This document shows positions 1-63,434 of a DNA stretch of 63,434 nucleotides, piece by piece. Made by a program: the position numbers and the translations under genes. The stretch is from Gemmatimonadota bacterium (GTDB lineage: Bacteria; Gemmatimonadota; Gemmatimonadetes; Gemmatimonadales; Gemmatimonadaceae): the NCBI GenBank assembly GCA_016218305.1, contig JACREJ010000040.1, positions 1 to 63,434 on the forward strand, read 5' to 3'. The notes below the pieces were generated by a model, which made no database searches, was not told the DNA's origin, and was given only the letters and a program-made list of their open reading frames with translations. Position 1 is the first letter of the stretch; each line of letters starts with the position of its first letter.

Positions 1-21
1 ACGCGCGGTGTTACTAGAAGA

Positions 22-72
22 GGGGTGGTGCGTTCTTAGGGCGGCACCCCTGCGGTACCTCAACGGCTGAGG
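22..72 (+). promoter_or_regulatory. Two small inverted repeats upstream of clpX
   Basis: Positions 22-27 (GGGGTG) can pair with 45-50 (CACCCC). Nearer the gene, CCTCA (58-62) can pair with TGAGG (68-72) across a 5-nt loop. The second 3' arm contains the only Shine-Dalgarno-like GAGG before the clpX ATG at 77, so this hairpin would hide the ribosome binding site. The first repeat could instead be the end of an upstream transcript, possibly clpP, which lies outside the window. Both are short and the functions are inferred. Confidence 0.3.
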
Positions 73-76
73 CCCG

Positions 77-1330
77 ATGAACTCGATGTCCCACGATCGC
101 CACCTGCGCTGCTCGTTCTGCGGCAAGTCCAAGGACGCCGTCCGGAAGTTCATTTCCGGCCCGTCCGTGTACATCTGCAACGAGTGCATTGCGCTGTGCA
201 ACGAAATCCTCGCCGAGGACGAAGAGCGCGAGGTGGGCGAGGCGGTGACGCGCGTGCCGGCGCCGCAGGAGATCAAGGACGTCCTCGACCAGTACGTGAT
301 CGGGCAGGAAGCGGCCAAGAAGGCGCTCGCCGTGGCGGTGTACAACCACTACAAGCGCATCAACAGCCCCAAGCGCGACGGGGACGTGGAGCTCGACAAG
401 TCGAACATCCTGCTCATCGGCCCGACGGGCGTGGGCAAGACGCTGCTGGCGCAGACGCTGGCGCGCATCCTCGACGTGCCGTTCACGATTGCCGACGCCA
501 CGACGCTCACCGAGGCGGGGTACGTCGGCGAGGACGTGGAGAACATCCTGGTGCGGCTGCTGCAGGCCGGCGACTTCAACGTCGCCGAGTGCGAGCGCGG
601 CATCGTGTACATCGACGAACTCGACAAGATCGCCCGGAAGAGCGAGAACCCGAGCATCACGCGCGACGTGTCGGGCGAGGGCGTGCAGCAGGCGCTGCTG
701 AAGATCCTCGAGGGGACGGTGGCGAGCGTGCCGCCGCAGGGCGGGCGCAAGCATCCGCAGCAGGAATACATCCAGATCAACACCAAGGACATCCTGTTCG
801 TCTGCGGCGGCGCGTTCGACGGCCTCGAGAAGATCATCGAGGCGCGCCTCGGCAAGCGGCAGATCGGCTTCAGCGCCGAGGACCAGCTCGCAGCCAAGGG
901 CGGCACGGCGGCGCACATCTTCAAGTTCGTCGAGCCCGACGACCTGCTGCGCTTCGGCCTGATCCCGGAGCTCGTGGGACGCCTCCCGGTGTCGGTGCCG
1001 TTGGAGGCGCTGGACGAAGTGGCGCTCGTGCGGATCCTCAAGGAGCCGAAGAACGCCATCACCAAGCAGTTCGCGAAGCTCTTCGAGCTCGAGGACGTGA
1101 CGCTGACGTTCGACGAGGGGGCGCTGAAGGCGATCGCCAAGAAGGCGCTCGACCGCGGCACCGGCGCGCGCGGACTGCGCGCCATCGTCGAGGAGCTGCT
1201 GCTCGACACGATGTTCGAGCTGCCGGCGCGCGACGACGTGGTGGGCGTGACGGTGACGGAGGCCACGGTCACCAACAAGCAGCCGCCACTGCTGGAGCTG
1301 AGTGCGAAGCGCCAAAAGAAGGAAGCTTGA
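77..1330 (+). CDS. clpX: ATP-dependent Clp protease ATP-binding subunit ClpX
   Basis: AAA+ unfoldase that recognises tagged or native substrates and feeds them to the ClpP peptidase in the cytoplasm. The 417 aa match the usual ClpX length. The N-terminal C4 zinc-binding domain has cysteines at about residues 12, 15, 34 and 37. Walker A GPTGVGKT lies near residue 115, Walker B IVYIDELD near 176-184, and the sensor/arginine region [12 protein letters not shown] follows. The ATG at 77 has GAGG five bases upstream; the ATG three codons further in is an alternative. lon and engB follow on the same strand, an order common in bacteria, with clpP expected just left of the window. Identification is secure. 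Confidence 0.97.
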
Positions 1331-1337
1331 GAGAGAA

Positions 1338-1375
1338 ACAACAGAGAGACAACTGAAAGACAACAGAGAGACAAC
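1338..1375. repeat. 16-bp direct repeat after clpX
   Basis: ACAACAGAGAGACAAC occurs at 1338-1353 and again, identical, at 1360-1375, inside a purine-rich stretch between the clpX stop and a GC-rich hairpin. No coding potential is evident. It resembles simple slippage-derived sequence. Confidence 0.6.
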
Positions 1376-1378
1376 AGT

Positions 1379-1401
1379 GGGCGGGGGCTGGTCCCCCGCC
1401 C
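1379..1401 (+). terminator. GC-rich hairpin downstream of clpX
   Basis: A perfect 9-bp stem, GGGCGGGGG paired with CCCCCGCCC around the loop CTGGT, lies 49 bp after the clpX stop. It is followed only by a weak T-run (TATCGTTTC). It could end clpX transcription before the separate lon promoter motif at 1461. Confidence 0.55.
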
Positions 1402-1413
1402 TATCGTTTCTCC

Positions 1414-1460
1414 TGATCGGGAATCCGAATCCTGATTCCCAATCCGAGTTCCCAATCCCA
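1414..1460. repeat. GGGATT-family intergenic repeat, copy 1
   Basis: Short tandem units of the type GGGAATC/CGAATC/CCCAATC fill the region before lon. Read on the minus strand it contains GATTGGGAACTCGGATT, nearly identical to a stretch of the repeat at 43686-43772. This indicates a dispersed family rather than chance simple sequence. Confidence 0.55.
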
Positions 1461-1468
1461 TATCTTTA
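1461..1468 (+). promoter_or_regulatory. TAnnTTTG-like promoter motif before lon
   Basis: TATCTTTA ends 4 bases before the lon ATG. It matches the TAnnTTTG element of FCB-group promoters in seven of eight positions. This placement would give a transcript with almost no 5' leader, and no Shine-Dalgarno sequence is visible between the motif and the ATG. Confidence 0.4.
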
Positions 1469-1472
1469 CTAG

Positions 1473-3919
<2,447 letters not shown>

Positions 3920-3920
<1 letters not shown>

Positions 3921-4543
3921 TGAGCGCGAACCCCGATCCGCTCGTCATTCGCCACCTCGAGTTCCTCGGCGGCATGGCGGCCGTGGGCGGATGGCGCCCC
4001 GAGTCGGCGCTGCCCGAGGTTGCCTTCAGCGGGCGTTCCAACGTCGGCAAGTCGTCGCTGCTGAACCTGCTGGTGCGCCGCAAGGCGTTCGCGCGCGTCA
4101 GCAAGACGCCGGGGCGCACGCGGGAGATCAACTTCTTCGAGGTGAACCGCGCCTTCATCCTCGCGGACCTGCCGGGCTACGGCTACGCGCGGGTGTCCAA
4201 GGAGAAGCAGGGGGCGTGGGTGCCGCTCATCGAGGGGTACCTGCGCAACAACCCGAACCTGCGCGGCGTGGTGCAGCTGCTCGACGCGCGACACGAGCCC
4301 ACGGCTGACGATATCCGGATGTTCGACCTGCTGGCCGAGATCGGGCTGCCAACGCTCGTGGTGATGACGAAGGTGGACAAGCTGACTGCCAAGCAGCGGG
4401 TTGGGCAGATCACGGCCCTTGCGGTGCGCTGCGGGGTAGAAGAGGATCAGATGATCCCGTGCAGCGCGACCACCGGCGAGGGACGCGACGACCTCGCGGC
4501 ATCGCTGGCGGCGTTGCTGGCCTCTTCCCCGTCCGACGACTGA
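3920..4543 (+). CDS. engB: Ribosome biogenesis GTP-binding protein EngB/YsxC
   Basis: TrmE-Era-EngA-EngB-family GTPase needed for large-subunit assembly. The 207 aa contain the P-loop GRSNVGKSS (about residues 37-45), the switch region with TPGRT, G3 DLPGYGYA, G4 TKVD and the G5 region CSATTGEG. The ATG overlaps the lon stop, which fixes the start. lon-engB adjacency is widespread. The next gene begins 1 bp after its stop. Confidence 0.95.
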
Positions 4544-4544
4544 C

Positions 4545-5153
4545 ATGGTGCGCAGAACCCTGGCCTGGATGGCCCTGCTCCTCCTCGCCGCGCCGACCGT
4601 GCGCGCGCAGGGGACGCTCGCCGACACGCTGACGCTGCCGGCGGGCTTCGGCACGCTGCGACAGGATGACATCGCGGTGAAGGTGTACTTCAACGCGCTG
4701 CAGGTGCGCGTCCTGCCGCTCGACGAAAGCGTCATCCGCACCCTGTCCCCCGATTCGTACCGGGCGCTGCACGAGCTGCGCAACAGCAAGCGCGCCGCGG
4801 TGGACGCCGCGCTGCGCCGCACCGGCCTGCCCGGCGCCAGCCTCTGGTACGTGCAGTTCTTCAACGGCGAGCAGGGCGAGGCGCGCTTCAGCCCGATGGA
4901 ACTGGTCATCAACTCCGCCGGCCGTGACTTCCGCGCGCTCGACCTGTTTGCGCTGACGCCGGGGTTCGGCGAGCAGCGGCTCAAGCAGCGCGAGGTGCAG
5001 GCGGCGCTCTACCTCTTCGACCCGGCGGTGGACGTCAACCAGCCGCTCACGGTGACGTTTGAGACACAGAGCAGCGCCGCGTGGGAAACGCTCGTGAAGA
5101 GGGTGGACCGGGAGCGGTCGCTGATTCGGAGCCGGGCGGGGGCGAAGCCGTAG
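4545..5153 (+). CDS. Secreted protein of unknown function
   Basis: The 202-aa protein begins with a clear Sec signal peptide (MVRRTLAWMALLLLAAPTV, cleavage probably after RAQ), so a periplasmic or outer-membrane location is likely. The mature part has no motif I recognise. It contains several beta-type stretches (DIAVKVYFNALQVRVLPL, SLWYVQFFNGEQ, QPLTVTFETQS) and a basic C-terminus. It starts 1 bp after engB and probably shares its transcript. A heptamer repeat element begins just after the stop. Confidence 0.75.
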   Translation: MVRRTLAWMALLLLAAPTVRAQGTLADTLTLPAGFGTLRQDDIAVKVYFNALQVRVLPLDESVIRTLSPDSYRALHELRNSKRAAVDAALRRTGLPGASLWYVQFFNGEQGEARFSPMELVINSAGRDFRALDLFALTPGFGEQRLKQREVQAALYLFDPAVDVNQPLTVTFETQSSAAWETLVKRVDRERSLIRSRAGAKP

Positions 5154-5158
5154 AGACT

Positions 5159-5243
5159 GATGGGAGATGGGAGATGGGAGATGGGAGATGGGAGAATTGG
5201 CCCGCCGCGCCTAACTCCCATCTCCCATCTCCCGTCTCCCATC
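5159..5243. repeat. Heptamer inverted-arm element A (GATGGGA)
   Basis: Five head-to-tail copies of GATGGGA (5159-5193) are separated by a 22-bp spacer from four copies of TCCCATC (5216-5243, one with a G). The arms can form a long hairpin between two convergent genes and may work as a bidirectional terminator. The right arm lies inside the 3' end of the minus-strand Nudix gene and encodes its last residues. Confidence 0.85.
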
Positions 5244-5726
5244 TGCCCGTAACACATCCTCCGCCTTCCCCGCGTCTCCGCCCCTGAACAGGATCGCGAT
5301 GTGGTCCAGCGATTCGCGCTCGCGCGGCCAGTGATAGCGACGGCGCGCCGCGGTGCGCGACAGCCACTCGAAGGCGTCGTGCTCCTCGCCGAGCGTGACC
5401 GCCGGGTCGGCGACGACGGCGACGAATGCCACGGCCAGTTCCACCGTGCCGGTGGCGGTGAGGAAGAACGGATTGACGGTAAGCGAATAGAGGCGCTCGA
5501 CCGCGAGCCCGGTTTCCTCGCGCACCTCGCGGCGGGCCGCGACGGGCGGCGACTCACCTCGTTCGATGCGTCCGTGCACCGCTTCCCACGTGCCGGGGCA
5601 GCGCACGCCGCGGGCGCGGCGCAGGGCCAGGTGACGCCAGCCCCGCGAGGCGGGATGCACCACGAACACATCCACCACGCCGGCGCGGACGACGGTCTCG
5701 CCTGCGGCTGCGCGTCGCCGCGCCAT
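5211..5726 (-). CDS. Nudix hydrolase
   Basis: Cytoplasmic hydrolase of nucleoside diphosphate-linked compounds; the substrate cannot be told. The Nudix box is intact: GRIERGES followed by REVREETGL, matching GX5EX7REUXEEXGU, at about residues 52-74. Length is 171 aa. The ATG overlaps the stop of the upstream pilB-type gene (ATGA), so the two are probably cotranscribed. The last residues, GRREMGDGS, are encoded by heptamer element A, so the C-terminus has been rewritten by repeat insertion or expansion. Confidence 0.85.
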   Translation of the reverse strand: MARRRAAAGETVVRAGVVDVFVVHPASRGWRHLALRRARGVRCPGTWEAVHGRIERGESPPVAARREVREETGLAVERLYSLTVNPFFLTATGTVELAVAFVAVVADPAVTLGEEHDAFEWLSRTAARRRYHWPRERESLDHIAILFRGGDAGKAEDVLRADGRREMGDGS

Positions 5727-8041
5727 CAGGTGGTATGCCGACGGGCCAGCAGCGAGTGGAGGCGCGCCGAGAGGGCGCGCGGGCGGAACGGCTTCGTGAG
5801 GTAGTCGCTCGCGCCGAACTCGAACACGCGCACCTCGCTGTCCTCGTCGCCCTTGGCCGTCAGCACGATGACGGGCAGGTCCTGCGTCGCCGGCCGCGCC
5901 CGCAGGTGGCTCAGCACCCCGTAGCCGTCGAGCCGCGGCAGGTTGAGGTCGAGCACCACGATGTCGGGCGCGGCCCGGTCGATCTCGTCGAGCGCCTTCA
6001 CGCCGTCGGCGGCCTCGAAACAGACAAACCCCTCGCGCTCCAGCAGGTCCTTCATCACGCGCCGCAGCGCGTCCTCGTCCTCGACGAGCAGCACCTTCTT
6101 GGGCGCGGCGCGTCCGTCCCCCGCTACCTCGTCCACCAGCTGGAACTCAGTGCTGACGGGTGACTTGGGGACGGCGTGCAGGTGCGTGCGCACCTCCGCG
6201 CCTGCGGGCAGCACGTGCGCGGTCATGCCGTCGAGTGGGCCCGAATTCCGCTTGGGACGGGATTCGCCCTTCCGCGGCTCCTCGACCGTGGCCGGACCAT
6301 CCGTCGCCGGGCGCAGCCCGGGGCCGGACCGCAGGGACTCCGCCGACGGCGCCTCGAGGACGCGCAGCAGCTCGTCGAGGCTCGTCTCGCCGGCGCGCAC
6401 GTGCGCCACGCCGCTCTCCCACAGCGAGAGCATGCCGCCCTCGCGCGCGGACTCCACGAGCTTGTCGAGCGGCTCCTTGGACGCCACGCGCCGCTCGAAC
6501 TCCGGCGAGGTCACCAGCACTTCGGTCACCGAGAACCGGCCGCGATAGCCGGTCATGGAGCAGTCGGGGCAGCCGACGCCGCGGTACAGCGTGTTCATCC
6601 CCTCGGGGAACCAGCGCTTGAGGCGGTCGGGCAGCGGACCGGTGTGCAGCTCGCGGCACGAGTTGCAGAGGCGCCGCATCAGGCGCTGGGCGATGATGCC
6701 CTTGATCGCCGCCGCAATCTTGTACGGCTCGATGCCGATGTCGGCGAGACGCGCGATGGAGCTGGGCGCGTCGATGGTGTGGAGCGTCGAGAGCACCAGG
6801 TGGCCGGTCAGCGACGCCTGGATGGCGATGTTCGCCGTCTCCTTGTCGCGGATTTCGCCGACGAGAATGACGTCGGGGTCCTGGCGCAGGATGGAGCGCA
6901 GCGCCGCCACGAAGGTGAGCCCCGCCTTCTCGTTCACCTGCACCTGCACGATGCCCTGCAGGCGGTACTCGACCGGGTCTTCGACCGTGATGATGTTGAC
7001 GCCGCGCGCCTGCACCAGGCGCAGCATCGAGTAGAGCGTGGTCGTCTTGCCCGAGCCCGTGGGGCCGGTGACGAGCACCACGCCCTCGCGCACGTCGAGC
7101 AGGCCCTTGATGCGCGCCGCCTCGTCCGTATTGAGGCCGAGCGAGTCGAGCGACAGCACGGTGGAACGCTGGTCGAGAATACGGATGACGACCTTCTCGC
7201 CCTGCGACGCGGGGAGCGTGGAGACACGCAGGTCCACGCGGCTGCCGTTCACGGCCACCCGCGCTCGGCCGTCCTGCGGGCGCAGGCGGTCGGCGATGTC
7301 GAGCGATGCCATGATCTTGATGCGGCTCACCAGCGGAATGCCCGCAGCGCGCGGCAGGATCATGACCTGGCGGAGCACGCCGTCGATGCGGTAGCGCACC
7401 GCGACGCCGGCTTCCTCAGGCTCGAGGTGGATGTCCGAGGCGCGCGACTGGATGCCCTCGGCTACGATGTGGTCCACCAGCCGGATGACGGGACGGTCGG
7501 ATGCGGCACGCTCGCCCCCGGCGATGTCCATCTCGGCGTCCTGGAACTCCTCGCTGATCGCCTCGACGTCGTAGTCGGTGGAGACGCCCTCGAGGATCTT
7601 CTCGACGACGTTCTCGGGGCGATACAGCTCCTCGATGCGCTCCACGATCTTCGTGGGCGAGGCGAGCGCCATGCGGACGGTGCGGCCGAGGGCGAACGCG
7701 AGCGTGCGCTCGCAGTCGAGGTCGTGCGGGTCGGCCGTGGCGATGTCGAGGTGCGTGTCCGAGATGGCCAGCGGGAGGACGCGATACTTGCGCGCCAACT
7801 GCTCGGGGACGAGTTCCTTGGCCTGCTGCGAGACCATCTGCGTGTTGGCAACCTTCATGTGGAAGCGCGCCGCCAACGCCTTCAGGAGGTCCTCATCCGA
7901 GATGAAGTTCCGCCGGACCGCGGCCTCCCAGTACGACTCCTCCTTGAGCCCGCGCAGCTCGTCCATGTGCTCGGGCGTGAGCAGCCCTTCCAGCGTGACG
8001 AGCAGCCACTCGTCGCGCGCAGCAAACCCGGGGTTGGTCAT
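5726..8041 (-). CDS. Type IV pilus assembly ATPase PilB/GspE with C-terminal receiver domain
   Basis: Cytoplasmic motor ATPase of type IV pilus or type II secretion assembly. The order in 771 aa is: an N-terminal MshEN/GspE-N domain (about 40-150), then the secretion ATPase with Walker A GPTGSGKTT (about 325), Asp box ITVEDPVEY, Walker B ILVGEIRD and His box LVLSTLHT. A four-cysteine zinc site follows (CNSC near 457, CPDC near 488). After a Pro/Arg-rich linker (about 590-640) comes a complete response-regulator receiver domain (about 645-765) with the acidic pair EDED, phospho-acceptor Asp in VVLDLNLP, and Thr/Lys in VLTAK and TKPF. PilB proteins normally stop near 560-600 aa, so the receiver fusion is notable and suggests phosphorylation input to the motor. 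No pilC or pilT is adjacent; minor pilins lie at 52-55 kb. Confidence 0.92.
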   Translation of the reverse strand: MTNPGFAARDEWLLVTLEGLLTPEHMDELRGLKEESYWEAAVRRNFISDEDLLKALAARFHMKVANTQMVSQQAKELVPEQLARKYRVLPLAISDTHLDIATADPHDLDCERTLAFALGRTVRMALASPTKIVERIEELYRPENVVEKILEGVSTDYDVEAISEEFQDAEMDIAGGERAASDRPVIRLVDHIVAEGIQSRASDIHLEPEEAGVAVRYRIDGVLRQVMILPRAAGIPLVSRIKIMASLDIADRLRPQDGRARVAVNGSRVDLRVSTLPASQGEKVVIRILDQRSTVLSLDSLGLNTDEAARIKGLLDVREGVVLVTGPTGSGKTTTLYSMLRLVQARGVNIITVEDPVEYRLQGIVQVQVNEKAGLTFVAALRSILRQDPDVILVGEIRDKETANIAIQASLTGHLVLSTLHTIDAPSSIARLADIGIEPYKIAAAIKGIIAQRLMRRLCNSCRELHTGPLPDRLKRWFPEGMNTLYRGVGCPDCSMTGYRGRFSVTEVLVTSPEFERRVASKEPLDKLVESAREGGMLSLWESGVAHVRAGETSLDELLRVLEAPSAESLRSGPGLRPATDGPATVEEPRKGESRPKRNSGPLDGMTAHVLPAGAEVRTHLHAVPKSPVSTEFQLVDEVAGDGRAAPKKVLLVEDEDALRRVMKDLLEREGFVCFEAADGVKALDEIDRAAPDIVVLDLNLPRLDGYGVLSHLRARPATQDLPVIVLTAKGDEDSEVRVFEFGASDYLTKPFRPRALSARLHSLLARRHTT

Positions 8042-8093
8042 ACGCGACCCTCCCCGCCCACTCTAAGGAAGTAACGGCCGATCTTCACGGGTC

Positions 8094-8101
8094 GAAAGGT
8101 A
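8094..8101 (-). promoter_or_regulatory. TAnnTTTG-like promoter motif before the PilB gene
   Basis: On the minus strand this reads TACCTTTC, the same octamer found before the ECF sigma gene at 47821. It lies about 53 bp upstream of the ATG. Assignment rests only on similarity to the other motifs in the window. Confidence 0.4.
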
Positions 8102-8164
8102 ACTGTCGGTGCGCCACGGCGGCTACGCCCAAAGGGCCCGGCGGGAGGGGGCAAAACGGGCACC

Positions 8165-10234
8165 CTACAGGATCGGCCACAGGGCCTGCGCGAGGTCCAC
8201 GCTGAACGTCCAGCGCCCCCCGCGACCGCCGCGGGCGACGTCGACGCGCAATTGGTCGAAGAAGGCCAGCACACCGAGCCCCACCGATCCGTGCCAGCCG
8301 TGCGCCGCCGCATCCGGCCCGTCGACCCAGAGCCCCATGGCGAACGGCGCGAGCGTCAGGGTGCTCGGGACCTTTCCGAATCGGCCAAACCGCATGGGCA
8401 CGAACGGGATCGATCGCTGCCACTCCACGCGCTGCGACAGCGCCGCCCGCCCGATGAACTGGTGGTAATCGAAGCCGGGGCCCGTCACAGGGCCGCCAAT
8501 TCGCACCAGGCGCTGCGGCGGTGGCGCCGACCCGCTGGAGAGCCCGGCGGCGAATGTGCGGGTCACCAGCGTCCCGGCGGCAACGCGCCGCGACGCGTCC
8601 ACGGCAATCGCCCCCCGCAGCCAGCGCTGTTCGCACGCGCGATGGTCGGCGCGCGCCAGGTCACACTCGGCGAAGAACGAGGCGCGCACCCCCACCGTCG
8701 CACGCCCCACAGCCAGCGCCGCGCGCCGCGCCTCGACGCCGACGCGCCACGCATCCAGCGACCTCGCCGCCAGCGTGGGCTCATACCGCCCCGTGGAGGG
8801 GGTTGCGTGAACGGCGAGCGCCGACTCCCGCCTTCGATCGATCACGGCCGACCACCGCCATCCGTCGCTCGGCGCAAACCCGGCGATGAGCGACACCGCG
8901 TGCTCCCGGTACGGGTCCGTGTAGTCGGCCCCGAACTCCTGTGCCGCGAGCGAATTCCGCACACCGCTGACCTCGGGTTCATCCCCGGCGTCTGCGAAGT
9001 CGCTTACCGCCCGCAGCGCGACGAAGGCGCCATTGGCGCGCCTCCATGCGATGCCGAGCGCGCTCGCCGAGTGCCGGTTGGCGGTGCCGTACCGAAGGCG
9101 CATCGTCCCCTCGACCCCAAGCCCCAGCGCGTGCCGCAGCCCGACGCCGAACGCCAGGCCCTCCACGCGGTTCACCCGCACGAGGTCGCTGATGGATCGG
9201 GCCGACGGGTTGGTCGCGCGTGCCCGCGAGAGGGCTTCGGCGCGCACCATCTCGCGTGCCGCGTCCTGCACCGCGCGCACGTCGTCATCGGTGGCCAGCG
9301 TCACATCGGCGGGGAGTTGTGCGAGCAACGCGCCGGTGAACGGGTAGGCGCGCAGTTCATCGGGCGTGGCCTGGACGATCTCGGGTCCCACCGTGACCGC
9401 CGGCGAGAGGCCCGTGTTCGTGCGCGCGCAGCAAATCTCCCAGCGACCGCGGATGATGCCGCGCGATGGAAAATCCAGCCACGATCCGGTGCGGCGGATC
9501 TCGATTTCCTGTCGGTACGGCAGCCAGAAACGCCCGTCCACCAGGCCGTTCTCCAGGACCACCGACACATCCTCCAGGTACTTGTCCCGGAGGGCGGCGC
9601 GCGTGAACGAGAAGGCCATGCGCACCACCGTGGCGCTCTCGCGGTCGATATAGACGGCGCCGACGGCGCGTGGCAGCCGTTCGTCGCGCGGGCGGACGCG
9701 CACCATCACCACCTCGATGTCCTTCTCGTTGGTGCGGATGGTCAGCGAGTCGCCGATGGCAAAATCGTACGCGCTCCGCCCCGCGGGTGAGAGCGGATGC
9801 GGAACGTCGCGCACCTCGTCGCCATCGCCGAGCCGGATGACGGACGGGAAGTTGTTCTGGATGATGGCGAGATGGTCGCGGTGATACTGGATGTCGGTGG
9901 GGAGCAGCAGCGTGTCGCGGCGCCCAACGATGCGCTGCTTGCTCTGGTCCGGCGCACGCCAATAGACTTCGACGGCGAGCTCGTCGGTCTTCATCACGCG
10001 GGGCGGATCGGGAAAGCCCTCGCCGACCTGCGCGAGAAAGGTGAGGTAGCCGTGCGCGCGGGCCGTGTAGTCGGTCAGCCCGGTGTCGGCGAGCTGGGCG
10101 GAGCGCCGGGCGATGGCGCGGTCGACGAGCCGCAAGGTCGGCGCCGCATTCCACGTCGTCGTATCCGTCCGCTGCTGGGCGGCGAGGGCGAGGGGCAAAA
10201 CGCACCACGCGAGTGCGGCACGGACTGGGCGCAT
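8165..10234 (-). CDS. Outer-membrane-like protein with signal peptide, function unknown
   Basis: The 689-aa protein starts with a Sec signal (MRPVRAALAWCVLPLALAA, cleavage near AQQ). The first half is a periplasmic-looking alpha/beta region (about 40-330). From about 365 onward there are alternating hydrophobic/polar strands with many Arg and aromatic residues, ending in aromatic-rich strands (GRWTFSVDLAQALWPIL), as in C-terminal beta-barrels. No catalytic motif is recognised. The ATG at 10234 is chosen because the signal peptide follows it directly; the reading frame runs 37 codons further upstream. trpE diverges from it, with about 77 bp between. Confidence 0.7.
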   Translation of the reverse strand: MRPVRAALAWCVLPLALAAQQRTDTTTWNAAPTLRLVDRAIARRSAQLADTGLTDYTARAHGYLTFLAQVGEGFPDPPRVMKTDELAVEVYWRAPDQSKQRIVGRRDTLLLPTDIQYHRDHLAIIQNNFPSVIRLGDGDEVRDVPHPLSPAGRSAYDFAIGDSLTIRTNEKDIEVVMVRVRPRDERLPRAVGAVYIDRESATVVRMAFSFTRAALRDKYLEDVSVVLENGLVDGRFWLPYRQEIEIRRTGSWLDFPSRGIIRGRWEICCARTNTGLSPAVTVGPEIVQATPDELRAYPFTGALLAQLPADVTLATDDDVRAVQDAAREMVRAEALSRARATNPSARSISDLVRVNRVEGLAFGVGLRHALGLGVEGTMRLRYGTANRHSASALGIAWRRANGAFVALRAVSDFADAGDEPEVSGVRNSLAAQEFGADYTDPYREHAVSLIAGFAPSDGWRWSAVIDRRRESALAVHATPSTGRYEPTLAARSLDAWRVGVEARRAALAVGRATVGVRASFFAECDLARADHRACEQRWLRGAIAVDASRRVAAGTLVTRTFAAGLSSGSAPPPQRLVRIGGPVTGPGFDYHQFIGRAALSQRVEWQRSIPFVPMRFGRFGKVPSTLTLAPFAMGLWVDGPDAAAHGWHGSVGLGVLAFFDQLRVDVARGGRGGRWTFSVDLAQALWPIL

Positions 10235-10311
10235 GGACTTAACTTCGCTGGGAGATGGGGAGGGGTACAGGGGCTTGGCAGGAGTGACGCGTGGAGTGAG
10301 AGGTGGTGAGA

Positions 10312-11838
10312 ATGGGGCAAACGGCGCCGGGAAGTTTCGAGACATTTGACACGCGTGCCACCTCGGGCGGCCTGATTCCGGTCTGGCGCGACGTGCTGCT
10401 CGACACGGACACGCCGGTGGCGGCTTTTCACCGCCTGCGGCGGGGGCCGTTCGCCTTCCTGCTCGAGTCGGCGCCGGCCGGCGGCGAGACGTGGGCGCGT
10501 TACACGTTCATGGGCAGCGAGCCGCAGGGGGCGTGGCGCCTGCGCGACGGCGTCGTGGAGGATTGGACGGAGGGGCGCGGCTGGCACGGCGCACGCACTC
10601 CCGGCGACCCGATGGCCGACCTGCGCGACATTTTGTCCGCCATGCGTCCCGCGGACGCCCCGGAAGTGGGCGCGTTCTGGGGCGGCGCCGTGGGGTACTT
10701 CGCGTACGACATCGTGCGCCACTTCGAGCGACTGCCGTCGCCCCCGCCGCGCGGCGTGGCGGCGCCGGACGCGCTGGTGATGTTCCCGCGTACGGTGGTG
10801 ATCATCGACAACCTGCGCTCCCAGGCGAGAGTCGTCTGCGGCGTTCATGTGCCAGCGGGAGCCGCTGCCGCCGCACGGCGCGCCGCCTACGAGGGGGGTG
10901 TCGCCAGCGTGGAGCGGACCATCGACCTCCTGCGCAGCGGACCCACCCTGCGGTCGCTCGACCTCGATCCCGCCGCCCCGCCCGCCACGGGGCGCACGTC
11001 CATGAGCCGCGACGCGTTCATGGCCGGCGTTGGCCGCATCAAGGAGCACATCCTCGCCGGCGACGTCTTCCAGGCGCTGCTGGCCCGCCGCATCAGCGTG
11101 CCCCACGATTTCGAGGGGACGGACCTCTACCGCGCCATCCGCGCCCTGAATCCATCGCCGTACATGTACCACCTGCTGCTCGATGGCGTGGAGTTGGTGG
11201 GCAGTTCGCCGGAGTTGCTCGTGCGCGTCGCGGATGGCCGCGTGGTCGTGCGTCCCATCGCCGGCACGCGCCCTCGCGCCGGCACGCCGGACGAGGACGA
11301 CCGCCTCGCCCGGGAGCTGCTCGCCGACGAGAAGGAGCGTGCGGAGCACGTCATGCTCGTCGACCTCGGCCGCAATGACGTCGGGCGGGTGTCGCAGTAC
11401 GGCAGCGTGGAGGTCACCGATCTCATGACCGTGGAGCGCTACTCGCACGTGCTCCATATCGTGAGCCAGGTGGAGGGGACGCTGCCGCCGGGGTCCTCGG
11501 CGCTCGACGTGCTGCGGGCCACGTTCCCTGCCGGCACGATGACCGGGGCGCCGAAGGTACGCGCCATGCAGATCATCGACGAACTTGAGCCGGAGCGCCG
11601 GGGCCCCTACGCCGGGGCGGTCGGGTATATCGCCGCCGGCGACCGACGCATGGATCTGGCCATCACCATCCGCACCTGTGTCATCGCCGACGGCGAGGCC
11701 AACGTGCAGGCTGGCGGCGGCATCGTGGCCGATTCGAACCCCGCCATGGAATGGGAGGAGACGGAGAACAAGGCTCGTGCCATGCTCACCGCCATCGGGC
11801 GCGTGCAGGCGGCTCGAGGCTCGGGCTCCCATCTCTAG
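10312..11838 (+). CDS. trpE: Anthranilate synthase component I
   Basis: Converts chorismate plus ammonia or glutamine to anthranilate, the first step of tryptophan synthesis. The 508 aa show the chorismate-binding domain signatures: SRDAFMAGVGRIKEHILAGD, GSSPELLVR, VRPIAGTRPR, DLGRNDVGRV, FPAGTMTGAPKVRAM and QAGGGIVADS. The N-terminal region is TrpE-like. Two GTG codons lie just upstream (10303, 10306), but the ATG at 10312 follows a purine-rich GAGAGGTG. No trpG or other trp gene is nearby. A PabB role is a less likely alternative. Confidence 0.9.
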   Translation: MGQTAPGSFETFDTRATSGGLIPVWRDVLLDTDTPVAAFHRLRRGPFAFLLESAPAGGETWARYTFMGSEPQGAWRLRDGVVEDWTEGRGWHGARTPGDPMADLRDILSAMRPADAPEVGAFWGGAVGYFAYDIVRHFERLPSPPPRGVAAPDALVMFPRTVVIIDNLRSQARVVCGVHVPAGAAAAARRAAYEGGVASVERTIDLLRSGPTLRSLDLDPAAPPATGRTSMSRDAFMAGVGRIKEHILAGDVFQALLARRISVPHDFEGTDLYRAIRALNPSPYMYHLLLDGVELVGSSPELLVRVADGRVVVRPIAGTRPRAGTPDEDDRLARELLADEKERAEHVMLVDLGRNDVGRVSQYGSVEVTDLMTVERYSHVLHIVSQVEGTLPPGSSALDVLRATFPAGTMTGAPKVRAMQIIDELEPERRGPYAGAVGYIAAGDRRMDLAITIRTCVIADGEANVQAGGGIVADSNPAMEWEETENKARAMLTAIGRVQAARGSGSHL

Positions 11839-11871
11839 GCGCGGCCGCGCGAACGCGCCATATTGACCGCC

Positions 11872-13436
<1,565 letters not shown>

Positions 13437-13440
<4 letters not shown>

Positions 13441-14210
13441 GCACCGCCGCGCTGCCGCCCGGCTACGTCCGCAGCGACCTGCGCGGCGTGGAACTCGTGA
13501 CGCGCGACTGGGCGGCTGAGCCGCTGCGCCGCGCGCTCGCGGCGCACGGATCCCTCTTCAGCTGGGCCGCCACGCAGGCGGACCGCACCGCCCTGCGCGG
13601 ACGCGGGATTGCGTGGACCGCAACGCTGGCCGCAGGTCCCGAACCGCACGGGATCACGCCCGTGGTGGTGCGCCACACCCGGCACGGCGGGCTGTTGGCC
13701 GGGCTCACCGGCGACCTCTTTCCGCTCCCGACGCGCGCGCCGCGTGAGCTGGCCTCCGCGGTTCGCCTCGCGGCGGGTGGGGTGCCCACCCCCGAGATCA
13801 TCGCCTACACCATCCACCCCATCGCCGGCGTCCTGGCGCGCAGTGACGTCATGACGCGCCGCCTGCCGGACGGGCGCGACTTTCCGGACGCCTGGCGCGC
13901 GCACCAGTCGCCGGCGGCGCAGGACGCCGTGATCGAGGCCGTGGCCGCGCTGCTGCGCGCCCTTTCCACCGTCGGCGCCCAGCACCCGGACCTGAACGTG
14001 AAGAACGTGTACGTCGCCGGCGAGGGCGCGGGGGCGACGGCGTATATCCTCGACGTGGACCGCGTGACGTTCGGCGAGAAGGCGGAGGCATCCGCGCGCA
14101 ACTTCGCCCGCTTCGCGCGCTCGGCGCGCAAATGGAACGACGTCCATGGCCTGCGCGTGAGCGACGATGCGCTCGTGCGCCTCGCGGCGCTGGCGTGGGT
14201 GGAGCGGTGA
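13437..14210 (+). CDS. Lipopolysaccharide kinase-like protein (KdkA/InaA family)
   Basis: The 257-aa protein is related to small eukaryotic-like kinases that phosphorylate Kdo or heptose in LPS core. Visible kinase features are the catalytic loop HPDLNVKNVYV (about 182-192) and the metal-binding ILDVDR (about 206). The N-terminal lobe is divergent and I cannot place the ATP-binding lysine with certainty. GTG at 13437 overlaps the cyclase stop, and the stop overlaps the ATG of the GT9 gene, giving a three-gene coupled run. Substrate assignment to LPS core is inferred from family and neighbour. Confidence 0.75.
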
Positions 14211-15253
14211 TGCGCGCCGCGTTCGCACCGCTCGATCGCGTCTGCATCGTGATGATGAGCGCCGTGGGGGACGCGGTGCACGTGCTCCCCGTCATCAGCG
14301 CCATCAAGCGCCAGCAGCCGACGGCGCGCATCACGTGGGTGCTGCAGCCCGGACCGGCGGCGCTGGTGCGCGGCCACCCGCTGGTGGACGAGATCCTGCT
14401 GTTCGACCGCACCAAGGGCGTCGCCGGCTTCCTCGAGGTGCGCGAGCAGCTGCGGGCCCGGCCGTTCGACGTCGTGCTCAACCTGCAGGTCTACTTCAAG
14501 GCCGGCGTGATCACCGGGTTCACGCGTGCGCCGGTCAAGCTCGGCTTCGACCTGGCGCGCGCCCGCGATTTCAACTGGCTCTTCACCACCGACCGGGTGC
14601 AGGCGCGCCCCATGCAGCACGTGCAGGACCAGTACTTCGAGTTCACGGACTGGCTTGGCATCGGGCACGATCCCGTGACGTGGGGCCTCGGGCCGTGGAA
14701 CGATGCCGAGCGCACATGGCAGCGTGAGTTCATGGCGCGCTTCGACCGCCCCATCGCGCCCATCGTCGTCGCCACGAGCAAGGCCCAGAAGGACTGGCTC
14801 CCGGAGCGATGGGCGCAGGTGTGCGATGCACTGGCGGGCGACTTCGGGCTGCAGCCGGTGCTCGTCGGCGCCCGGTCGCCGCGCGAACTGCACGCGGAGC
14901 GGGTAATCCTCGAGCGCGCGCGCAGCACGCCGGTCAGCGCGCTCGGGCAGGGCGGGCTGCGCGGCCTCGTTGGCATCTTCGACGCGGCGGCGCTCGTGCT
15001 CTCGCCGGACACGGGACCGCTGCACATCAGCGTCGCGCTCGACCGCCCCGTCGTTTCATTGATCGGCTACTCCAATCCCAAGCGCGTCGGGCCGTACCGG
15101 AAGTTCCGCGACCTGATGATCGACGCCTACGGCGATCCCGGCGAGGACTACCCGATCTCGATGGTGAACCGCCGCGACCGGATGTCGCGCATCTCGGTGC
15201 ACGACGTGCTCGATCGCGTGCAGCGCTGGCGCAACGCGAACACTGGTAGCTGA
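14210..15253 (+). CDS. Glycosyltransferase family 9 (heptosyltransferase-like)
   Basis: The 347-aa GT-B enzyme is of the ADP-heptose:LPS heptosyltransferase family, acting at the cytoplasmic face of the inner membrane on the growing LPS core. The N-terminal part has SAVGDAVHVLPVISAIKR. The C-terminal nucleotide-sugar domain has SKAQKDWLPERWAQV, and SPDTGPLHISVALDRPVVSLIG is the typical GT9 signature. The ATG overlaps the kinase-like gene's stop (TGATG). The exact acceptor (HepI, HepII or other) cannot be told. Confidence 0.87.
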   Translation: MRAAFAPLDRVCIVMMSAVGDAVHVLPVISAIKRQQPTARITWVLQPGPAALVRGHPLVDEILLFDRTKGVAGFLEVREQLRARPFDVVLNLQVYFKAGVITGFTRAPVKLGFDLARARDFNWLFTTDRVQARPMQHVQDQYFEFTDWLGIGHDPVTWGLGPWNDAERTWQREFMARFDRPIAPIVVATSKAQKDWLPERWAQVCDALAGDFGLQPVLVGARSPRELHAERVILERARSTPVSALGQGGLRGLVGIFDAAALVLSPDTGPLHISVALDRPVVSLIGYSNPKRVGPYRKFRDLMIDAYGDPGEDYPISMVNRRDRMSRISVHDVLDRVQRWRNANTGS

Positions 15254-15328
15254 CCGGACGCCGACGCCAGGTGTCCCCCCGGATCTGACGGCGTCGCCGG
15301 CCAACTACCAGCGTTACGTGTTCGCGAC

Positions 15329-15351
15329 CCGCGCCCGGTACCGCGGCGCGG
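15329..15351. terminator. GC-rich hairpin between convergent genes
   Basis: CCGCGCC pairs with GGCGCGG around a 9-nt loop, between the end of the GT9 gene and the end of the cytochrome c gene. There is no T-run on either side, so this is at best a weak or factor-assisted bidirectional terminator. Nothing else was recognised in the 110-bp gap. Confidence 0.3.
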
Positions 15352-15363
15352 TCGGGCCTGCTG

Positions 15364-15807
15364 CTACTTGGCGGGGTTGGAAAGTCGGTAGACGTACGCC
15401 GCCACCGCGCGGTGCTTCTCGGGCGTCAGCGGTGCACCGCCGAACGGCGGCATCACGCCCATGTACTGCTTCGGCTGCATCACGCCCGTCTCGATCTGCT
15501 TGTAGATGGCGCCGTAGCTGCCGTCGCTGTGCAACCAGGTCGAATCGGTGAGGTCGGGCGCCACCGTGCCGCCCTTTCCGTCGGGGCCGTGGCACGCCTG
15601 GCACGACGTCGCGCCGATGAGACCGTGGAACAGGCTGTCGCCGAGGGCGAGCTCCTGCGGGGTGATCGTGGCCGGGTCGAGCGTCGCGGGATCAACGGCC
15701 GCCACCGTGGTGCCGGCGGCCGCCGAGTCGCCGGACTGGTCGGCACCGCCACCGCAGGCGGCGATCACGAGAACGGCGGCGAGGGCAAAGCGAATCGGGT
15801 GACGCAT
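15364..15807 (-). CDS. Cytochrome c lipoprotein of the nos cluster
   Basis: The 147-aa class I c-type cytochrome has a heme-binding CQACH motif (about residues 71-75) and a downstream axial-ligand candidate Met in GVMPPFGG. The N-terminus is a lipoprotein signal (VLVIAAC, Cys near residue 18), followed by a flexible Gly/Ser/Ala linker. It would be anchored in the periplasmic space. It is the last gene of the nosZ-nosLDFY run, 30 bp after nosY. A role passing electrons to NosZ in place of the absent NosR is a plausible inference. Confidence 0.85.
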   Translation of the reverse strand: MRHPIRFALAAVLVIAACGGGADQSGDSAAAGTTVAAVDPATLDPATITPQELALGDSLFHGLIGATSCQACHGPDGKGGTVAPDLTDSTWLHSDGSYGAIYKQIETGVMQPKQYMGVMPPFGGAPLTPEKHRAVAAYVYRLSNPAK

Positions 15808-15837
15808 TGGGACTCCTGAAGGGCTGAGAGAAGACGG

Positions 15838-16626
15838 CTAGAAATCGCGGCGCAGGAAGCGGCGCCCGGCGAGGCCGAGCGGAATCACGCACCAGGTGAC
15901 GAGCGCGGCGGCGGCAATGCCCGTGCCGAGGGCGGTGCCGAACGTCCGCTCGAAGAGCGCCCCGGTGTATCCCATGAGGGCGGAGACGTCGAGTTGTGTC
16001 AGGACCAGCACGCGCGCGACGTCCACCGGATTGGCCAACATGAGCCCGAGCAACGGGCGCTCGAGCGGGTAGTTGCCGAACGCGGCCGCGGCGCCGAGGA
16101 CGAGTCCGTCGTAGATGACGGCGGAGGCCAGCCAGGCCCCAAGCGCGAGCCCGACGCCCTTGAGCCGGTCATCGGTGAACAGCGCGATCCAGGTGGCGAC
16201 GGCGGCGAAGGCGAGCGACAGCCCGACGCCGGCGCCGAGCAGCGCCGCCACGCCGCCCAACGTCGCACCGTCGCGCGCATGCACGATGAACGGGATGCCC
16301 GCACCGACGAGGAACGCGCCGGCGAGCGGCAGGGCCAGCCCCAGATAGAGGCCGGCGAACAGCTCGCGACGCGGCACCGGCTGCGCGAGGAGCAGTTCCA
16401 CGAACTCGCGCGAGGCGTACACATGGATGGTCCCGAAGACCAGCGCCACGAGCGGCAGCACGAGCAGGACGAGATTGAGCAGGCTCAGCAGCACCTGCGG
16501 TCCCGTGCCCCCGAACCAGAAGAGCCCCTCGGCGATGCCGAGGAAGCTGAGCGTGTAGGCCACGATCCAGCGGTTGCGCGACAGGTCGCGCAGCCCGGCC
16601 TGCAGAACGAGCGAGACGACGTTCAT
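15838..16626 (-). CDS. nosY: ABC-2 type permease NosY
   Basis: Inner-membrane partner of NosF and NosD in copper-site maturation of nitrous oxide reductase. The 262 aa are strongly hydrophobic with about six membrane segments, including SLLNLVLLVLPLVALVFGTI and GLYLGLALPLAGAFLVGAGI. A conserved FVELLLAQPVPRRELFAGLY coupling region lies near 90-110. The start at 16626 is supported by an ATGA overlap with the nosF stop. The open frame continues upstream antisense-free but there it only shadows nosF. Confidence 0.88.
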   Translation of the reverse strand: MNVVSLVLQAGLRDLSRNRWIVAYTLSFLGIAEGLFWFGGTGPQVLLSLLNLVLLVLPLVALVFGTIHVYASREFVELLLAQPVPRRELFAGLYLGLALPLAGAFLVGAGIPFIVHARDGATLGGVAALLGAGVGLSLAFAAVATWIALFTDDRLKGVGLALGAWLASAVIYDGLVLGAAAAFGNYPLERPLLGLMLANPVDVARVLVLTQLDVSALMGYTGALFERTFGTALGTGIAAAALVTWCVIPLGLAGRRFLRRDF

Positions 16627-17408
16627 GCGACCCCCGTCGGCTCGGGAGAGAGCCACGGCAAGACCGGCACCGGCTCCGCCGTCCCGACGGCCGCACGGCG
16701 TCCGGCGCGGTCGGAGCGCATGAGCCCGGCAATCGCGTCCTCGAGCGAACGCCCGCCGGTGTGGCTGAGCAGTTCCGCCACCGGCCCCGCGAAGCGGAGA
16801 CGGCCGTCGCACAGGAAGGCGACGTCGTCGGCCAGCGTCTCGAGCTCCGTCATGATGTGCGAGGTGATGAGCACCGAGCGTCCCTCGCGGCGCACGGCGC
16901 GGATCTTTTCCTTGAGCACGTTGGCCGACAGCGGGTCGAGCCCGGCCGTCGGTTCGTCGAGGATCAGGAGCGACGGGCGGAACATGAAGGCGACCACGGC
17001 GTTCACCTTCTGCCGCGTGCCGCCCGACAGCGTCCCGACGAACTTGTCGCGGATGCCGTCCATGTCGTACGCGCGCGCCAGTTCGTCGTCCACGGCCTCG
17101 CCCGGACGCAGCTGCGTCACGAGGTCCAGCACGTCGCCGACGCGCAGGTTCGCGGGGAAGTGCGCCGCCTGCGGCATGTAGCCGATGGCGCGGCGATACG
17201 CGCCCGCATCGTCGGCCGGCTGGCCGTCCACGTGCAGCGTGCCGTGGTCGGCGCGCGTGAGGCCGAGCACGATCTTGATGAGGGTCGTCTTGCCGGATCC
17301 GTTGGGACCGACGAGCGCCGTGACGGCGCCGGTGCGCACGGCGAGCGAGACGTCCTGCAGGACGTCGAGCGCGCCGAAGCGCTTGCGAATGGTGTCGAGC
17401 GTGATCAT
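16623..17408 (-). CDS. nosF: ABC transporter ATP-binding protein NosF
   Basis: Cytoplasmic ATPase that powers the NosFY complex acting on NosD during CuZ assembly. The 261 aa have Walker A GPNGSGKTTLIK (about 34-45), signature LSGGTRQKVN, Walker B LLILDEPTAGLDP and a switch histidine in ITSH. The C-terminal 45 residues form a Pro/Arg-rich tail. The ATG overlaps the nosD stop and the stop overlaps the nosY ATG. Confidence 0.92.
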   Translation of the reverse strand: MITLDTIRKRFGALDVLQDVSLAVRTGAVTALVGPNGSGKTTLIKIVLGLTRADHGTLHVDGQPADDAGAYRRAIGYMPQAAHFPANLRVGDVLDLVTQLRPGEAVDDELARAYDMDGIRDKFVGTLSGGTRQKVNAVVAFMFRPSLLILDEPTAGLDPLSANVLKEKIRAVRREGRSVLITSHIMTELETLADDVAFLCDGRLRFAGPVAELLSHTGGRSLEDAIAGLMRSDRAGRRAAVGTAEPVPVLPWLSPEPTGVA

Positions 17409-18640
17409 CGGGGGGGACGCATGAGGGGACGGCGGTCAACGAGCGCCTCCGGCGTCAGCACCGGCAGCACGCGTTCAGCCGCATCGAGGATGGAGACCAG
17501 CGGACTGCGCAGCAGCAGGAGCGCTGCCGGGTGCTGCTCCACGACGAGCGCAAAGAGGCGCACTGGATGGAAGGCGGTGTCGCCCACGCCGTCGCGGTCG
17601 AGATCGTAGCCGGCATACTCGTCCCACCAGTTGCCGTCAAAGGTGGTGTTCGAGCTGCGGGAGTTGGTGGTGACGTCGAACGCGTTGCCCGAGAACCGGT
17701 TGCCGCTGAAGGAGTTCTCGTCGGCGTCGGCGAGCACCTTGGCCGCCCAGCCGTTCTGCGTGAACTGGTTGCCGCGCACCTGGAGTCGCGACGACCCCTC
17801 GATGAAGATCCCCGTCGAGTTGCGCTCGAAGACGTTGTCCGTGATCTCCCCGCCGTTGATGTCCTTGAGGAGGAGGCCGTAGGCGGCGCTTCCCCATGAG
17901 CGCTCGAAGCGGTTGCGGGCGATCACCACGCCGCGGCTGTACATCACGGCCACGCCGGAGTTGTTGTCGCGGAACGTGTTCTCCAGGTAGGCGCACGAGT
18001 CGCTGAACATGAAGTGGAGGCCGTAGCGCTGGCTGCGCTCGCTCATGTTCCCGCGCGTCAGGCCGTGCGAGGAGAACTCGAAATAGATGCCGTCGCGGTG
18101 GCCGCGCACGCGGTTGTTCTCGACGCGTGCGCCCGGCGAGTACCACAGGTGGATGCCGTTTCCGCTCTCGGTCTGCCGCACCCCCTCCGCTTCGATGTCG
18201 TTGTCGCGGACGGTGCAGTCAGCGGAGCGCTGGAGGTAGATCCCCCAGAGGTTCTTGCGCAGGCGGTTGTGCTCGATGAGGCAGTTGCGCACTTCGCGCG
18301 CGCGGATGCCGGCGCGGTCCTCGAGGTTCGAGATGCCGGTGTTGGTGGCCACGATGCCCCGCACCGTCACGTCATCCGCGGCGATGACCAGCACCTCACG
18401 CACGCCCTGGCCGTCGAGCACGGGCCAGCCCTGCCCTTCCAGCGTGACGCCGGCCGTGCGGATCACCAGGGTCGGCTCGCGGTACGTACCGGCGCGCACC
18501 AGCACGCGGTCGCCGGGGCGCGCCGCCTCGAGCGCGGCGCTGATGGTCGCGAACCGCCCCCCCGCCCCGACCGTGAGGTCAGCGGCGAACGCGGGCTGCG
18601 CGGCGCCCAGCGCAAATGCGGCGACGAGCGCGCGGCGCAC
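17405..18640 (-). CDS. nosD: Periplasmic copper-maturation protein NosD
   Basis: Right-handed beta-helix protein that takes part in building the CuZ centre of NosZ. The 411 aa start with a Sec signal (VRRALVAAFALGAAQPAFA). Parallel beta-helix (CASH-type) repeats follow, with recurrent N-x-G/NxF turns such as RNCLIEHNRLRKNLWGIYLQ and ENTFRDNNSGVAVMYSRG. A WWDEYAGYDLDRDGVGD motif, typical of NosD, lies near the C-terminus. The start is the GTG at 18640, overlapping the nosL stop (TAGTG); no better start precedes the signal. Confidence 0.92.
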   Translation of the reverse strand: MRRALVAAFALGAAQPAFAADLTVGAGGRFATISAALEAARPGDRVLVRAGTYREPTLVIRTAGVTLEGQGWPVLDGQGVREVLVIAADDVTVRGIVATNTGISNLEDRAGIRAREVRNCLIEHNRLRKNLWGIYLQRSADCTVRDNDIEAEGVRQTESGNGIHLWYSPGARVENNRVRGHRDGIYFEFSSHGLTRGNMSERSQRYGLHFMFSDSCAYLENTFRDNNSGVAVMYSRGVVIARNRFERSWGSAAYGLLLKDINGGEITDNVFERNSTGIFIEGSSRLQVRGNQFTQNGWAAKVLADADENSFSGNRFSGNAFDVTTNSRSSNTTFDGNWWDEYAGYDLDRDGVGDTAFHPVRLFALVVEQHPAALLLLRSPLVSILDAAERVLPVLTPEALVDRRPLMRPPR

Positions 18641-19101
18641 TAGTGGTGCCCCATCGCGGTGGTGTCCGCCAGCAGCTCGGCCCACGTGGCCACTCGGCCG
18701 CCGAGCATCGTGCGCTGCTCCTCTGCCTTGGCGGGGCTCGCGAAACCGACCACGGAACCGCCCATCGGCCCCTGCATCGTGCCGCCGGTGAGGAATCCAG
18801 CCGTGGTCACCGGCACGAAGGTGCCCGGATGCTGCAGGTCGATGATGTAGAGCTCGCCGCGCTGGTCGGCCGGCGTGGCGCGCGCCCATGACAGCATGCA
18901 CTCCGGGGCGTCGAACTTGAGGACGCGCCCGGTGGGGAGAATCGCCTCGCCGCCGAAGCGGGAGTCGGAGATGGTCATGCGGCAGTAGCCGCACTGGTCC
19001 TCGTTGAGGACGATGGGCTCCGGTTGGCGCGCACGGCAGGCGCCGAGGAGCACGACGAGGGCGAGCAGGGCGAGGCGAGACGGGGGGACGAATCGGCGCA
19101 T
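18640..19101 (-). CDS. nosL: Copper chaperone lipoprotein NosL
   Basis: Delivers Cu(I) to the NosZ assembly machinery. The 153 aa have a lipobox LLGAC (Cys 21) and the clade II-type metal-binding motif QCGYCRMTI (Cys at about 37 and 40, Met 42). The NosL fold markers FDAPECMLSW and MGGSVVGF follow. The ATG at 19101 precedes the signal directly. The gene lies between the four-helix membrane protein and nosD, overlapping nosD by one base. Confidence 0.92.
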   Translation of the reverse strand: MRRFVPPSRLALLALVVLLGACRARQPEPIVLNEDQCGYCRMTISDSRFGGEAILPTGRVLKFDAPECMLSWARATPADQRGELYIIDLQHPGTFVPVTTAGFLTGGTMQGPMGGSVVGFASPAKAEEQRTMLGGRVATWAELLADTTAMGHH

Positions 19102-19130
19102 GGGAGTCTGGGAGAGCGGGAGAAGTCGGG

Positions 19131-19736
19131 CTAGGCGGGGCGTGCGGCCGTGGCGGCGTGGGCGGTCCCACGGACGCTCTGCCAGACGGCGACGGCCACC
19201 AGTATCGACGCGAGGACGAGCAGCCATCCGCCCGACGCCGGCCAGCTCGTCGCCACGAAGTTGAGCAGCTGCTTGGAGCCAATGAGCGGCGGCTGGTACG
19301 TCATGTCCGGGATCTTGATGATCGCCGTGTCGACGTCGAGGTCGTGCCCGTACTCGTAGCCCCACTTCCAGTAGTCGTAGAGGCCGGCCACGAGCACGGC
19401 GCCGAAGGCCACCGTCCATCCGTAGAGCACGCGGCGGCGGCCGATGAGCGCCACGAGCAGCGCAGTGACGACGAGCGTCCCGAGAATCGCCGGCATGTAC
19501 TTCAGTTCGGGGATCGCATCCGGTTCGATGCGCTTCATCCCGATGTAGTGGTTCAGGTTGTTGATGCTGTTGAGGTCCTGCTCCTTCACGCCCACGACGG
19601 TGTTGACGCGGATCAGCATCCCCAACCCTTCTGGGTATTGCGGGGCGATGAGATCCACTCGCCAGAGCGGCAGCACGAAGCCGGCGCTCATGAGCAGCGC
19701 GGCGACGGCGACGAGAATGCGGGCGGTTTTGGGCAC
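19131..19736 (-). CDS. Four-helix membrane protein of the nos cluster
   Basis: The 201-aa inner-membrane protein has about four hydrophobic segments (near 7-27, 80-100, 107-125 and 165-188). A periplasmic loop (28-78) contains RVNTVVGVKEQDLNSINNLN HYIG. I do not recognise a named family, but membrane proteins of this type sit between nosZ and nosL in clade II nos clusters. The position suggests a role in NosZ maturation or electron supply. The gene follows nosZ by 93 bp and precedes nosL by 29 bp. Confidence 0.75.
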   Translation of the reverse strand: MPKTARILVAVAALLMSAGFVLPLWRVDLIAPQYPEGLGMLIRVNTVVGVKEQDLNSINNLNHYIGMKRIEPDAIPELKYMPAILGTLVVTALLVALIGRRRVLYGWTVAFGAVLVAGLYDYWKWGYEYGHDLDVDTAIIKIPDMTYQPPLIGSKQLLNFVATSWPASGGWLLVLASILVAVAVWQSVRGTAHAATAARPA

Positions 19737-19829
19737 TGGGGACTCGCGTGGGGAGACGGAACGCGTACGGAATGCCGGGGGTGGCCGGGGGGCGGGCGAC
19801 GGGACCGCCGCGCCCCCAGGCCGGTCCTG

Positions 19830-21836
19830 CTACTGCTTGGGCGCGCCGGCCGCCTTGGCGGCGGACTGCGGCCCCTTCGAGGTGACGCCGCTCAGCGCAA
19901 CAGCGCTGCCCGGCGCGGAGACGCGCACGTAACCCTGCATCTCCTGGTGGAGCGCCGAGCAGAAGTCGGTGCAGTACATCGGATAGACGCCGGGCTTGCG
20001 CGGGATCCACTTCAGCGTCCGGGTCTCGCCCGGCATGATGAGCAGTTCGCCGTTCTGGGCGCCCATGATCGCGAAGCCGTGCGGCACGTCCCAGTCCTGC
20101 TCGAGGTTGGTGACGTGGAAGAGCACGGTGTCACCCACCTGCACGCCCTCGATGTTGTCCGGCGAGAAGTGCGAGCGGACGGCCGTCATGCGCACGTGCA
20201 CGATGCGTCCGTTGCGGCTGAGCCCGGTCTCCTTCTCCGAGCGCGTGATGTGCGGCGCCTTGCTCTCGGCCAGCTTGAAGAATTTCACCTGCTTGTCCTT
20301 GATCTTCTTTGCCTCGATCGCCTGGGCGTAGTGCGGCTCGCCCTCGGTGGGGAAGTCGAGCAGGAGCTTCATCTTGTCGCCCGAGATGTCGTAGAGCTGC
20401 GCGCTCTGCGTGAGCTCGGGGCCGGTGGGGAGGTAGCGGTCCTTGGTGATCTTGTTCATCGACACCAGGTACTTGGCATTCGGCTTCATCGTGCCGCCGC
20501 CCGGGATCATCAGGTGGCCCACCGAGTAGTAGGTCGGCACGCGATCCACGACTTCCCAGGTCCCCAGCTTCCACTTCACGACTTCGGACGAGATGAAGAA
20601 CGAGGTGTAGGCGTAGCCCTTGCCGTCGAACTCGGTGTGCAGGGGGCCGAGGCCCGGGTTCTTGACCTCGCCGGCGAGCGTCGCCTCGTACTTCAGCACC
20701 GGGATGCCCTCGATGTCGCCCTCAAACGCCTTGGCTTCGATGGCCTTGAGCATCTTCGGGAACGAATGCACCGGGATCACGGAGGCCAGCTTGCCGCCCG
20801 CCACGATGAACTCACCCGTCGGATCGACGTCGGCGCCATGCGGCGACTTGGGCGTCGGCAGGAAGTAGACGGCGCCCGGGCACTGCTTGGCCTCGAACTG
20901 CGGCACCGACGTGAGGGTCGTGCTCTTGGCCTCGCGCGTGAACTCGTCGGTGAAATTGTGCAGGTACGACGCGGCGACGTTCTTGAGGACGCCCTTCTGG
21001 GCGCACGCCTCGATGGCCTTCCAGTTCACGGCGGCCACGAAGTCCTTGTCGTTCTGCGAGGCGTTGACCTCGAGCAGCGAGTTGGCCTGCTCCGTGTTGT
21101 ACATGGAGAGGAACATCCAGCCGTTGCTCTGCCCCTTGCCGGCGCGCGCCAGGTCGTAGTTGAAGGCGGGCATCAGCATCTGGAACGCGACGCGCATCTT
21201 GCCCGGCTCGTCGGCGCGGATGAAGGAGATCTGCCCCTTGAAGCGCTTCTTGAACTCCGTGATCGGCACGTCGGTGTTGGGCACCGGCACCGAGAAGCGG
21301 GTGGAGGCCACCACGTACTCGCTGTTCTGCGTCACGAACGGCGACCCGTGATTGCCGCCGGCGTTCGGGATCTCGAGGATCTCCTCGGTCTCGAACCGGG
21401 TCAGGTCGATGCGTGCGATGCGCGGCGTGTTGTTGGCGTTAATGAAGAGCCAGCGGCCGTCGTCCTCGCCGTTCGTCTGCGACAACGCCGGATGGTGCGT
21501 GTCGTCCCACGGGATGAAGCCGTAGCTGGTGTTCAGCATCGCCTTCGTCTCTTCGCTGTACCCGTAGCCGTTCTCCGGGTACTGCGAGAAGACCGGGATG
21601 GTCTTCAGGCGGCGGCCGGACGGGAGTCCGTAGACGCCGATCTGTCCGTTGAAGCCGCCGGACATGAATGCGTAGAACTCGTCGTACTGCCCGGGAGCGA
21701 CGTACACCGCCTTGGCGGCGTCGGCGCTCAGGAGTCCGCTGCTCGCCGGGCGCTTGGCGCAGGCGAAGGCCAGCAGGGCCGCCGACGCGAGCATGCCAGC
21801 GCCGGCGAGGGTCCGAAACTTGGGGAAGGTGGCCAT
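19830..21836 (-). CDS. nosZ: Nitrous oxide reductase NosZ, clade II (Sec-type)
   Basis: Periplasmic multicopper enzyme reducing N2O to N2. The 668 aa show a Sec-type, possibly lipoprotein, leader (LLAFAC near residue 26) without the twin-arginine motif of clade I enzymes. The N-terminal propeller carries CuZ-ligand histidines in DDTHHPALS, GGNHGSP, SPHGADVDP, GPLHTEF and GEPHYAQ. The C-terminal cupredoxin domain has the complete CuA motif CTDFCSALHQEM. The ATG at 21836 has a GAGG upstream; a TTG at 21848 is an in-frame alternative. It is the first gene of the cluster, downstream of two palindromic operator candidates. Confidence 0.97.
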   Translation of the reverse strand: MATFPKFRTLAGAGMLASAALLAFACAKRPASSGLLSADAAKAVYVAPGQYDEFYAFMSGGFNGQIGVYGLPSGRRLKTIPVFSQYPENGYGYSEETKAMLNTSYGFIPWDDTHHPALSQTNGEDDGRWLFINANNTPRIARIDLTRFETEEILEIPNAGGNHGSPFVTQNSEYVVASTRFSVPVPNTDVPITEFKKRFKGQISFIRADEPGKMRVAFQMLMPAFNYDLARAGKGQSNGWMFLSMYNTEQANSLLEVNASQNDKDFVAAVNWKAIEACAQKGVLKNVAASYLHNFTDEFTREAKSTTLTSVPQFEAKQCPGAVYFLPTPKSPHGADVDPTGEFIVAGGKLASVIPVHSFPKMLKAIEAKAFEGDIEGIPVLKYEATLAGEVKNPGLGPLHTEFDGKGYAYTSFFISSEVVKWKLGTWEVVDRVPTYYSVGHLMIPGGGTMKPNAKYLVSMNKITKDRYLPTGPELTQSAQLYDISGDKMKLLLDFPTEGEPHYAQAIEAKKIKDKQVKFFKLAESKAPHITRSEKETGLSRNGRIVHVRMTAVRSHFSPDNIEGVQVGDTVLFHVTNLEQDWDVPHGFAIMGAQNGELLIMPGETRTLKWIPRKPGVYPMYCTDFCSALHQEMQGYVRVSAPGSAVALSGVTSKGPQSAAKAAGAPKQ

Positions 21837-21903
21837 GAGGTGCCTCAAGGAGCGTGGTGTGGGGAGACGAAGCGCGCCGATCGTGGTGCGAGGGGCCCGT
21901 TCA

Positions 21904-21926
21904 ATGTGGTACTCTACTTACCGCTT
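21904..21926. promoter_or_regulatory. NsrR-like operator candidate 1
   Basis: A 23-bp imperfect palindrome with half-sites ATGTGGTA and TACCGCTT around 7 bp. For nosZ transcription it would lie just after the predicted start point. It has the same 8-7-8 layout as candidate 2, 28 bp away. Confidence 0.5.
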
Positions 21927-21931
21927 TGACA

Positions 21932-21954
21932 AAGTGGTATGTTAGATGCCACTT
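21932..21954. promoter_or_regulatory. NsrR-like operator candidate 2
   Basis: A 23-bp palindrome with half-sites AAGTGGTA and TGCCACTT around 7 bp. Its outer six bases pair perfectly and it is symmetric in most inner positions. The length and the AAG...CTT ends match the layout of known NsrR sites (two 11-bp arms around 1 bp). It overlaps the spacer and -10 of the predicted nosZ promoter, as expected for a repressor. Confidence 0.6.
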
Positions 21955-21968
21955 GAATAGTCAGGCAA
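21939..21968 (-). promoter_or_regulatory. Predicted nosZ promoter
   Basis: On the minus strand, TTGCCT (21963-21968) and TAACAT (21939-21944) are separated by 18 bp. Operator candidate 2 covers the spacer and -10. The leader to the nosZ ATG would be about 95 nt. The region is clearly more AT-rich than its surroundings. A perfect TTGACA on the plus strand at 21926-21931 has no well-spaced -10. Confidence 0.5.
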
Positions 21969-22087
21969 GGTCCTGAAATCGTGTGAGGATTCGCCTTGTG
22001 CCTTGTCCGGAAGAACTCCGATCCATGGGCGTCCGCCATTCCGGTATCCTTCGCGCGTCTTTCCGATTCGCCCTGAGGCCGCACCGT

Positions 22088-22519
22088 ATGCACCTGACCC
22101 GGTTTACCGACAACGCCCTGCGCTGCCTGACGTACCTGGCACTCCATCCGGGGAAGACGGAGACGGTGGGCACCATCGCACGCCGCATGGCGCTCTCCGA
22201 GGACCACCTCGTGAAGGTGGTCCAGCGCCTCGCCCACCTCGGCTACGTGGAGACCATGCGCGGCCGCGGCGGCGGCGTGCGCCTCATCGTTGAGCCCGCC
22301 CTGATCAACGTCGGTGCCGTGGTTCGGCAGACGGAGGAGAACTTCCGGCTGGTCGAGTGCTTCGACGAGGCGGCCAACTCGTGTCCGATTGCCCCGGCCT
22401 GCGGCCTGGCGCCGGCGCTCGACCTGGCGCTCAAGGCCTTCCTGGAGGTGCTGGACCGCTACACGCTCGAGGACTTCACCAAGTCCCCGAAGAAGCTGCA
22501 CAAGCTCCTTATCGCGTGA
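22088..22519 (+). CDS. nsrR: Rrf2-family regulator, NsrR-like nitric oxide sensor
   Basis: Winged-helix transcription factor predicted to bind an NO-sensitive Fe-S cluster. The 143 aa begin MHLTRFTDNALRCLTYLAL, the usual Rrf2 start. The recognition wing GYVETMRGRGGGVRL lies near 55-70. Three cysteines, spaced C-x7-C-x5-C in the segment ECFDEAANSC to APACGL (about 99-113), match the NsrR cluster pattern. The C-terminus YTLEDFTKSPKKLHKLL is also NsrR-like. The frame extends upstream, but the ATG at 22088 is where homology starts. It is divergent from nosZ. Confidence 0.87.
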   Translation: MHLTRFTDNALRCLTYLALHPGKTETVGTIARRMALSEDHLVKVVQRLAHLGYVETMRGRGGGVRLIVEPALINVGAVVRQTEENFRLVECFDEAANSCPIAPACGLAPALDLALKAFLEVLDRYTLEDFTKSPKKLHKLLIA

Positions 22520-23108
22520 CGCCTGCGCCGAACTCGTATCGCACGCCAACCCGGGCGAGCAGTTCGACCAGGCGCCGCAGGCCCAGCCCCATCACGCTGA
22601 AGTAGTCGCCCTCCACCCGCTCGACGATCGTCGCGCCATAGCCCTGAATGCCGTATGCGCCGGCCTTGTCCATCGGCTCGCGGGTGGCGATGTACGCGGC
22701 GATCTCGTCGTCGGTGAGTTGGCGAAATGTCACGCGCACCGCCTCCACCGCGCTCTCCGTGCGGCTGTCGCGCGCCACCGCGATGGCGGTGTAGACGGTG
22801 TGCTCGCGCCCCGCGAGGCGGCGCAGCATCGCCGCGGCGTGCGCCTCGTCGCGCGGCTTGCCGAGGATGTCGCCGTCCACCACCACGATCGTGTCGGCGG
22901 CGATCACCACGATGTCGGGATGTCCCTCGGCCAGGGCATGCGCCTTGGCGCGCGCCAAGCGCTCGGCATGCGGAATCGGCGCTTCGGCCGGAAGCGCCGT
23001 CTCGTCGATATTGGCCGGCCGCACCTCGTGAGCAATGCCGATGAGGTCCAACAGGTCGCGACGTCGCGGGGACGCCGATGCAAGGATCACTGCTGGCGCG
23101 TGTGACAT
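22509..23108 (-). CDS. maf: Maf/YhdE-type nucleoside triphosphate pyrophosphatase
   Basis: House-cleaning pyrophosphatase that hydrolyses non-canonical or pyrimidine nucleoside triphosphates in the cytoplasm. The 199 aa have the N-terminal ILASASPRRRDLLDLIG, the catalytic region AADTIVVVDGDILGKP and the C-terminal DKAGAYGIQGYGATIVERVEGDYFSVMGL segments typical of Maf. The 3' end overlaps the 3' end of the convergent nsrR gene by 11 bp. metZ diverges from its start. Confidence 0.93.
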   Translation of the reverse strand: MSHAPAVILASASPRRRDLLDLIGIAHEVRPANIDETALPAEAPIPHAERLARAKAHALAEGHPDIVVIAADTIVVVDGDILGKPRDEAHAAAMLRRLAGREHTVYTAIAVARDSRTESAVEAVRVTFRQLTDDEIAAYIATREPMDKAGAYGIQGYGATIVERVEGDYFSVMGLGLRRLVELLARVGVRYEFGAGVTR

Positions 23109-23145
23109 GGGCGTAGAATATAGTCACCCCCTCACCCGCGCTCCC

Positions 23146-24327
23146 ATGCCCGATTCAGCACCCCGGTTCGAAACCGCCGCCATTCGCACCCAGGCACCGC
23201 GCTCCGCCGCCCGCGAACACGCCGTGCCGTTGTTTCTGACCTCCAGCTTCGTCTTCGACGACGCCGAGCAGGCGCGGGCCCTCTTCGCCGAGGAGATCTC
23301 CGGCGCGGTGTACAGCCGCTACTCGAACCCCAACACCGACGAGTTCGTACAGAAGCTCTGCCTGCTCGAGGGCGGCCAGGACGGCATCGCGACGGCCTCG
23401 GGCATGGCGGCGGTCTATGCGTCCATGGCGGCGCTCGTCACGAGCGGCGACCACATCGTGGCGAGCCGCGCGTTGTTTGGGAGCACCCACCAGATCCTCA
23501 CGCGTCTCATGCCGCGGTGGGGCGTCTCGCACACCTATGTCGACACCGGCGACATGTCCGCCTGGGATGCGGCGCTGCGCCCGGAGACGCGGTTGCTGTT
23601 CGTGGAGACGCCCTCGAATCCCGGGCTCGACCTCGTGGATCTGGGCTACCTCGGCGCGCTCGCGACGGCGCGCGGCATTCCCCTGATCGTCGACAACTGC
23701 TTCACGACGCCGTACCTGCAGCGCCCAATTGCGTTCGGGGCCTCGCTCGTGGTGCATTCCGCCACCAAGTGGATGGACGGCCAGGGGCGCGTGCTTGGAG
23801 GCGCGATCGTCGGCGACGCGACGCTGGTGGCCGAGGCCCGTTTCTTCGCGCGGCATACGGGGCCTGCGCTCTCGCCCTTCAACGCCTGGGTGCTGAGCAA
23901 GAGCCTCGAAACGCTCGCCGTGCGCATGGACCGCCACTGCAGCAACGCGCTGGCGGTCGCCCAGCGCTTCGAGGGACACACGGCGCTGGAGCAGGTGCGC
24001 TATCCGTTTCTCGCGTCCCATCCGCAGCACGCCTTGGCGCGCCGACAGATGGCGCAGGGCGGCGGCATCGTGGTGCTGGTGCTGCGCGGCGGCTACGACC
24101 GCTGTCGTCGGTTCATCGACGCCCTGCAACTCTGCTCGCATTCGCCCAACCTCGGCGACACCCGCACCATCGTCACGCACCCGACGTCCACAACGCATTC
24201 CAAGCTGACCGAAGCGGAGCGCCAGGCGGTGGGGATCGTCCCCGGGCTCGTGCGCATCTCGGTGGGGCTGGAGCACCTCGACGACATCATCGGCGATATC
24301 GAGCAGGCGCTGGCCGCCTCGTCTTAG
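23146..24327 (+). CDS. metZ: O-succinylhomoserine sulfhydrylase-like PLP enzyme
   Basis: Cys/Met-metabolism PLP enzyme probably making homocysteine from an activated homoserine and sulfide. The 393 aa have the PLP-binding lysine in HSATKWMDG (Lys about 208), YSRYSNPNTDEF, ATASGMAAVYA and ETPSNPGLDLVD, and the C-terminal TTHSKLTEAERQAVGI-GLVRISVGLE. ATHSKLT and a length near 390 favour MetZ over cystathionine synthase. The ATG at 23146 follows a TATAGT-like element at 23119. A second family member lies at 31169. Confidence 0.82.
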   Translation: MPDSAPRFETAAIRTQAPRSAAREHAVPLFLTSSFVFDDAEQARALFAEEISGAVYSRYSNPNTDEFVQKLCLLEGGQDGIATASGMAAVYASMAALVTSGDHIVASRALFGSTHQILTRLMPRWGVSHTYVDTGDMSAWDAALRPETRLLFVETPSNPGLDLVDLGYLGALATARGIPLIVDNCFTTPYLQRPIAFGASLVVHSATKWMDGQGRVLGGAIVGDATLVAEARFFARHTGPALSPFNAWVLSKSLETLAVRMDRHCSNALAVAQRFEGHTALEQVRYPFLASHPQHALARRQMAQGGGIVVLVLRGGYDRCRRFIDALQLCSHSPNLGDTRTIVTHPTSTTHSKLTEAERQAVGIVPGLVRISVGLEHLDDIIGDIEQALAASS

Positions 24328-24335
24328 CCGCGCCC

Positions 24336-24773
24336 CTATCGCTCCAACTGCAGCGTGACCGGCCCGTCGTTGACGAGTTCGACGTCCATCATGGCGCCAA
24401 ACTCGCCCGTCTCGACGCGCAGGCCGCGCTCGCGCAGCATCGCGATGAGGCGCTCGTAGAGCGGGATGGCCACGTCCGGGCGCGCCGCGTCAATGAAGCT
24501 CGGGCGTCGCCCTTTCTGCGCGTCGCCGTAGAGCGTAAACTGGCTCACCACCAGCACGGCGCCGCCCACGTCATCCAGGCCGAGGTTCATCTTCCCCTCG
24601 GCGTCGGTGAAGAGCCGCAGCCCGGCCACCTTGTCGGCCATCCACGCGACGGCCGCCTCGGTGTCCGCATGCGTGAAGCCAACGAGGAGCAGGAATCCTC
24701 GTTCGATGGCACCCGTCACGCGGTCGCCGACACGCACCTCGGCGCGCGATACCCGCTGGAGAAGCACACGCAT
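24336..24773 (-). CDS. dtd: D-aminoacyl-tRNA deacylase
   Basis: Proofreading enzyme that removes D-amino acids (and glycine) from mischarged tRNAs. The 145 aa carry the two signature motifs SQFTLYGD (about 77-84) and NDGPVT (about 135-140), which form the chiral-selective pocket with the Gly-Pro pair. The start [13 protein letters not shown] is typical. It is convergent with metZ, with 8 bp between the two genes' ends. Confidence 0.95.
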
Positions 24774-24856
24774 TCGCGAAAGCTACCGGACCCCGCGGCT
24801 CTCGGGGAGGGAGCCAGTGGGCGACTCGGGTGCTAGGGGGCGCGGCGGGCTGGTGC

Positions 24857-24864
24857 TATCATTG
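24857..24864 (+). promoter_or_regulatory. TAnnTTTG-like motif next to a GTG start
   Basis: TATCATTG ends 4 bases before the GTG at 24869. If used as the core promoter element, transcription would begin at or very near that start codon, a leaderless arrangement like that proposed for lon. Confidence 0.35.
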
Positions 24865-24868
24865 TCGC

Positions 24869-25522
24869 GTGTCTTCCCACGAGAACCGCATAACGAAGTT
24901 CGCCCACGGCGGCACGCTGCAGGCCGCCGGCGGCGCGTTGCTCGGCGCCTTCTTCGCCATCCTGATGCGCGTGGCGGGGATCGGGCCCCGCGCCCCGCTC
25001 TGGCTCATGGCCCTCGGCGGTGCGGTGGTCGGGTGGTCGATCTTCCGGTTCGTGACGCGCGCGATCTTCAGCGGCAGCGAGGAGCTGACCAAGCAGCTCG
25101 TGATGCCGGACGCCAAGGGGACCTACGCGCCGCAGTACTCGCACATCCAGGCGCTCGAGGTGCAGGAGCGGTTCGCCGAGGCGCTGGCCGCCTGGCTGCA
25201 GGTGGCGGAATCGCAGCCGGCCAACCCGTCGCCGCTGCTCCGCGCCGCCGACCTGCAGCTGCGCCACCTCAAGGACGCGCTCGCGGCGCTCGAACTCTAC
25301 GAGCGCGTGCGACGCATGCCCGGCGTCGGCGAGGAGCACGTGCGCTATGCATCGCAGAAGATCATCGACATCCACCTCGCGCCGGGCGGCGACGCCGGCC
25401 GTGCGCTCGTGGAGCTGCGGCGGTTCATCCACACGTTCCCCGAGGGCCGGGAAGCGGACGGAGCGCGGGCGGCGATCGCGCGGATCAAGGCCGAGCAGGC
25501 GCCCGGGTCGCTGGGGTCGTGA
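24869..25522 (+). CDS. Membrane-anchored tetratricopeptide-like protein
   Basis: The 217-aa protein has two closely spaced hydrophobic segments (about 17-34 and 41-60). A C-terminal helical region follows with TPR-like spacing: QYSHIQALEVQERFAEALAAW, then NPSPLLRAADLQL and KDALAALELYERVRRM. It probably mediates protein contacts at the inner membrane; no specific role is visible. GTG at 24869 is preferred because no Shine-Dalgarno precedes the in-frame GTG at 24830 and the promoter-like motif falls between them. Confidence 0.6.
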   Translation: MSSHENRITKFAHGGTLQAAGGALLGAFFAILMRVAGIGPRAPLWLMALGGAVVGWSIFRFVTRAIFSGSEELTKQLVMPDAKGTYAPQYSHIQALEVQERFAEALAAWLQVAESQPANPSPLLRAADLQLRHLKDALAALELYERVRRMPGVGEEHVRYASQKIIDIHLAPGGDAGRALVELRRFIHTFPEGREADGARAAIARIKAEQAPGSLGS

Positions 25523-25563
25523 CTCCGCCCCCGACGAACCAAGCGCCGGCCAACGCTCGCATC

Positions 25564-25591
25564 TCCCCTCTCCCATCTTCCATCTCCCATC
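25564..25591. repeat. Heptamer element B (single TCCCATC arm)
   Basis: Four copies of TCCCATC (two with a substitution) lie in one orientation only, followed by TGCC. The array ends 7 bp before the ATG of the serine hydrolase gene, occupying the place where a ribosome binding site would be. Confidence 0.75.
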
Positions 25592-25598
25592 TGCCGTC

Positions 25599-26834
25599 AT
25601 GAAGCTCTCCCTTCTCCCCGTGCTCCTCGCGGTCGCTGCCTTCCCCGCTTCTTCACAAGCGCGGCCGCGTCCCGCGACCCTGGCACCCTACGTCCCCGGC
25701 GCCGACTGGGAGCATCGCTCGCCGGCCGCGATGGGCGTCGATGACGTCAAGCTCGCCGACGCCATCGCCTTCGCCATCCGGAGTGAGAACAAGGCCCCGC
25801 GCGACATGGAGGAGAACCACTACCGCTCCTTCGGCCGCGAGCCGTTCGGCCAGGGCATTGGCCCGTTCAAGCCGCGCGGCGAGCCCACCGGAGTGGTGCT
25901 GCGCGGTGGATACGTGATCGCCGCGTGGGGCGAGCCCGACCGCGTGGACATGACGCATTCGGTCACCAAGTCGCTGCTGTCGGCCACCGTCGGTGCGGCC
26001 TTCGACCGCGGTCTGCTGCGAAGCGTGCACGACGAGGTCTGGAAATCGCAGGCGCCCACCTACCTGCTGCGCCTGAGCGCGCCGAGCGAGCCCGGGACGC
26101 GCTATGGCGAGCCGATGTTCCTCGACCCGTGGAACACGCCGCACAATCGCACCATCACGTGGGACCACCTGCTGCGCCAGACGAGCGACTGGGAGGGCAC
26201 GCTCTGGGGAAAGCCGGAATGGGCGGACCGCCCCGCGCAGGATCCCGCCACGTGGACGACGCGCGCGCGGAATGCGCCGGGCACCGCGTACGAGTACAAC
26301 GATGTGCGCGTGAATGTCCTGGCGCTCGCCGCCACCAACCTCTGGCGTCGGCCGCTCCCCGAGGTGGCGCAGGAGTTCGTCCTGGGCCCCATCGGCGCCT
26401 CGCACACCTGGCGCTGGTACGGCTACGACAATGCGTGGATCACGCTCGACGGCCGCCCGGTGCAGGTGGTGAGCGGCGGTGGCCACTGGGGTGGCGGGCT
26501 GTTCATCAACGCGTGGGACATGGCGCGCTTCGGCCTCCTCACGGCACGCCGCGGCGCCTGGGGCGACAAGCGCATCCTCTCCGAGGAGTGGGTGCGGCTC
26601 TCGCTCACGCCCACCGGCCCGCAGCCGACTTACGGCTACATGAACTGGTTCCTCAACACCGGCCGCAAGCGGATGCCCAACGTGCCGGAGAACGTCTACT
26701 GGCACGAGGGGAACGGCACCAACGTGATTCTCGTCGCCCCCGACCAGGACCTCGTGGTCGTGGTGCGGTGGATCGCCGGAGGCGCCATGGACGAGTTCTT
26801 TGCCAAGCTGATCGCCGCGACGCGGCCGCGGTGA
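25599..26834 (+). CDS. Secreted serine hydrolase, beta-lactamase/class C family
   Basis: The 411-aa protein has a Sec signal (MKLSLLPVLLAVAAFPASSQA) and a class C beta-lactamase/penicillin-binding fold. The active-site SxxK is SVTK (about residues 122-125), the Tyr-x-Asn-type element is YND (about 234-236) and a late HEGNGTN stands where the KTG-like motif is expected. It is probably a periplasmic esterase or peptidase rather than a true beta-lactamase. The start is fixed by the signal peptide, immediately after heptamer element B, and no good Shine-Dalgarno sequence is seen. Confidence 0.82.
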   Translation: MKLSLLPVLLAVAAFPASSQARPRPATLAPYVPGADWEHRSPAAMGVDDVKLADAIAFAIRSENKAPRDMEENHYRSFGREPFGQGIGPFKPRGEPTGVVLRGGYVIAAWGEPDRVDMTHSVTKSLLSATVGAAFDRGLLRSVHDEVWKSQAPTYLLRLSAPSEPGTRYGEPMFLDPWNTPHNRTITWDHLLRQTSDWEGTLWGKPEWADRPAQDPATWTTRARNAPGTAYEYNDVRVNVLALAATNLWRRPLPEVAQEFVLGPIGASHTWRWYGYDNAWITLDGRPVQVVSGGGHWGGGLFINAWDMARFGLLTARRGAWGDKRILSEEWVRLSLTPTGPQPTYGYMNWFLNTGRKRMPNVPENVYWHEGNGTNVILVAPDQDLVVVVRWIAGGAMDEFFAKLIAATRPR

Positions 26835-26837
26835 GCG

Positions 26838-28664
<1,827 letters not shown>

Positions 28665-28685
28665 GGGAGATTCCTCTGCGTGTGA

Positions 28686-30056
28686 TCAGGGCGCGAGCTG
28701 CGCCATCAGCTCCCGGGCGCGCTCCACGAGCGCGCGCGCCGTGTCGGCGGTTTCCGCTTCGGCGATGACGCGCACGATGGGCTCGGTGCCCGACGGCCGG
28801 ATGTGCACCCATCGTCCCGGCCAGCCGAGTCGCATGCCATCTTGCGTGTCGGCGTCGGCGTCGGGGAACGCGTCCCGCAGTGCCGCATACACCGCGTCCA
28901 GCGGCGCGGCCGGTCGGTCGAGCTTGTCCTTGATGATCGTGTACGACGGATAGCGCGCCACCACGCGGGACAGCGACTCCCCGGCGTTCACGAGCATCTG
29001 GAGGATGAGCGCCACGCCAAGCGGCGCGTCGCGACCCAGGTGCAGGTCGGGGAGGATGACGCCGCCGTTGCCCTCGCCGCCCACGACCGCCTTCTCGGCC
29101 CGCATCGCGAGCGCGACGTTCACCTCGCCCACGGGGGCGCGCACCACCACGGAACCGTGGTCCATCGCCTGGTCGTCCACCACCAGGCTGGTGGAGAGGT
29201 TTGTCACCACCACGCCGCGTCGATGCTTGAGCACCACCCGCGACGCCAGGGCCAGCGTGTAGTCCTCGCCAATCGCGCGCCCCTTCTCGTCCACGAGCGA
29301 CAGCCGGTCCACGTCGGGGTCGGTCGCAAAGCCGATGTCGGCGCGCGACCGCTTGACCAGTGCGCTCAGCGGGCCGAGGTTCTCGGCCACCGGCTCAGGC
29401 GGGCGCGGGAAGCGGCCGTCGGCGTCGAGCTCGATGGCTTCGACCTCACAGCCCAGCAGGTCGAGCAGCCGCGGGATGATGAGGCCACCCGCTCCACGGC
29501 ACGCGTCGTACGCCACGCGGAACTTCCGGGCCCGGATCGCCTCGACGTCGATCATCGGCAGGGCGAGCACCGCATCGAGGTGGCGCGCGATCGCCTCGCC
29601 ATCGAACCGGGTCACGCCGAGTTTGTCGTACGTCGCGTACGGGATGTCATCGATCAGCGCGCGCATCGCCGCATTGTCGGCCGCGTTCAGGAAGAGGCCG
29701 TCGTGCCCGACGAACTTGAGCGCGTTCCACTCGATGGGATTATGGCTCGCGGTGATGTTGAGGCCGCCGGCGGCGTGATGGTGCTCCACCGCCATCTGCA
29801 GCGTGGGCGTCGTCGTGATGCCGAGGTCAATGACGTCGGCGCCCACCGACTCGAGGGTGGCGCGCGCCACCTGATGGAAGAGCGGCCCGGAGACGCGCGA
29901 GTCACGGCCCAGCACCACGGCCGTTCCCCGCTTCTGTTGCAGGGCCCACGCGCCGAAGGCCGCCGCGTAACGCGCCACGACCTCGGGGGAGAGTCCAAAG
30001 CCGACCCGTCCCCGAATGCCGGAGACGGAGATCATGAGGTTGCTGGAGTCGGTCAT
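28686..30056 (-). CDS. glmM: Phosphoglucosamine mutase-like phosphohexomutase
   Basis: Interconverts glucosamine-6-phosphate and glucosamine-1-phosphate (or a related hexose phosphate). The 456 aa contain the phosphoserine loop TASHNPIEWN (about 98-107), the metal loop DPDVDR, the sugar-binding GGEGNGG and the phosphate-binding RPSGTEPIVRV. Adjacency to glmS supports GlmM; phosphomannomutase activity is possible. The ATG at 30056 is where homology begins (MTDSSNLMISVSGIRG). Confidence 0.88.
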   Translation of the reverse strand: MTDSSNLMISVSGIRGRVGFGLSPEVVARYAAAFGAWALQQKRGTAVVLGRDSRVSGPLFHQVARATLESVGADVIDLGITTTPTLQMAVEHHHAAGGLNITASHNPIEWNALKFVGHDGLFLNAADNAAMRALIDDIPYATYDKLGVTRFDGEAIARHLDAVLALPMIDVEAIRARKFRVAYDACRGAGGLIIPRLLDLLGCEVEAIELDADGRFPRPPEPVAENLGPLSALVKRSRADIGFATDPDVDRLSLVDEKGRAIGEDYTLALASRVVLKHRRGVVVTNLSTSLVVDDQAMDHGSVVVRAPVGEVNVALAMRAEKAVVGGEGNGGVILPDLHLGRDAPLGVALILQMLVNAGESLSRVVARYPSYTIIKDKLDRPAAPLDAVYAALRDAFPDADADTQDGMRLGWPGRWVHIRPSGTEPIVRVIAEAETADTARALVERARELMAQLAP

Positions 30057-30070
30057 GGGTGAAAGTTGCA

Positions 30071-30156
30071 GATGGTAGGGGGTAGATGGTAGACGGTAGA
30101 TGAATGCCAGGGCAATTTGCGCTCTACCATCTGCCATCAACCTTCTACCATCTGCC
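30071..30156. repeat. Heptamer inverted-arm element C (GGTAGAT)
   Basis: A left arm of about four GGTAGAT-type units (30071-30101) and a right arm with CTACCATCTGCC twice (30123-30156) flank a 21-bp spacer. It occupies the divergent gap between glmM and the ANL-like gene, so any promoters there must work within or beside it. Confidence 0.75.
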
Positions 30157-30162
30157 GCCCCG

Positions 30163-31095
30163 TTGTCCAACCCACTCGCGCTCCTCCCCATCGCCCTCGC
30201 CGCCGCCAAGGGCCGCATCGACGGCCATCCGGCCGCCGGTTCGGTCGCCGCAGGCTTCACGCTCCTCCAGCGCTCCGCGGCCCTCGTGCGCGCGCTCGCG
30301 GGGCGCCGGAGCGCCATCCTCCTGCCGCCGTCCGCTGCGGTGCTCACGGCCCTCGCCGCCAGCGACGGGCGGGGGGCGGTGCTGCTGCCGGCGCTCGCGC
30401 ACGGCGACGCCCAGGCTGTGATGCTCGACGACGGGGACGTCGGCGCGGTCTTCACCACCTCCGCGCTGGCGCCACAGATTCCTCCGGACGATCGCGCGGT
30501 CGTGCTGCTGGACGACGCTCCGCGGAGCGCGACGGTGCGCGCGCGCGGCACCGAGACAGCGATTGACCTGGGCTCGCATTTCGGGCTCGACCTCGAAGGC
30601 GAGGAGGACGAGGGGCGCGACGAGGAGTGCATCGTCCGCTACACACCCGCGGGCGCGGCGGCCGCGCTCCGAACGACGTTCACCCATCGTGACCTGTTCA
30701 CGCTTGCGCGCTTTGCCGTGGACGCCACCTCGCTGCGCACCGGCGATCATGCACTCGCCGTGATGCCGCTCCACGACGTGGAGGCCTTTGCGCTCGCGTT
30801 CGCCGGACCGCTGCTCGCCGGCGCGCGGGTCTCCACCATGGGGCACTTCGACGCCGCCGAGGCGGCCCGGTTTATTCGCGAGGACGGCGTCACGCACCTC
30901 GTGGCTGATGCGGCGATGTACGCGGCGATCGCGGACGCGCTCGCACCGCACGCCGCCGCCACCGCGTCCACGGGCCTTCGCGCCTGCACGTGCGTCGGGC
31001 CGGCGCCCACGGCGGCGCTGCAGGATCGTTGGCGCCAGCTGACCGGCGAGCCGCTGCGCGTGGCGCGCGGCATTGAGGAGGCTAAGCGCGCCTGA
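30163..31095 (+). CDS. Degenerate AMP-binding (ANL superfamily) protein
   Basis: The 310-aa protein resembles the N-terminal domain of acyl-CoA synthetases/adenylating enzymes but lacks the key ATP motif. Where these enzymes have YTSGTTGxPKG it has YTPAGAAAALRTTFTHRDL. The later GYGxTE motif is replaced by VARGIEEAKR, after which the protein ends. No C-terminal lid domain is present. It is thus probably not catalytic, or it is a decaying pseudogene, although the frame is open and codon use looks normal. TTG at 30163 is chosen because the upstream ATG (30100) lies inside repeat element C. Confidence 0.5.
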   Translation: MSNPLALLPIALAAAKGRIDGHPAAGSVAAGFTLLQRSAALVRALAGRRSAILLPPSAAVLTALAASDGRGAVLLPALAHGDAQAVMLDDGDVGAVFTTSALAPQIPPDDRAVVLLDDAPRSATVRARGTETAIDLGSHFGLDLEGEEDEGRDEECIVRYTPAGAAAALRTTFTHRDLFTLARFAVDATSLRTGDHALAVMPLHDVEAFALAFAGPLLAGARVSTMGHFDAAEAARFIREDGVTHLVADAAMYAAIADALAPHAAATASTGLRACTCVGPAPTAALQDRWRQLTGEPLRVARGIEEAKRA

Positions 31096-31119
31096 CTCGT
31101 TCGCGGCGCGCCCAGCGGC

Positions 31120-31127
31120 TATCTTAC
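31120..31127 (+). promoter_or_regulatory. TAnnTTTG-like promoter motif before the metB-like gene
   Basis: TATCTTAC within GGCTATCTTACCC lies 41 bp upstream of the ATG at 31169, in the short gap after the ANL-like gene. Confidence 0.35.
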
Positions 31128-31168
31128 CCGGCATCCATTTCGCTCTCTCCTCAGCTCCTGGAGCCGGC

Positions 31169-32338
31169 ATGACGCGGGTGTTCGACGAAGACCTCAATGC
31201 GCGCTTCGCGACGCGGACCATTCACGCGGGCCAGCGCCCTGATCCGACGACCGGCGCCATCATGCCGCCGATCTACCAGACGTCCACCTACGTGCAGGAC
31301 GCGCTCGGCGTCCACAAGGGCTACGAGTACGCGCGGGGCAAGAACCCCACGCGCGAAGCCCTCGAGCGCAACGTCGCCGCCCTTGAAGGCGGGCGCCACG
31401 GCTTCGCCTTCTCGAGCGGCATGGGGTGCCTCGACTCCATCATGAAGCTGTTCAGCGCCGGCGACCATATCGTCTCCGGCGAAAACGTCTACGGCGGCAC
31501 CTTCCGCCTCTTCGACAAGGTCCTGCGCCGCATGGGCATGACCTTCACGTTCGTGGACACGCGCGACCCGCAGCGCATCGAAGACGCGATCACCGCCTCC
31601 ACGAAGGCGGTGATCGTCGAGACGCCGACGAATCCGATGATGTGGATCTCCGACCTCGCCGCCATCGGTGAGATTGCCAAGCGGCGCGGCATCCTGTTCA
31701 TCGTGGACAATACCTTCGCGACGCCGGCCTTCCAGCGACCGCTGGAGCACGGCGCGCACATCGTCTACCACTCGAGCACCAAGTACCTGAACGGGCACAG
31801 CGACATCGTCGGCGGCATCGCGGTGCTGAACGATGACAGCCTGGCCGAACGGCTTCAGTTCCTTCTCAACGCCGCGGGCGCCGTGCCCGGACCGATGGAC
31901 GCCTGGCTGACGCTGCGCGGCACCAAGACCCTGGCCCTCCGCATGAAGGCGCACGACGCCAACGGCAGGGCCGTCGCGGAATGGCTCGCCAACCGCTGGG
32001 GGGCCGAGCGCGTCATCTTTCCGGGACTTCCCACGCATCCGCAGCACGCGCTGGCCAAGAAGCAGATGTCGGGCTTCGGGGGCATGATCAGCGTCGAGAT
32101 GGGGAGCCGGGAGAAGGCCGCCGCGGTCCTCGGCCGCACCCACGTCTACGCGCTCGCCGAGTCGCTGGGCGGCGTCGAGAGTCTCATCAGCCATCCGGCG
32201 TCCATGACGCACGCCTCGGTGCCGCCGGAACGGCGCGCCGAGATGGGCATCACCGACGGCCTGATCCGCCTCTCGACGGGGGTGGAGGATGCCCACGACC
32301 TGATCGCCGACCTCGAACAGGCCTTCAAGGGACTGTAA
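31169..32338 (+). CDS. metB: Trans-sulfuration PLP enzyme (cystathionine gamma-synthase/lyase family)
   Basis: The 389-aa Cys/Met-metabolism enzyme has the PLP lysine in HSSTKYLNGHSD (about 205), YARGKNPTREALE, SSGMGCLDSIM and PTNPMMWISD, and the C-terminal GGVESLISHPASMTHASVPPE. STKYLNGHSD and SHPASMTHA fit cystathionine gamma-synthase or gamma-lyase; sequence alone does not separate them. The ATG has CTGGAG nearby as a ribosome binding site. With the metZ-like gene at 23 kb, the organism may have both direct sulfhydrylation and trans-sulfuration. Confidence 0.8.
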   Translation: MTRVFDEDLNARFATRTIHAGQRPDPTTGAIMPPIYQTSTYVQDALGVHKGYEYARGKNPTREALERNVAALEGGRHGFAFSSGMGCLDSIMKLFSAGDHIVSGENVYGGTFRLFDKVLRRMGMTFTFVDTRDPQRIEDAITASTKAVIVETPTNPMMWISDLAAIGEIAKRRGILFIVDNTFATPAFQRPLEHGAHIVYHSSTKYLNGHSDIVGGIAVLNDDSLAERLQFLLNAAGAVPGPMDAWLTLRGTKTLALRMKAHDANGRAVAEWLANRWGAERVIFPGLPTHPQHALAKKQMSGFGGMISVEMGSREKAAAVLGRTHVYALAESLGGVESLISHPASMTHASVPPERRAEMGITDGLIRLSTGVEDAHDLIADLEQAFKGL

Positions 32339-32408
32339 GGCCGACACTTCGCACGGCGGGGACTCGTAGGGAGTGTCATTGGGTCCCGCCGTCCATCGAG
32401 GAGAGAAC

Positions 32409-33392
32409 ATGGCTAACCGCGTCATCCTGACCGACATCGCGCCGACGTCCTGGGAACACCCAGCCGACCGCGCCGCCCTCAACGCCCTGCGCGCCATCCC
32501 GGGTTTCGACTCGGTGGTGCGCAAGATCGCCGCCTTCTTCGGCGAACGGGGCCTGCGGCAGTTGTTCCTTGCCAACGCCGTGAAAGTGGGGCCGCGGCAG
32601 CGTCCCGACCTCGACGCGATGCTCACGGAGGTCCTCGAGACGATGGACTGGCCGCAGCGCCCCGAGCTCTACGTCACGCAATCGCCGCTGGTCAATGCGG
32701 CGGCGCTCGGCTTCGACAAGCCGTTCATCGTCATCAACTCCGCGACGCTGGAGCACCTGGAGCGCGAGGAGCAGAAGGTGCTCGTCGCGCACGAGGTGGG
32801 ACACATCATGAGCGGGCACGTGCTCTACCGCACGGTCGCCACGATCCTCATGACGTTCGGCCTCGGCGCGCTCCCCTTCCTCGCCATTGCGGTGATCTTC
32901 CCGTTCCAGATGGCGTTCCTGGAGTGGTTCCGGAAGAGCGAGCTCTCGTCCGACCGCGCCTCGCTTCTGGCGGTGCAGGACCGTCGCACCGTGATGATGA
33001 CGTTCCTGAAGGTCGCGGGCGGCCCGTCGCACGGGCACACCATCGATCTCGAGGCGTTCATGGAGCAGGCCGCCGAGTACGAGACGCAGGGCGACGCCTG
33101 GGACAAGGTGCTGCAGGTGCTCAACACGGCATTCCGCGAGCACCCGTTCAACACCGTGCGCGCCGGCGAGCTGCAGCGCTACATCGACGCCGGGCGCTAC
33201 GACAAGATCATTGCCGGCGAGTATGACCGGCGCAGCGACGTGCGCCCGACGGCGCAGGAAGTCGGCGCCGATTTCCGCGCCGCCGGCGAGTACTACGGTG
33301 ACCAGGCGAAGGCGGCGGCGGCCAAGGCGGGGGAGATTCTCGGCCGCGCCAAGGACGCCTTTACCGACGCGTTCAAGACCGGCTCGCGATGA
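32409..33392 (+). CDS. M48-family metalloprotease (HtpX-like)
   Basis: Membrane-embedded zinc protease, probably in quality control. The 327 aa have the zinc motif HEVGH (about 127-131) and an acidic ELSSDRAS segment supplying the third ligand. Two hydrophobic segments lie between them (TVATILMTFGLGALPFLAIAVIF). The C-terminal region is helical and charged. GAGGAGAG lies a few bases before the ATG at 32409, giving a strong ribosome binding site. The stop overlaps purD (ATGA). Confidence 0.85.
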   Translation: MANRVILTDIAPTSWEHPADRAALNALRAIPGFDSVVRKIAAFFGERGLRQLFLANAVKVGPRQRPDLDAMLTEVLETMDWPQRPELYVTQSPLVNAAALGFDKPFIVINSATLEHLEREEQKVLVAHEVGHIMSGHVLYRTVATILMTFGLGALPFLAIAVIFPFQMAFLEWFRKSELSSDRASLLAVQDRRTVMMTFLKVAGGPSHGHTIDLEAFMEQAAEYETQGDAWDKVLQVLNTAFREHPFNTVRAGELQRYIDAGRYDKIIAGEYDRRSDVRPTAQEVGADFRAAGEYYGDQAKAAAAKAGEILGRAKDAFTDAFKTGSR

Positions 33393-34675
33393 AGGTCCTG
33401 ATTGTCGGCGGCGGCGGCCGCGAGCACGCGCTGGCGTGGAAGCTCCTGCAGGATGATCCGCGCATCGAGCTCGTCGCCGCCCCCGGCAATCCCGGCATCG
33501 CCGCACTCGGCCGCTGCGAGCCGGTCTCCGCGACCGACGTGCCGGCGCTGTGCGCGCTCGCGCAGCGCGAGCAGGCCGACCTCGTTGTCGTCGGCCCCGA
33601 AGCCCCGCTCGAACTGGGTCTCGTGGATGCGCTGCGCGCGCTCGGCATGCCGGCGTTCGGGCCAACCAGGGCGGCGGCCGCCATCGAGACGTCCAAGCGC
33701 TTCGCCAAGGAGTTGATGCTGGCCGCCGGCGTCCCCACGGCCATGGCGCGCACCTTCACCGACGCGGCGGCCGCCAAGGCCGAGGTGCGCCGGCTTGGCG
33801 CGCCGGTCGTGGTGAAGGCGTCGGGCATCGCGGCCGGCAAGGGCGTGATCGTCGCGATGACGCTGGAGGAGGCCGAGGCCGCCGTGGACGCGATGCTCGT
33901 GGACAACGCGTTCGGTGCGGCGGGCGCCGAGGTGCTCGTCGAGGAGTTCATGACCGGCGAGGAACTGTCGATCTTCGGCCTGACAGACGGCACGCACGTG
34001 CTGCCGATGATCGCCGCGCAGGATCACAAGCGCATCGGCGAGGGCGACACCGGACCAAATACCGGGGGAATGGGGGCATACGCCCCGGTGTCCATCGCAC
34101 CGCAGGCGCTGATGGATGAGACGGTGGCGCGCGTCTTCACCCCGACGCTGCGCGCGATGCGCGACGCGGGCTGCCCGTTCACGGGGCTGCTCTACGCGGG
34201 CTTGATGCTGACGCCCCGCGGCATCCAGGTCGTCGAGTTCAACTGTCGGTTCGGCGACCCCGAAACGCAGGCCATCCTGCCGCTGCTCGGGTCGTCGCTG
34301 CTCGCCCCCATGCTCGCCATCGCGCGCGGCGAGTCGCTCGCCGGCGCCGCGCCGCTGCAGTGGAAGCCGCGCGCCGCCATCACCACCGTGCTGGCCGCCG
34401 CGGGCTATCCGGGCACGGTCCGCAACGGCGACGTCATCTCCGTGCCGCCGACTCCGCGCGACGTGCTCGTCTTCCATGCCGGGACGAAGCGTGATGCCGA
34501 GGGCATGCTGCGCACGGCGGGCGGCCGCGTCCTGGCCGTCACGGCGCTTGCCGCGACGCTCGCCGAGGCGCGCGAGGCGAGCGCGAGCTTCGCAGCACAG
34601 GTGCAGTTCGACGGCAAGCAGTACCGGCGCGACGTCGGCTGGCGCGAACTCGCCCGTCGTGCCCGAGCTTCCTGA
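33389..34675 (+). CDS. purD: Phosphoribosylamine-glycine ligase
   Basis: ATP-grasp enzyme of de novo purine synthesis forming glycinamide ribonucleotide. The 428 aa begin MKVLIVGGGGREHALAWKL, with GPEAPLELGLVDALR, the ATP-grasp core VVKASGIAAGKGVIVA and EEFMTGEELSIFGLTDG, and the diagnostic HKRIGEGDTGPNTGGMGAYAP and EFNCRFGDPETQ. The ATG overlaps the M48 gene's stop and the 3' end overlaps mutM by 17 bp. Confidence 0.96.
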   Translation: MKVLIVGGGGREHALAWKLLQDDPRIELVAAPGNPGIAALGRCEPVSATDVPALCALAQREQADLVVVGPEAPLELGLVDALRALGMPAFGPTRAAAAIETSKRFAKELMLAAGVPTAMARTFTDAAAAKAEVRRLGAPVVVKASGIAAGKGVIVAMTLEEAEAAVDAMLVDNAFGAAGAEVLVEEFMTGEELSIFGLTDGTHVLPMIAAQDHKRIGEGDTGPNTGGMGAYAPVSIAPQALMDETVARVFTPTLRAMRDAGCPFTGLLYAGLMLTPRGIQVVEFNCRFGDPETQAILPLLGSSLLAPMLAIARGESLAGAAPLQWKPRAAITTVLAAAGYPGTVRNGDVISVPPTPRDVLVFHAGTKRDAEGMLRTAGGRVLAVTALAATLAEAREASASFAAQVQFDGKQYRRDVGWRELARRARAS

Positions 34676-35477
34676 AACCGAGACGATCGCCCGCGACCTG
34701 CACGCGGCGATCGCCGGTTCCGTCATCATCAGCGTCGAAGTGCTGCGCCGCGACGTGCTGCGCGACGTCAGCGCGGCTCGCGTACGGCAGTCGCTGACCA
34801 GCCGGACCGTCTCGCGCGCATGGCGGCGGGCGAAGAGCGTAGTCCTCTCGCTCGACCACGACGCGCACCTGGTCGTGACGCCGCGCTTCACGGGCGCGCT
34901 GATCCTCGGTGCGGCGGCGGCCGAAGACCGGTACGCCTGCGTGCGAATGGGCCTCGAAGACGGGCGCGAGCTGCGCTACACCGATGTGCGCCGGCTCGGC
35001 ACCGTTGCCTTCCTGTCGTCCGACGCGTTTGCCGAGTGGAGCGCGGCACTTGGCCCGGAGCCGCTTGACGCCGACTTCACCGTCGAGCGATTTTCGGGTT
35101 GTCTTCGGGGTTCCAAACGGGCCGTCAAGGCGGTGCTCATGGATCAGTCACGGTTGGCCGGCGTCGGCAACATCTACGCGAACGAAGCGCTCTGGCGCGC
35201 GGGAGTCCGCCCGTCGCGGCGGGCGTCGTCGTTGACGCGCCGCGAGCGCGCGACGCTTCACGCCGAGCTGACCGCCGTGCTCCACGCTGCCGTAGCGGCG
35301 CGCGGCACGTCCTTCCGCGACTATCGCGACGCCTTCGGCGCGCGAGGCGGCTTCGCGTCGCAGTTGCAGGCCTACGGCCGCGGCGGCCAGCCCTGCACGC
35401 GCTGCGGCCTGCCCCTCAAGTCGAGCCACGCGATCGATGGCCGCGCGACAGTCTGGTGCGCGGGATGCCAGCAGTGA
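34659..35477 (+). CDS. mutM: Formamidopyrimidine-DNA glycosylase (Fpg/MutM family)
   Basis: Base-excision repair glycosylase/AP lyase for oxidised purines. After initiator removal the N-terminus is PELPETE, giving the catalytic proline and glutamate. MDQSRLAGVGNIYANEALW is the helix-two-turn-helix signature, and the C-terminal zinc finger has CTRC and CAGC. Length is 272 aa from GTG at 34659; the PELPE rule fixes this start. An Nei-type specificity cannot be excluded. It overlaps purD at the start and the UvrC-like gene at the end. Confidence 0.9.
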   Translation: MPELPETETIARDLHAAIAGSVIISVEVLRRDVLRDVSAARVRQSLTSRTVSRAWRRAKSVVLSLDHDAHLVVTPRFTGALILGAAAAEDRYACVRMGLEDGRELRYTDVRRLGTVAFLSSDAFAEWSAALGPEPLDADFTVERFSGCLRGSKRAVKAVLMDQSRLAGVGNIYANEALWRAGVRPSRRASSLTRRERATLHAELTAVLHAAVAARGTSFRDYRDAFGARGGFASQLQAYGRGGQPCTRCGLPLKSSHAIDGRATVWCAGCQQ

Positions 35478-37117
35478 GCCGGAGGCGACAGCGCCCGTCG
35501 TTCATTCCGACCGCCGCCGAGGCGGGCGCGCACGCCGCCGCGATGCTGGCACGGGTGAAGGGTGAGGCGCGCGACCTGCCCGGCGTCTACGAGATGCGCT
35601 CCGCGGACGGCGAGATCATCTACGTGGGCAAGTCCAAGAAGCTCCGCACGCGGCTGCTCAGCTACTTCCGCGCCGTCTATCCGGCCGACAAGGGGGCGCG
35701 GATCCTGCGCGAGGCCGCGGAGATCCAGTGGGAGTACGTGCCGTCGGAGTTCGCGTCGCTGCTCGAGGAGCTGCAGCGCATCAAGCGCTTCCGGCCGCGG
35801 CACAACGTGGCCGGCAAGCGCGACGCGCGGCACTTCGCGTTCATTCGCGTGGCGCGCGGCGCCGCCGAGTCGTTCCGCGTGGTGCGCGGCGCGGGCAGCG
35901 ACGAGGGCGGCGTCTTCTTTGGGCCGTTCCGCGGCGCGGTGCAGCTGCAGGAGGCCCTGCGCGAGCTCAACGATGCGCTCGGCCTCGTGGACTGCGCGCT
36001 CGACGAGCCCATGCACTTCGCGGACCAGGTCGACCTGTTCCCCGCCCCGCACACCCCGGGGTGCATCCGGCACGAGATCGGCAAGTGCCTCGGCCCGTGC
36101 GTGGCCGCGGTGCGCCGTGACGAGTACGCGGCGCGGTTCGCCCTGGCGCGCGCGTTCCTCGAGGGCGCCAACGACGTGCCGGTGACCGCGCTGCGCCATG
36201 CCATGGAGCGGGCGAGCGACGAGCTCGCCTTTGAGCGGGCGGCGAGCCTGCGCGATAAGATCACCCGGCTCGAGTCGCTACGCGCGCAGTTCGCCCGGCT
36301 GCGGTTCGCGGTGGAGTCGTTGTCGTTCGTCTACACGCCGGCCGCGTCGCACGGCAACGAGGTGAGTTACGTCATCCGGCGCGGGCGCGTGCGCGCCATT
36401 CTCCAGACTCCACGCACGGCCGACGAACGGCGCGCGTTCGACGGCAAGGTCGCCAGCATCTTCTCGCCCGTCGAACGGACCGACGGCACCGTGCCGTCGC
36501 ACGAGATTGACGAACTGCTGCTCGTCTCCAGCTGGTTCACGCGCTTCCCGAAGGAGATGGAGCGCACGACGGCCCTGGCCCCGGCGCCGACGACGCGCAG
36601 CGCCGAGTCGTCCGCCGGGTCAGGACGCGGGAGCTCTTCGCGTCGTCGCGAGTCGGTGAATCACCAGCACCGTGGCGATGGCGAAGAACCAGCACAGGAG
36701 CGCGACGGACCATGCCGAGTTGAGGGCGGTCGCGTGGGTGGCCAGCCACGACACTTCCGCACGCGGAACGCTGGGCAGTTTTCCGAGCGACAGCGTCATC
36801 ATCGCGTCGAAGACGTAATGGAGGACGAGCGGCGCGAAGAACGTGAACCGCAGGGCCATCCAGGCGAACGCGAGGCCGAGGATGAACGTGTCGACGAGCC
36901 GCGACGGCCCGTGCCCCGGCACGTGATAGACGGCGAAGGCCATCGCCGGCAGCAAGTAATAACACCACGTCGCGATCGGATCCGCGCGCTTCATCTGGCG
37001 TCGCACGACCAGCAGGAGCCCAAGAGGCACGCCCCGGAAGACCATCTCCTCCCACGCGGGATTATGCCAGAGCGCGAAGATCGCGCGGTTCGCCCGCCCG
37101 GCGAGGTCCATAGCTGA
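35474..37117 (+). CDS. UvrC-like GIY-YIG endonuclease with long antisense tail
   Basis: Predicted DNA nuclease resembling the N-terminal half of excinuclease UvrC. GIY-YIG-type residues DLPGVYEMRSADGEIIYVGKS lie near 33-54. A four-cysteine Fe-S pattern follows (LVDC, GC, GKC, GPC; about 175-215). A UVR motif (ELAFERAASLRDKI) lies near 245-260. The UvrC RNase H-like and HhH domains are missing. Convincing homology stops near residue 365. The remaining 180 residues are Arg/Glu-rich and antisense to the CPBP gene at 36620-37486, so the natural stop has probably been lost or there is a frameshift near 36570-36650. GTG at 35474 overlaps the mutM stop. Confidence 0.65.
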   Translation: MSRRRQRPSFIPTAAEAGAHAAAMLARVKGEARDLPGVYEMRSADGEIIYVGKSKKLRTRLLSYFRAVYPADKGARILREAAEIQWEYVPSEFASLLEELQRIKRFRPRHNVAGKRDARHFAFIRVARGAAESFRVVRGAGSDEGGVFFGPFRGAVQLQEALRELNDALGLVDCALDEPMHFADQVDLFPAPHTPGCIRHEIGKCLGPCVAAVRRDEYAARFALARAFLEGANDVPVTALRHAMERASDELAFERAASLRDKITRLESLRAQFARLRFAVESLSFVYTPAASHGNEVSYVIRRGRVRAILQTPRTADERRAFDGKVASIFSPVERTDGTVPSHEIDELLLVSSWFTRFPKEMERTTALAPAPTTRSAESSAGSGRGSSSRRRESVNHQHRGDGEEPAQERDGPCRVEGGRVGGQPRHFRTRNAGQFSERQRHHRVEDVMEDERREEREPQGHPGEREAEDERVDEPRRPVPRHVIDGEGHRRQQVITPRRDRIRALHLASHDQQEPKRHAPEDHLLPRGIMPEREDRAVRPPGEVHS

Positions 37118-37486
37118 AGCGGACTGGAGTTCCTGCCAGCCTGTCACGGCGTTGAGGCCCGCGGCGGCGGCGTTGGCAACGATCAGCGCGCACGCACCGA
37201 CGAGGACGACGGATGAAAGCGTGCGGCGACGAAACAACCAGCCCACGCCTGCCGCGTACGACGCAATCATCGTCCCCATGCTGAGCCAGACGGGCAGCTG
37301 CACACCCCAGCTGGCGTCCGCGCCCGGCCAGAAGAGCAACGCCACGCGGCTCGACTGGGCCCAGTATCCGGAGGCCGCGTACTGGCCAGTGGTCGCGACG
37401 GCCGGCACGAGAAGCGCGACGGCGATCGGAAGTTGGACCGATGGATGGTCGAGCGCGCCGCGGATTAATGAAAGCCGTCCAGCCAT
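36620..37486 (-). CDS. CPBP-family intramembrane protease (Abi/CAAX-like)
   Basis: The 288-aa protein has about seven to eight membrane segments and the CPBP motifs: EEMVFRG (about 145-151) with the glutamate pair, a histidine in VYHVPGHG and HYVFDAMM near 220. Such proteins are membrane glutamic proteases, some involved in bacteriocin immunity or prenyl-protein processing. The role here is unknown. Its coding sequence overlaps the tail of the opposing UvrC-like frame by about 500 bp; the strong motifs argue that this gene is the real one in the overlap. Confidence 0.82.
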   Translation of the reverse strand: MAGRLSLIRGALDHPSVQLPIAVALLVPAVATTGQYAASGYWAQSSRVALLFWPGADASWGVQLPVWLSMGTMIASYAAGVGWLFRRRTLSSVVLVGACALIVANAAAAGLNAVTGWQELQSASAMDLAGRANRAIFALWHNPAWEEMVFRGVPLGLLLVVRRQMKRADPIATWCYYLLPAMAFAVYHVPGHGPSRLVDTFILGLAFAWMALRFTFFAPLVLHYVFDAMMTLSLGKLPSVPRAEVSWLATHATALNSAWSVALLCWFFAIATVLVIHRLATTRRAPAS

Positions 37487-37692
37487 GTCGAGCCCTTTCA
37501 GCAGGAACTGGAGTCCCCGATGACACCGAGCGATCGTGCGTCGCTCACTCTACGGGACAGACGACGCCGGGTTTCGCCCATGCAGGCGTGCGCCGCCCTC
37601 TCCGGCTGAACCCGCCTCGCGCGGGACGCCGCGCGGCCCCCCCCGCCGCCCCGGCGGACGCCCTCGAGGCGACAGCGGTCAGATGGGACGGG
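37487..37692. other. Non-coding gap, nothing recognised
   Basis: This very GC-rich stretch lies between two minus-strand genes. It includes a C8 run near 37638 and short complementary GC blocks, but no convincing gene, repeat family member or terminator with a T-run. Confidence 0.4.
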
Positions 37693-38532
37693 CTACTTCG
37701 CAGCCGGCTTCGGCGTCGGTGACGGCGGCAGGGCGTTGAGACGACGTCGCATGGCCTGGTAGGCATCCGAGTCCACCTGCAGGCCCTTCAGTTGAGCGGG
37801 CGTGTACACCGCAATCTGTTTGAGCGTCGCCGCGATGCGGGACTCCTCGAGCGGATGCGTGGCGAAGAAGGCGTCCACCGCGGACGGATTCGACTGCCGT
37901 TCCGCCAACAGGATGCGGAACATCCACGGAATGCCGTTGGGATCGATGCGCGCCTTCACCAGCGTTGCCACGCCTTCTTCATCCGCCTGCGCCTCGTCGT
38001 CGCGGCTGTACTTGGCGAACAAGGCGGTGCCGCCGAGGTTGATGGCGGCCTGGCCGGCGCCGCTGTCACAGACCTTGGTGAGGGTGCACAGCGCCATCAG
38101 CCCGCCGTTCACCTTCTGCGACTGCTGCATCTGGTCCACGGTGTGCCGCAGGGTGATGTGCCCAATCTCGTGCCCGAGCACACCGGCCAGCTCGTTCATC
38201 GTCTGCGCGCGGGCAATCAGCCCGCGGTTCACGTAGACCCAGCCGCCCGGCACGGCGAACGCATTCACTTCCTTGCTGTCCACCACGGCGAAATGCCACG
38301 TGAGACCGCGCGTATCGGTGACGGCGGCCAGCTGGTTGCCGAGCGCCGTGATGTACGAGACGACGCGGGTATCGCGGATGAGCGGCAGCTGGCTGTCGAT
38401 CTGCGTCGCATACGACGCCCCGAGCTCCACTTCCTGCTGCTGCGAGATTGCACAGGAGAGGCTCGTGATGGCGAGGCCAAGGAGCGCTGTCAGCCGGGCA
38501 GCGTGCGAGTTGAGATCAGGGCGTGGCGACAT
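37693..38532 (-). CDS. M48-family metalloprotease lipoprotein (LoiP/YggG-like)
   Basis: The 279-aa periplasmic zinc protease has a lipoprotein signal (ITSLSC, Cys about 27) and the motif HEIGHITLRH (about 125-134). A third-ligand region DEAQADEEG lies near 180. The order matches BepA/LoiP-type proteases that maintain outer-membrane proteins. The C-terminus is Pro-rich. The ATG at 38532 directly precedes the signal. It is divergent from the FAD oxidoreductase. Confidence 0.86.
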   Translation of the reverse strand: MSPRPDLNSHAARLTALLGLAITSLSCAISQQQEVELGASYATQIDSQLPLIRDTRVVSYITALGNQLAAVTDTRGLTWHFAVVDSKEVNAFAVPGGWVYVNRGLIARAQTMNELAGVLGHEIGHITLRHTVDQMQQSQKVNGGLMALCTLTKVCDSGAGQAAINLGGTALFAKYSRDDEAQADEEGVATLVKARIDPNGIPWMFRILLAERQSNPSAVDAFFATHPLEESRIAATLKQIAVYTPAQLKGLQVDSDAYQAMRRRLNALPPSPTPKPAAK

Positions 38533-38581
38533 GACAACGCTTCCGCGAAAGGGGACGAATCGGGCGGCGCCCGAGCTCTTC

Positions 38582-38589
38582 CCACGATA
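38582..38589 (-). promoter_or_regulatory. GGCTATC-type promoter motif before the M48 lipoprotein
   Basis: On the minus strand CGGCTATCGTGGG lies about 50 bp upstream of the ATG. It shares GGCTATC with the motif before the metB-like gene but matches TAnnTTTG only partly. Confidence 0.25.
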
Positions 38590-38675
38590 GCCGCGGACGG
38601 CGCAAAAAGAACTCGGCTGAAGTGCGTAGTTCTTCTGTGGGAGGCGCGCCGGACCGCACGTCGCATCATTCACAC

Positions 38676-39878
38676 ATGGATCTGCACTCCGGCGCCCCAT
38701 TCTGGCTCGTCCGCAACGGGCTTGGCGCCGCGCATCCCGTGCTCTCGCACGACGAACACTGCGACGTCGCCATTATCGGCGCTGGTGTCACCGGGGCGCT
38801 CGTGGCTGATGCGCTCACCGCCCTGGGGCAGGATGTGGTGCTGATCGACCGGCGTGACGCCGGCCTGGGCAGCACCTGCGCCAGCACCGCGCTGCTGCAG
38901 TATGAGATTGACGTCGAGCTCGCCCCCCTCATCGCACGGGTCGGCGCGTCGGCGGCCGTGCGCGCCTATCAGCTGGGGATCGAGGCCATCGACGACGTGG
39001 AGCGGCTCGTGGACACGATGCGCGATCGATGCGGGTTCGCGCGGCGCGAGAGCACCTACCTGGCCAGCACGCGGAGCGATGCAAAGCGCCTCACGTCGGA
39101 GGCAGCCCTTCGTCAGCGCCACGGCTTTGACGCCGAGTTCTGGGAGCGCGACCGCGTGCGCGACACCTATGGCTTTCCCGCGCACGGCGCCATACGGTCG
39201 CGCCAGGGTGCCGAAGTGGATGCGCTGCAGTTCACCACGCGCCTTCTCGAGCGCGCGCTGTCGCGGGGGGCGCGCCTCTACGCACGGACGCTGGTAGTCG
39301 ACTACGCCGCCCGCACCGCGGGCGTGACCCTGCACACCTCGCGTGGCCACCGGGTCACCGCCGGCAGGGTGGTCTTCGCGCCGGGCTACGAATCGCCGCC
39401 GGGCGTCGCCGACGAACTCGTGACGCTGACCAGCAGTTTCGCGCTCGTGACCGAACCGGTCGAGACATTCGGCCCGTGGGCGGACCGCTGCCTCGTCTGG
39501 GAATCCGCCCGGCCCTACACGTACATGCGATCAACGCCCGACGGACGCATCCTCATCGGCGGCGTCGACCTGCCGTTTCGCGATGCGACGCTGCGCGACG
39601 TGATGCTGCCGGCGCAGACGCGGAAACTGGCAAAACGGCTGCACCGGCTGCTCCCCTCCGTCACGGCGCCGGTGGCGTTCTCGTGGGCGGGCACGTTTGG
39701 CCAGACCGCCGACGGCCTGCCGTACATCGGCGCGAACCCCGCATTCCAGCACGGGCTCTTCGCGCTCGGCTACGGCGGCAACGGAATCACTTTCAGCGTG
39801 ATCGCGGCCAGGATCATCCGCGATCTCGTGTCCGGCACGCCGAACGGCGACGCCGAGATCTTTCGCTTCGACCGATGA
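38676..39878 (+). CDS. FAD-dependent oxidoreductase, DAO family
   Basis: The 400-aa flavoprotein has the dinucleotide-binding motif [19 protein letters not shown] (about 28-46), [15 protein letters not shown] (about 57-71) and a C-terminal [27 protein letters not shown] typical of glycine/D-amino-acid oxidases. The substrate is an amine or amino acid of unknown identity. It is followed after 14 bp by an alpha/beta hydrolase on the same strand. Confidence 0.82.
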
Positions 39879-39892
39879 CTTGGGGGCCCGCC

Positions 39893-40717
39893 ATGAGCAC
39901 GATGACGACGAAGGACGGAACGCAGATCTACTACAAGGATTGGGGCGCCGGACCGCCCGTCGTCTTCAGTCACGGCTGGCCGCTCAGCTCTGACATGTGG
40001 GCGTCGCAGATGCTGTTCCTCGCCTCCAGGGGATACCGGTGCATCGCGCACGACCGCCGCGGACACGGCCGGTCCAGCCAGCCGTGGACCGGCAACGACA
40101 TGGACACCTACGCCGACGACCTCGCCGCGCTCATCGAGTTGCTGGGCTTGACGGGAGCCACCCTCGTCGGCTTTTCTGCCGGTGGCGGTGAGGTGGCGCG
40201 ATACGTCGGCCGGCATGGGACGCGGCGCACCGCCAGGCTTGCGTTGATCGCCGCCGTGCCGCCGCTCTTGCTGAAGACGTCCGCCAATCCGGACGGCGTG
40301 CCCATGGACGTCTTCGACGGCATTCGCGCGGCAGCCATCGCCGACCGATCGCAGCAATACCGGGACCTCGCGAGCGGCCCGTTCTTCGGCGCCAATCGGC
40401 CGGGAGCCAGGGTGTCGCAGGGCATGATGGACTCGTTCTGGCATCAGGGCATGCACGCCGGGCACAAGAATGCCTACGACTGCATCAAGGCATTCTCCGA
40501 GACGGACTTCACGGAGGACCTCCGGCAGTTTGACGTGCCGACGCTCGTCATTCACGGCGATGACGACCAGATGGTACCCATCGCCCTAGCTGGCCGCCGC
40601 TCCGCCGCACTCATCAGGAACGCCGAGCTGAAGGTCTACGCGGGCGCACCCCACGGCATCGCCGACACGCACAAGGACCAGCTGAACGCCGACCTGTTTT
40701 CGTTTCTTCGGAGCTGA
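39893..40717 (+). CDS. Alpha/beta hydrolase, non-heme haloperoxidase/arylesterase type
   Basis: The 274-aa enzyme has the oxyanion region [12 protein letters not shown], nucleophile elbow GFSAGGGE (Ser about 93), acid in HGDDDQMVP (about 222) and histidine in GAPHGI (about 250). The sequence fits the cofactor-free perhydrolase/chloroperoxidase group, which has esterase activity. The ATG at 39893 is chosen over one six codons upstream because the domain starts here ([14 protein letters not shown]). It is probably in an operon with the preceding oxidoreductase. Confidence 0.83.
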
Positions 40718-40789
40718 GCGCGGGAATGGGATGCGCGCACCCCTTCCCGCGTCCCACCGCCTATCGGTTCGGCGCAATCCCCGCCACTT

Positions 40790-40797
40790 TATCCTCG
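40790..40797 (+). promoter_or_regulatory. Promoter-like motif before the ThDP gene pair
   Basis: TATCCTCG lies 37 bp upstream of the ATG at 40835 in a short gap after the hydrolase. It is a weak match to the motif seen before other genes here. Confidence 0.25.
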
Positions 40798-40834
40798 CAA
40801 GGGACGGACCGACGATTCACCACTGATATCCGAC

Positions 40835-41323
40835 ATGTTCTCTGGCGACGAAATGGCGGCGCTGTGCACGGCGATGGGCGTGACGCACGTCGTCTCCGTC
40901 GCCGACAGCACCATCGGCCCATGGCACCCGGCCATCGAACGGACGGATGGCCTGCGGCTCATCCGCGTCTGCCGTGAGGGCGAGGCGTGGGCGCTCGCCG
41001 GAGGGCTCTACCTCGGCGGCGCGACGCCGCTGGTCATGATCCAGTGCACCGGCCTCTTCGAGTCGGGCGACGCGCTGCGCAACATCCTGCACGACTGGCA
41101 GATGCCGATCTTCTCCATCATCGGCTACCGCAGCTACCTCAACCAGACCACGCTCCCAGGTGACACCTGCCTCGTGTTCACCGAACCGGTGCTTGAGGCG
41201 TGGCGCATCGACTATCGCCTCATCACCACGCCGGCGCAGCGCGACGAGATCCTCGCGCACTACATCGCCTGTCGCGACGCGTCGCGACCCGGCGCCGCGC
41301 TGATCGCCGAGGGCAAGGCATGA
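40835..41323 (+). CDS. Thiamine-diphosphate decarboxylase, PYR-domain subunit (ComD/sulfopyruvate-like)
   Basis: The 162-aa protein corresponds to the N-terminal (pyrimidine-binding) domain of ThDP decarboxylases. The cofactor-activating glutamate is in RVCREGEAWALAGGLYLGG (about 47). The layout resembles the alpha subunit of sulfopyruvate decarboxylase or a split phosphonopyruvate decarboxylase; the true substrate is not evident. The stop overlaps the start of the partner gene (ATGA), as expected for equal expression of two subunits. Confidence 0.78.
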   Translation: MFSGDEMAALCTAMGVTHVVSVADSTIGPWHPAIERTDGLRLIRVCREGEAWALAGGLYLGGATPLVMIQCTGLFESGDALRNILHDWQMPIFSIIGYRSYLNQTTLPGDTCLVFTEPVLEAWRIDYRLITTPAQRDEILAHYIACRDASRPGAALIAEGKA

Positions 41324-41937
41324 GCGATACCCTGGCCCGCATGTCGCAGATGGAAGCGCTGCGCGTGCTGCACGCCGCCCGGCGCGCCAGCGACGTCGTG
41401 ATCACCAGCATGGGGGCCGCGCGCGACTGGATGGTGCTCGGCGCGGGGCCCCTCGATCTCCCGCTCGTGCCGTCGAGCATGGGGACGGCGCCGGCCATCG
41501 GCCTTGGCATCGCGCTTGCCCAGCCCGAGCGCCGCGTGATCGTGGTCAACGGCGACGGCGCGATGCTGATGCACCTCGGGTCGCTCGTGACGATCACGGC
41601 GGCCGCGCCCGCGAACCTCACGCTCATCCTCGCGGACAATGGGGTCTACGAGGTGACCGGCGCGCAGCCGACGCCCGGCTCACCGGGGGCTCGCTCTGAC
41701 GGTGCGTACGTGGACTTCGTCGGCATGGCACGCGCCGCCGGCTTCCGGTCGGTGCATCATTGGTCCACCGCGGCCGAGTGGGAGCAGCATGTGGAGATGA
41801 TCCTCGACACACCGGGACCGACCTTCGTCCTGCTCGACGTCGCCCGGGTGCCAGGGGCCGTCGGCCCGCGCTCGCCGGGCCCGGCGCCTGAACGCGCACG
41901 AGCGTTGCGCCGCAATCTCGGGATAGGCGCCCGCTAG
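41320..41937 (+). CDS. Thiamine-diphosphate decarboxylase, PP-domain subunit (ComE-like)
   Basis: The 205-aa protein is the diphosphate-binding half of the split enzyme. The ThDP motif begins NGDGAMLMHLG (about 82-92) and ends in ADNGVYEVTG (about 110-118). The C-terminus after about 185 is Pro/Arg-rich. It has no independent promoter and starts inside the stop of the PYR subunit. The last base of its stop is the first base of the 15-bp tandem array. Confidence 0.8.
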   Translation: MSDTLARMSQMEALRVLHAARRASDVVITSMGAARDWMVLGAGPLDLPLVPSSMGTAPAIGLGIALAQPERRVIVVNGDGAMLMHLGSLVTITAAAPANLTLILADNGVYEVTGAQPTPGSPGARSDGAYVDFVGMARAAGFRSVHHWSTAAEWEQHVEMILDTPGPTFVLLDVARVPGAVGPRSPGPAPERARALRRNLGIGAR

Positions 41938-42041
41938 CGAGACGTCCGCTCGCGAGACGTCCGCTCGCGCGGCGTTTGCTCGCGAGGCGTCCGCCAGCGA
42001 GCCGTACACCGGCCAGGCATCTGCTGGCGCGACATCCGTCA
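41937..42041. repeat. Seven-copy 15-bp tandem array
   Basis: Units of GCGAGACGTCCGCTC run head to tail. The first two copies are identical and copies three to seven decay progressively (GCGCGGCGTTTGCTC, GCGAGGCGTCCGCCA, GCGAGCCGTACACCG, and so on). The array exactly fills the gap between two convergent genes and includes the phosphodiesterase stop. Because 15 bp is five codons, the minus strand reads as degenerate pentapeptides (ADVSR, ANAAR), but no gene with a proper start supports translation. Confidence 0.85.
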
Positions 42042-42512
42042 GTCCGGCAGCGCGACCAGCGTCACCTCCGCGTGGCCGCCGTCAACGCGAAGCCGCGCGA
42101 CGCTCGGGTGCAAATCAAATCGCCGGTGGCCCGCCGCGCCCGGATTCACGACGAGCGCGTCACCCAGACGCTCCACCTTCTGCACGTGCGTGTGACCGTA
42201 CACGATGACGTTGAAGCCGGGGTAGGCCGCTATCAGGCGCTCCGCCGTGGGCCGGCCGAGTTCGTGCCCGTGCGACACGTGAATGCGGACACCCTCCGCC
42301 TCAACCACCCGTTCCGCCGCAAGCGCCGGATCCCACGGGGCATCGCAGTTGCCGCACACCGCCTGCACCGGCGCGATGAGCGCGAGCTCGTCGAGGATCG
42401 TGTCGCCGCACACGTCACCCGCATGCAGGATCAGCGAGACGCCGGCCAGCGCTTCGTGCACCTGGGGGCGGAGCAGACCGTGCGTGTCGGAGATGAGCCC
42501 GATCTCGATCAT
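42039..42512 (-). CDS. YfcE/MJ0936-type metallophosphoesterase
   Basis: The 157-aa cytoplasmic phosphodiesterase has the complete metal-ligand set: SDTHG (about 8-12), HAGDVCG (about 30-36), GNCD (about 55), SHGHELG (about 82) and YGHTH (about 107-111). It is related to enzymes cleaving model phosphodiesters or small cyclic nucleotides. The ATG overlaps the stop of the AmpG-like transporter (ATGA), suggesting coexpression. Confidence 0.87.
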   Translation of the reverse strand: MIEIGLISDTHGLLRPQVHEALAGVSLILHAGDVCGDTILDELALIAPVQAVCGNCDAPWDPALAAERVVEAEGVRIHVSHGHELGRPTAERLIAAYPGFNVIVYGHTHVQKVERLGDALVVNPGAAGHRRFDLHPSVARLRVDGGHAEVTLVALPD

Positions 42513-43684
42513 GCCAGCACGCGGCGCGACACGCCACTGAAGACGTACAGCGCCACCGCCACGGTGATGATCTCCGCGCCCAGCATGCCCGTCATGCCCC
42601 ACGCGTCGTGCGCCCAGCCAGCCCCCTTCACGAGGCCGAGCGAGCCGAGCGTGTTGAAGGCGATGAACAGGCTGACCTTGGTGGACGCCGCACCGCCCTT
42701 GGCGAGTGCGAGCGCCATGCCGGTGAGCGCCGCGGTGCACGCGCCGAGCGTGGCCGTGTAGGTCGCCGTCAGGAGGGCGAACGCCCACGGCTCGCGCGGC
42801 GAGTACAGGAGCATCAGCGCGAGCACGCCCTGGGCCGCGCACGCCCAGAAATAGGCGCGGCGCGGCGGCAGCCGATCCTCGAACCATCCGCCCGCGAGCG
42901 TCCCGATGGTGATGGCGATGCCCGCGACGAGGCCGAGGACGAGCGACACGAAGTCGGGCCCGGCTTTCCACTCGCGCGCCACCGCGGAGAACAGGAACTG
43001 GGCATTCCCCGTGCCGATCGGCAGGAAGGCGAGGAGCAGCGCGAGCCGGCCGTCGACCTTCGAGAGCATGGCGCGCAGTTCACCCCACACCTCACGCGCG
43101 CGATCGCCGAGCCGTCCCCGGCCAACGGGCGGCGACTCGCGCAGGACCAGCAATGGCAGGTTGCACGCCAGCACCACCGCGGCGAGCACCGCGCCGGCCA
43201 TCCACGGCGACGGCAGGTGCCGCACGAGATACAGCGCCGCACCGCCGCCGAGCGTCTGCCCCAGCATGTTGCCCGTCTGGTAGAAGCCTGCCGCGCGCCC
43301 GAGCATCGCCGGGTCGCAGTTGTGCAGCAGCAGCCCCTGCAGCGAGAAGGCGATGAACGTCGCAGAAAGCGCGCCCGTGAGCACGAGCCCGGTGAGCACA
43401 GGGAGCGTCTGCGCGCTCATCGGGATGGTGCACATGCCGAAGAAGACGGCCGCACAGCAGGCGTTGGCCAGCACGTACCAGCGCTTCCGCGTCAGCGTGA
43501 GGTCGCCCACCGGCGCCCACAGGAACTTGAACGCCGCCGGCGCAAACGCGATGCCGACGATCGTCGCCGCCGCACTCACCGGCAGCCCGGCGCGCGTCGC
43601 AAGCCAGCCCAGCATCACCGCCGGCACGCCGACCATCAGGCCGTACGGGAAGTAGAGGATGCCGAACAGTGCGGGATGCGTCAC
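42509..43684 (-). CDS. MFS transporter, AmpG-like
   Basis: The 391-aa inner-membrane protein has about 12 hydrophobic segments. The early FGILYFPYGLMVGVPAVML and FAPAAFKFLWAPVGDLTLTRKRW resemble AmpG muropeptide permeases and related acetyl-CoA transporter-like MFS proteins. A role in peptidoglycan recycling is possible but not shown. The start is the GTG at 43684, where homology begins; the frame runs further up into repeat sequence. Confidence 0.72.
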   Translation of the reverse strand: MTHPALFGILYFPYGLMVGVPAVMLGWLATRAGLPVSAAATIVGIAFAPAAFKFLWAPVGDLTLTRKRWYVLANACCAAVFFGMCTIPMSAQTLPVLTGLVLTGALSATFIAFSLQGLLLHNCDPAMLGRAAGFYQTGNMLGQTLGGGAALYLVRHLPSPWMAGAVLAAVVLACNLPLLVLRESPPVGRGRLGDRAREVWGELRAMLSKVDGRLALLLAFLPIGTGNAQFLFSAVAREWKAGPDFVSLVLGLVAGIAITIGTLAGGWFEDRLPPRRAYFWACAAQGVLALMLLYSPREPWAFALLTATYTATLGACTAALTGMALALAKGGAASTKVSLFIAFNTLGSLGLVKGAGWAHDAWGMTGMLGAEIITVAVALYVFSGVSRRVLA

Positions 43685-43685
43685 G

Positions 43686-43772
43686 ACTGATTGGGGATTG
43701 GGAGCTCGGATTCGGATTCGCGATCGGGATTGCGATCGGGATTCGCGATTGGGATTGCGATCAAGATTGCGG
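43686..43772. repeat. GGGATT-family intergenic repeat, copy 2
   Basis: Alternating hexamers (GCGATC, GGGATT, CGGATT) run for about 85 bp just upstream of the AmpG-like gene. The start, GATTGGGAGCTCGGATT, matches copy 1 at 1414-1460 in inverted orientation apart from one base. Confidence 0.65.
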
Positions 43773-43810
43773 AGTGCGAATCGCACGAAGATGCCGACCG
43801 CAGACGCAAA

Positions 43811-43830
43811 GGGCCAGCGTAAGCTGGCCC
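43811..43830 (-). terminator. Hairpin terminator after ubiX
   Basis: A perfect 8-bp stem GGGCCAGC/GCTGGCCC encloses a 4-nt loop, followed on the minus strand by TTTGCGT. It lies 100 bp past the ubiX stop and before the AmpG-like gene, so it can end the quinone operon. The next ~90 bp toward ubiX is C-rich, repetitive CCCTGC/CACACC sequence without a gene. Confidence 0.6.
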
Positions 43831-43931
43831 AGTCCTTGCCCCCCGCTCCCCGCGCCACACCCTGTGCCCCGCACCCCGCACCACACCCTGTTCCCTGCCC
43901 CTGCACCACACCCTGCACCCTTCCCCCTCCC

Positions 43932-44531
43932 CTACGGAGTCTCTCCCCACCTCGGCGCCAGCCCATTCTCCACGCCAAGGTGATCCATCACTCGCGCCAC
44001 AACGAAATCAACGAGTTCCTCGATCTTCGTCGGCTTGTTGTAGAACCCCGGCGACGCGGGCATCACGACGGCACCGGCATGCGTCACGCGCAGCATGTTC
44101 TCGAGATGGATGCTCGACAGCGGCGTCTCGCGCGTCACCAGCACGAGCGGACGCCGTTCCTTGAGCGTGACATCCGCCGCGCGCTCCACCAGGGACCGGC
44201 TCGTCCCGGCCGCGATGGCCGCCAGCGTCCCCATCGAGCACGGGCACACGACCATCGCGCTCGCCCGGTGCGAGCCGCTCGCCGGGCCCGCACCGCGGTC
44301 GGTGTCATCGTACGTCGTGACCCAGCGGTCCCACGCCGCGCCACCCACGTGCGCGCGCAGGCCGTCCACCGAGCCCAACGACGTCTCCGTCTGGATGAGC
44401 CGCAGCCCGTGGCCGCTCACGATCAGCGACACCTTCCGCTCGGCGTGCACCAGCGCCTGCAGCAGGCGCACGCCGTACGGCGCGCCGGAGGCGCCGGTGA
44501 TCGCCATGACAATCGGGCGCATCTCGCTCAT
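43932..44531 (-). CDS. ubiX: Flavin prenyltransferase UbiX
   Basis: Makes prenylated FMN, the cofactor of UbiD decarboxylases. The 199 aa show the flavoprotein start MAITGASGAPYGVRLLQAL, the SMGTLAAIAAGTS FMN/phosphate region, and ETPLSSIHLENMLRVTHAGAVVMPASPGFY with the conserved substrate-binding residues. It is the last gene of menG-ubiD-ubiA-ubiX and overlaps the ubiA stop by ATGA. Confidence 0.94.
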   Translation of the reverse strand: MSEMRPIVMAITGASGAPYGVRLLQALVHAERKVSLIVSGHGLRLIQTETSLGSVDGLRAHVGGAAWDRWVTTYDDTDRGAGPASGSHRASAMVVCPCSMGTLAAIAAGTSRSLVERAADVTLKERRPLVLVTRETPLSSIHLENMLRVTHAGAVVMPASPGFYNKPTKIEELVDFVVARVMDHLGVENGLAPRWGETP

Positions 44532-45430
44532 AGAAAGACCCGCTCGGCGAGCACGAAGAGGAAGAACGTGACGCTGAGGACGCCGTTCATGCTGAAGAAG
44601 GCGGCGTCGAGCTTGGAGAGATCGTCGGACGAGACCAGCGAGTGCTCCCAGCCGAGGATGCCGGCCGCCACCACCACGCCGACAAAGTAGAGCACGCTCG
44701 ACCCCGATGCCACGCCCGCCGCCGCCAGCGCGGCAATGGTCACCGCGTGCAAGGCGCGCGCGATCCGCAGCGCCTTCGCGGCGCCCATGGTCGCCGGCAC
44801 CGAATACAGCCCCTGCGACCGGTCAAACTCCGCGTCCGGCAGCGCATACAGGATGTCGAAGCCGCCCACCCAGCTCATCACGGCCAGCGCCAGCGCGGGG
44901 AGCAGCCACCACGGATCGCTCCACGCGCCCGTCACCGCGAGGTATCCGCCCGCTGGTGCGATGCCGAGTCCGAGCCCGAGCACGAGGTGCGCCCAGCGCG
45001 TGAAGCGCTTGGTGTAGCTGTAGAACAGCACCCAGGCCAGCGCGACAGGCGAGAGCGCCAGGCACAACGGATTGATGCGCCACGCCGCGAAGATGAACAC
45101 GAGCGACGCGACGAAGACGCTCGCCGCCGCCTCCGGCACGCTCATCGCCCCGCTCGGGATTTCGCGCATCGCCGTGCGCGGGTTCAGCGCGTCGTAGCGC
45201 CGGTCCGCGATGCGATTGAAGCCCATGGCGGCAAACCGCGCCGCCGTGAAGGCGACCACCACCCAGATCACCGTCGCCGCCGTGACCAGGACGATCCAGC
45301 TCGCAAGCGTGACTCCCACGAGCGCGAACGGCAGTGCGAAGATGGTATGCGGGAGCTTCACGAAGTTCACGTAGCGGACCAGCCGCGACGCGCCCCCGTA
45401 CGTCTGCCCCTCGCGCGCCGTGGCGTTCAC
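44528..45430 (-). CDS. ubiA: UbiA-family prenyltransferase (quinone biosynthesis)
   Basis: Attaches a polyprenyl chain to the quinone head-group precursor in the inner membrane. The 300 aa have about eight or nine membrane helices. The first Asp motif is NRIADRRYDALNPRT (about 69-83) and the second is DILYALPDAEFDRSQGLYS (about 188-206). The start is the GTG at 45430, overlapping the ubiD stop. With UbiD, UbiX and MenG but no men genes, it could act as MqnP of the futalosine menaquinone route; this is inference. Confidence 0.88.
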   Translation of the reverse strand: MNATAREGQTYGGASRLVRYVNFVKLPHTIFALPFALVGVTLASWIVLVTAATVIWVVVAFTAARFAAMGFNRIADRRYDALNPRTAMREIPSGAMSVPEAAASVFVASLVFIFAAWRINPLCLALSPVALAWVLFYSYTKRFTRWAHLVLGLGLGIAPAGGYLAVTGAWSDPWWLLPALALAVMSWVGGFDILYALPDAEFDRSQGLYSVPATMGAAKALRIARALHAVTIAALAAAGVASGSSVLYFVGVVVAAGILGWEHSLVSSDDLSKLDAAFFSMNGVLSVTFFLFVLAERVFL

Positions 45431-46905
45431 TTCGCGAGCCCCAGCCTCGCCCAGACGGCGTCCATCTTCGCCTTGGTGGCCGCATCCATCTCGATCACCG
45501 TCGGCCAGGCGCGCGTGAATCCCTCCTCCGGCATCTTCTGCGTCGCGTCGAGTCCCATCTTGGAGCCGAACGTGAAGGCACGACTCGAGTGGTCGAGCAC
45601 GTCCATCGGCCCCAGCGTGAAGCGCACGTCGCGCTCGGGGTCGATGTTGTTGAGCGCCACCCACCACGCTTCCTGCGTGTTCCGCACGTTCACCCAGTCA
45701 TCCACGACCACGAGCACCTTGGCCAGCGACATCAGCCCGGCGCCCCAGAGCGCGTTCATCACCTTGTACGCCTGACCGGGGTAGCTCTTCTTGATCGAGA
45801 CGAAAACGAGGTTGTGGAACCCTCCCTCGGCCGGCATGTGGTAGTCCACGATTTCCGGCGTCGTCAGCTTGAGCAGCGGCAGGAAGATCCGCTCGGTGGC
45901 GTGGCCGAGGTAGAAGTCCTCCATCGGCGGCCGTCCGACGATGGTCGCGACGTAGGTCATGTCGCGCCGCATCGTGACCGCGGTGACGTGCACCTTCGGG
46001 TACAGGTCGGCCTCGGAGTAGTAGCCCGTGTGGTCGCCGAACGGCCCTTCGACCACGAGGTCTTCTGCCGGGTCGATGTACCCCTCGATCACGAGCTCGG
46101 CGTCCCACGGCACTTCGATGTCACACGTCACCGCCTTCACGAGCTTCACCGGGTCGCGGCGCAGGAAGCCCGCGAAGATGAACTCATCCACCCCAGGCGG
46201 CAGCGGCGCGCTGGCCGAGTACATCGAGGCCGGATCGGCGCCGATGACGATGCAGACCGGCATCCTCTCGCCGCGCGCCGCCATTCCGCGCCAGTGCGCC
46301 GCGCCCGTCTTGTGGCGCTGCCAGTGCATCGCCACTTCGCGCTTCCCGAGCTGCTGCACGCGGTACATGCCGACGTTGCGGATGCCGCGCGCCGGATCCT
46401 TGCTGATGACCGCGGTCATCGTGAGGAACGGCCCGCCGTCCTCCGGCCAGGTGGTGAGCACCGGAATCCGGTCGAGGTCGATGTCGTCGCCCTGCCAGAC
46501 CACTTCCTGACACGGCGGGGCCCCATGCTTCACGCGCGGCGGGAACTTGGACACCTCAAAGAGGCGCGGCAGGAGCGAGAGCTTGCCGACCAGTCCTTCG
46601 GGGACCTTCAGGTCCATCAGCTGCGTGATGCGATCGCCGTGCTCGTCCAGCCGCTCCACGCCAAGGGCGAGCGCCATGCGCTTCATCGAGCCGAACAGGT
46701 TGATTGCCACCGGATACGCGGACGTCGTGCCATCGCGCAGGACCGGCCGCTCAAAGAGCAGCGCCGGCCCGCCCCCGGGGAGCTTCATCGCCCGGTCGGC
46801 GATCTCGCACATCTCGAGGTGCACCGACACCGGCTCGGTGACGCGCACCAGCTCGCCGATCTCGTCGATCGCCTGAATGAAGTCGGATACTGAATCGAGA
46901 GTCAT
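45427..46905 (-). CDS. ubiD: UbiD-family prenyl-FMN-dependent decarboxylase
   Basis: Decarboxylates the prenylated aromatic intermediate in quinone synthesis. The 492 aa contain the family signatures RNVGMYRVQ (metal/prFMN binding), GFLRRDPVKLVKAVTCDIEVPWDAELVIEG and EGPFGDHTGYYSEADLYP with the catalytic Glu/Asp/Arg set. The ATG at 46905 follows the menG stop by 23 bp. The cofactor-making UbiX is encoded two genes downstream. Confidence 0.93.
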   Translation of the reverse strand: MTLDSVSDFIQAIDEIGELVRVTEPVSVHLEMCEIADRAMKLPGGGPALLFERPVLRDGTTSAYPVAINLFGSMKRMALALGVERLDEHGDRITQLMDLKVPEGLVGKLSLLPRLFEVSKFPPRVKHGAPPCQEVVWQGDDIDLDRIPVLTTWPEDGGPFLTMTAVISKDPARGIRNVGMYRVQQLGKREVAMHWQRHKTGAAHWRGMAARGERMPVCIVIGADPASMYSASAPLPPGVDEFIFAGFLRRDPVKLVKAVTCDIEVPWDAELVIEGYIDPAEDLVVEGPFGDHTGYYSEADLYPKVHVTAVTMRRDMTYVATIVGRPPMEDFYLGHATERIFLPLLKLTTPEIVDYHMPAEGGFHNLVFVSIKKSYPGQAYKVMNALWGAGLMSLAKVLVVVDDWVNVRNTQEAWWVALNNIDPERDVRFTLGPMDVLDHSSRAFTFGSKMGLDATQKMPEEGFTRAWPTVIEMDAATKAKMDAVWARLGLAK

Positions 46906-46920
46906 AGTCCCCGTGCGCTG

Positions 46921-46953
46921 TCTACCATCTACGCTCCACCATCTACCGTCTGC
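46921..46953. repeat. Heptamer element D (single CTACCAT arm)
   Basis: Units of CTACCATCT/CTACGCTCC/ACCATCTACCGTCTGCC in one orientation lie between menG and ubiD. The array reaches into menG and encodes its last residues (TVDGGA) and stop codon. Confidence 0.7.
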
Positions 46954-47702
46954 CCTTTTGTCCCCACATGCACCGCCGCAATGCCAAAGGTGAGCGGCTT
47001 CCACTGCACGTCGCCGTACCCCGCCTGCCGCATCCGTTCCGCGAGCACCGAGCCCTCCGGGAAGTTCCGGACCGAGTCGGGCAGGTACGTGTACGCCGTG
47101 CGGTGCCCGCTCACCAGGCCGCCGATCCGCGGCAGCACCTGGTGGAAATACGCATGGTAGATCCACCGCACCAGCGCCAGCCGGGGCGTCGAAAACTCGA
47201 GAATCACGAACCGTGCGCCAGGCTCCAGCGCCCGGTGCACCTCGCGCAGGCAGGCATCCAGGTCGGCGACGTTGCGGATGCCGAAAGCCACGATCGCCCC
47301 GGCGAGCGAACCCGACGCCACCGGCAGCGTCAGCGCATCGGCCACCACCGGCGCGATGGTCCGGCCCTTCAGTTTGGCGCGCCCTGCCCGCAGCATCGGC
47401 TCCGCAAAATCGGCGCCCACAACGTGACCGGCGAACCCGATCCGCGCACTCAACGCGGCAGCCACGTCCAGCGTTCCGGCGCACAGGTCGAGATAGGTCC
47501 CGCCGGGATCCCGGTCCCAGCCCAGCCGCGCCAATGCCACGCGCCGCCAATACCGGTCAATGCCCAGGCTCAGCACGCGGTTGAGCAGGTCGTAGCGCGG
47601 CGCGATGTCGGAGAACATGCGCTGCACGTAGGCCCGCTTCACCGCGGCGCCCGCCGCCGCGGCGCTCGCCTCCCGCGCCTCGAGGTCGGTCGTCGGTATC
47701 AC
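46929..47702 (-). CDS. menG: Demethylmenaquinone/ubiquinone C-methyltransferase (MenG/UbiE)
   Basis: SAM-dependent methyltransferase of the last menaquinone step. The 257 aa have the family signature MFSDIAPRYDLLNRVLSLGIDRYWRR, SAM motif I YLDLCAGTLDVA, AFGIRNVADLDACLREVHRALEPG and the UbiE C-terminal SVLAERMRQAGYGDVQWKPLTFGIAAVHVGTK. GTG at 47702 is preferred to a TTG at 47783, whose extension is not conserved. The last six codons derive from heptamer element D. It heads the quinone operon. Confidence 0.9.
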   Translation of the reverse strand: MIPTTDLEAREASAAAAGAAVKRAYVQRMFSDIAPRYDLLNRVLSLGIDRYWRRVALARLGWDRDPGGTYLDLCAGTLDVAAALSARIGFAGHVVGADFAEPMLRAGRAKLKGRTIAPVVADALTLPVASGSLAGAIVAFGIRNVADLDACLREVHRALEPGARFVILEFSTPRLALVRWIYHAYFHQVLPRIGGLVSGHRTAYTYLPDSVRNFPEGSVLAERMRQAGYGDVQWKPLTFGIAAVHVGTKGQTVDGGA

Positions 47703-47820
47703 CCTCGAAAGCTCGCCGGGCCGCCGCACCGGAGCAAGCGCAGCACGCGATCGGGCTCCAGACGCACCGCCTGCCACCCCCAATCCCGCGTATGTGCTGG
47801 TCGCTCGGACGCGCCGCGGC

Positions 47821-47828
47821 TACCTTTC
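47821..47828 (+). promoter_or_regulatory. TAnnTTTG-like promoter motif before the ECF sigma gene
   Basis: TACCTTTC ends 11 bases before the ATG at 47840, identical to the octamer before the PilB gene. If used, the leader would be only a few bases long, and no Shine-Dalgarno sequence is present in it. Confidence 0.4.
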
Positions 47829-47839
47829 CGCCGCTGCGC

Positions 47840-48442
47840 ATGGCACCCGCCCTCGACCTTCCCAACCTTCCCGACGCCGACGTCGCCCGCCTGGCCCAAC
47901 AGGGGCGGGAGGCGGCGTTTCGGGAGCTCGTGCGCCGCTATGAACGGCCCGTTTTTTCGCTCGTCTTCCGCATGGTGCGGGACAGCGCGGTGGCCGAGGA
48001 CCTGGCCCAGGACACGTTCATCAAGGTCCTGAACCACGTCGACAAGTACCGCCCCGAGTTCAAGTTCTCGAGTTGGCTGTTCAAGATCGCCAACAACGTC
48101 GCCATCGATCACCTCCGGCGCCGGCAGCTGGACACGATCTCCATGGACGGGTCGCCGAACGCCGCCACCGCCGCCGACGTCGAGGCCACGTCCTTCGACA
48201 TCGCGGACAAGTCCGAGTCGGCCCTCGAGATCATGGAAGCCAAGGAGCTGGGCTCGGCCATCGAGCGGGCCATCGGCGCGCTCCGGCCCGAGTACCGGGC
48301 CTGCATCATGCTGCGCCACGTCGAGGGCCGCTCCTACGAGGAAATCGCGGCCACCCTCGACCTGCCGCTCGGCACTGTGAAGACCTACATCCACCGCGCC
48401 CGGCACCAACTGCGGGAGGCCCTGGAGCACCTCAGGGAGTGA
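47840..48442 (+). CDS. ECF (sigma-70 group 4) RNA polymerase sigma factor
   Basis: The 200-aa sigma factor has region 2 (VFSLVFRMVRDSAVAEDLAQDTFIKV through SSWLFKIANNVAIDHLRRR, about 33-100) and region 4 (RPEYRACIMLRHVEGRSYEEIAATLDLPLGTVKTYIHRAR, about 150-190). There is no C-terminal extension. The next gene is a zinc-finger anti-sigma, so it is presumably held inactive at the membrane until an envelope or redox signal. The ATG at 47840 is chosen because region 2 begins soon after. Confidence 0.93.
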   Translation: MAPALDLPNLPDADVARLAQQGREAAFRELVRRYERPVFSLVFRMVRDSAVAEDLAQDTFIKVLNHVDKYRPEFKFSSWLFKIANNVAIDHLRRRQLDTISMDGSPNAATAADVEATSFDIADKSESALEIMEAKELGSAIERAIGALRPEYRACIMLRHVEGRSYEEIAATLDLPLGTVKTYIHRARHQLREALEHLRE

Positions 48443-48515
48443 CCGCCGCCGGCCGGGACTCACCCCCTTTGAAACCCGTTCTGCGTAGACCACGTAAGGC
48501 ACGACAGGAGGACCA

Positions 48516-49106
48516 GTGCAACACCGTCATCTGCTATCCAACGAAATCGACCTGCTGCTCGATGGCGAAGCCGGATTCGGCGTCGCCCCGCTGCGCGCGC
48601 ATGTCGATGAATGCGCCGATTGCCGGGCGCGCCTCGACGAGGCGCGACTGGTCGCCGACGCGTTGGAACGCCTCCCGCACCTCGCTCCGCGCACCGGATT
48701 CACCGAGCGCGTCCTGAGCCGGGTGCAGATCGTCGAGCCCTGGCACGTGGCCGCGCTCAACTCCGCCCGTCGCTTCGTGCCGGAGTCGCGTCCACTGCGC
48801 GCCGTCGCACTGGCGACCGTGGGGCTCACGTCGGTGGCCATCTCGGCCAGCGCGGTGTGGATCGCCCTGAGCGCCAACCTCACCGTCGGCTCGGCGACCG
48901 TCGTGACCGGACGCATGCGGACCGCGCTCGTGGCGGGGTTCCAGCAGGCGCTCGAGGCGGTGCTCGGGGCCAGCGCGACGCAGGCCCTGCAGGCGAACGG
49001 TTCGGTGGCCATGGCCGCCGCCGGCGTCGCCCTGCTCGCTGCCATCGGCGCCGCCGCCCTCGGATTCCGCGCCCTCGCGTCAGCCTCCCGCCAGCGCGGG
49101 AGCTGA
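48516..49106 (+). CDS. Membrane anti-sigma factor with zinc-finger domain
   Basis: The 196-aa protein has an N-terminal H-x3-C-x2-C motif in HVDECADC (about 29-36), the anti-sigma zinc site. Two hydrophobic segments follow (about 98-120 and 150-185), the second Ala-rich. GTG at 48516 is preceded by a very good CAGGAGG at about 48505-48511, in contrast to the sigma gene. It presumably sequesters the adjacent ECF sigma. Confidence 0.83.
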   Translation: MQHRHLLSNEIDLLLDGEAGFGVAPLRAHVDECADCRARLDEARLVADALERLPHLAPRTGFTERVLSRVQIVEPWHVAALNSARRFVPESRPLRAVALATVGLTSVAISASAVWIALSANLTVGSATVVTGRMRTALVAGFQQALEAVLGASATQALQANGSVAMAAAGVALLAAIGAAALGFRALASASRQRGS

Positions 49107-49108
49107 CC

Positions 49109-50227
49109 ATGCGCCGTGTCCTGATGGCGGCCGTCGCGCTCGTCGCGATCGGTGGCCCCTCTCGCGTGCATGCCCAGCAGGCTCCCGTGCCGCCGTCCGC
49201 CGCGGCTCGCGACTCACTGACGCCGATCCTCGACAGCGTGCGGGCAACCTCCGCCGGTCGCGCTCTGCCCTCCATTGACCGCTTCACCTGGGGCGACCTC
49301 TCGATTCCCGCCGGCGAGACGGTGGCAGGCCCCGTGGCTGCCGCGCGCGGCACCGTGAACGTTCGCGGGCTGGTGAATGGCGACGTCTTCGCTGTGGGCG
49401 GAGACGTCGTCGTGCATGCGGGAGGTGAAGTGACCGGTTCCGCCCTCGCCCTGCAGGGCAAGGTGATCGTGAATGGCGGTCGCGTCGGGGGCGAGATGCG
49501 GGCCGTCGCGCCGTTCGGCGCCGCCGCCGCCCAGGCGGAGCCACGGCTCACCGGATCAGCGGCCGTGATGCACGCGCTCAAGATCTCCGCGGGCTGGCTC
49601 GTCGTCGTGCTGCTCGTCGGGCTCGGCGTGATCGTCTTTTCCGGCGCGCAGCTCGAAGCGGTCGTGCAGGCGCTCGAAAACCGCTTCTCCACCGCCTTCT
49701 TCGTTGGCGTCGCCGCGCAGGTTGGCGCGGTCCCGCTCCTCGTCCTGCTCTGCCTCACGCTCGCCATCACGATCGTCGGCATCCTGCTCATCCCCTTCGC
49801 CGTCGTCGCCTACATCCTCGGCGTGGCGGGGCTGATCACGCTCGGCGCACTCGCGGCGGCGTCGGTGGCCGGCCACGCGGTGGTGCGCGAGGGACGGAAC
49901 GTGCGCGTGCGCGCCATGCGCTCCATGGTGACCGGCACCCTCCTGCTCATGCTGCCCTGGCTGGCCTCGGCGCTGCTCGTGAACAGCCCCTGGGGCGGCA
50001 TGCTCGCGCGGATCGTCGCGGTGGCAATCACGTGGGTGGCCGCGAGCGCCGGGTTGGGCGCCGCGCTGATGGCGCGGGGCGGTGTGCGGCGCGTGCACCT
50101 GCATGTCGGACATGCGCCAGCGTCACCCGCAGGCTGGCAGACGCCGACGCCCATTGGCGGAATCGTCGCGGCGAGAAGGCCCACCGCAACGCCAACGCCC
50201 TCGTCGCCAAACAGCGCGGCGCACTAG
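49109..50227 (+). CDS. Bactofilin-like polymer-forming domain plus membrane protein
   Basis: The 372-aa protein has a Sec signal (MRRVLMAAVALVAIGGPSRVHA) and a short repetitive beta region (about 58-140; GETVAGPV, GTVNVRGLVNGDVFAVGGDVVVHAGGEVTGSALALQGKVIVNG) like the stacked turns of bactofilins. Four to five membrane segments follow (about 158-330) and a basic Pro/Thr-rich tail. It is probably an envelope scaffold under control of the preceding sigma/anti-sigma pair, inferred from the 2-bp spacing. Confidence 0.75.
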   Translation: MRRVLMAAVALVAIGGPSRVHAQQAPVPPSAAARDSLTPILDSVRATSAGRALPSIDRFTWGDLSIPAGETVAGPVAAARGTVNVRGLVNGDVFAVGGDVVVHAGGEVTGSALALQGKVIVNGGRVGGEMRAVAPFGAAAAQAEPRLTGSAAVMHALKISAGWLVVVLLVGLGVIVFSGAQLEAVVQALENRFSTAFFVGVAAQVGAVPLLVLLCLTLAITIVGILLIPFAVVAYILGVAGLITLGALAAASVAGHAVVREGRNVRVRAMRSMVTGTLLLMLPWLASALLVNSPWGGMLARIVAVAITWVAASAGLGAALMARGGVRRVHLHVGHAPASPAGWQTPTPIGGIVAARRPTATPTPSSPNSAAH

Positions 50228-50293
50228 CGACTGGGTTCACTGAGCTTCCCGGCCGCGGCCACGCCCTATCGGCCGCGCCCGCGGCGCATCGCC

Positions 50294-51043
50294 CTAGGCG
50301 TCGCGCCGCAGCGTCACCGGTGTGCCGCGGCCAATGCCGAGCGTGCGGGCCGCGTTCCCGCCGCGCACGGCCACCTCGAGCAGGCCGTGCGACCCGACAA
50401 GCGCGAGCAGTTCACCCTCGGTGACGTCGCCGTAGGTGCGCATGATGCGCAGCAGCTTGCCGGCGATCTCCACGGCGCCTTCACCGCGACCGGTCAGGTT
50501 GGTGATCAAATTGCCGAAGCGGTCGACGCCCAGCACCACGCCATCCTGCCCGCCGTCGGGGCGGCGCTGCGCCTCGGGAGTCCGCCGCAGCGCTGCGTCG
50601 CTGTAGGGCGTGCCCAGCGTGTCGAATTCCTCGCCGCGGAGCAGCCGAACAGCCGCGGGGGCAAACACGTCGCGCCCGTGGAACGTGGGCGCCGCGCCGT
50701 GCGGGATGTCGAGCGCCACGGCCCGCGCCCCCGGCACCAGCATGGCGGGCGAGAGCACACCGTTGTCGGGGCCGACGGCAAACCGCCCCTCGCTCTCAAT
50801 CGCGAGCGCCTTCCGCGCCGTGCCCACCGCCGGATCGACCACGACGATGTGCACGGTGCGCTCGGGAAAGCGGCGCCAGTAGCGCGCGAAGGTCAGCCGG
50901 GCGAACTCGATGTCCTGCGCGGGAACGTCATGCGAAATGTCCACCAACTGGGTGGCCGGCGCACCGGAGAGCAGCACGCCCTTCATCTCGGCGACGTAGC
51001 CGTCGGCCGTGCCGAAATCGGTGAGCAGGGTAGCGAGGGGCAT
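50294..51043 (-). CDS. SAM hydrolase/SAM hydroxide adenosyltransferase (DUF62)
   Basis: The 249-aa enzyme of the fluorinase-like family splits S-adenosylmethionine using water. It has the N-terminal LLTDFGTADGYVAEMKG, VDISHDVPAQDI, VVDPAVGT, the active-site GPDNGVLSP and the C-terminal GVDRFGNLITNL. Its role in metabolism is uncertain. It stands alone on the minus strand, convergent with the bactofilin-like gene. Confidence 0.9.
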   Translation of the reverse strand: MPLATLLTDFGTADGYVAEMKGVLLSGAPATQLVDISHDVPAQDIEFARLTFARYWRRFPERTVHIVVVDPAVGTARKALAIESEGRFAVGPDNGVLSPAMLVPGARAVALDIPHGAAPTFHGRDVFAPAAVRLLRGEEFDTLGTPYSDAALRRTPEAQRRPDGGQDGVVLGVDRFGNLITNLTGRGEGAVEIAGKLLRIMRTYGDVTEGELLALVGSHGLLEVAVRGGNAARTLGIGRGTPVTLRRDA

Positions 51044-51110
51044 GGGCGCAAATTGCAGGGTCAGCAGGCGCGCACAAGGGCGTGCCGTCTCCCTTTTACT
51101 CGCTCCGCGC

Positions 51111-52211
51111 CTACTTCGCTGAGAGCTTCCCCGCGACCGCGATCAGCTGCCTCGCGGCGCTGCACGACGGGTCTGCCACGACGATGGGGCGACCTGTGTC
51201 GCCCCCCTCACCCACCGGAGGATAGAGCGGCACCTGCCCGAGGAGCGGCACGCCCAACTCGTCGGCGAGCCGCTGGCCGCCCCCGGAGCCGAAGATCGCC
51301 ATCGGCTTGCCGGTGTCCGGCGACTCGAACCAGCTCATGTTCTCGACGATCCCCAGCACGGGCACGCCGACGCGCTCGAACATCTTGGCGCCGCGCAGCG
51401 CGTCGCCCACGGCCACTTCCTGCGGCGTCGTGACGATCACCGCACCCTCGATCTTCGCCGCCTGCACCAGCGACAGCTGGGCGTCGCCCGTGCCGGGCGG
51501 CATGTCCACGAAGAGGTAGTCGAGCTGACCCCAGTCCACGTCGCGCAGGAACTGCGTGATGATCTTCATCACGATGGGGCCGCGCCAGATGGCGGGCTGG
51601 TCGCGCTCGATGAGGAAGCCAAGCGAGATCACCTTGATGCCATGCGCCTCGAGCGGCATGATCTTCTCGTTCTCCACCGCCGGCGGCGCGTTGACGCCGA
51701 GCATCAGCGGCAGGTTCGGGCCGTAGATGTCGGCGTCGAGAATGCCGACGCGCTTCCCCTGCTGGGCGAGCGCCACGGCCAGGTTCACGGTGACGGTCGA
51801 CTTGCCGACGCCGCCCTTGCCGGACGAGACGGCGACGATGCGCCCGAGGTGCGGATAGGCGATCGGCTGTGGGGCCGACGGCTGCTGCGCAGAACTTGGC
51901 TGGCTCATCACCGGCAGGGTGCGCGGCTGCCGCGCCGTGGGTCCCGCATCGGGTGTGACAGTCACCTGCACCGCGTCGCGGACGTCCACGTGCACCGCCG
52001 TGACACCATCCACCTTCTCGACGGCCTGGCGCACCGTGCGGGCCAGCGTCGCGTCGTCAGCGGACGCGAGGCGCAGTTCGAGGCGCACCTTGCCCTCGAG
52101 CGTGACGCCGATGTTGGCCACCTGTTCGCTCGACACCAGGTCTTCGCCGGTGCGAGGGTTCACGATCTGCTGCAGCGCGGCGGAAACACGCGCGGTGAGA
52201 GCTTGGGACAT
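51111..52211 (-). CDS. Mrp/ApbC-type Fe-S carrier P-loop ATPase lacking the CxxC motif
   Basis: The 366-aa ATPase has an N-terminal MIP18/DUF59 domain (about 5-85), a Pro/Gln linker, the deviant Walker A SSGKGGVGKST (about 135-145), DIYGPNLPLMLG and FVDMPPGTGDAQLSL. In Mrp/ApbC proteins, ENMS is followed by a CxxC that holds the bridging Fe-S cluster. Here the text is ENMSWFESPDTGK with no cysteine, so cluster transfer must differ or be lost. The ATG at 52211 gives the canonical N-terminus. Confidence 0.87.
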   Translation of the reverse strand: MSQALTARVSAALQQIVNPRTGEDLVSSEQVANIGVTLEGKVRLELRLASADDATLARTVRQAVEKVDGVTAVHVDVRDAVQVTVTPDAGPTARQPRTLPVMSQPSSAQQPSAPQPIAYPHLGRIVAVSSGKGGVGKSTVTVNLAVALAQQGKRVGILDADIYGPNLPLMLGVNAPPAVENEKIMPLEAHGIKVISLGFLIERDQPAIWRGPIVMKIITQFLRDVDWGQLDYLFVDMPPGTGDAQLSLVQAAKIEGAVIVTTPQEVAVGDALRGAKMFERVGVPVLGIVENMSWFESPDTGKPMAIFGSGGGQRLADELGVPLLGQVPLYPPVGEGGDTGRPIVVADPSCSAARQLIAVAGKLSAK

Positions 52212-52270
52212 GGAGTTCTCGGGCTGGGGGAGCGGAGTGCGCCCTGAAGGATACCGGAAGGGAGGTGGGT

Positions 52271-52310
52271 GATGGTAGACGGTCGAAGGTAGACGGTGGA
52301 CGGTGGAGGG
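52271..52310. repeat. Heptamer element E (GGTAGAC arm)
   Basis: Units of GATGGTAGACGGT, GGTAGACGGTGGACGGTGG in one orientation lie upstream of the Mrp gene. The matching inverted arm is not clear; the following 95 bp to the pilX-like stop are C- and T-rich with short CTCC repeats and no gene. Confidence 0.65.
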
Positions 52311-52409
52311 CGGAATTGGAAAGGGAGGCCTCTCGGCCCCCCTCTCCTCCTTGCTCCACTCCTCCCCCTTCACCAAGCCCCTGCCCCCCTCCTCCTCCCC
52401 TTCACTCGC

Positions 52410-53570
52410 CTAGTACGTCTTGAAGTTGTTCGTCCACGTGTTCCGGTAGACTCGCATCGAACCGAGCGCGGCGGTGGCAGCCGATACGTTGCACGAGTTG
52501 TACAGGAAGGCCTTGGTACCGTTCAGGTCGTTGATGTCCGACGGCAGTGGCGTCACGCCGAGTTGCGTGTTGAGGCCGGCCACCGAGGCGCCCGACACGC
52601 GATTGGAACCGTTGGTCCGAATGCGCCCGCCGACGAGCAGAATGCCGTCCCAGCCGGCCGTGTTGCCGTTGAGCCGGATGTCGTCCTGCACGATGAGCAT
52701 GCCGCGGCCGAAGTAGTTGAGGACGAACTCGTTGCCGCCGTTCGGCGGACCGTTGGACACGAAGATCACGGGAAAGGCCGTCGGGTTCGCGGTGAACCAG
52801 GCGGTCGTCGGAAAGCCATTCCCCTGCCAGTCCGACGTGAAGTCGGCGGTGATGGCCGTGCCGTTGTAAATGGCTGGCCAGTCAATGGGCGACGCCGCCG
52901 CCGCAGCGGCCGGCGTCGCGCCGATGCTCTGCACCAACGGCGGGCCACCGGCCAGCGGGGCAAGGGAGCCGTCGTACCCCGGGCCGCCGTCCGCCGCCGT
53001 CGTCGGCACGGCAACGGCGGGAAGCGTGGCGGTCGCGCCGCACTCGTCCACGCCGCTGATGGCGCCAGCCGCGCCGGCCTTGTCCGTGCCGTTGTACCCG
53101 GTGAGCGCGCTCTGCACCGTCATGGTCGCGTTGAGCCACGTGGCGAGCGCCGTGACGGTGTACTCGGCCGAGGGTGCGCCCGCCACTCCCGAGCGCGAGA
53201 CGACCGCGTGGGAACGCAGATAGTACAGGGCGGGAATGGTGGCGCCGCTCGCCGGACGCAGGCGCGTGGTCGTCACATCGTAGTAGCCACCCGAGAAGGT
53301 GACGCGTACGGAGTCCGATGCCCCCGGCTGGCCCGTCAAGCCCAGTGCCGCGCGGTCGGCCGTCACGCGCTGCAAGCCCGTCTCGGCATACGTCTGCGCC
53401 AGCACCGTTGACTTGCCCGCGTCGTCCAGGGCCCGCTCACCGCGCGCCAGCGCGACGCCGCCCGCAAAGCTGGCCGAGAGGACCAGCAGTACGACGATCA
53501 CCATGGGCAGCGCCATGCCGTGGCGCTGCCGCATCCCGTGCCCGTGCCCCTGCCTGCAGTTCGTGCGCAT
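52410..53570 (-). CDS. PilX-like minor pilin/pilus assembly protein
   Basis: The 386-aa protein has a short basic N-terminus with HGMALPMVIVVLLVLSASFAGGVALARGER (about 18-45), the hydrophobic helix found in PilX/GspK-like proteins. The glutamate of the prepilin motif is not obvious. A large Ala/Thr/Asn-rich extracytoplasmic part follows, with Cys residues near 164 and 367. It is the last gene of the pilin run; its ATG shares the final stop-codon base of the PilW-like gene. Confidence 0.72.
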   Translation of the reverse strand: MRTNCRQGHGHGMRQRHGMALPMVIVVLLVLSASFAGGVALARGERALDDAGKSTVLAQTYAETGLQRVTADRAALGLTGQPGASDSVRVTFSGGYYDVTTTRLRPASGATIPALYYLRSHAVVSRSGVAGAPSAEYTVTALATWLNATMTVQSALTGYNGTDKAGAAGAISGVDECGATATLPAVAVPTTAADGGPGYDGSLAPLAGGPPLVQSIGATPAAAAAASPIDWPAIYNGTAITADFTSDWQGNGFPTTAWFTANPTAFPVIFVSNGPPNGGNEFVLNYFGRGMLIVQDDIRLNGNTAGWDGILLVGGRIRTNGSNRVSGASVAGLNTQLGVTPLPSDINDLNGTKAFLYNSCNVSAATAALGSMRVYRNTWTNNFKTY

Positions 53571-54409
53571 TAGTCCACCCTGTTGCGGAAGAAGATCGCC
53601 GTCTTGATGCTCGCCGTCTCTGGATTCGACTGGCCGCTGGTACGCGTCGGGCTCTGCGCGTCGAGCATCAGCTCGACCCCGCGGATGTTCGCCAGCGTCG
53701 GCACGGCGGTTTGCGCCGTGTCGGCAAACAGGTTGTAGAACCGGAACTTCGCCGACGTGTCGAATGGCGCGAGGAGCTCTTCGTAGGTCCCGTTGGCGAC
53801 GCGGCGGAAGAGCCCGCGCTTGCCCGAGAAGAGTCCCGACGATGCGAACTTGTACGTGACTTCCTGGTACAGGAACACCGGGGAGCCGGCCGTGGCCGTG
53901 GCCGTCGGCGAGAGCGCGCGATACCCGCCGTTCGTCGGGGCCGTGATGTCCACCGGCGACGCCGTGCAATTGGTCGCAGTGCCGGCGGTCGGCGCGGACG
54001 AGGCCGACGTGTAGGAGTACGTGCCTGCCGCCGTGGTGTCCTTGATGGCGTACCCCGCGTACGAGGCCATGGCGAACATGGCCGAGTCGTACGGCAGGTA
54101 CATGATGGTGCTGTTCGAACAGAACACGCCCCACATGATCGGCATACGCACGCGAATGGAGTCGTTCGAAGCGGCCACCACGCCGTTGTCGGCCTGCACC
54201 ATCGCGAGTTCCGTCTGGATGATGTTGCGGGCGTTGCGCGTCACCGACCGGGCGTCCTTCTGGCCGGCGAGGCGCGAGTAGAAGCGGGTCTGGCTCATCA
54301 GCATGCGGCCCGCCGCCACGCCGATGATGCCCACCAGCACGATGGTGATGAGCAGTTCGATGAGCGAGAAGCCGCGTCGGGCGCGAAGGCGCGTGCGAGA
54401 CGTCGTCAT
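53570..54409 (-). CDS. PilW-like minor pilin
   Basis: The 279-aa protein has a type III prepilin signal. The cleavage motif RRGFSLIELLITIVLVGIIG (about 11-30) puts Phe at +1 and Glu at +5, followed by a hydrophobic helix. The extracellular part is Thr/Ala/Ser-rich with a Cys pair (FCSNS and NCTAS). Minor pilins of this type prime pilus assembly and can bind substrates. It overlaps the PilV-like gene's end by 4 bp. Confidence 0.87.
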   Translation of the reverse strand: MTTSRTRLRARRGFSLIELLITIVLVGIIGVAAGRMLMSQTRFYSRLAGQKDARSVTRNARNIIQTELAMVQADNGVVAASNDSIRVRMPIMWGVFCSNSTIMYLPYDSAMFAMASYAGYAIKDTTAAGTYSYTSASSAPTAGTATNCTASPVDITAPTNGGYRALSPTATATAGSPVFLYQEVTYKFASSGLFSGKRGLFRRVANGTYEELLAPFDTSAKFRFYNLFADTAQTAVPTLANIRGVELMLDAQSPTRTSGQSNPETASIKTAIFFRNRVD

Positions 54410-54834
54410 GAGAGCGGACTCCCCTCGTAGCGCTTGGCGCGCGTGAGCACCACGGTGTCCGGCTTTATGGCGGCATCACTCGGCGTCAGGATGAGCGTGA
54501 CCGTGCGGGAGTTGCCGGAACCCGTCACCGTGACGACGCGCGTGTTCGGGAAGGTGCCGGTGGTGGTGGTGAAGGTGCCCGCCCGGCCCGAGAGCGAGTC
54601 AAACGGCACCGCCATGAGACGGTTCACGTACTCGGCGATGGCCGCCGACCGTGCGGCGCCCTTGCTGATGGTCTTCATGCGCGCGGCGTAGCGCAGCGTC
54701 ACCGCGGCGTACGACGTGGCCACCGCGGCGAAGATGATCATCGCCACCATGATCTCGGCAAGGCCGGCGCCGCGGCGCGGGCGCGAGCGGGGTACGGGAG
54801 TGGCGAGGACGCCACGATCCGAGGGCTGCATCAT
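54406..54834 (-). CDS. PilV-like minor pilin
   Basis: The 142-aa protein has a prepilin-type N-terminus, RRGAGLAEIMVAMIIFAAVATSY (about 20-43). Cleavage after Gly leaves Glu at +5; the +1 residue is Ala instead of Phe. The rest is a short beta-rich domain (TVTGSGNSRTVTLILTPSD). ATGATG at 54834 and 54831 offers two starts overlapping the preceding stop. Confidence 0.8.
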   Translation of the reverse strand: MMQPSDRGVLATPVPRSRPRRGAGLAEIMVAMIIFAAVATSYAAVTLRYAARMKTISKGAARSAAIAEYVNRLMAVPFDSLSGRAGTFTTTTGTFPNTRVVTVTGSGNSRTVTLILTPSDAAIKPDTVVLTRAKRYEGSPLS

Positions 54835-55295
54835 GATTTCGTCACCAGGCCGGCCCGCGTCGCCGAGACCGTGCGCGTGAACGTCCCGTTGCTCACGGTG
54901 ACGGTGACGGCGGCCGTGGCCAGGCCGTTGGGGAAGATCGTGACCCCGTTCGTCGGGGAGAACGTGACGGCCGTCGTCGAGAAGCTCTGGCTCTGGCCGA
55001 GATAGCGGGATTTGAGGACTGTATTCGTCGCGCGGTCCGTGACCGCCAGCACCTTCGTGCTGGTGTTGTACGTGATCGTCACCGGCTTGCGCTCGCGATT
55101 GGCCAGCGAGAACGCGAGCTCGAGATCCACCGCCACGGCGCCCTGCAGCTTGCGGATCCGCTCCTCGGCCACGATGCGGCTGATGCGCGGCATGACCGCC
55201 GCCGCCATGATGCCGATGACGGCCACGACGATCAGCATCTCGATGGCCGTAAAGCCACCGCGCACCGTGCGGCGATGCGTCTTCAGTTGGATCAT
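54831..55295 (-). CDS. FimT/GspH-like minor pilin
   Basis: The 154-aa protein has the motif VRGGFTAIEMLIVVAVIGIMAAAVMPRISRI (about 11-41), a textbook type IV prepilin site with Phe +1 and Glu +5. A GspH-like C-terminal region with many Thr/Ser strands follows. It is the first of four overlapping minor pilin genes and lies 52 bp downstream of the DHH phosphoesterase stop. These pilins likely work with the PilB homologue at 5.7-8.0 kb. Confidence 0.87.
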   Translation of the reverse strand: MIQLKTHRRTVRGGFTAIEMLIVVAVIGIMAAAVMPRISRIVAEERIRKLQGAVAVDLELAFSLANRERKPVTITYNTSTKVLAVTDRATNTVLKSRYLGQSQSFSTTAVTFSPTNGVTIFPNGLATAAVTVTVSNGTFTRTVSATRAGLVTKS

Positions 55296-55347
55296 GCGCG
55301 GCCTCCACTTCCCGGGGCGAAATGGTCCGCCCGCCCTTCCTGCGCCG

Positions 55348-56373
55348 TCAGCTGCGACGGCCAATGAACGCGCGTGCCTGATCGAGCACCCGCGTCCGCA
55401 CCTCGTCGAGCGTCCCGGCGATGAGCGCGCCCGACGCGCGGGCGTGCCCACCACCGCCGAACTGGCGTGCGAGCGCATTGCTGTCCACGTCTCCCACGCT
55501 GCGGAACGACACCTTCACCTTGCCGTGACCGAGGTCACGGAAGAGCAGGGCGAGCCGCGTCCCTTCAATAGATCGCGGGTACTCGGCCACCCCGTCAAGA
55601 TCCTCGGCCGTCACATTGTGACGATCCAGTAATCCGTTGTGCACATCAACCCACGCCAGCCCGTACGCTTCATCGACGCCGAGGGTCTCCAGCGCGTCAC
55701 GGATGAGGGCAATGCGGCCGCGCGGCACCGACGCATAGATGCGCTGGTACATCACCTCGGGATCCACCCCCGCCTGCAGCAGCGCCGCCGCCACGGCGTG
55801 GCAGCGCGGCGAGGTGTTGGCGAACCGGAAGCCCCCCGTGTCGGTGAGCATCGCCGTGTAGATGGCGGTGGCGACGGCCGGTGTCAGCGTGGCGCCCATG
55901 ACCTGCGACACGTCGTAGATCAGCTCGCCGGTGGCGCAGGCCGTGGTGTCGGTGACGTGCAGTGTGCCCGGGGGTTCGTCCCCCGGCAGGTGATGGTCGA
56001 TGACGAGGGGCGGCTTGGGGAGCGCCCGCACGGCGTCGGCCAGGTTGCCGAGCCGCTTCACGTCGCTGATGTCGAGCACGATCAGGCGATCGGCCTTGGC
56101 GAGCGCCTTGGCCCCCTGCGCGCTGCGGTCCTCGATGCCGCCCTCGGTGAGGAGGTAGCGGAACATCGCGGGCCACGGCGTGGGATTCACGATGAAGGCC
56201 TGGATGTCGCGGTGGGCCAGCAGGCCCGCCATCGCCGCCTCGGAGCCGCAGCCGTCGCCGTCGCTGTTGATGTGGGTGCTCAGCGCCACGGTCTGGCCGG
56301 GCGTCAGCTCGGCTAGCAGGCGCTCGATGTCGGCACGCCGGCCGGGGGGAACAGAGAACAGGTCGGTGATCAC
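55348..56373 (-). CDS. DHH/DHHA1 phosphoesterase, NrnA-like nanoRNase/pAp phosphatase
   Basis: The 341-aa enzyme degrades very short RNAs and/or 3'-phosphoadenosine 5'-phosphate. The DHH-domain motifs are HINSDGDGCGSE (about 33-44), VLDISD, the eponymous IDHHLPG (about 125) and TDTTACATGELIY. The DHHA1 nucleic-acid site is FGGGGHARASG near the C-terminus. GTG at 56373 is preferred to GTG at 56415 because the conserved ITDLF starts here and a promoter motif lies at 56429-56436. Confidence 0.88.
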   Translation of the reverse strand: MITDLFSVPPGRRADIERLLAELTPGQTVALSTHINSDGDGCGSEAAMAGLLAHRDIQAFIVNPTPWPAMFRYLLTEGGIEDRSAQGAKALAKADRLIVLDISDVKRLGNLADAVRALPKPPLVIDHHLPGDEPPGTLHVTDTTACATGELIYDVSQVMGATLTPAVATAIYTAMLTDTGGFRFANTSPRCHAVAAALLQAGVDPEVMYQRIYASVPRGRIALIRDALETLGVDEAYGLAWVDVHNGLLDRHNVTAEDLDGVAEYPRSIEGTRLALLFRDLGHGKVKVSFRSVGDVDSNALARQFGGGGHARASGALIAGTLDEVRTRVLDQARAFIGRRS

Positions 56374-56428
56374 GGGCGAACCAAAGGGGGAAATCGATGC
56401 GGCGGCGCCCGTCACTCGGGCGCCGCCG

Positions 56429-56436
56429 CAAAGATA
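56429..56436 (-). promoter_or_regulatory. TAnnTTTG promoter motif before the DHH gene
   Basis: On the minus strand GGTTATCTTTGCGG contains TATCTTTG, an exact match to TAnnTTTG. It lies 56 bp before the GTG at 56373, which supports that start over the one at 56415. Confidence 0.45.
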
Positions 56437-56446
56437 ACCGATTCAC

Positions 56447-57916
56447 TCAACCGTTGGCCTGTTGCAGCTTGGAATGCCTCCGGCTGTACAGGAAGTAGAT
56501 CGCGAGACCGATCCCCATCCAGATGAGCAGCCGCAGCCAGGTGTCGCGCGGCAGCGACCACATCAGCCACCCGCATACGAGGATGCCGCCGATCGGCACG
56601 AACGGCACGAGCGGCGTGCGGAACGGACGGTGCAGCTCCGGCTGGACGTAGCGCAGCACCAGGATGCCGGCGCAGACGATCACGAAGGCGAGGAGCGTCC
56701 CGATGGAGACGAGCTCACCCAGCAGGCCGATGGGGAACGCACCGGCAACGCCGGCCGCCACCACGCCCGTGATGATCGTCGCAAGGTACGGCGTCTTGAA
56801 GCGCTTGTGGACGCGCCCGAAGAGCGGCGGCAGGAGTCCGTCGCGCGACATCGCGTAGAAGATGCGCGGCTGGCCCATGAGCATCACCAGCACCACCGAG
56901 GCGAGGCCGGCCACGGCGCCGATCGTCGTGAGGTACTTGAGCCACGCGAGCCCCGGACCGGCGGCGTCGAGCGCCACGTAGACGGGGTCCGGCACGGCGA
57001 GATTGCGGAACGGTGTCAGGCCGGTCATTACGGCGGCCATCAGGATGTAGAGCACCGTGCAGACGGCGAGCGAGGCGAGAATGCCGATGGGGAGGTCGCG
57101 CTGCGGGTTCTTGGCCTCCTGCGCCGCGGTGGAGACCGCGTCAAACCCGATGTACGCGAAGAAGATCACGCCCGCACCGGCGAAGATGCCGGTCCAGCCG
57201 TACCGCGTGGTGCCGGTGGCGGCATCCACGATCTCCTTGGCCGGGATGAACGGGTGCCAGTTGGCCTGGTCCACGAACATGATGCCGAAACCGATCACGA
57301 GGAGCACGATGGCGATCTTCACCGCCACGATGAAGTTGTTGAAGCGCGCCGACTCCTTGATGCCGACGACCAGCAGCGCCGTCAGCCCGAGCACCAGCAG
57401 CACGGCCGGCAGGTTGATGATCGCTCCCGTCGGCACCAGCGTGTGCGTCCCCTCCACCCGGAAGGGCGCGTTGGACAGCGCCGCCGGAATGGGGTAGCCG
57501 ATGTCGGCCATGATGCGCGAGAAGTACCCGGCCCACCCCACCGCGACGGTGGAGGCGGCGAAGAGATACTCGAGGATCAGGTCCCAGCCGATGATCCACG
57601 CGAAGAACTCGCCCAGCGTCGCGTAGCCGTACGTGTACGCGGAGCCGGCGATGGGGATCATCGAGGCGAACTCGGCGTAGCAGAGCCCGGCGAAGGCGCA
57701 GCCGAGTCCGGCGAAGACGAAGGAGAGGACGATGGCCGGGCCGGCGTGCGTCGCGGCGGCCGTGCCCGTGAGCACGAAGATGCCGGCGCCGATGATCGCC
57801 CCGATGCCAAGCGCGGTCAGGTTGAGGGCGCTGAGGGAGCGCTTGAGGGAATGCTCTCCCTCGCTGCTCGCCTCCTGCATCAGGATGGACATCGGCTTCT
57901 TGACGAAGAGGCCCAT
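56447..57916 (-). CDS. APC-family amino acid permease (cationic amino acid transporter type)
   Basis: The 489-aa inner-membrane protein has about 12 helices. The first-helix unwound motif GIGAIIGAGIFVLTG lies near 36-50, with IAGSAYTYGYATLGEFFAW and GFDAVSTAAQEAKNPQRDLP. These resemble the CAT/YfnA-type branch of the APC family, which imports amino acids with protons. The precise substrate is not evident. The ATG at 57916 is preceded by GGAG. It is divergent from the NSS transporter. Confidence 0.86.
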   Translation of the reverse strand: MGLFVKKPMSILMQEASSEGEHSLKRSLSALNLTALGIGAIIGAGIFVLTGTAAATHAGPAIVLSFVFAGLGCAFAGLCYAEFASMIPIAGSAYTYGYATLGEFFAWIIGWDLILEYLFAASTVAVGWAGYFSRIMADIGYPIPAALSNAPFRVEGTHTLVPTGAIINLPAVLLVLGLTALLVVGIKESARFNNFIVAVKIAIVLLVIGFGIMFVDQANWHPFIPAKEIVDAATGTTRYGWTGIFAGAGVIFFAYIGFDAVSTAAQEAKNPQRDLPIGILASLAVCTVLYILMAAVMTGLTPFRNLAVPDPVYVALDAAGPGLAWLKYLTTIGAVAGLASVVLVMLMGQPRIFYAMSRDGLLPPLFGRVHKRFKTPYLATIITGVVAAGVAGAFPIGLLGELVSIGTLLAFVIVCAGILVLRYVQPELHRPFRTPLVPFVPIGGILVCGWLMWSLPRDTWLRLLIWMGIGLAIYFLYSRRHSKLQQANG

Positions 57917-58177
57917 GTAAGATCTCCGAGTGTTGTGAGGCGGGCGGAGCGGAACAGCGCTCCGTGGCGGGGGGAACGGTCGAGCGAACCGGGTGAAGCT
58001 GGTTGGCGCGCGGACTGCCGTCAATGCGCCGCGGTGATTGATGGTCCTACGCACGGACCCGCTCGGGCGCTGGGAGACGAGGGCGCGGCGCCCGACAAAA
58101 CCTGCGGATAGTGACTGGACGCCCCCGCCCCCCGCGCACAGTTTTTACCGATTCACCCCCGATCAGGAGTTCGGATT
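57917..58177. other. Divergent intergenic region
   Basis: This 261-bp, GC-rich gap lies between the APC permease and the NSS transporter. It must hold both promoters, but I find no convincing TAnnTTTG motif, operator or repeat. AGGAG at 58164-58168 serves as the ribosome binding site for the TTG at 58178. Confidence 0.4.
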
Positions 58178-59800
58178 TTGGCATCCAGCGGCAGCGGCAA
58201 CTCACATGAAGCTTGGGGAAGCCGCATCGGGCTGATCCTCGCCATGGCGGGAAATGCGATCGGACTCGGCAACTTCCTGCGCTTCCCGCGACAGGCTGCC
58301 GCCAACGGCGGCGGCTCCTTCATGATCACGTACTTCATCGCCCTGCTGCTGCTCGGCATCCCGCTCATGTGGATCGAGTGGGGGATCGGCCGCAACGGCG
58401 GCCGGTACCGCAAGGGGCACACTCCGGGGATGTTCGCCGCGATCTGGCGTCACCCGGCCGCCAAGTACGTTGGCGCCGTCGGACTCGTCGTCCCGCTGGT
58501 CGTGATGATCTACTACACGTACATCGAGAGCTGGACGGCGGCGTTCGCCTGGTTCTCGCTGACCAAGGACTACTGGGGCCACACCACGCAGGAAGGGATG
58601 ATCGGCTACCTGCAGTCCTTCCAGGCGATTTCGCCTGAGGGCGCTCCGGTCTACCACAAGCCGTGGACGCCGTACGCGTTCTTCATCGGCACGCTCTTCA
58701 TCAACATCTACGTCCTGTCCAAGGGCATCAGCGGCGGCATCGAGAAACTGGCCAAGATCGGCATGCCGATCCTGTTCCTCTTCGCGATCGTCCTCGCCGG
58801 CGTGGTGCTCTTCCTGCCGGCACAGCCGGGCATCGGTGCGACGCCATGGCAGGGGCTCGAGTTCATCTACAAGCCCGACTACTCGCGGCTGGGCGAGCCG
58901 GGCGTCTGGTTGGCGTCCGCGGGGCAGATCTTCTTTACCCTCTCCGTGGGCATGTGCACGCTCACGGCGTACGCATCGTACCTGTCCAAGAAGGACGACA
59001 TCACGCTCAATGGCATCGCCACGGCGGCGACCAACGAGACCGCCGAAGTGGTGCTCGGCGGTACGATCGCCATCCCGGCCGCGGTGACCTTCTTCGGCGT
59101 GTCGGGCGCGATGGCCATCGCACAGGGCGGGTCGTTTGACCTTGGGTTCGCCACCATGCCAGTGGTCTTCCAGCAGCTGCCCTTCGGCAACCTGTTGGGC
59201 GTCGCCTGGTTCGGCCTCCTGTTCTTCGCCGGCATCACGTCATCGGTGGCGATGCTGACGCCGATCACGGCCTTCTTCCGCGAGGAGTTCGGCTTCAAGC
59301 GCGAGACGGTGGCCTGGTCGCTCGGCGCGCTCTGCCTGGTCTTTGGGCTGATGCACGTCTACTGGCTGGAACACGGCGTGCTCGACGAGTGGGACTACTG
59401 GGCGGGGACGTTCGGCCTCGTCGTCGTCGCGGTGATCGAGGTCATCCTCTTCATGTGGATCTTCAAGCCGAACAAGGCATGGGAGAGCATGCACCAGGGG
59501 GCCGACATCCGGATTCCGCAGATCTTCAAGTTCATCATGACGTACGTGACACCGCTCTACCTGCTCTTCATCCTCGGCTGGTGGGGCTGGGTGGATGCGA
59601 TCCCGATCCTGCTCAACGAGAAGTCGGCCGGCGGTGGCGTGCTCGACCCGGCCAACACGCCGTACATCACGTTCGCGCGCGCGATCATCGTGCTCTTCGC
59701 CATCACGGCCGTCGTGCTGATCAAGATGGCCTGGGCCCGCAACAAGTACGACGACCGCAAGGGCTTTGTGGAAGTTGACCGCAGTGGGGAGGGCGCCTGA
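58178..59800 (+). CDS. Sodium-dependent transporter of the NSS (SNF/LeuT) family
   Basis: The 540-aa Na+-coupled amino acid transporter has about 12 helices. Helix 1 carries the Na/substrate motif GNAIGLGNFLRFPRQAAANGGG (about 24-45), followed by SVGMCTLTAYASYLSKKDD and FFAGITSSVAMLTPI. TTG at 58178 is the start: AGGAG lies 9 bp upstream and the conserved region begins at once. The following 52-aa gene overlaps its stop, which points to a MetP/MetS-like two-component methionine/alanine importer. Confidence 0.88.
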   Translation: MASSGSGNSHEAWGSRIGLILAMAGNAIGLGNFLRFPRQAAANGGGSFMITYFIALLLLGIPLMWIEWGIGRNGGRYRKGHTPGMFAAIWRHPAAKYVGAVGLVVPLVVMIYYTYIESWTAAFAWFSLTKDYWGHTTQEGMIGYLQSFQAISPEGAPVYHKPWTPYAFFIGTLFINIYVLSKGISGGIEKLAKIGMPILFLFAIVLAGVVLFLPAQPGIGATPWQGLEFIYKPDYSRLGEPGVWLASAGQIFFTLSVGMCTLTAYASYLSKKDDITLNGIATAATNETAEVVLGGTIAIPAAVTFFGVSGAMAIAQGGSFDLGFATMPVVFQQLPFGNLLGVAWFGLLFFAGITSSVAMLTPITAFFREEFGFKRETVAWSLGALCLVFGLMHVYWLEHGVLDEWDYWAGTFGLVVVAVIEVILFMWIFKPNKAWESMHQGADIRIPQIFKFIMTYVTPLYLLFILGWWGWVDAIPILLNEKSAGGGVLDPANTPYITFARAIIVLFAITAVVLIKMAWARNKYDDRKGFVEVDRSGEGA

Positions 59801-59958
59801 TGTCCACTTCAGCGATTGTCTTCATGGCCGGCAGCTGGACGTTCGTCCTCGGCCTGACCTTCTGGTCGTTCTACAAGCTGCTGCAGGATAAGAAGCACTT
59901 CGACCCGGACGGGATTGGGCCGGCGGTGCCGCCGAAGCCGGGGGAGACGGAGCGGTAG
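59800..59958 (+). CDS. Small single-helix partner of the NSS transporter (MetS-like)
   Basis: The 52-aa protein begins MSTSAIVFMAGSWTFVLGLT and ends in a charged, Pro-rich tail (PAVPPKPGETER). One membrane helix spans about residues 5-27, then KLLQDKKH. The ATG overlaps the transporter's stop (TGATG). The arrangement matches MetS, the roughly 60-aa subunit needed by the NSS transporter MetP in Corynebacterium. The sequence link is limited to size, topology and position, so the assignment is inference. Confidence 0.72.
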   Translation: MSTSAIVFMAGSWTFVLGLTFWSFYKLLQDKKHFDPDGIGPAVPPKPGETER

Positions 59959-59963
59959 ATACA

Positions 59964-60132
59964 GATGGGAGATGGGAGATGGGAGATAGGCGAAGCGGGG
60001 TGGCACCCTTGGGTGTCGCCTCGCTTTGTTTGTCGTCCATCGCCCATCGCCCATCTCCCATCGCCCAACGCCCATCGCCCATTTCCCATCTCCCATCTCC
60101 CATCTCCCATCTCCCATCTCCCATCTCCCATC
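59964..60132. repeat. Heptamer inverted-arm element F (largest copy)
   Basis: Three copies of GATGGGA (59964-59984) form the left arm. Fourteen consecutive heptamers of the [TG]CCCATC type (60035-60132), the last seven perfect, form the right arm. In the spacer, GGTGGCACCC (59999-60008) and GGGTGTCGCC (60011-60020) form a 10-bp RNA stem with a 2-nt loop, allowing two G-U pairs. The element fills the gap between the convergent MetS-like gene and guaB. Confidence 0.88.
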
Positions 60133-60138
60133 TGCCCC

Positions 60139-62597
<2,459 letters not shown>

Positions 62598-62632
62598 GGC
62601 ATTCCGAGAAAGGTGGAGGCGGGAATACCATT

Positions 62633-62662
62633 ATGTTAAGCTAGCTCAACTTTGTTAGTCAA
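62633..62662 (-). promoter_or_regulatory. Predicted promoter with overlapping palindrome before the CbiX-like gene
   Basis: On the minus strand, TTGACT (62657-62662) and TAACAT (62633-62638) are 18 bp apart. A 16-bp near-perfect palindrome, GTTGAGCTAGCTTAAC (62635-62650), covers the end of the spacer and most of the -10. It resembles the layout of DtxR/MntR-type metal-regulator boxes. An additional TTAAGC/GCTTAA pair (62637-62642 and 62663-62668) flanks it. The block is markedly AT-rich for this genome. Confidence 0.5.
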
Positions 62663-62701
62663 GCTTAAGCCGGCGCCGATTTGGCTGGGCGCCGACGGGA
62701 G

Positions 62702-63226
62702 CTACGGCGTGTCGGCCGGGCGCGGCGCGGGCGACGGCGCGGGAGGGGCGGATGGGGCGGCGGAAGCCGCCGGAGAGGCCGGGGCGGCCGGGGCGGCCGG
62801 GGCGGCTGGGGTAGCTGGTGGGGATGACGTGGCGGGGGCGACCGCGGCCGGCGCCACCGACTTCGCGGCAACGCTTGCCGGAGCGGCCGCAGCGGGCGGA
62901 TTCTGCAGCGGATTCGTGGTGATCTGCGAGGCCGTCGTCAGCAGGTCGTCGGCGACCGATTTCCCCGCTGCCGTCACGCCGCTGAGCACACCCATGGCCT
63001 TGTTCATCAGGTCCATCGTCTGTCCGATGGCCTGCGTCGAGATGCGCCCGGCGCGCATCGTATCCTCGACGCCCTCGGCGAAGCGCTGGAAGACGCTTGG
63101 CGGCGGCGCCTGCCGCTCGGCGTACTTCGACTCGAGGAACTCGACGTAATCGAGGACCTGGTAGCCCCTGTCGTCGGAGAGAGAGTCGAGTTTTCGGGTG
63201 ATTCTGTCGCGGAGAGATTGGTTCAT
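62702..63226 (-). CDS. Hypothetical protein with Pro/Ala-rich C-terminal tail
   Basis: The 174-aa protein's N-terminal helix pair is LRDRITRKLDSLSDDRGYQ plus VLDYVEFLESKYAER (about 5-39). A predicted amphipathic region follows (about 44-105; FAEGVEDTMRAGRISTQAIGQTMDLM), then a 60-residue tail of Ala, Pro and Ser repeats (PAAPAAPAAPASPAASAAPS). No signal peptide or known catalytic motif is seen. The tail could be a flexible linker or partner-binding region. The ATG at 63226 lies 8 bp from heptamer element G. Confidence 0.65.
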   Translation of the reverse strand: MNQSLRDRITRKLDSLSDDRGYQVLDYVEFLESKYAERQAPPPSVFQRFAEGVEDTMRAGRISTQAIGQTMDLMNKAMGVLSGVTAAGKSVADDLLTTASQITTNPLQNPPAAAAPASVAAKSVAPAAVAPATSSPPATPAAPAAPAAPASPAASAAPSAPPAPSPAPRPADTP

Positions 63227-63233
63227 CTGAGGC

Positions 63234-63355
63234 AGATGGTAGATGGTGGATGGTAGATGGTAGATGAACGGCGGCGGACTGGCAGGAGGGTGAGCTGGCG
63301 ACGGCGGCACCTCGGCGTGCGAGGCTCTACCATCTACCATCCACCCTCTACCATC
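63234..63355. repeat. Heptamer inverted-arm element G (GATGGTA)
   Basis: A left arm of four GATGGTA-type units (63234-63265) and a right arm CTACCATCTACCATCCACC and CTCTACCATC (63326-63355) flank about 60 bp of GC-rich spacer. It lies immediately upstream of the hypothetical gene. Confidence 0.8.
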
Positions 63356-63398
63356 AGCCCTTCCATCGCGCCCGCTTTCCGCGCACATCGATATGTAC

Positions 63399-63426
63399 GT
63401 ACGGAACGCCGTTCGAGTTACCGTAC
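63399..63426. promoter_or_regulatory. Nested inverted repeats at the right edge
   Basis: GTACGG (63399-63404) pairs with CCGTAC (63421-63426), and inside it GAACG-C-CGTTC (63404-63414) is a perfect 11-bp palindrome. This could be an operator or hairpin for a gene beyond the window. No coding region is seen in the last 208 bp apart from element G. Confidence 0.25.
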
Positions 63427-63434
63427 AGCCCCAG

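Follow-up and report, generated by a model that had tools for sequence, protein, structure and literature searches.

Direct control of nosZ by NsrR is already known elsewhere: in Magnetospirillum gryphiswaldense, gel shifts reported in PMC11014258 place NsrR on the nosZ promoter region. The same report describes higher nosZ in an nsrR mutant and weakened NsrR binding in the presence of an NO donor, together with an approximately 100-fold rise of nosZ upon addition of an NO donor that occurs also without NsrR. The enterobacterial NsrR box is given in PMC1274295 as gATGyAT-N5-ATrCATc, and an NsrR site at E. coli dnrN (ytfE) is described there as well. According to PMC10510648, residue 8 distinguishes the related regulators, being Asp in NsrR and Asn in RirA. 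PMC10581226 counts the nosZ genes of Gemmatimonadota among the most abundant ones in soils, and a search of titles and abstracts retrieved no work on NsrR control of Gemmatimonadota nosZ; the terms co-occur in PMC6264515 and PMC13386854.

The window analysed here is the whole 63,434-nt stretch of contig JACREJ010000040.1 (GCA_016218305.1; assembly size 2.0 Mb), in which the gap between nosZ and a divergent Rrf2-family gene carries two 23-bp palindromes. The features of the locus are:

15364–19736, minus strand: remainder of the nos cluster, following nosZ, from Pfam and NCBIfam matches.
19830–21836, minus strand: nosZ, clade II (Sec-dependent) nitrous-oxide reductase (TIGR04246, 931.5 bits, above the cut-off of 625).
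21904–21926, unstranded: left-hand palindrome ATGTGGTACTCTACTTACCGCTT, predicted secondary operator (second-best matrix place; present in 5 of 11 genus members).
21932–21954, unstranded: right-hand palindrome AAGTGGTATGTTAGATGCCACTT, predicted main NsrR-like operator (half-site matrix and genus conservation).
21961–22024, unstranded: second palindrome array, with TCAGG-N6-CCTGA at 21961–21976 (exact match) and weaker copies at about 21982–21998 and 22004–22024 (by eye).
22040–22052, plus strand: TCCGGTATCCTTC block, a possible nsrR promoter -10 with 13 invariant columns in 11 of 11 genus members.
22088–22519, plus strand: nsrR-like gene encoding the Rrf2-family regulator P0002 (PF02082; closest structure 5n07), with C91, C99, C105 and D8.

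The cluster behind nosZ encodes NosL, NosD, an ABC ATPase, an ABC-2 permease and a cytochrome c, and its first protein (19134–19736) has no Pfam or NCBIfam match. It is quite probable that the two palindromes are operators of the divergent Rrf2 regulator, a putative [4Fe-4S] NsrR, which would repress the nosZ cluster until NO destroys the Fe-S cluster.

The right-hand site is built from the arms AAGTGGTA-N7-TGCCACTT, in which seven of eight arm pairs are complementary, while direct reading of the left-hand site gives six of eight. A reading made earlier from the sequence only had proposed two sites of a shared 8-7-8 layout, the right one nearly fully symmetric; both points are confirmed, with centres at 21915 and 21943, 28 bp apart. 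Exact matches to GTGGTA-N7-TRCCRC number two in the window and two in the entire assembly, all of them these same two sites. When up to two mismatches are allowed, the window contains 21 matches against 11.6 expected, a count reached in 2 of 100 shuffles, and with up to one mismatch the assembly contains 39 matches against 233 for the reversed pattern. Loose core matches are unremarkable, and a palindrome with seven of eight pairs within 251 bp is not rare; because loose matches are common, weight attaches only to occurrences that are exact, paired and conserved. What lies beyond chance is that the half-site repeats at a distance of 28 bp, and that it is conserved. Specifically, a half-site matrix from ScdA_N promoters of other genomes, trained on nine sites of which eight were located through a nosZ-derived pattern, scores the right-hand site at 30.5 of a possible 32.8 and the left-hand site at 14.9, with the third place in the window at 3.3.

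P0002 carries an Rrf2 domain (PF02082, 112.6 bits, above the cut-off of 30), and its closest solved relative is S. coelicolor NsrR (5n07, E 7e-20). It possesses the three NsrR cluster cysteines as well as Asp8, the residue set expected of an NsrR, and among the aligned orthologues D8 is present in 37 of 37 (one truncated) and C91 in all 36 that extend to it. Against the NCBIfam NsrR equivalog it scores 112.8 bits, below the cut-off of 182, and it is therefore designated here as putatively NsrR-like, not as a member by that model. Its score against the RirA equivalog is higher, at 131.4 bits, and also lies below the respective cut-off (193). This top NCBIfam score favours a RirA-like protein that would bind the palindromes in response to iron or Fe-S status instead of NO; in addition, no second Rrf2 gene was found in the assembly (91.7% complete), so that P0002 could have taken over other Fe-S duties. 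However, P0002 has at position 8 the Asp of NsrR and lacks the Asn given for RirA in PMC10510648, the recurrent targets described below comprise a RIC-like gene and no iron-uptake genes, and the box of a related genus (g2) resembles the NsrR box, so that an iron or Fe-S signal appears unlikely.

Within the genus, the NsrR-type reading of the sites was examined in 11 genomes with a pattern derived from the right-hand sites (up to three mismatches, strands merged). The scan yields 26 places, comprising 11 between nosZ and nsrR, 8 before ScdA_N, the left-hand nosZ site of G174 and 6 non-recurrent matches; the reversed control yields one match. The nosZ/nsrR places occur once per genome in 11 of 11, the place in G301 being the left-hand site; this is the conservation in relatives that the earlier reading had asked for. 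According to the half-site matrix, the right-hand site is retained as the best-scoring place in 10 of 11 members, and in these ten its end lies 131–135 bp from the nsrR start. The left-hand site is secondary and replaceable: where present, it lies 27–28 bp from the right-hand site in four genomes and is the sole remaining copy in G301.

The second recurrent position of the box is directly upstream of a RIC-like ScdA_N gene, a known kind of NsrR target, in eight of the nine genus genomes that have this gene, which places the motif at a probable NO-stress target; the ninth, G376, shows a weaker site by eye. The earlier reading had asked for a motif beside nos or NO genes only; the recurrent positions are these two, and the six other matches do not recur. 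In G065, the ScdA_N product matches PF04405 above the cut-off, with partial RIC/YtfE matches below theirs, and two genes for small membrane proteins of COX1-like type come after it; the whole constitutes a probable NO-stress operon. At L149:2026-3233 and its genus counterparts, the unit consists of a ScdA_N gene that lacks a hemerythrin domain and the two COX1-like proteins behind it, and it has an NsrR-like box. No ScdA_N gene was found in G395 or in the window's own assembly (G000). The latter measures 2.0 Mb at a stated completeness of 91.7%, against 2.5–3.8 Mb in the listed genus relatives, and the missing gene may be an assembly loss.

Chance, or a promoter shape that does not act as an operator, could account for the palindromes, given that seven-of-eight palindromes are not rare in 251 bp and that loose core matches are common; yet the conservation throughout the genus, the second target and the shuffle test, in which the score lies beyond all 200 shuffles for each of the 10 genus members tested, leave this explanation a negligible probability.

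Across the phylum, nosZ is found in 132 of 395 genomes, and 110 nosZ regions from 110 of these 132 were compared, nine being dropped for want of an alignable nosZ start. At 37 loci nosZ has a similar Rrf2 gene (>45% identity) as divergent neighbour, with its start no more than 400 bp away, the weak or distant Rrf2 neighbours L079, L094 and L113 being left out of the counts. Each gap was scored with two half-site matrices (ScdA_N sites; g2) against 200 shuffles, the window's genus (g1) being represented by 10 members, with G395 scored in the matrix scan only. At 26 of the 37 loci the box exceeds all 200 shuffles. These comprise g1 (10/10), g2 (7/7, its loci being the training set of the second matrix), g9 and g16 (5/5), and g26, g21 and g10 (4/4). 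The remaining 11 have a regulator beside nosZ and no significant box. In g4 (7/7) the same place is occupied by a diverged box, for example ATCTCGGAT-N5-ATACCAGAT, with a score that 5 to 122 of 200 shuffles reach, and a diverged box, ATCTCGGATTTCACATACCAGAT, lies between nosZ and nsrR in G019. In g12, g17 and g19 (4/4 loci) no box is seen despite the presence of the regulator. The g12 gap at L059 and L068 contains the palindromes ATCCTCTATTCTTAGTAGAGGAT and ATCCTCTATTTTTCGTAGAGGTT in place of the missing NsrR box, perhaps a further operator form.

Among family members without such a gene beside nosZ, a significant box occurs in 0 of 21, the lowest case being reached by 13 of 200 shuffles; a P0002 relative is absent genome-wide for 5 of these 21 and from the retrieved flank for the other 16. 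L030 and L037 were removed from this group, as a relative is encoded elsewhere in each of the two genomes. A single half-site, ATACCACTT, is present at L037. The box is tied to the neighbouring nsrR gene. This tie, 26 of 37 loci with the gene versus 0 of 21 without, speaks against another transcription factor reading the palindromes with nsrR adjacent by coincidence, as does the resemblance of boxes across the family to NsrR boxes. Moreover, the FNR/DNR box TTGAT-N4-ATCAA, at up to two mismatches, has 11 matches in the window and none between nosZ and nsrR. Although the second conserved array, described below, indicates that at least one more factor probably acts here, a different reader of the palindromes themselves is improbable.

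The sequence that P0002 is predicted to recognize differs from the known boxes in a lineage-specific manner, as had been suggested from its GTGGTA core. The canonical NsrR box gATGyAT-N5-ATrCATc, at up to three mismatches, has two matches in the window, neither near nosZ, and none between nosZ and nsrR, and at the corresponding position other genera of the family carry related boxes of different sequence. The g2 box there is AAGRTGCAT-N5-TTGCAYCTT, which resembles the box of enterobacterial NsrR, with AAGATGCATATTACTTGCATCTT nearly canonical, and the site stops some 60 bp short of the nsrR start. The pattern AAGRTGCATNNTACTTGCAYCTT, with up to three mismatches allowed, is matched in 11 of 17 g2 genomes (one place in ten, two in one). 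Half-sites range from the near-canonical AAGATGCAT in g2 to AAGTGGTAT in the window's genus, with mixed sites in g9 and g16, for example AAGTTGCAT with AAGTGGAAT. GG at half-site positions 5 and 6 is found in both arms in g1 and g26 and in one arm of the site in g10 and g21. A different palindrome, TCAAGGTATWTTCCTTGA, lies close to the ScdA_N start in two g2 genomes (G182 and G128; L198 and L199).

A recognition-helix code was considered in which residue 46 sets half-site position 5 (Gln specifying G; Ala or Gly specifying T), with counts from 38 sites chosen by eye. Position 5 is G in 31, C in 7, A in 4 and T in 2 of the 44 arms of the Gln/His class, and T in 28 and G in 4 of the 32 arms of the Ala/Gly class. 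On the tree, the Ala/Gly proteins lie in a single 12-member group that is modestly supported (83/93), so that the box change accompanying residue 46 sits on one branch and counts as one event. The one-residue code is contradicted by the Halomonas dongshanensis NsrR (L247), which combines Gln with the canonical box AAGATGCATATTTTATACATCTT; in the helix survey, the canonical box occurs in 5 of 69 cases, and Gln in 13 of 14 examples inspected. Residue 46 was therefore rejected as a sufficient determinant.

The nosZ promoter assignment is weak. A good promoter had been claimed beneath the second site, but a sigma-70 consensus scan of 21830–22100 found no promoter, and the claim falls back on partly conserved elements: by direct alignment reading, 6 of 11 genus members have TAnnAT on the nosZ strand within the right-hand site, and in 9 of 11 that site is followed by AGTCAGG, which reads CCTGACT on the nosZ strand. 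On the opposite side, nsrR transcription may start from the TCCGGTATCCTTC block. The region is common to both genes, and sites that serve mainly nsrR autoregulation and leave nosZ uncontrolled would suit the g2 arrangement, with its short distance to nsrR. In the window's genus, however, the site stands 131–135 bp before nsrR, beyond the invariant TCCGGTATCCTTC block, a possible nsrR promoter, and the box recurs before ScdA_N, far from nsrR, which makes autoregulation as the main role very improbable.

Control of nosZ itself by NsrR thus remains the preferred reading, and the observed sites, their conservation, the two recurrent targets, the tie to nsrR and the ligand residues outline how it might operate. 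The holo-NsrR dimer would bind the right-hand 23-bp site, overlapping the presumed nosZ -10 region, and would engage the left-hand site more weakly, just past the presumed start point. Since the right-hand site covers the presumed -10 elements and the left-hand site would lie just downstream of the start, NsrR carrying its putative cluster would block transcription of the nosZ-led cluster. NO would destroy the Fe-S cluster, the protein would leave the DNA, and nosZ would be expressed; in most genus genomes the same protein would also control the RIC-like (ScdA_N) operon. The proposal of the sequence-only reading that NO sensing directly controls N2O reductase is supported by the genus conservation and the two recurrent targets, and the palindrome pair most likely represents NsrR-type operators with a lineage-specific sequence that couple N2O reduction to NO.

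The second array points to a further regulator besides NsrR. The pattern TCNGG-N5/6-CCNGA occurs 13 times upstream of family nosZ genes with nsrR against 0.67 expected (37 sequences), and 9 times upstream of those without nsrR against 0.35 expected (22 sequences), in counts where the pattern derives from part of the sequences counted and related sequences are not independent. It is not enriched in other families (1 against 0.76 expected; 38 sequences) or 600–850 bp upstream (1 against 1.76; 97 sequences), and the plain pattern is not rare in the window, with 4 matches against 2.15 expected. A matching half, TTCCCYGACA or near, precedes the box by a few bases in most genus ScdA_N promoters, and in g5, which lacks nsrR, the array is common to divergent nosZ and ScdA_N. 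A regulon search with GGNANNTCCCYGACA in 20 genomes yielded 18 matches versus 22 for the reversed control.

No nirK match exceeds the cut-off (296) in any of the 11 genus genomes, with matches of 165–170 bits below it in G222, G065 and G174; PMC10581226 reports nirK from Gemmatimonadota MAGs of all environments. A tentative proposal, somewhat doubtful as a whole, is a two-input gating of clade II nosZ in Gemmatimonadaceae without nirK over the cut-off, in which a family-rewritten NsrR would switch on N2O respiration in response to NO largely from neighbours, and a second regulator would read tandem TGTCAGG-N5/6-CCTGACA-like sites common to nosZ and the RIC-like operon.

With operator and regulator defined, the nosZ switch becomes testable, and changes in recognition can be studied on the series of related NsrR proteins, with their operators, that the family provides. 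Compared with enterobacterial NsrR (PMC1274295), the locus shares an Rrf2 regulator, an inverted repeat of similar length and RIC targets (ytfE/dnrN), whereas the core here is GTGGTA and the target is nosZ. Rhizobial RirA is likewise an Rrf2 protein and gives the top NCBIfam score for P0002, but PMC10510648 describes for it Asn8, an iron regulon and the IRO box. The S. coelicolor NsrR (5n07, 7b0c) is the closest solved relative and shares the three cysteines, Asp8 and a 23-bp site, while its targets are given in PMC9338935 as hmpA1, hmpA2 and nsrR. In M. gryphiswaldense, which belongs to another phylum and presents another genomic context, the sites described in PMC11014258 are little palindromic and are given without a footprint. 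Relative to these systems, the novelty lies in the recognition sequence, in how it varies across one family and in the setting beside clade II nosZ.
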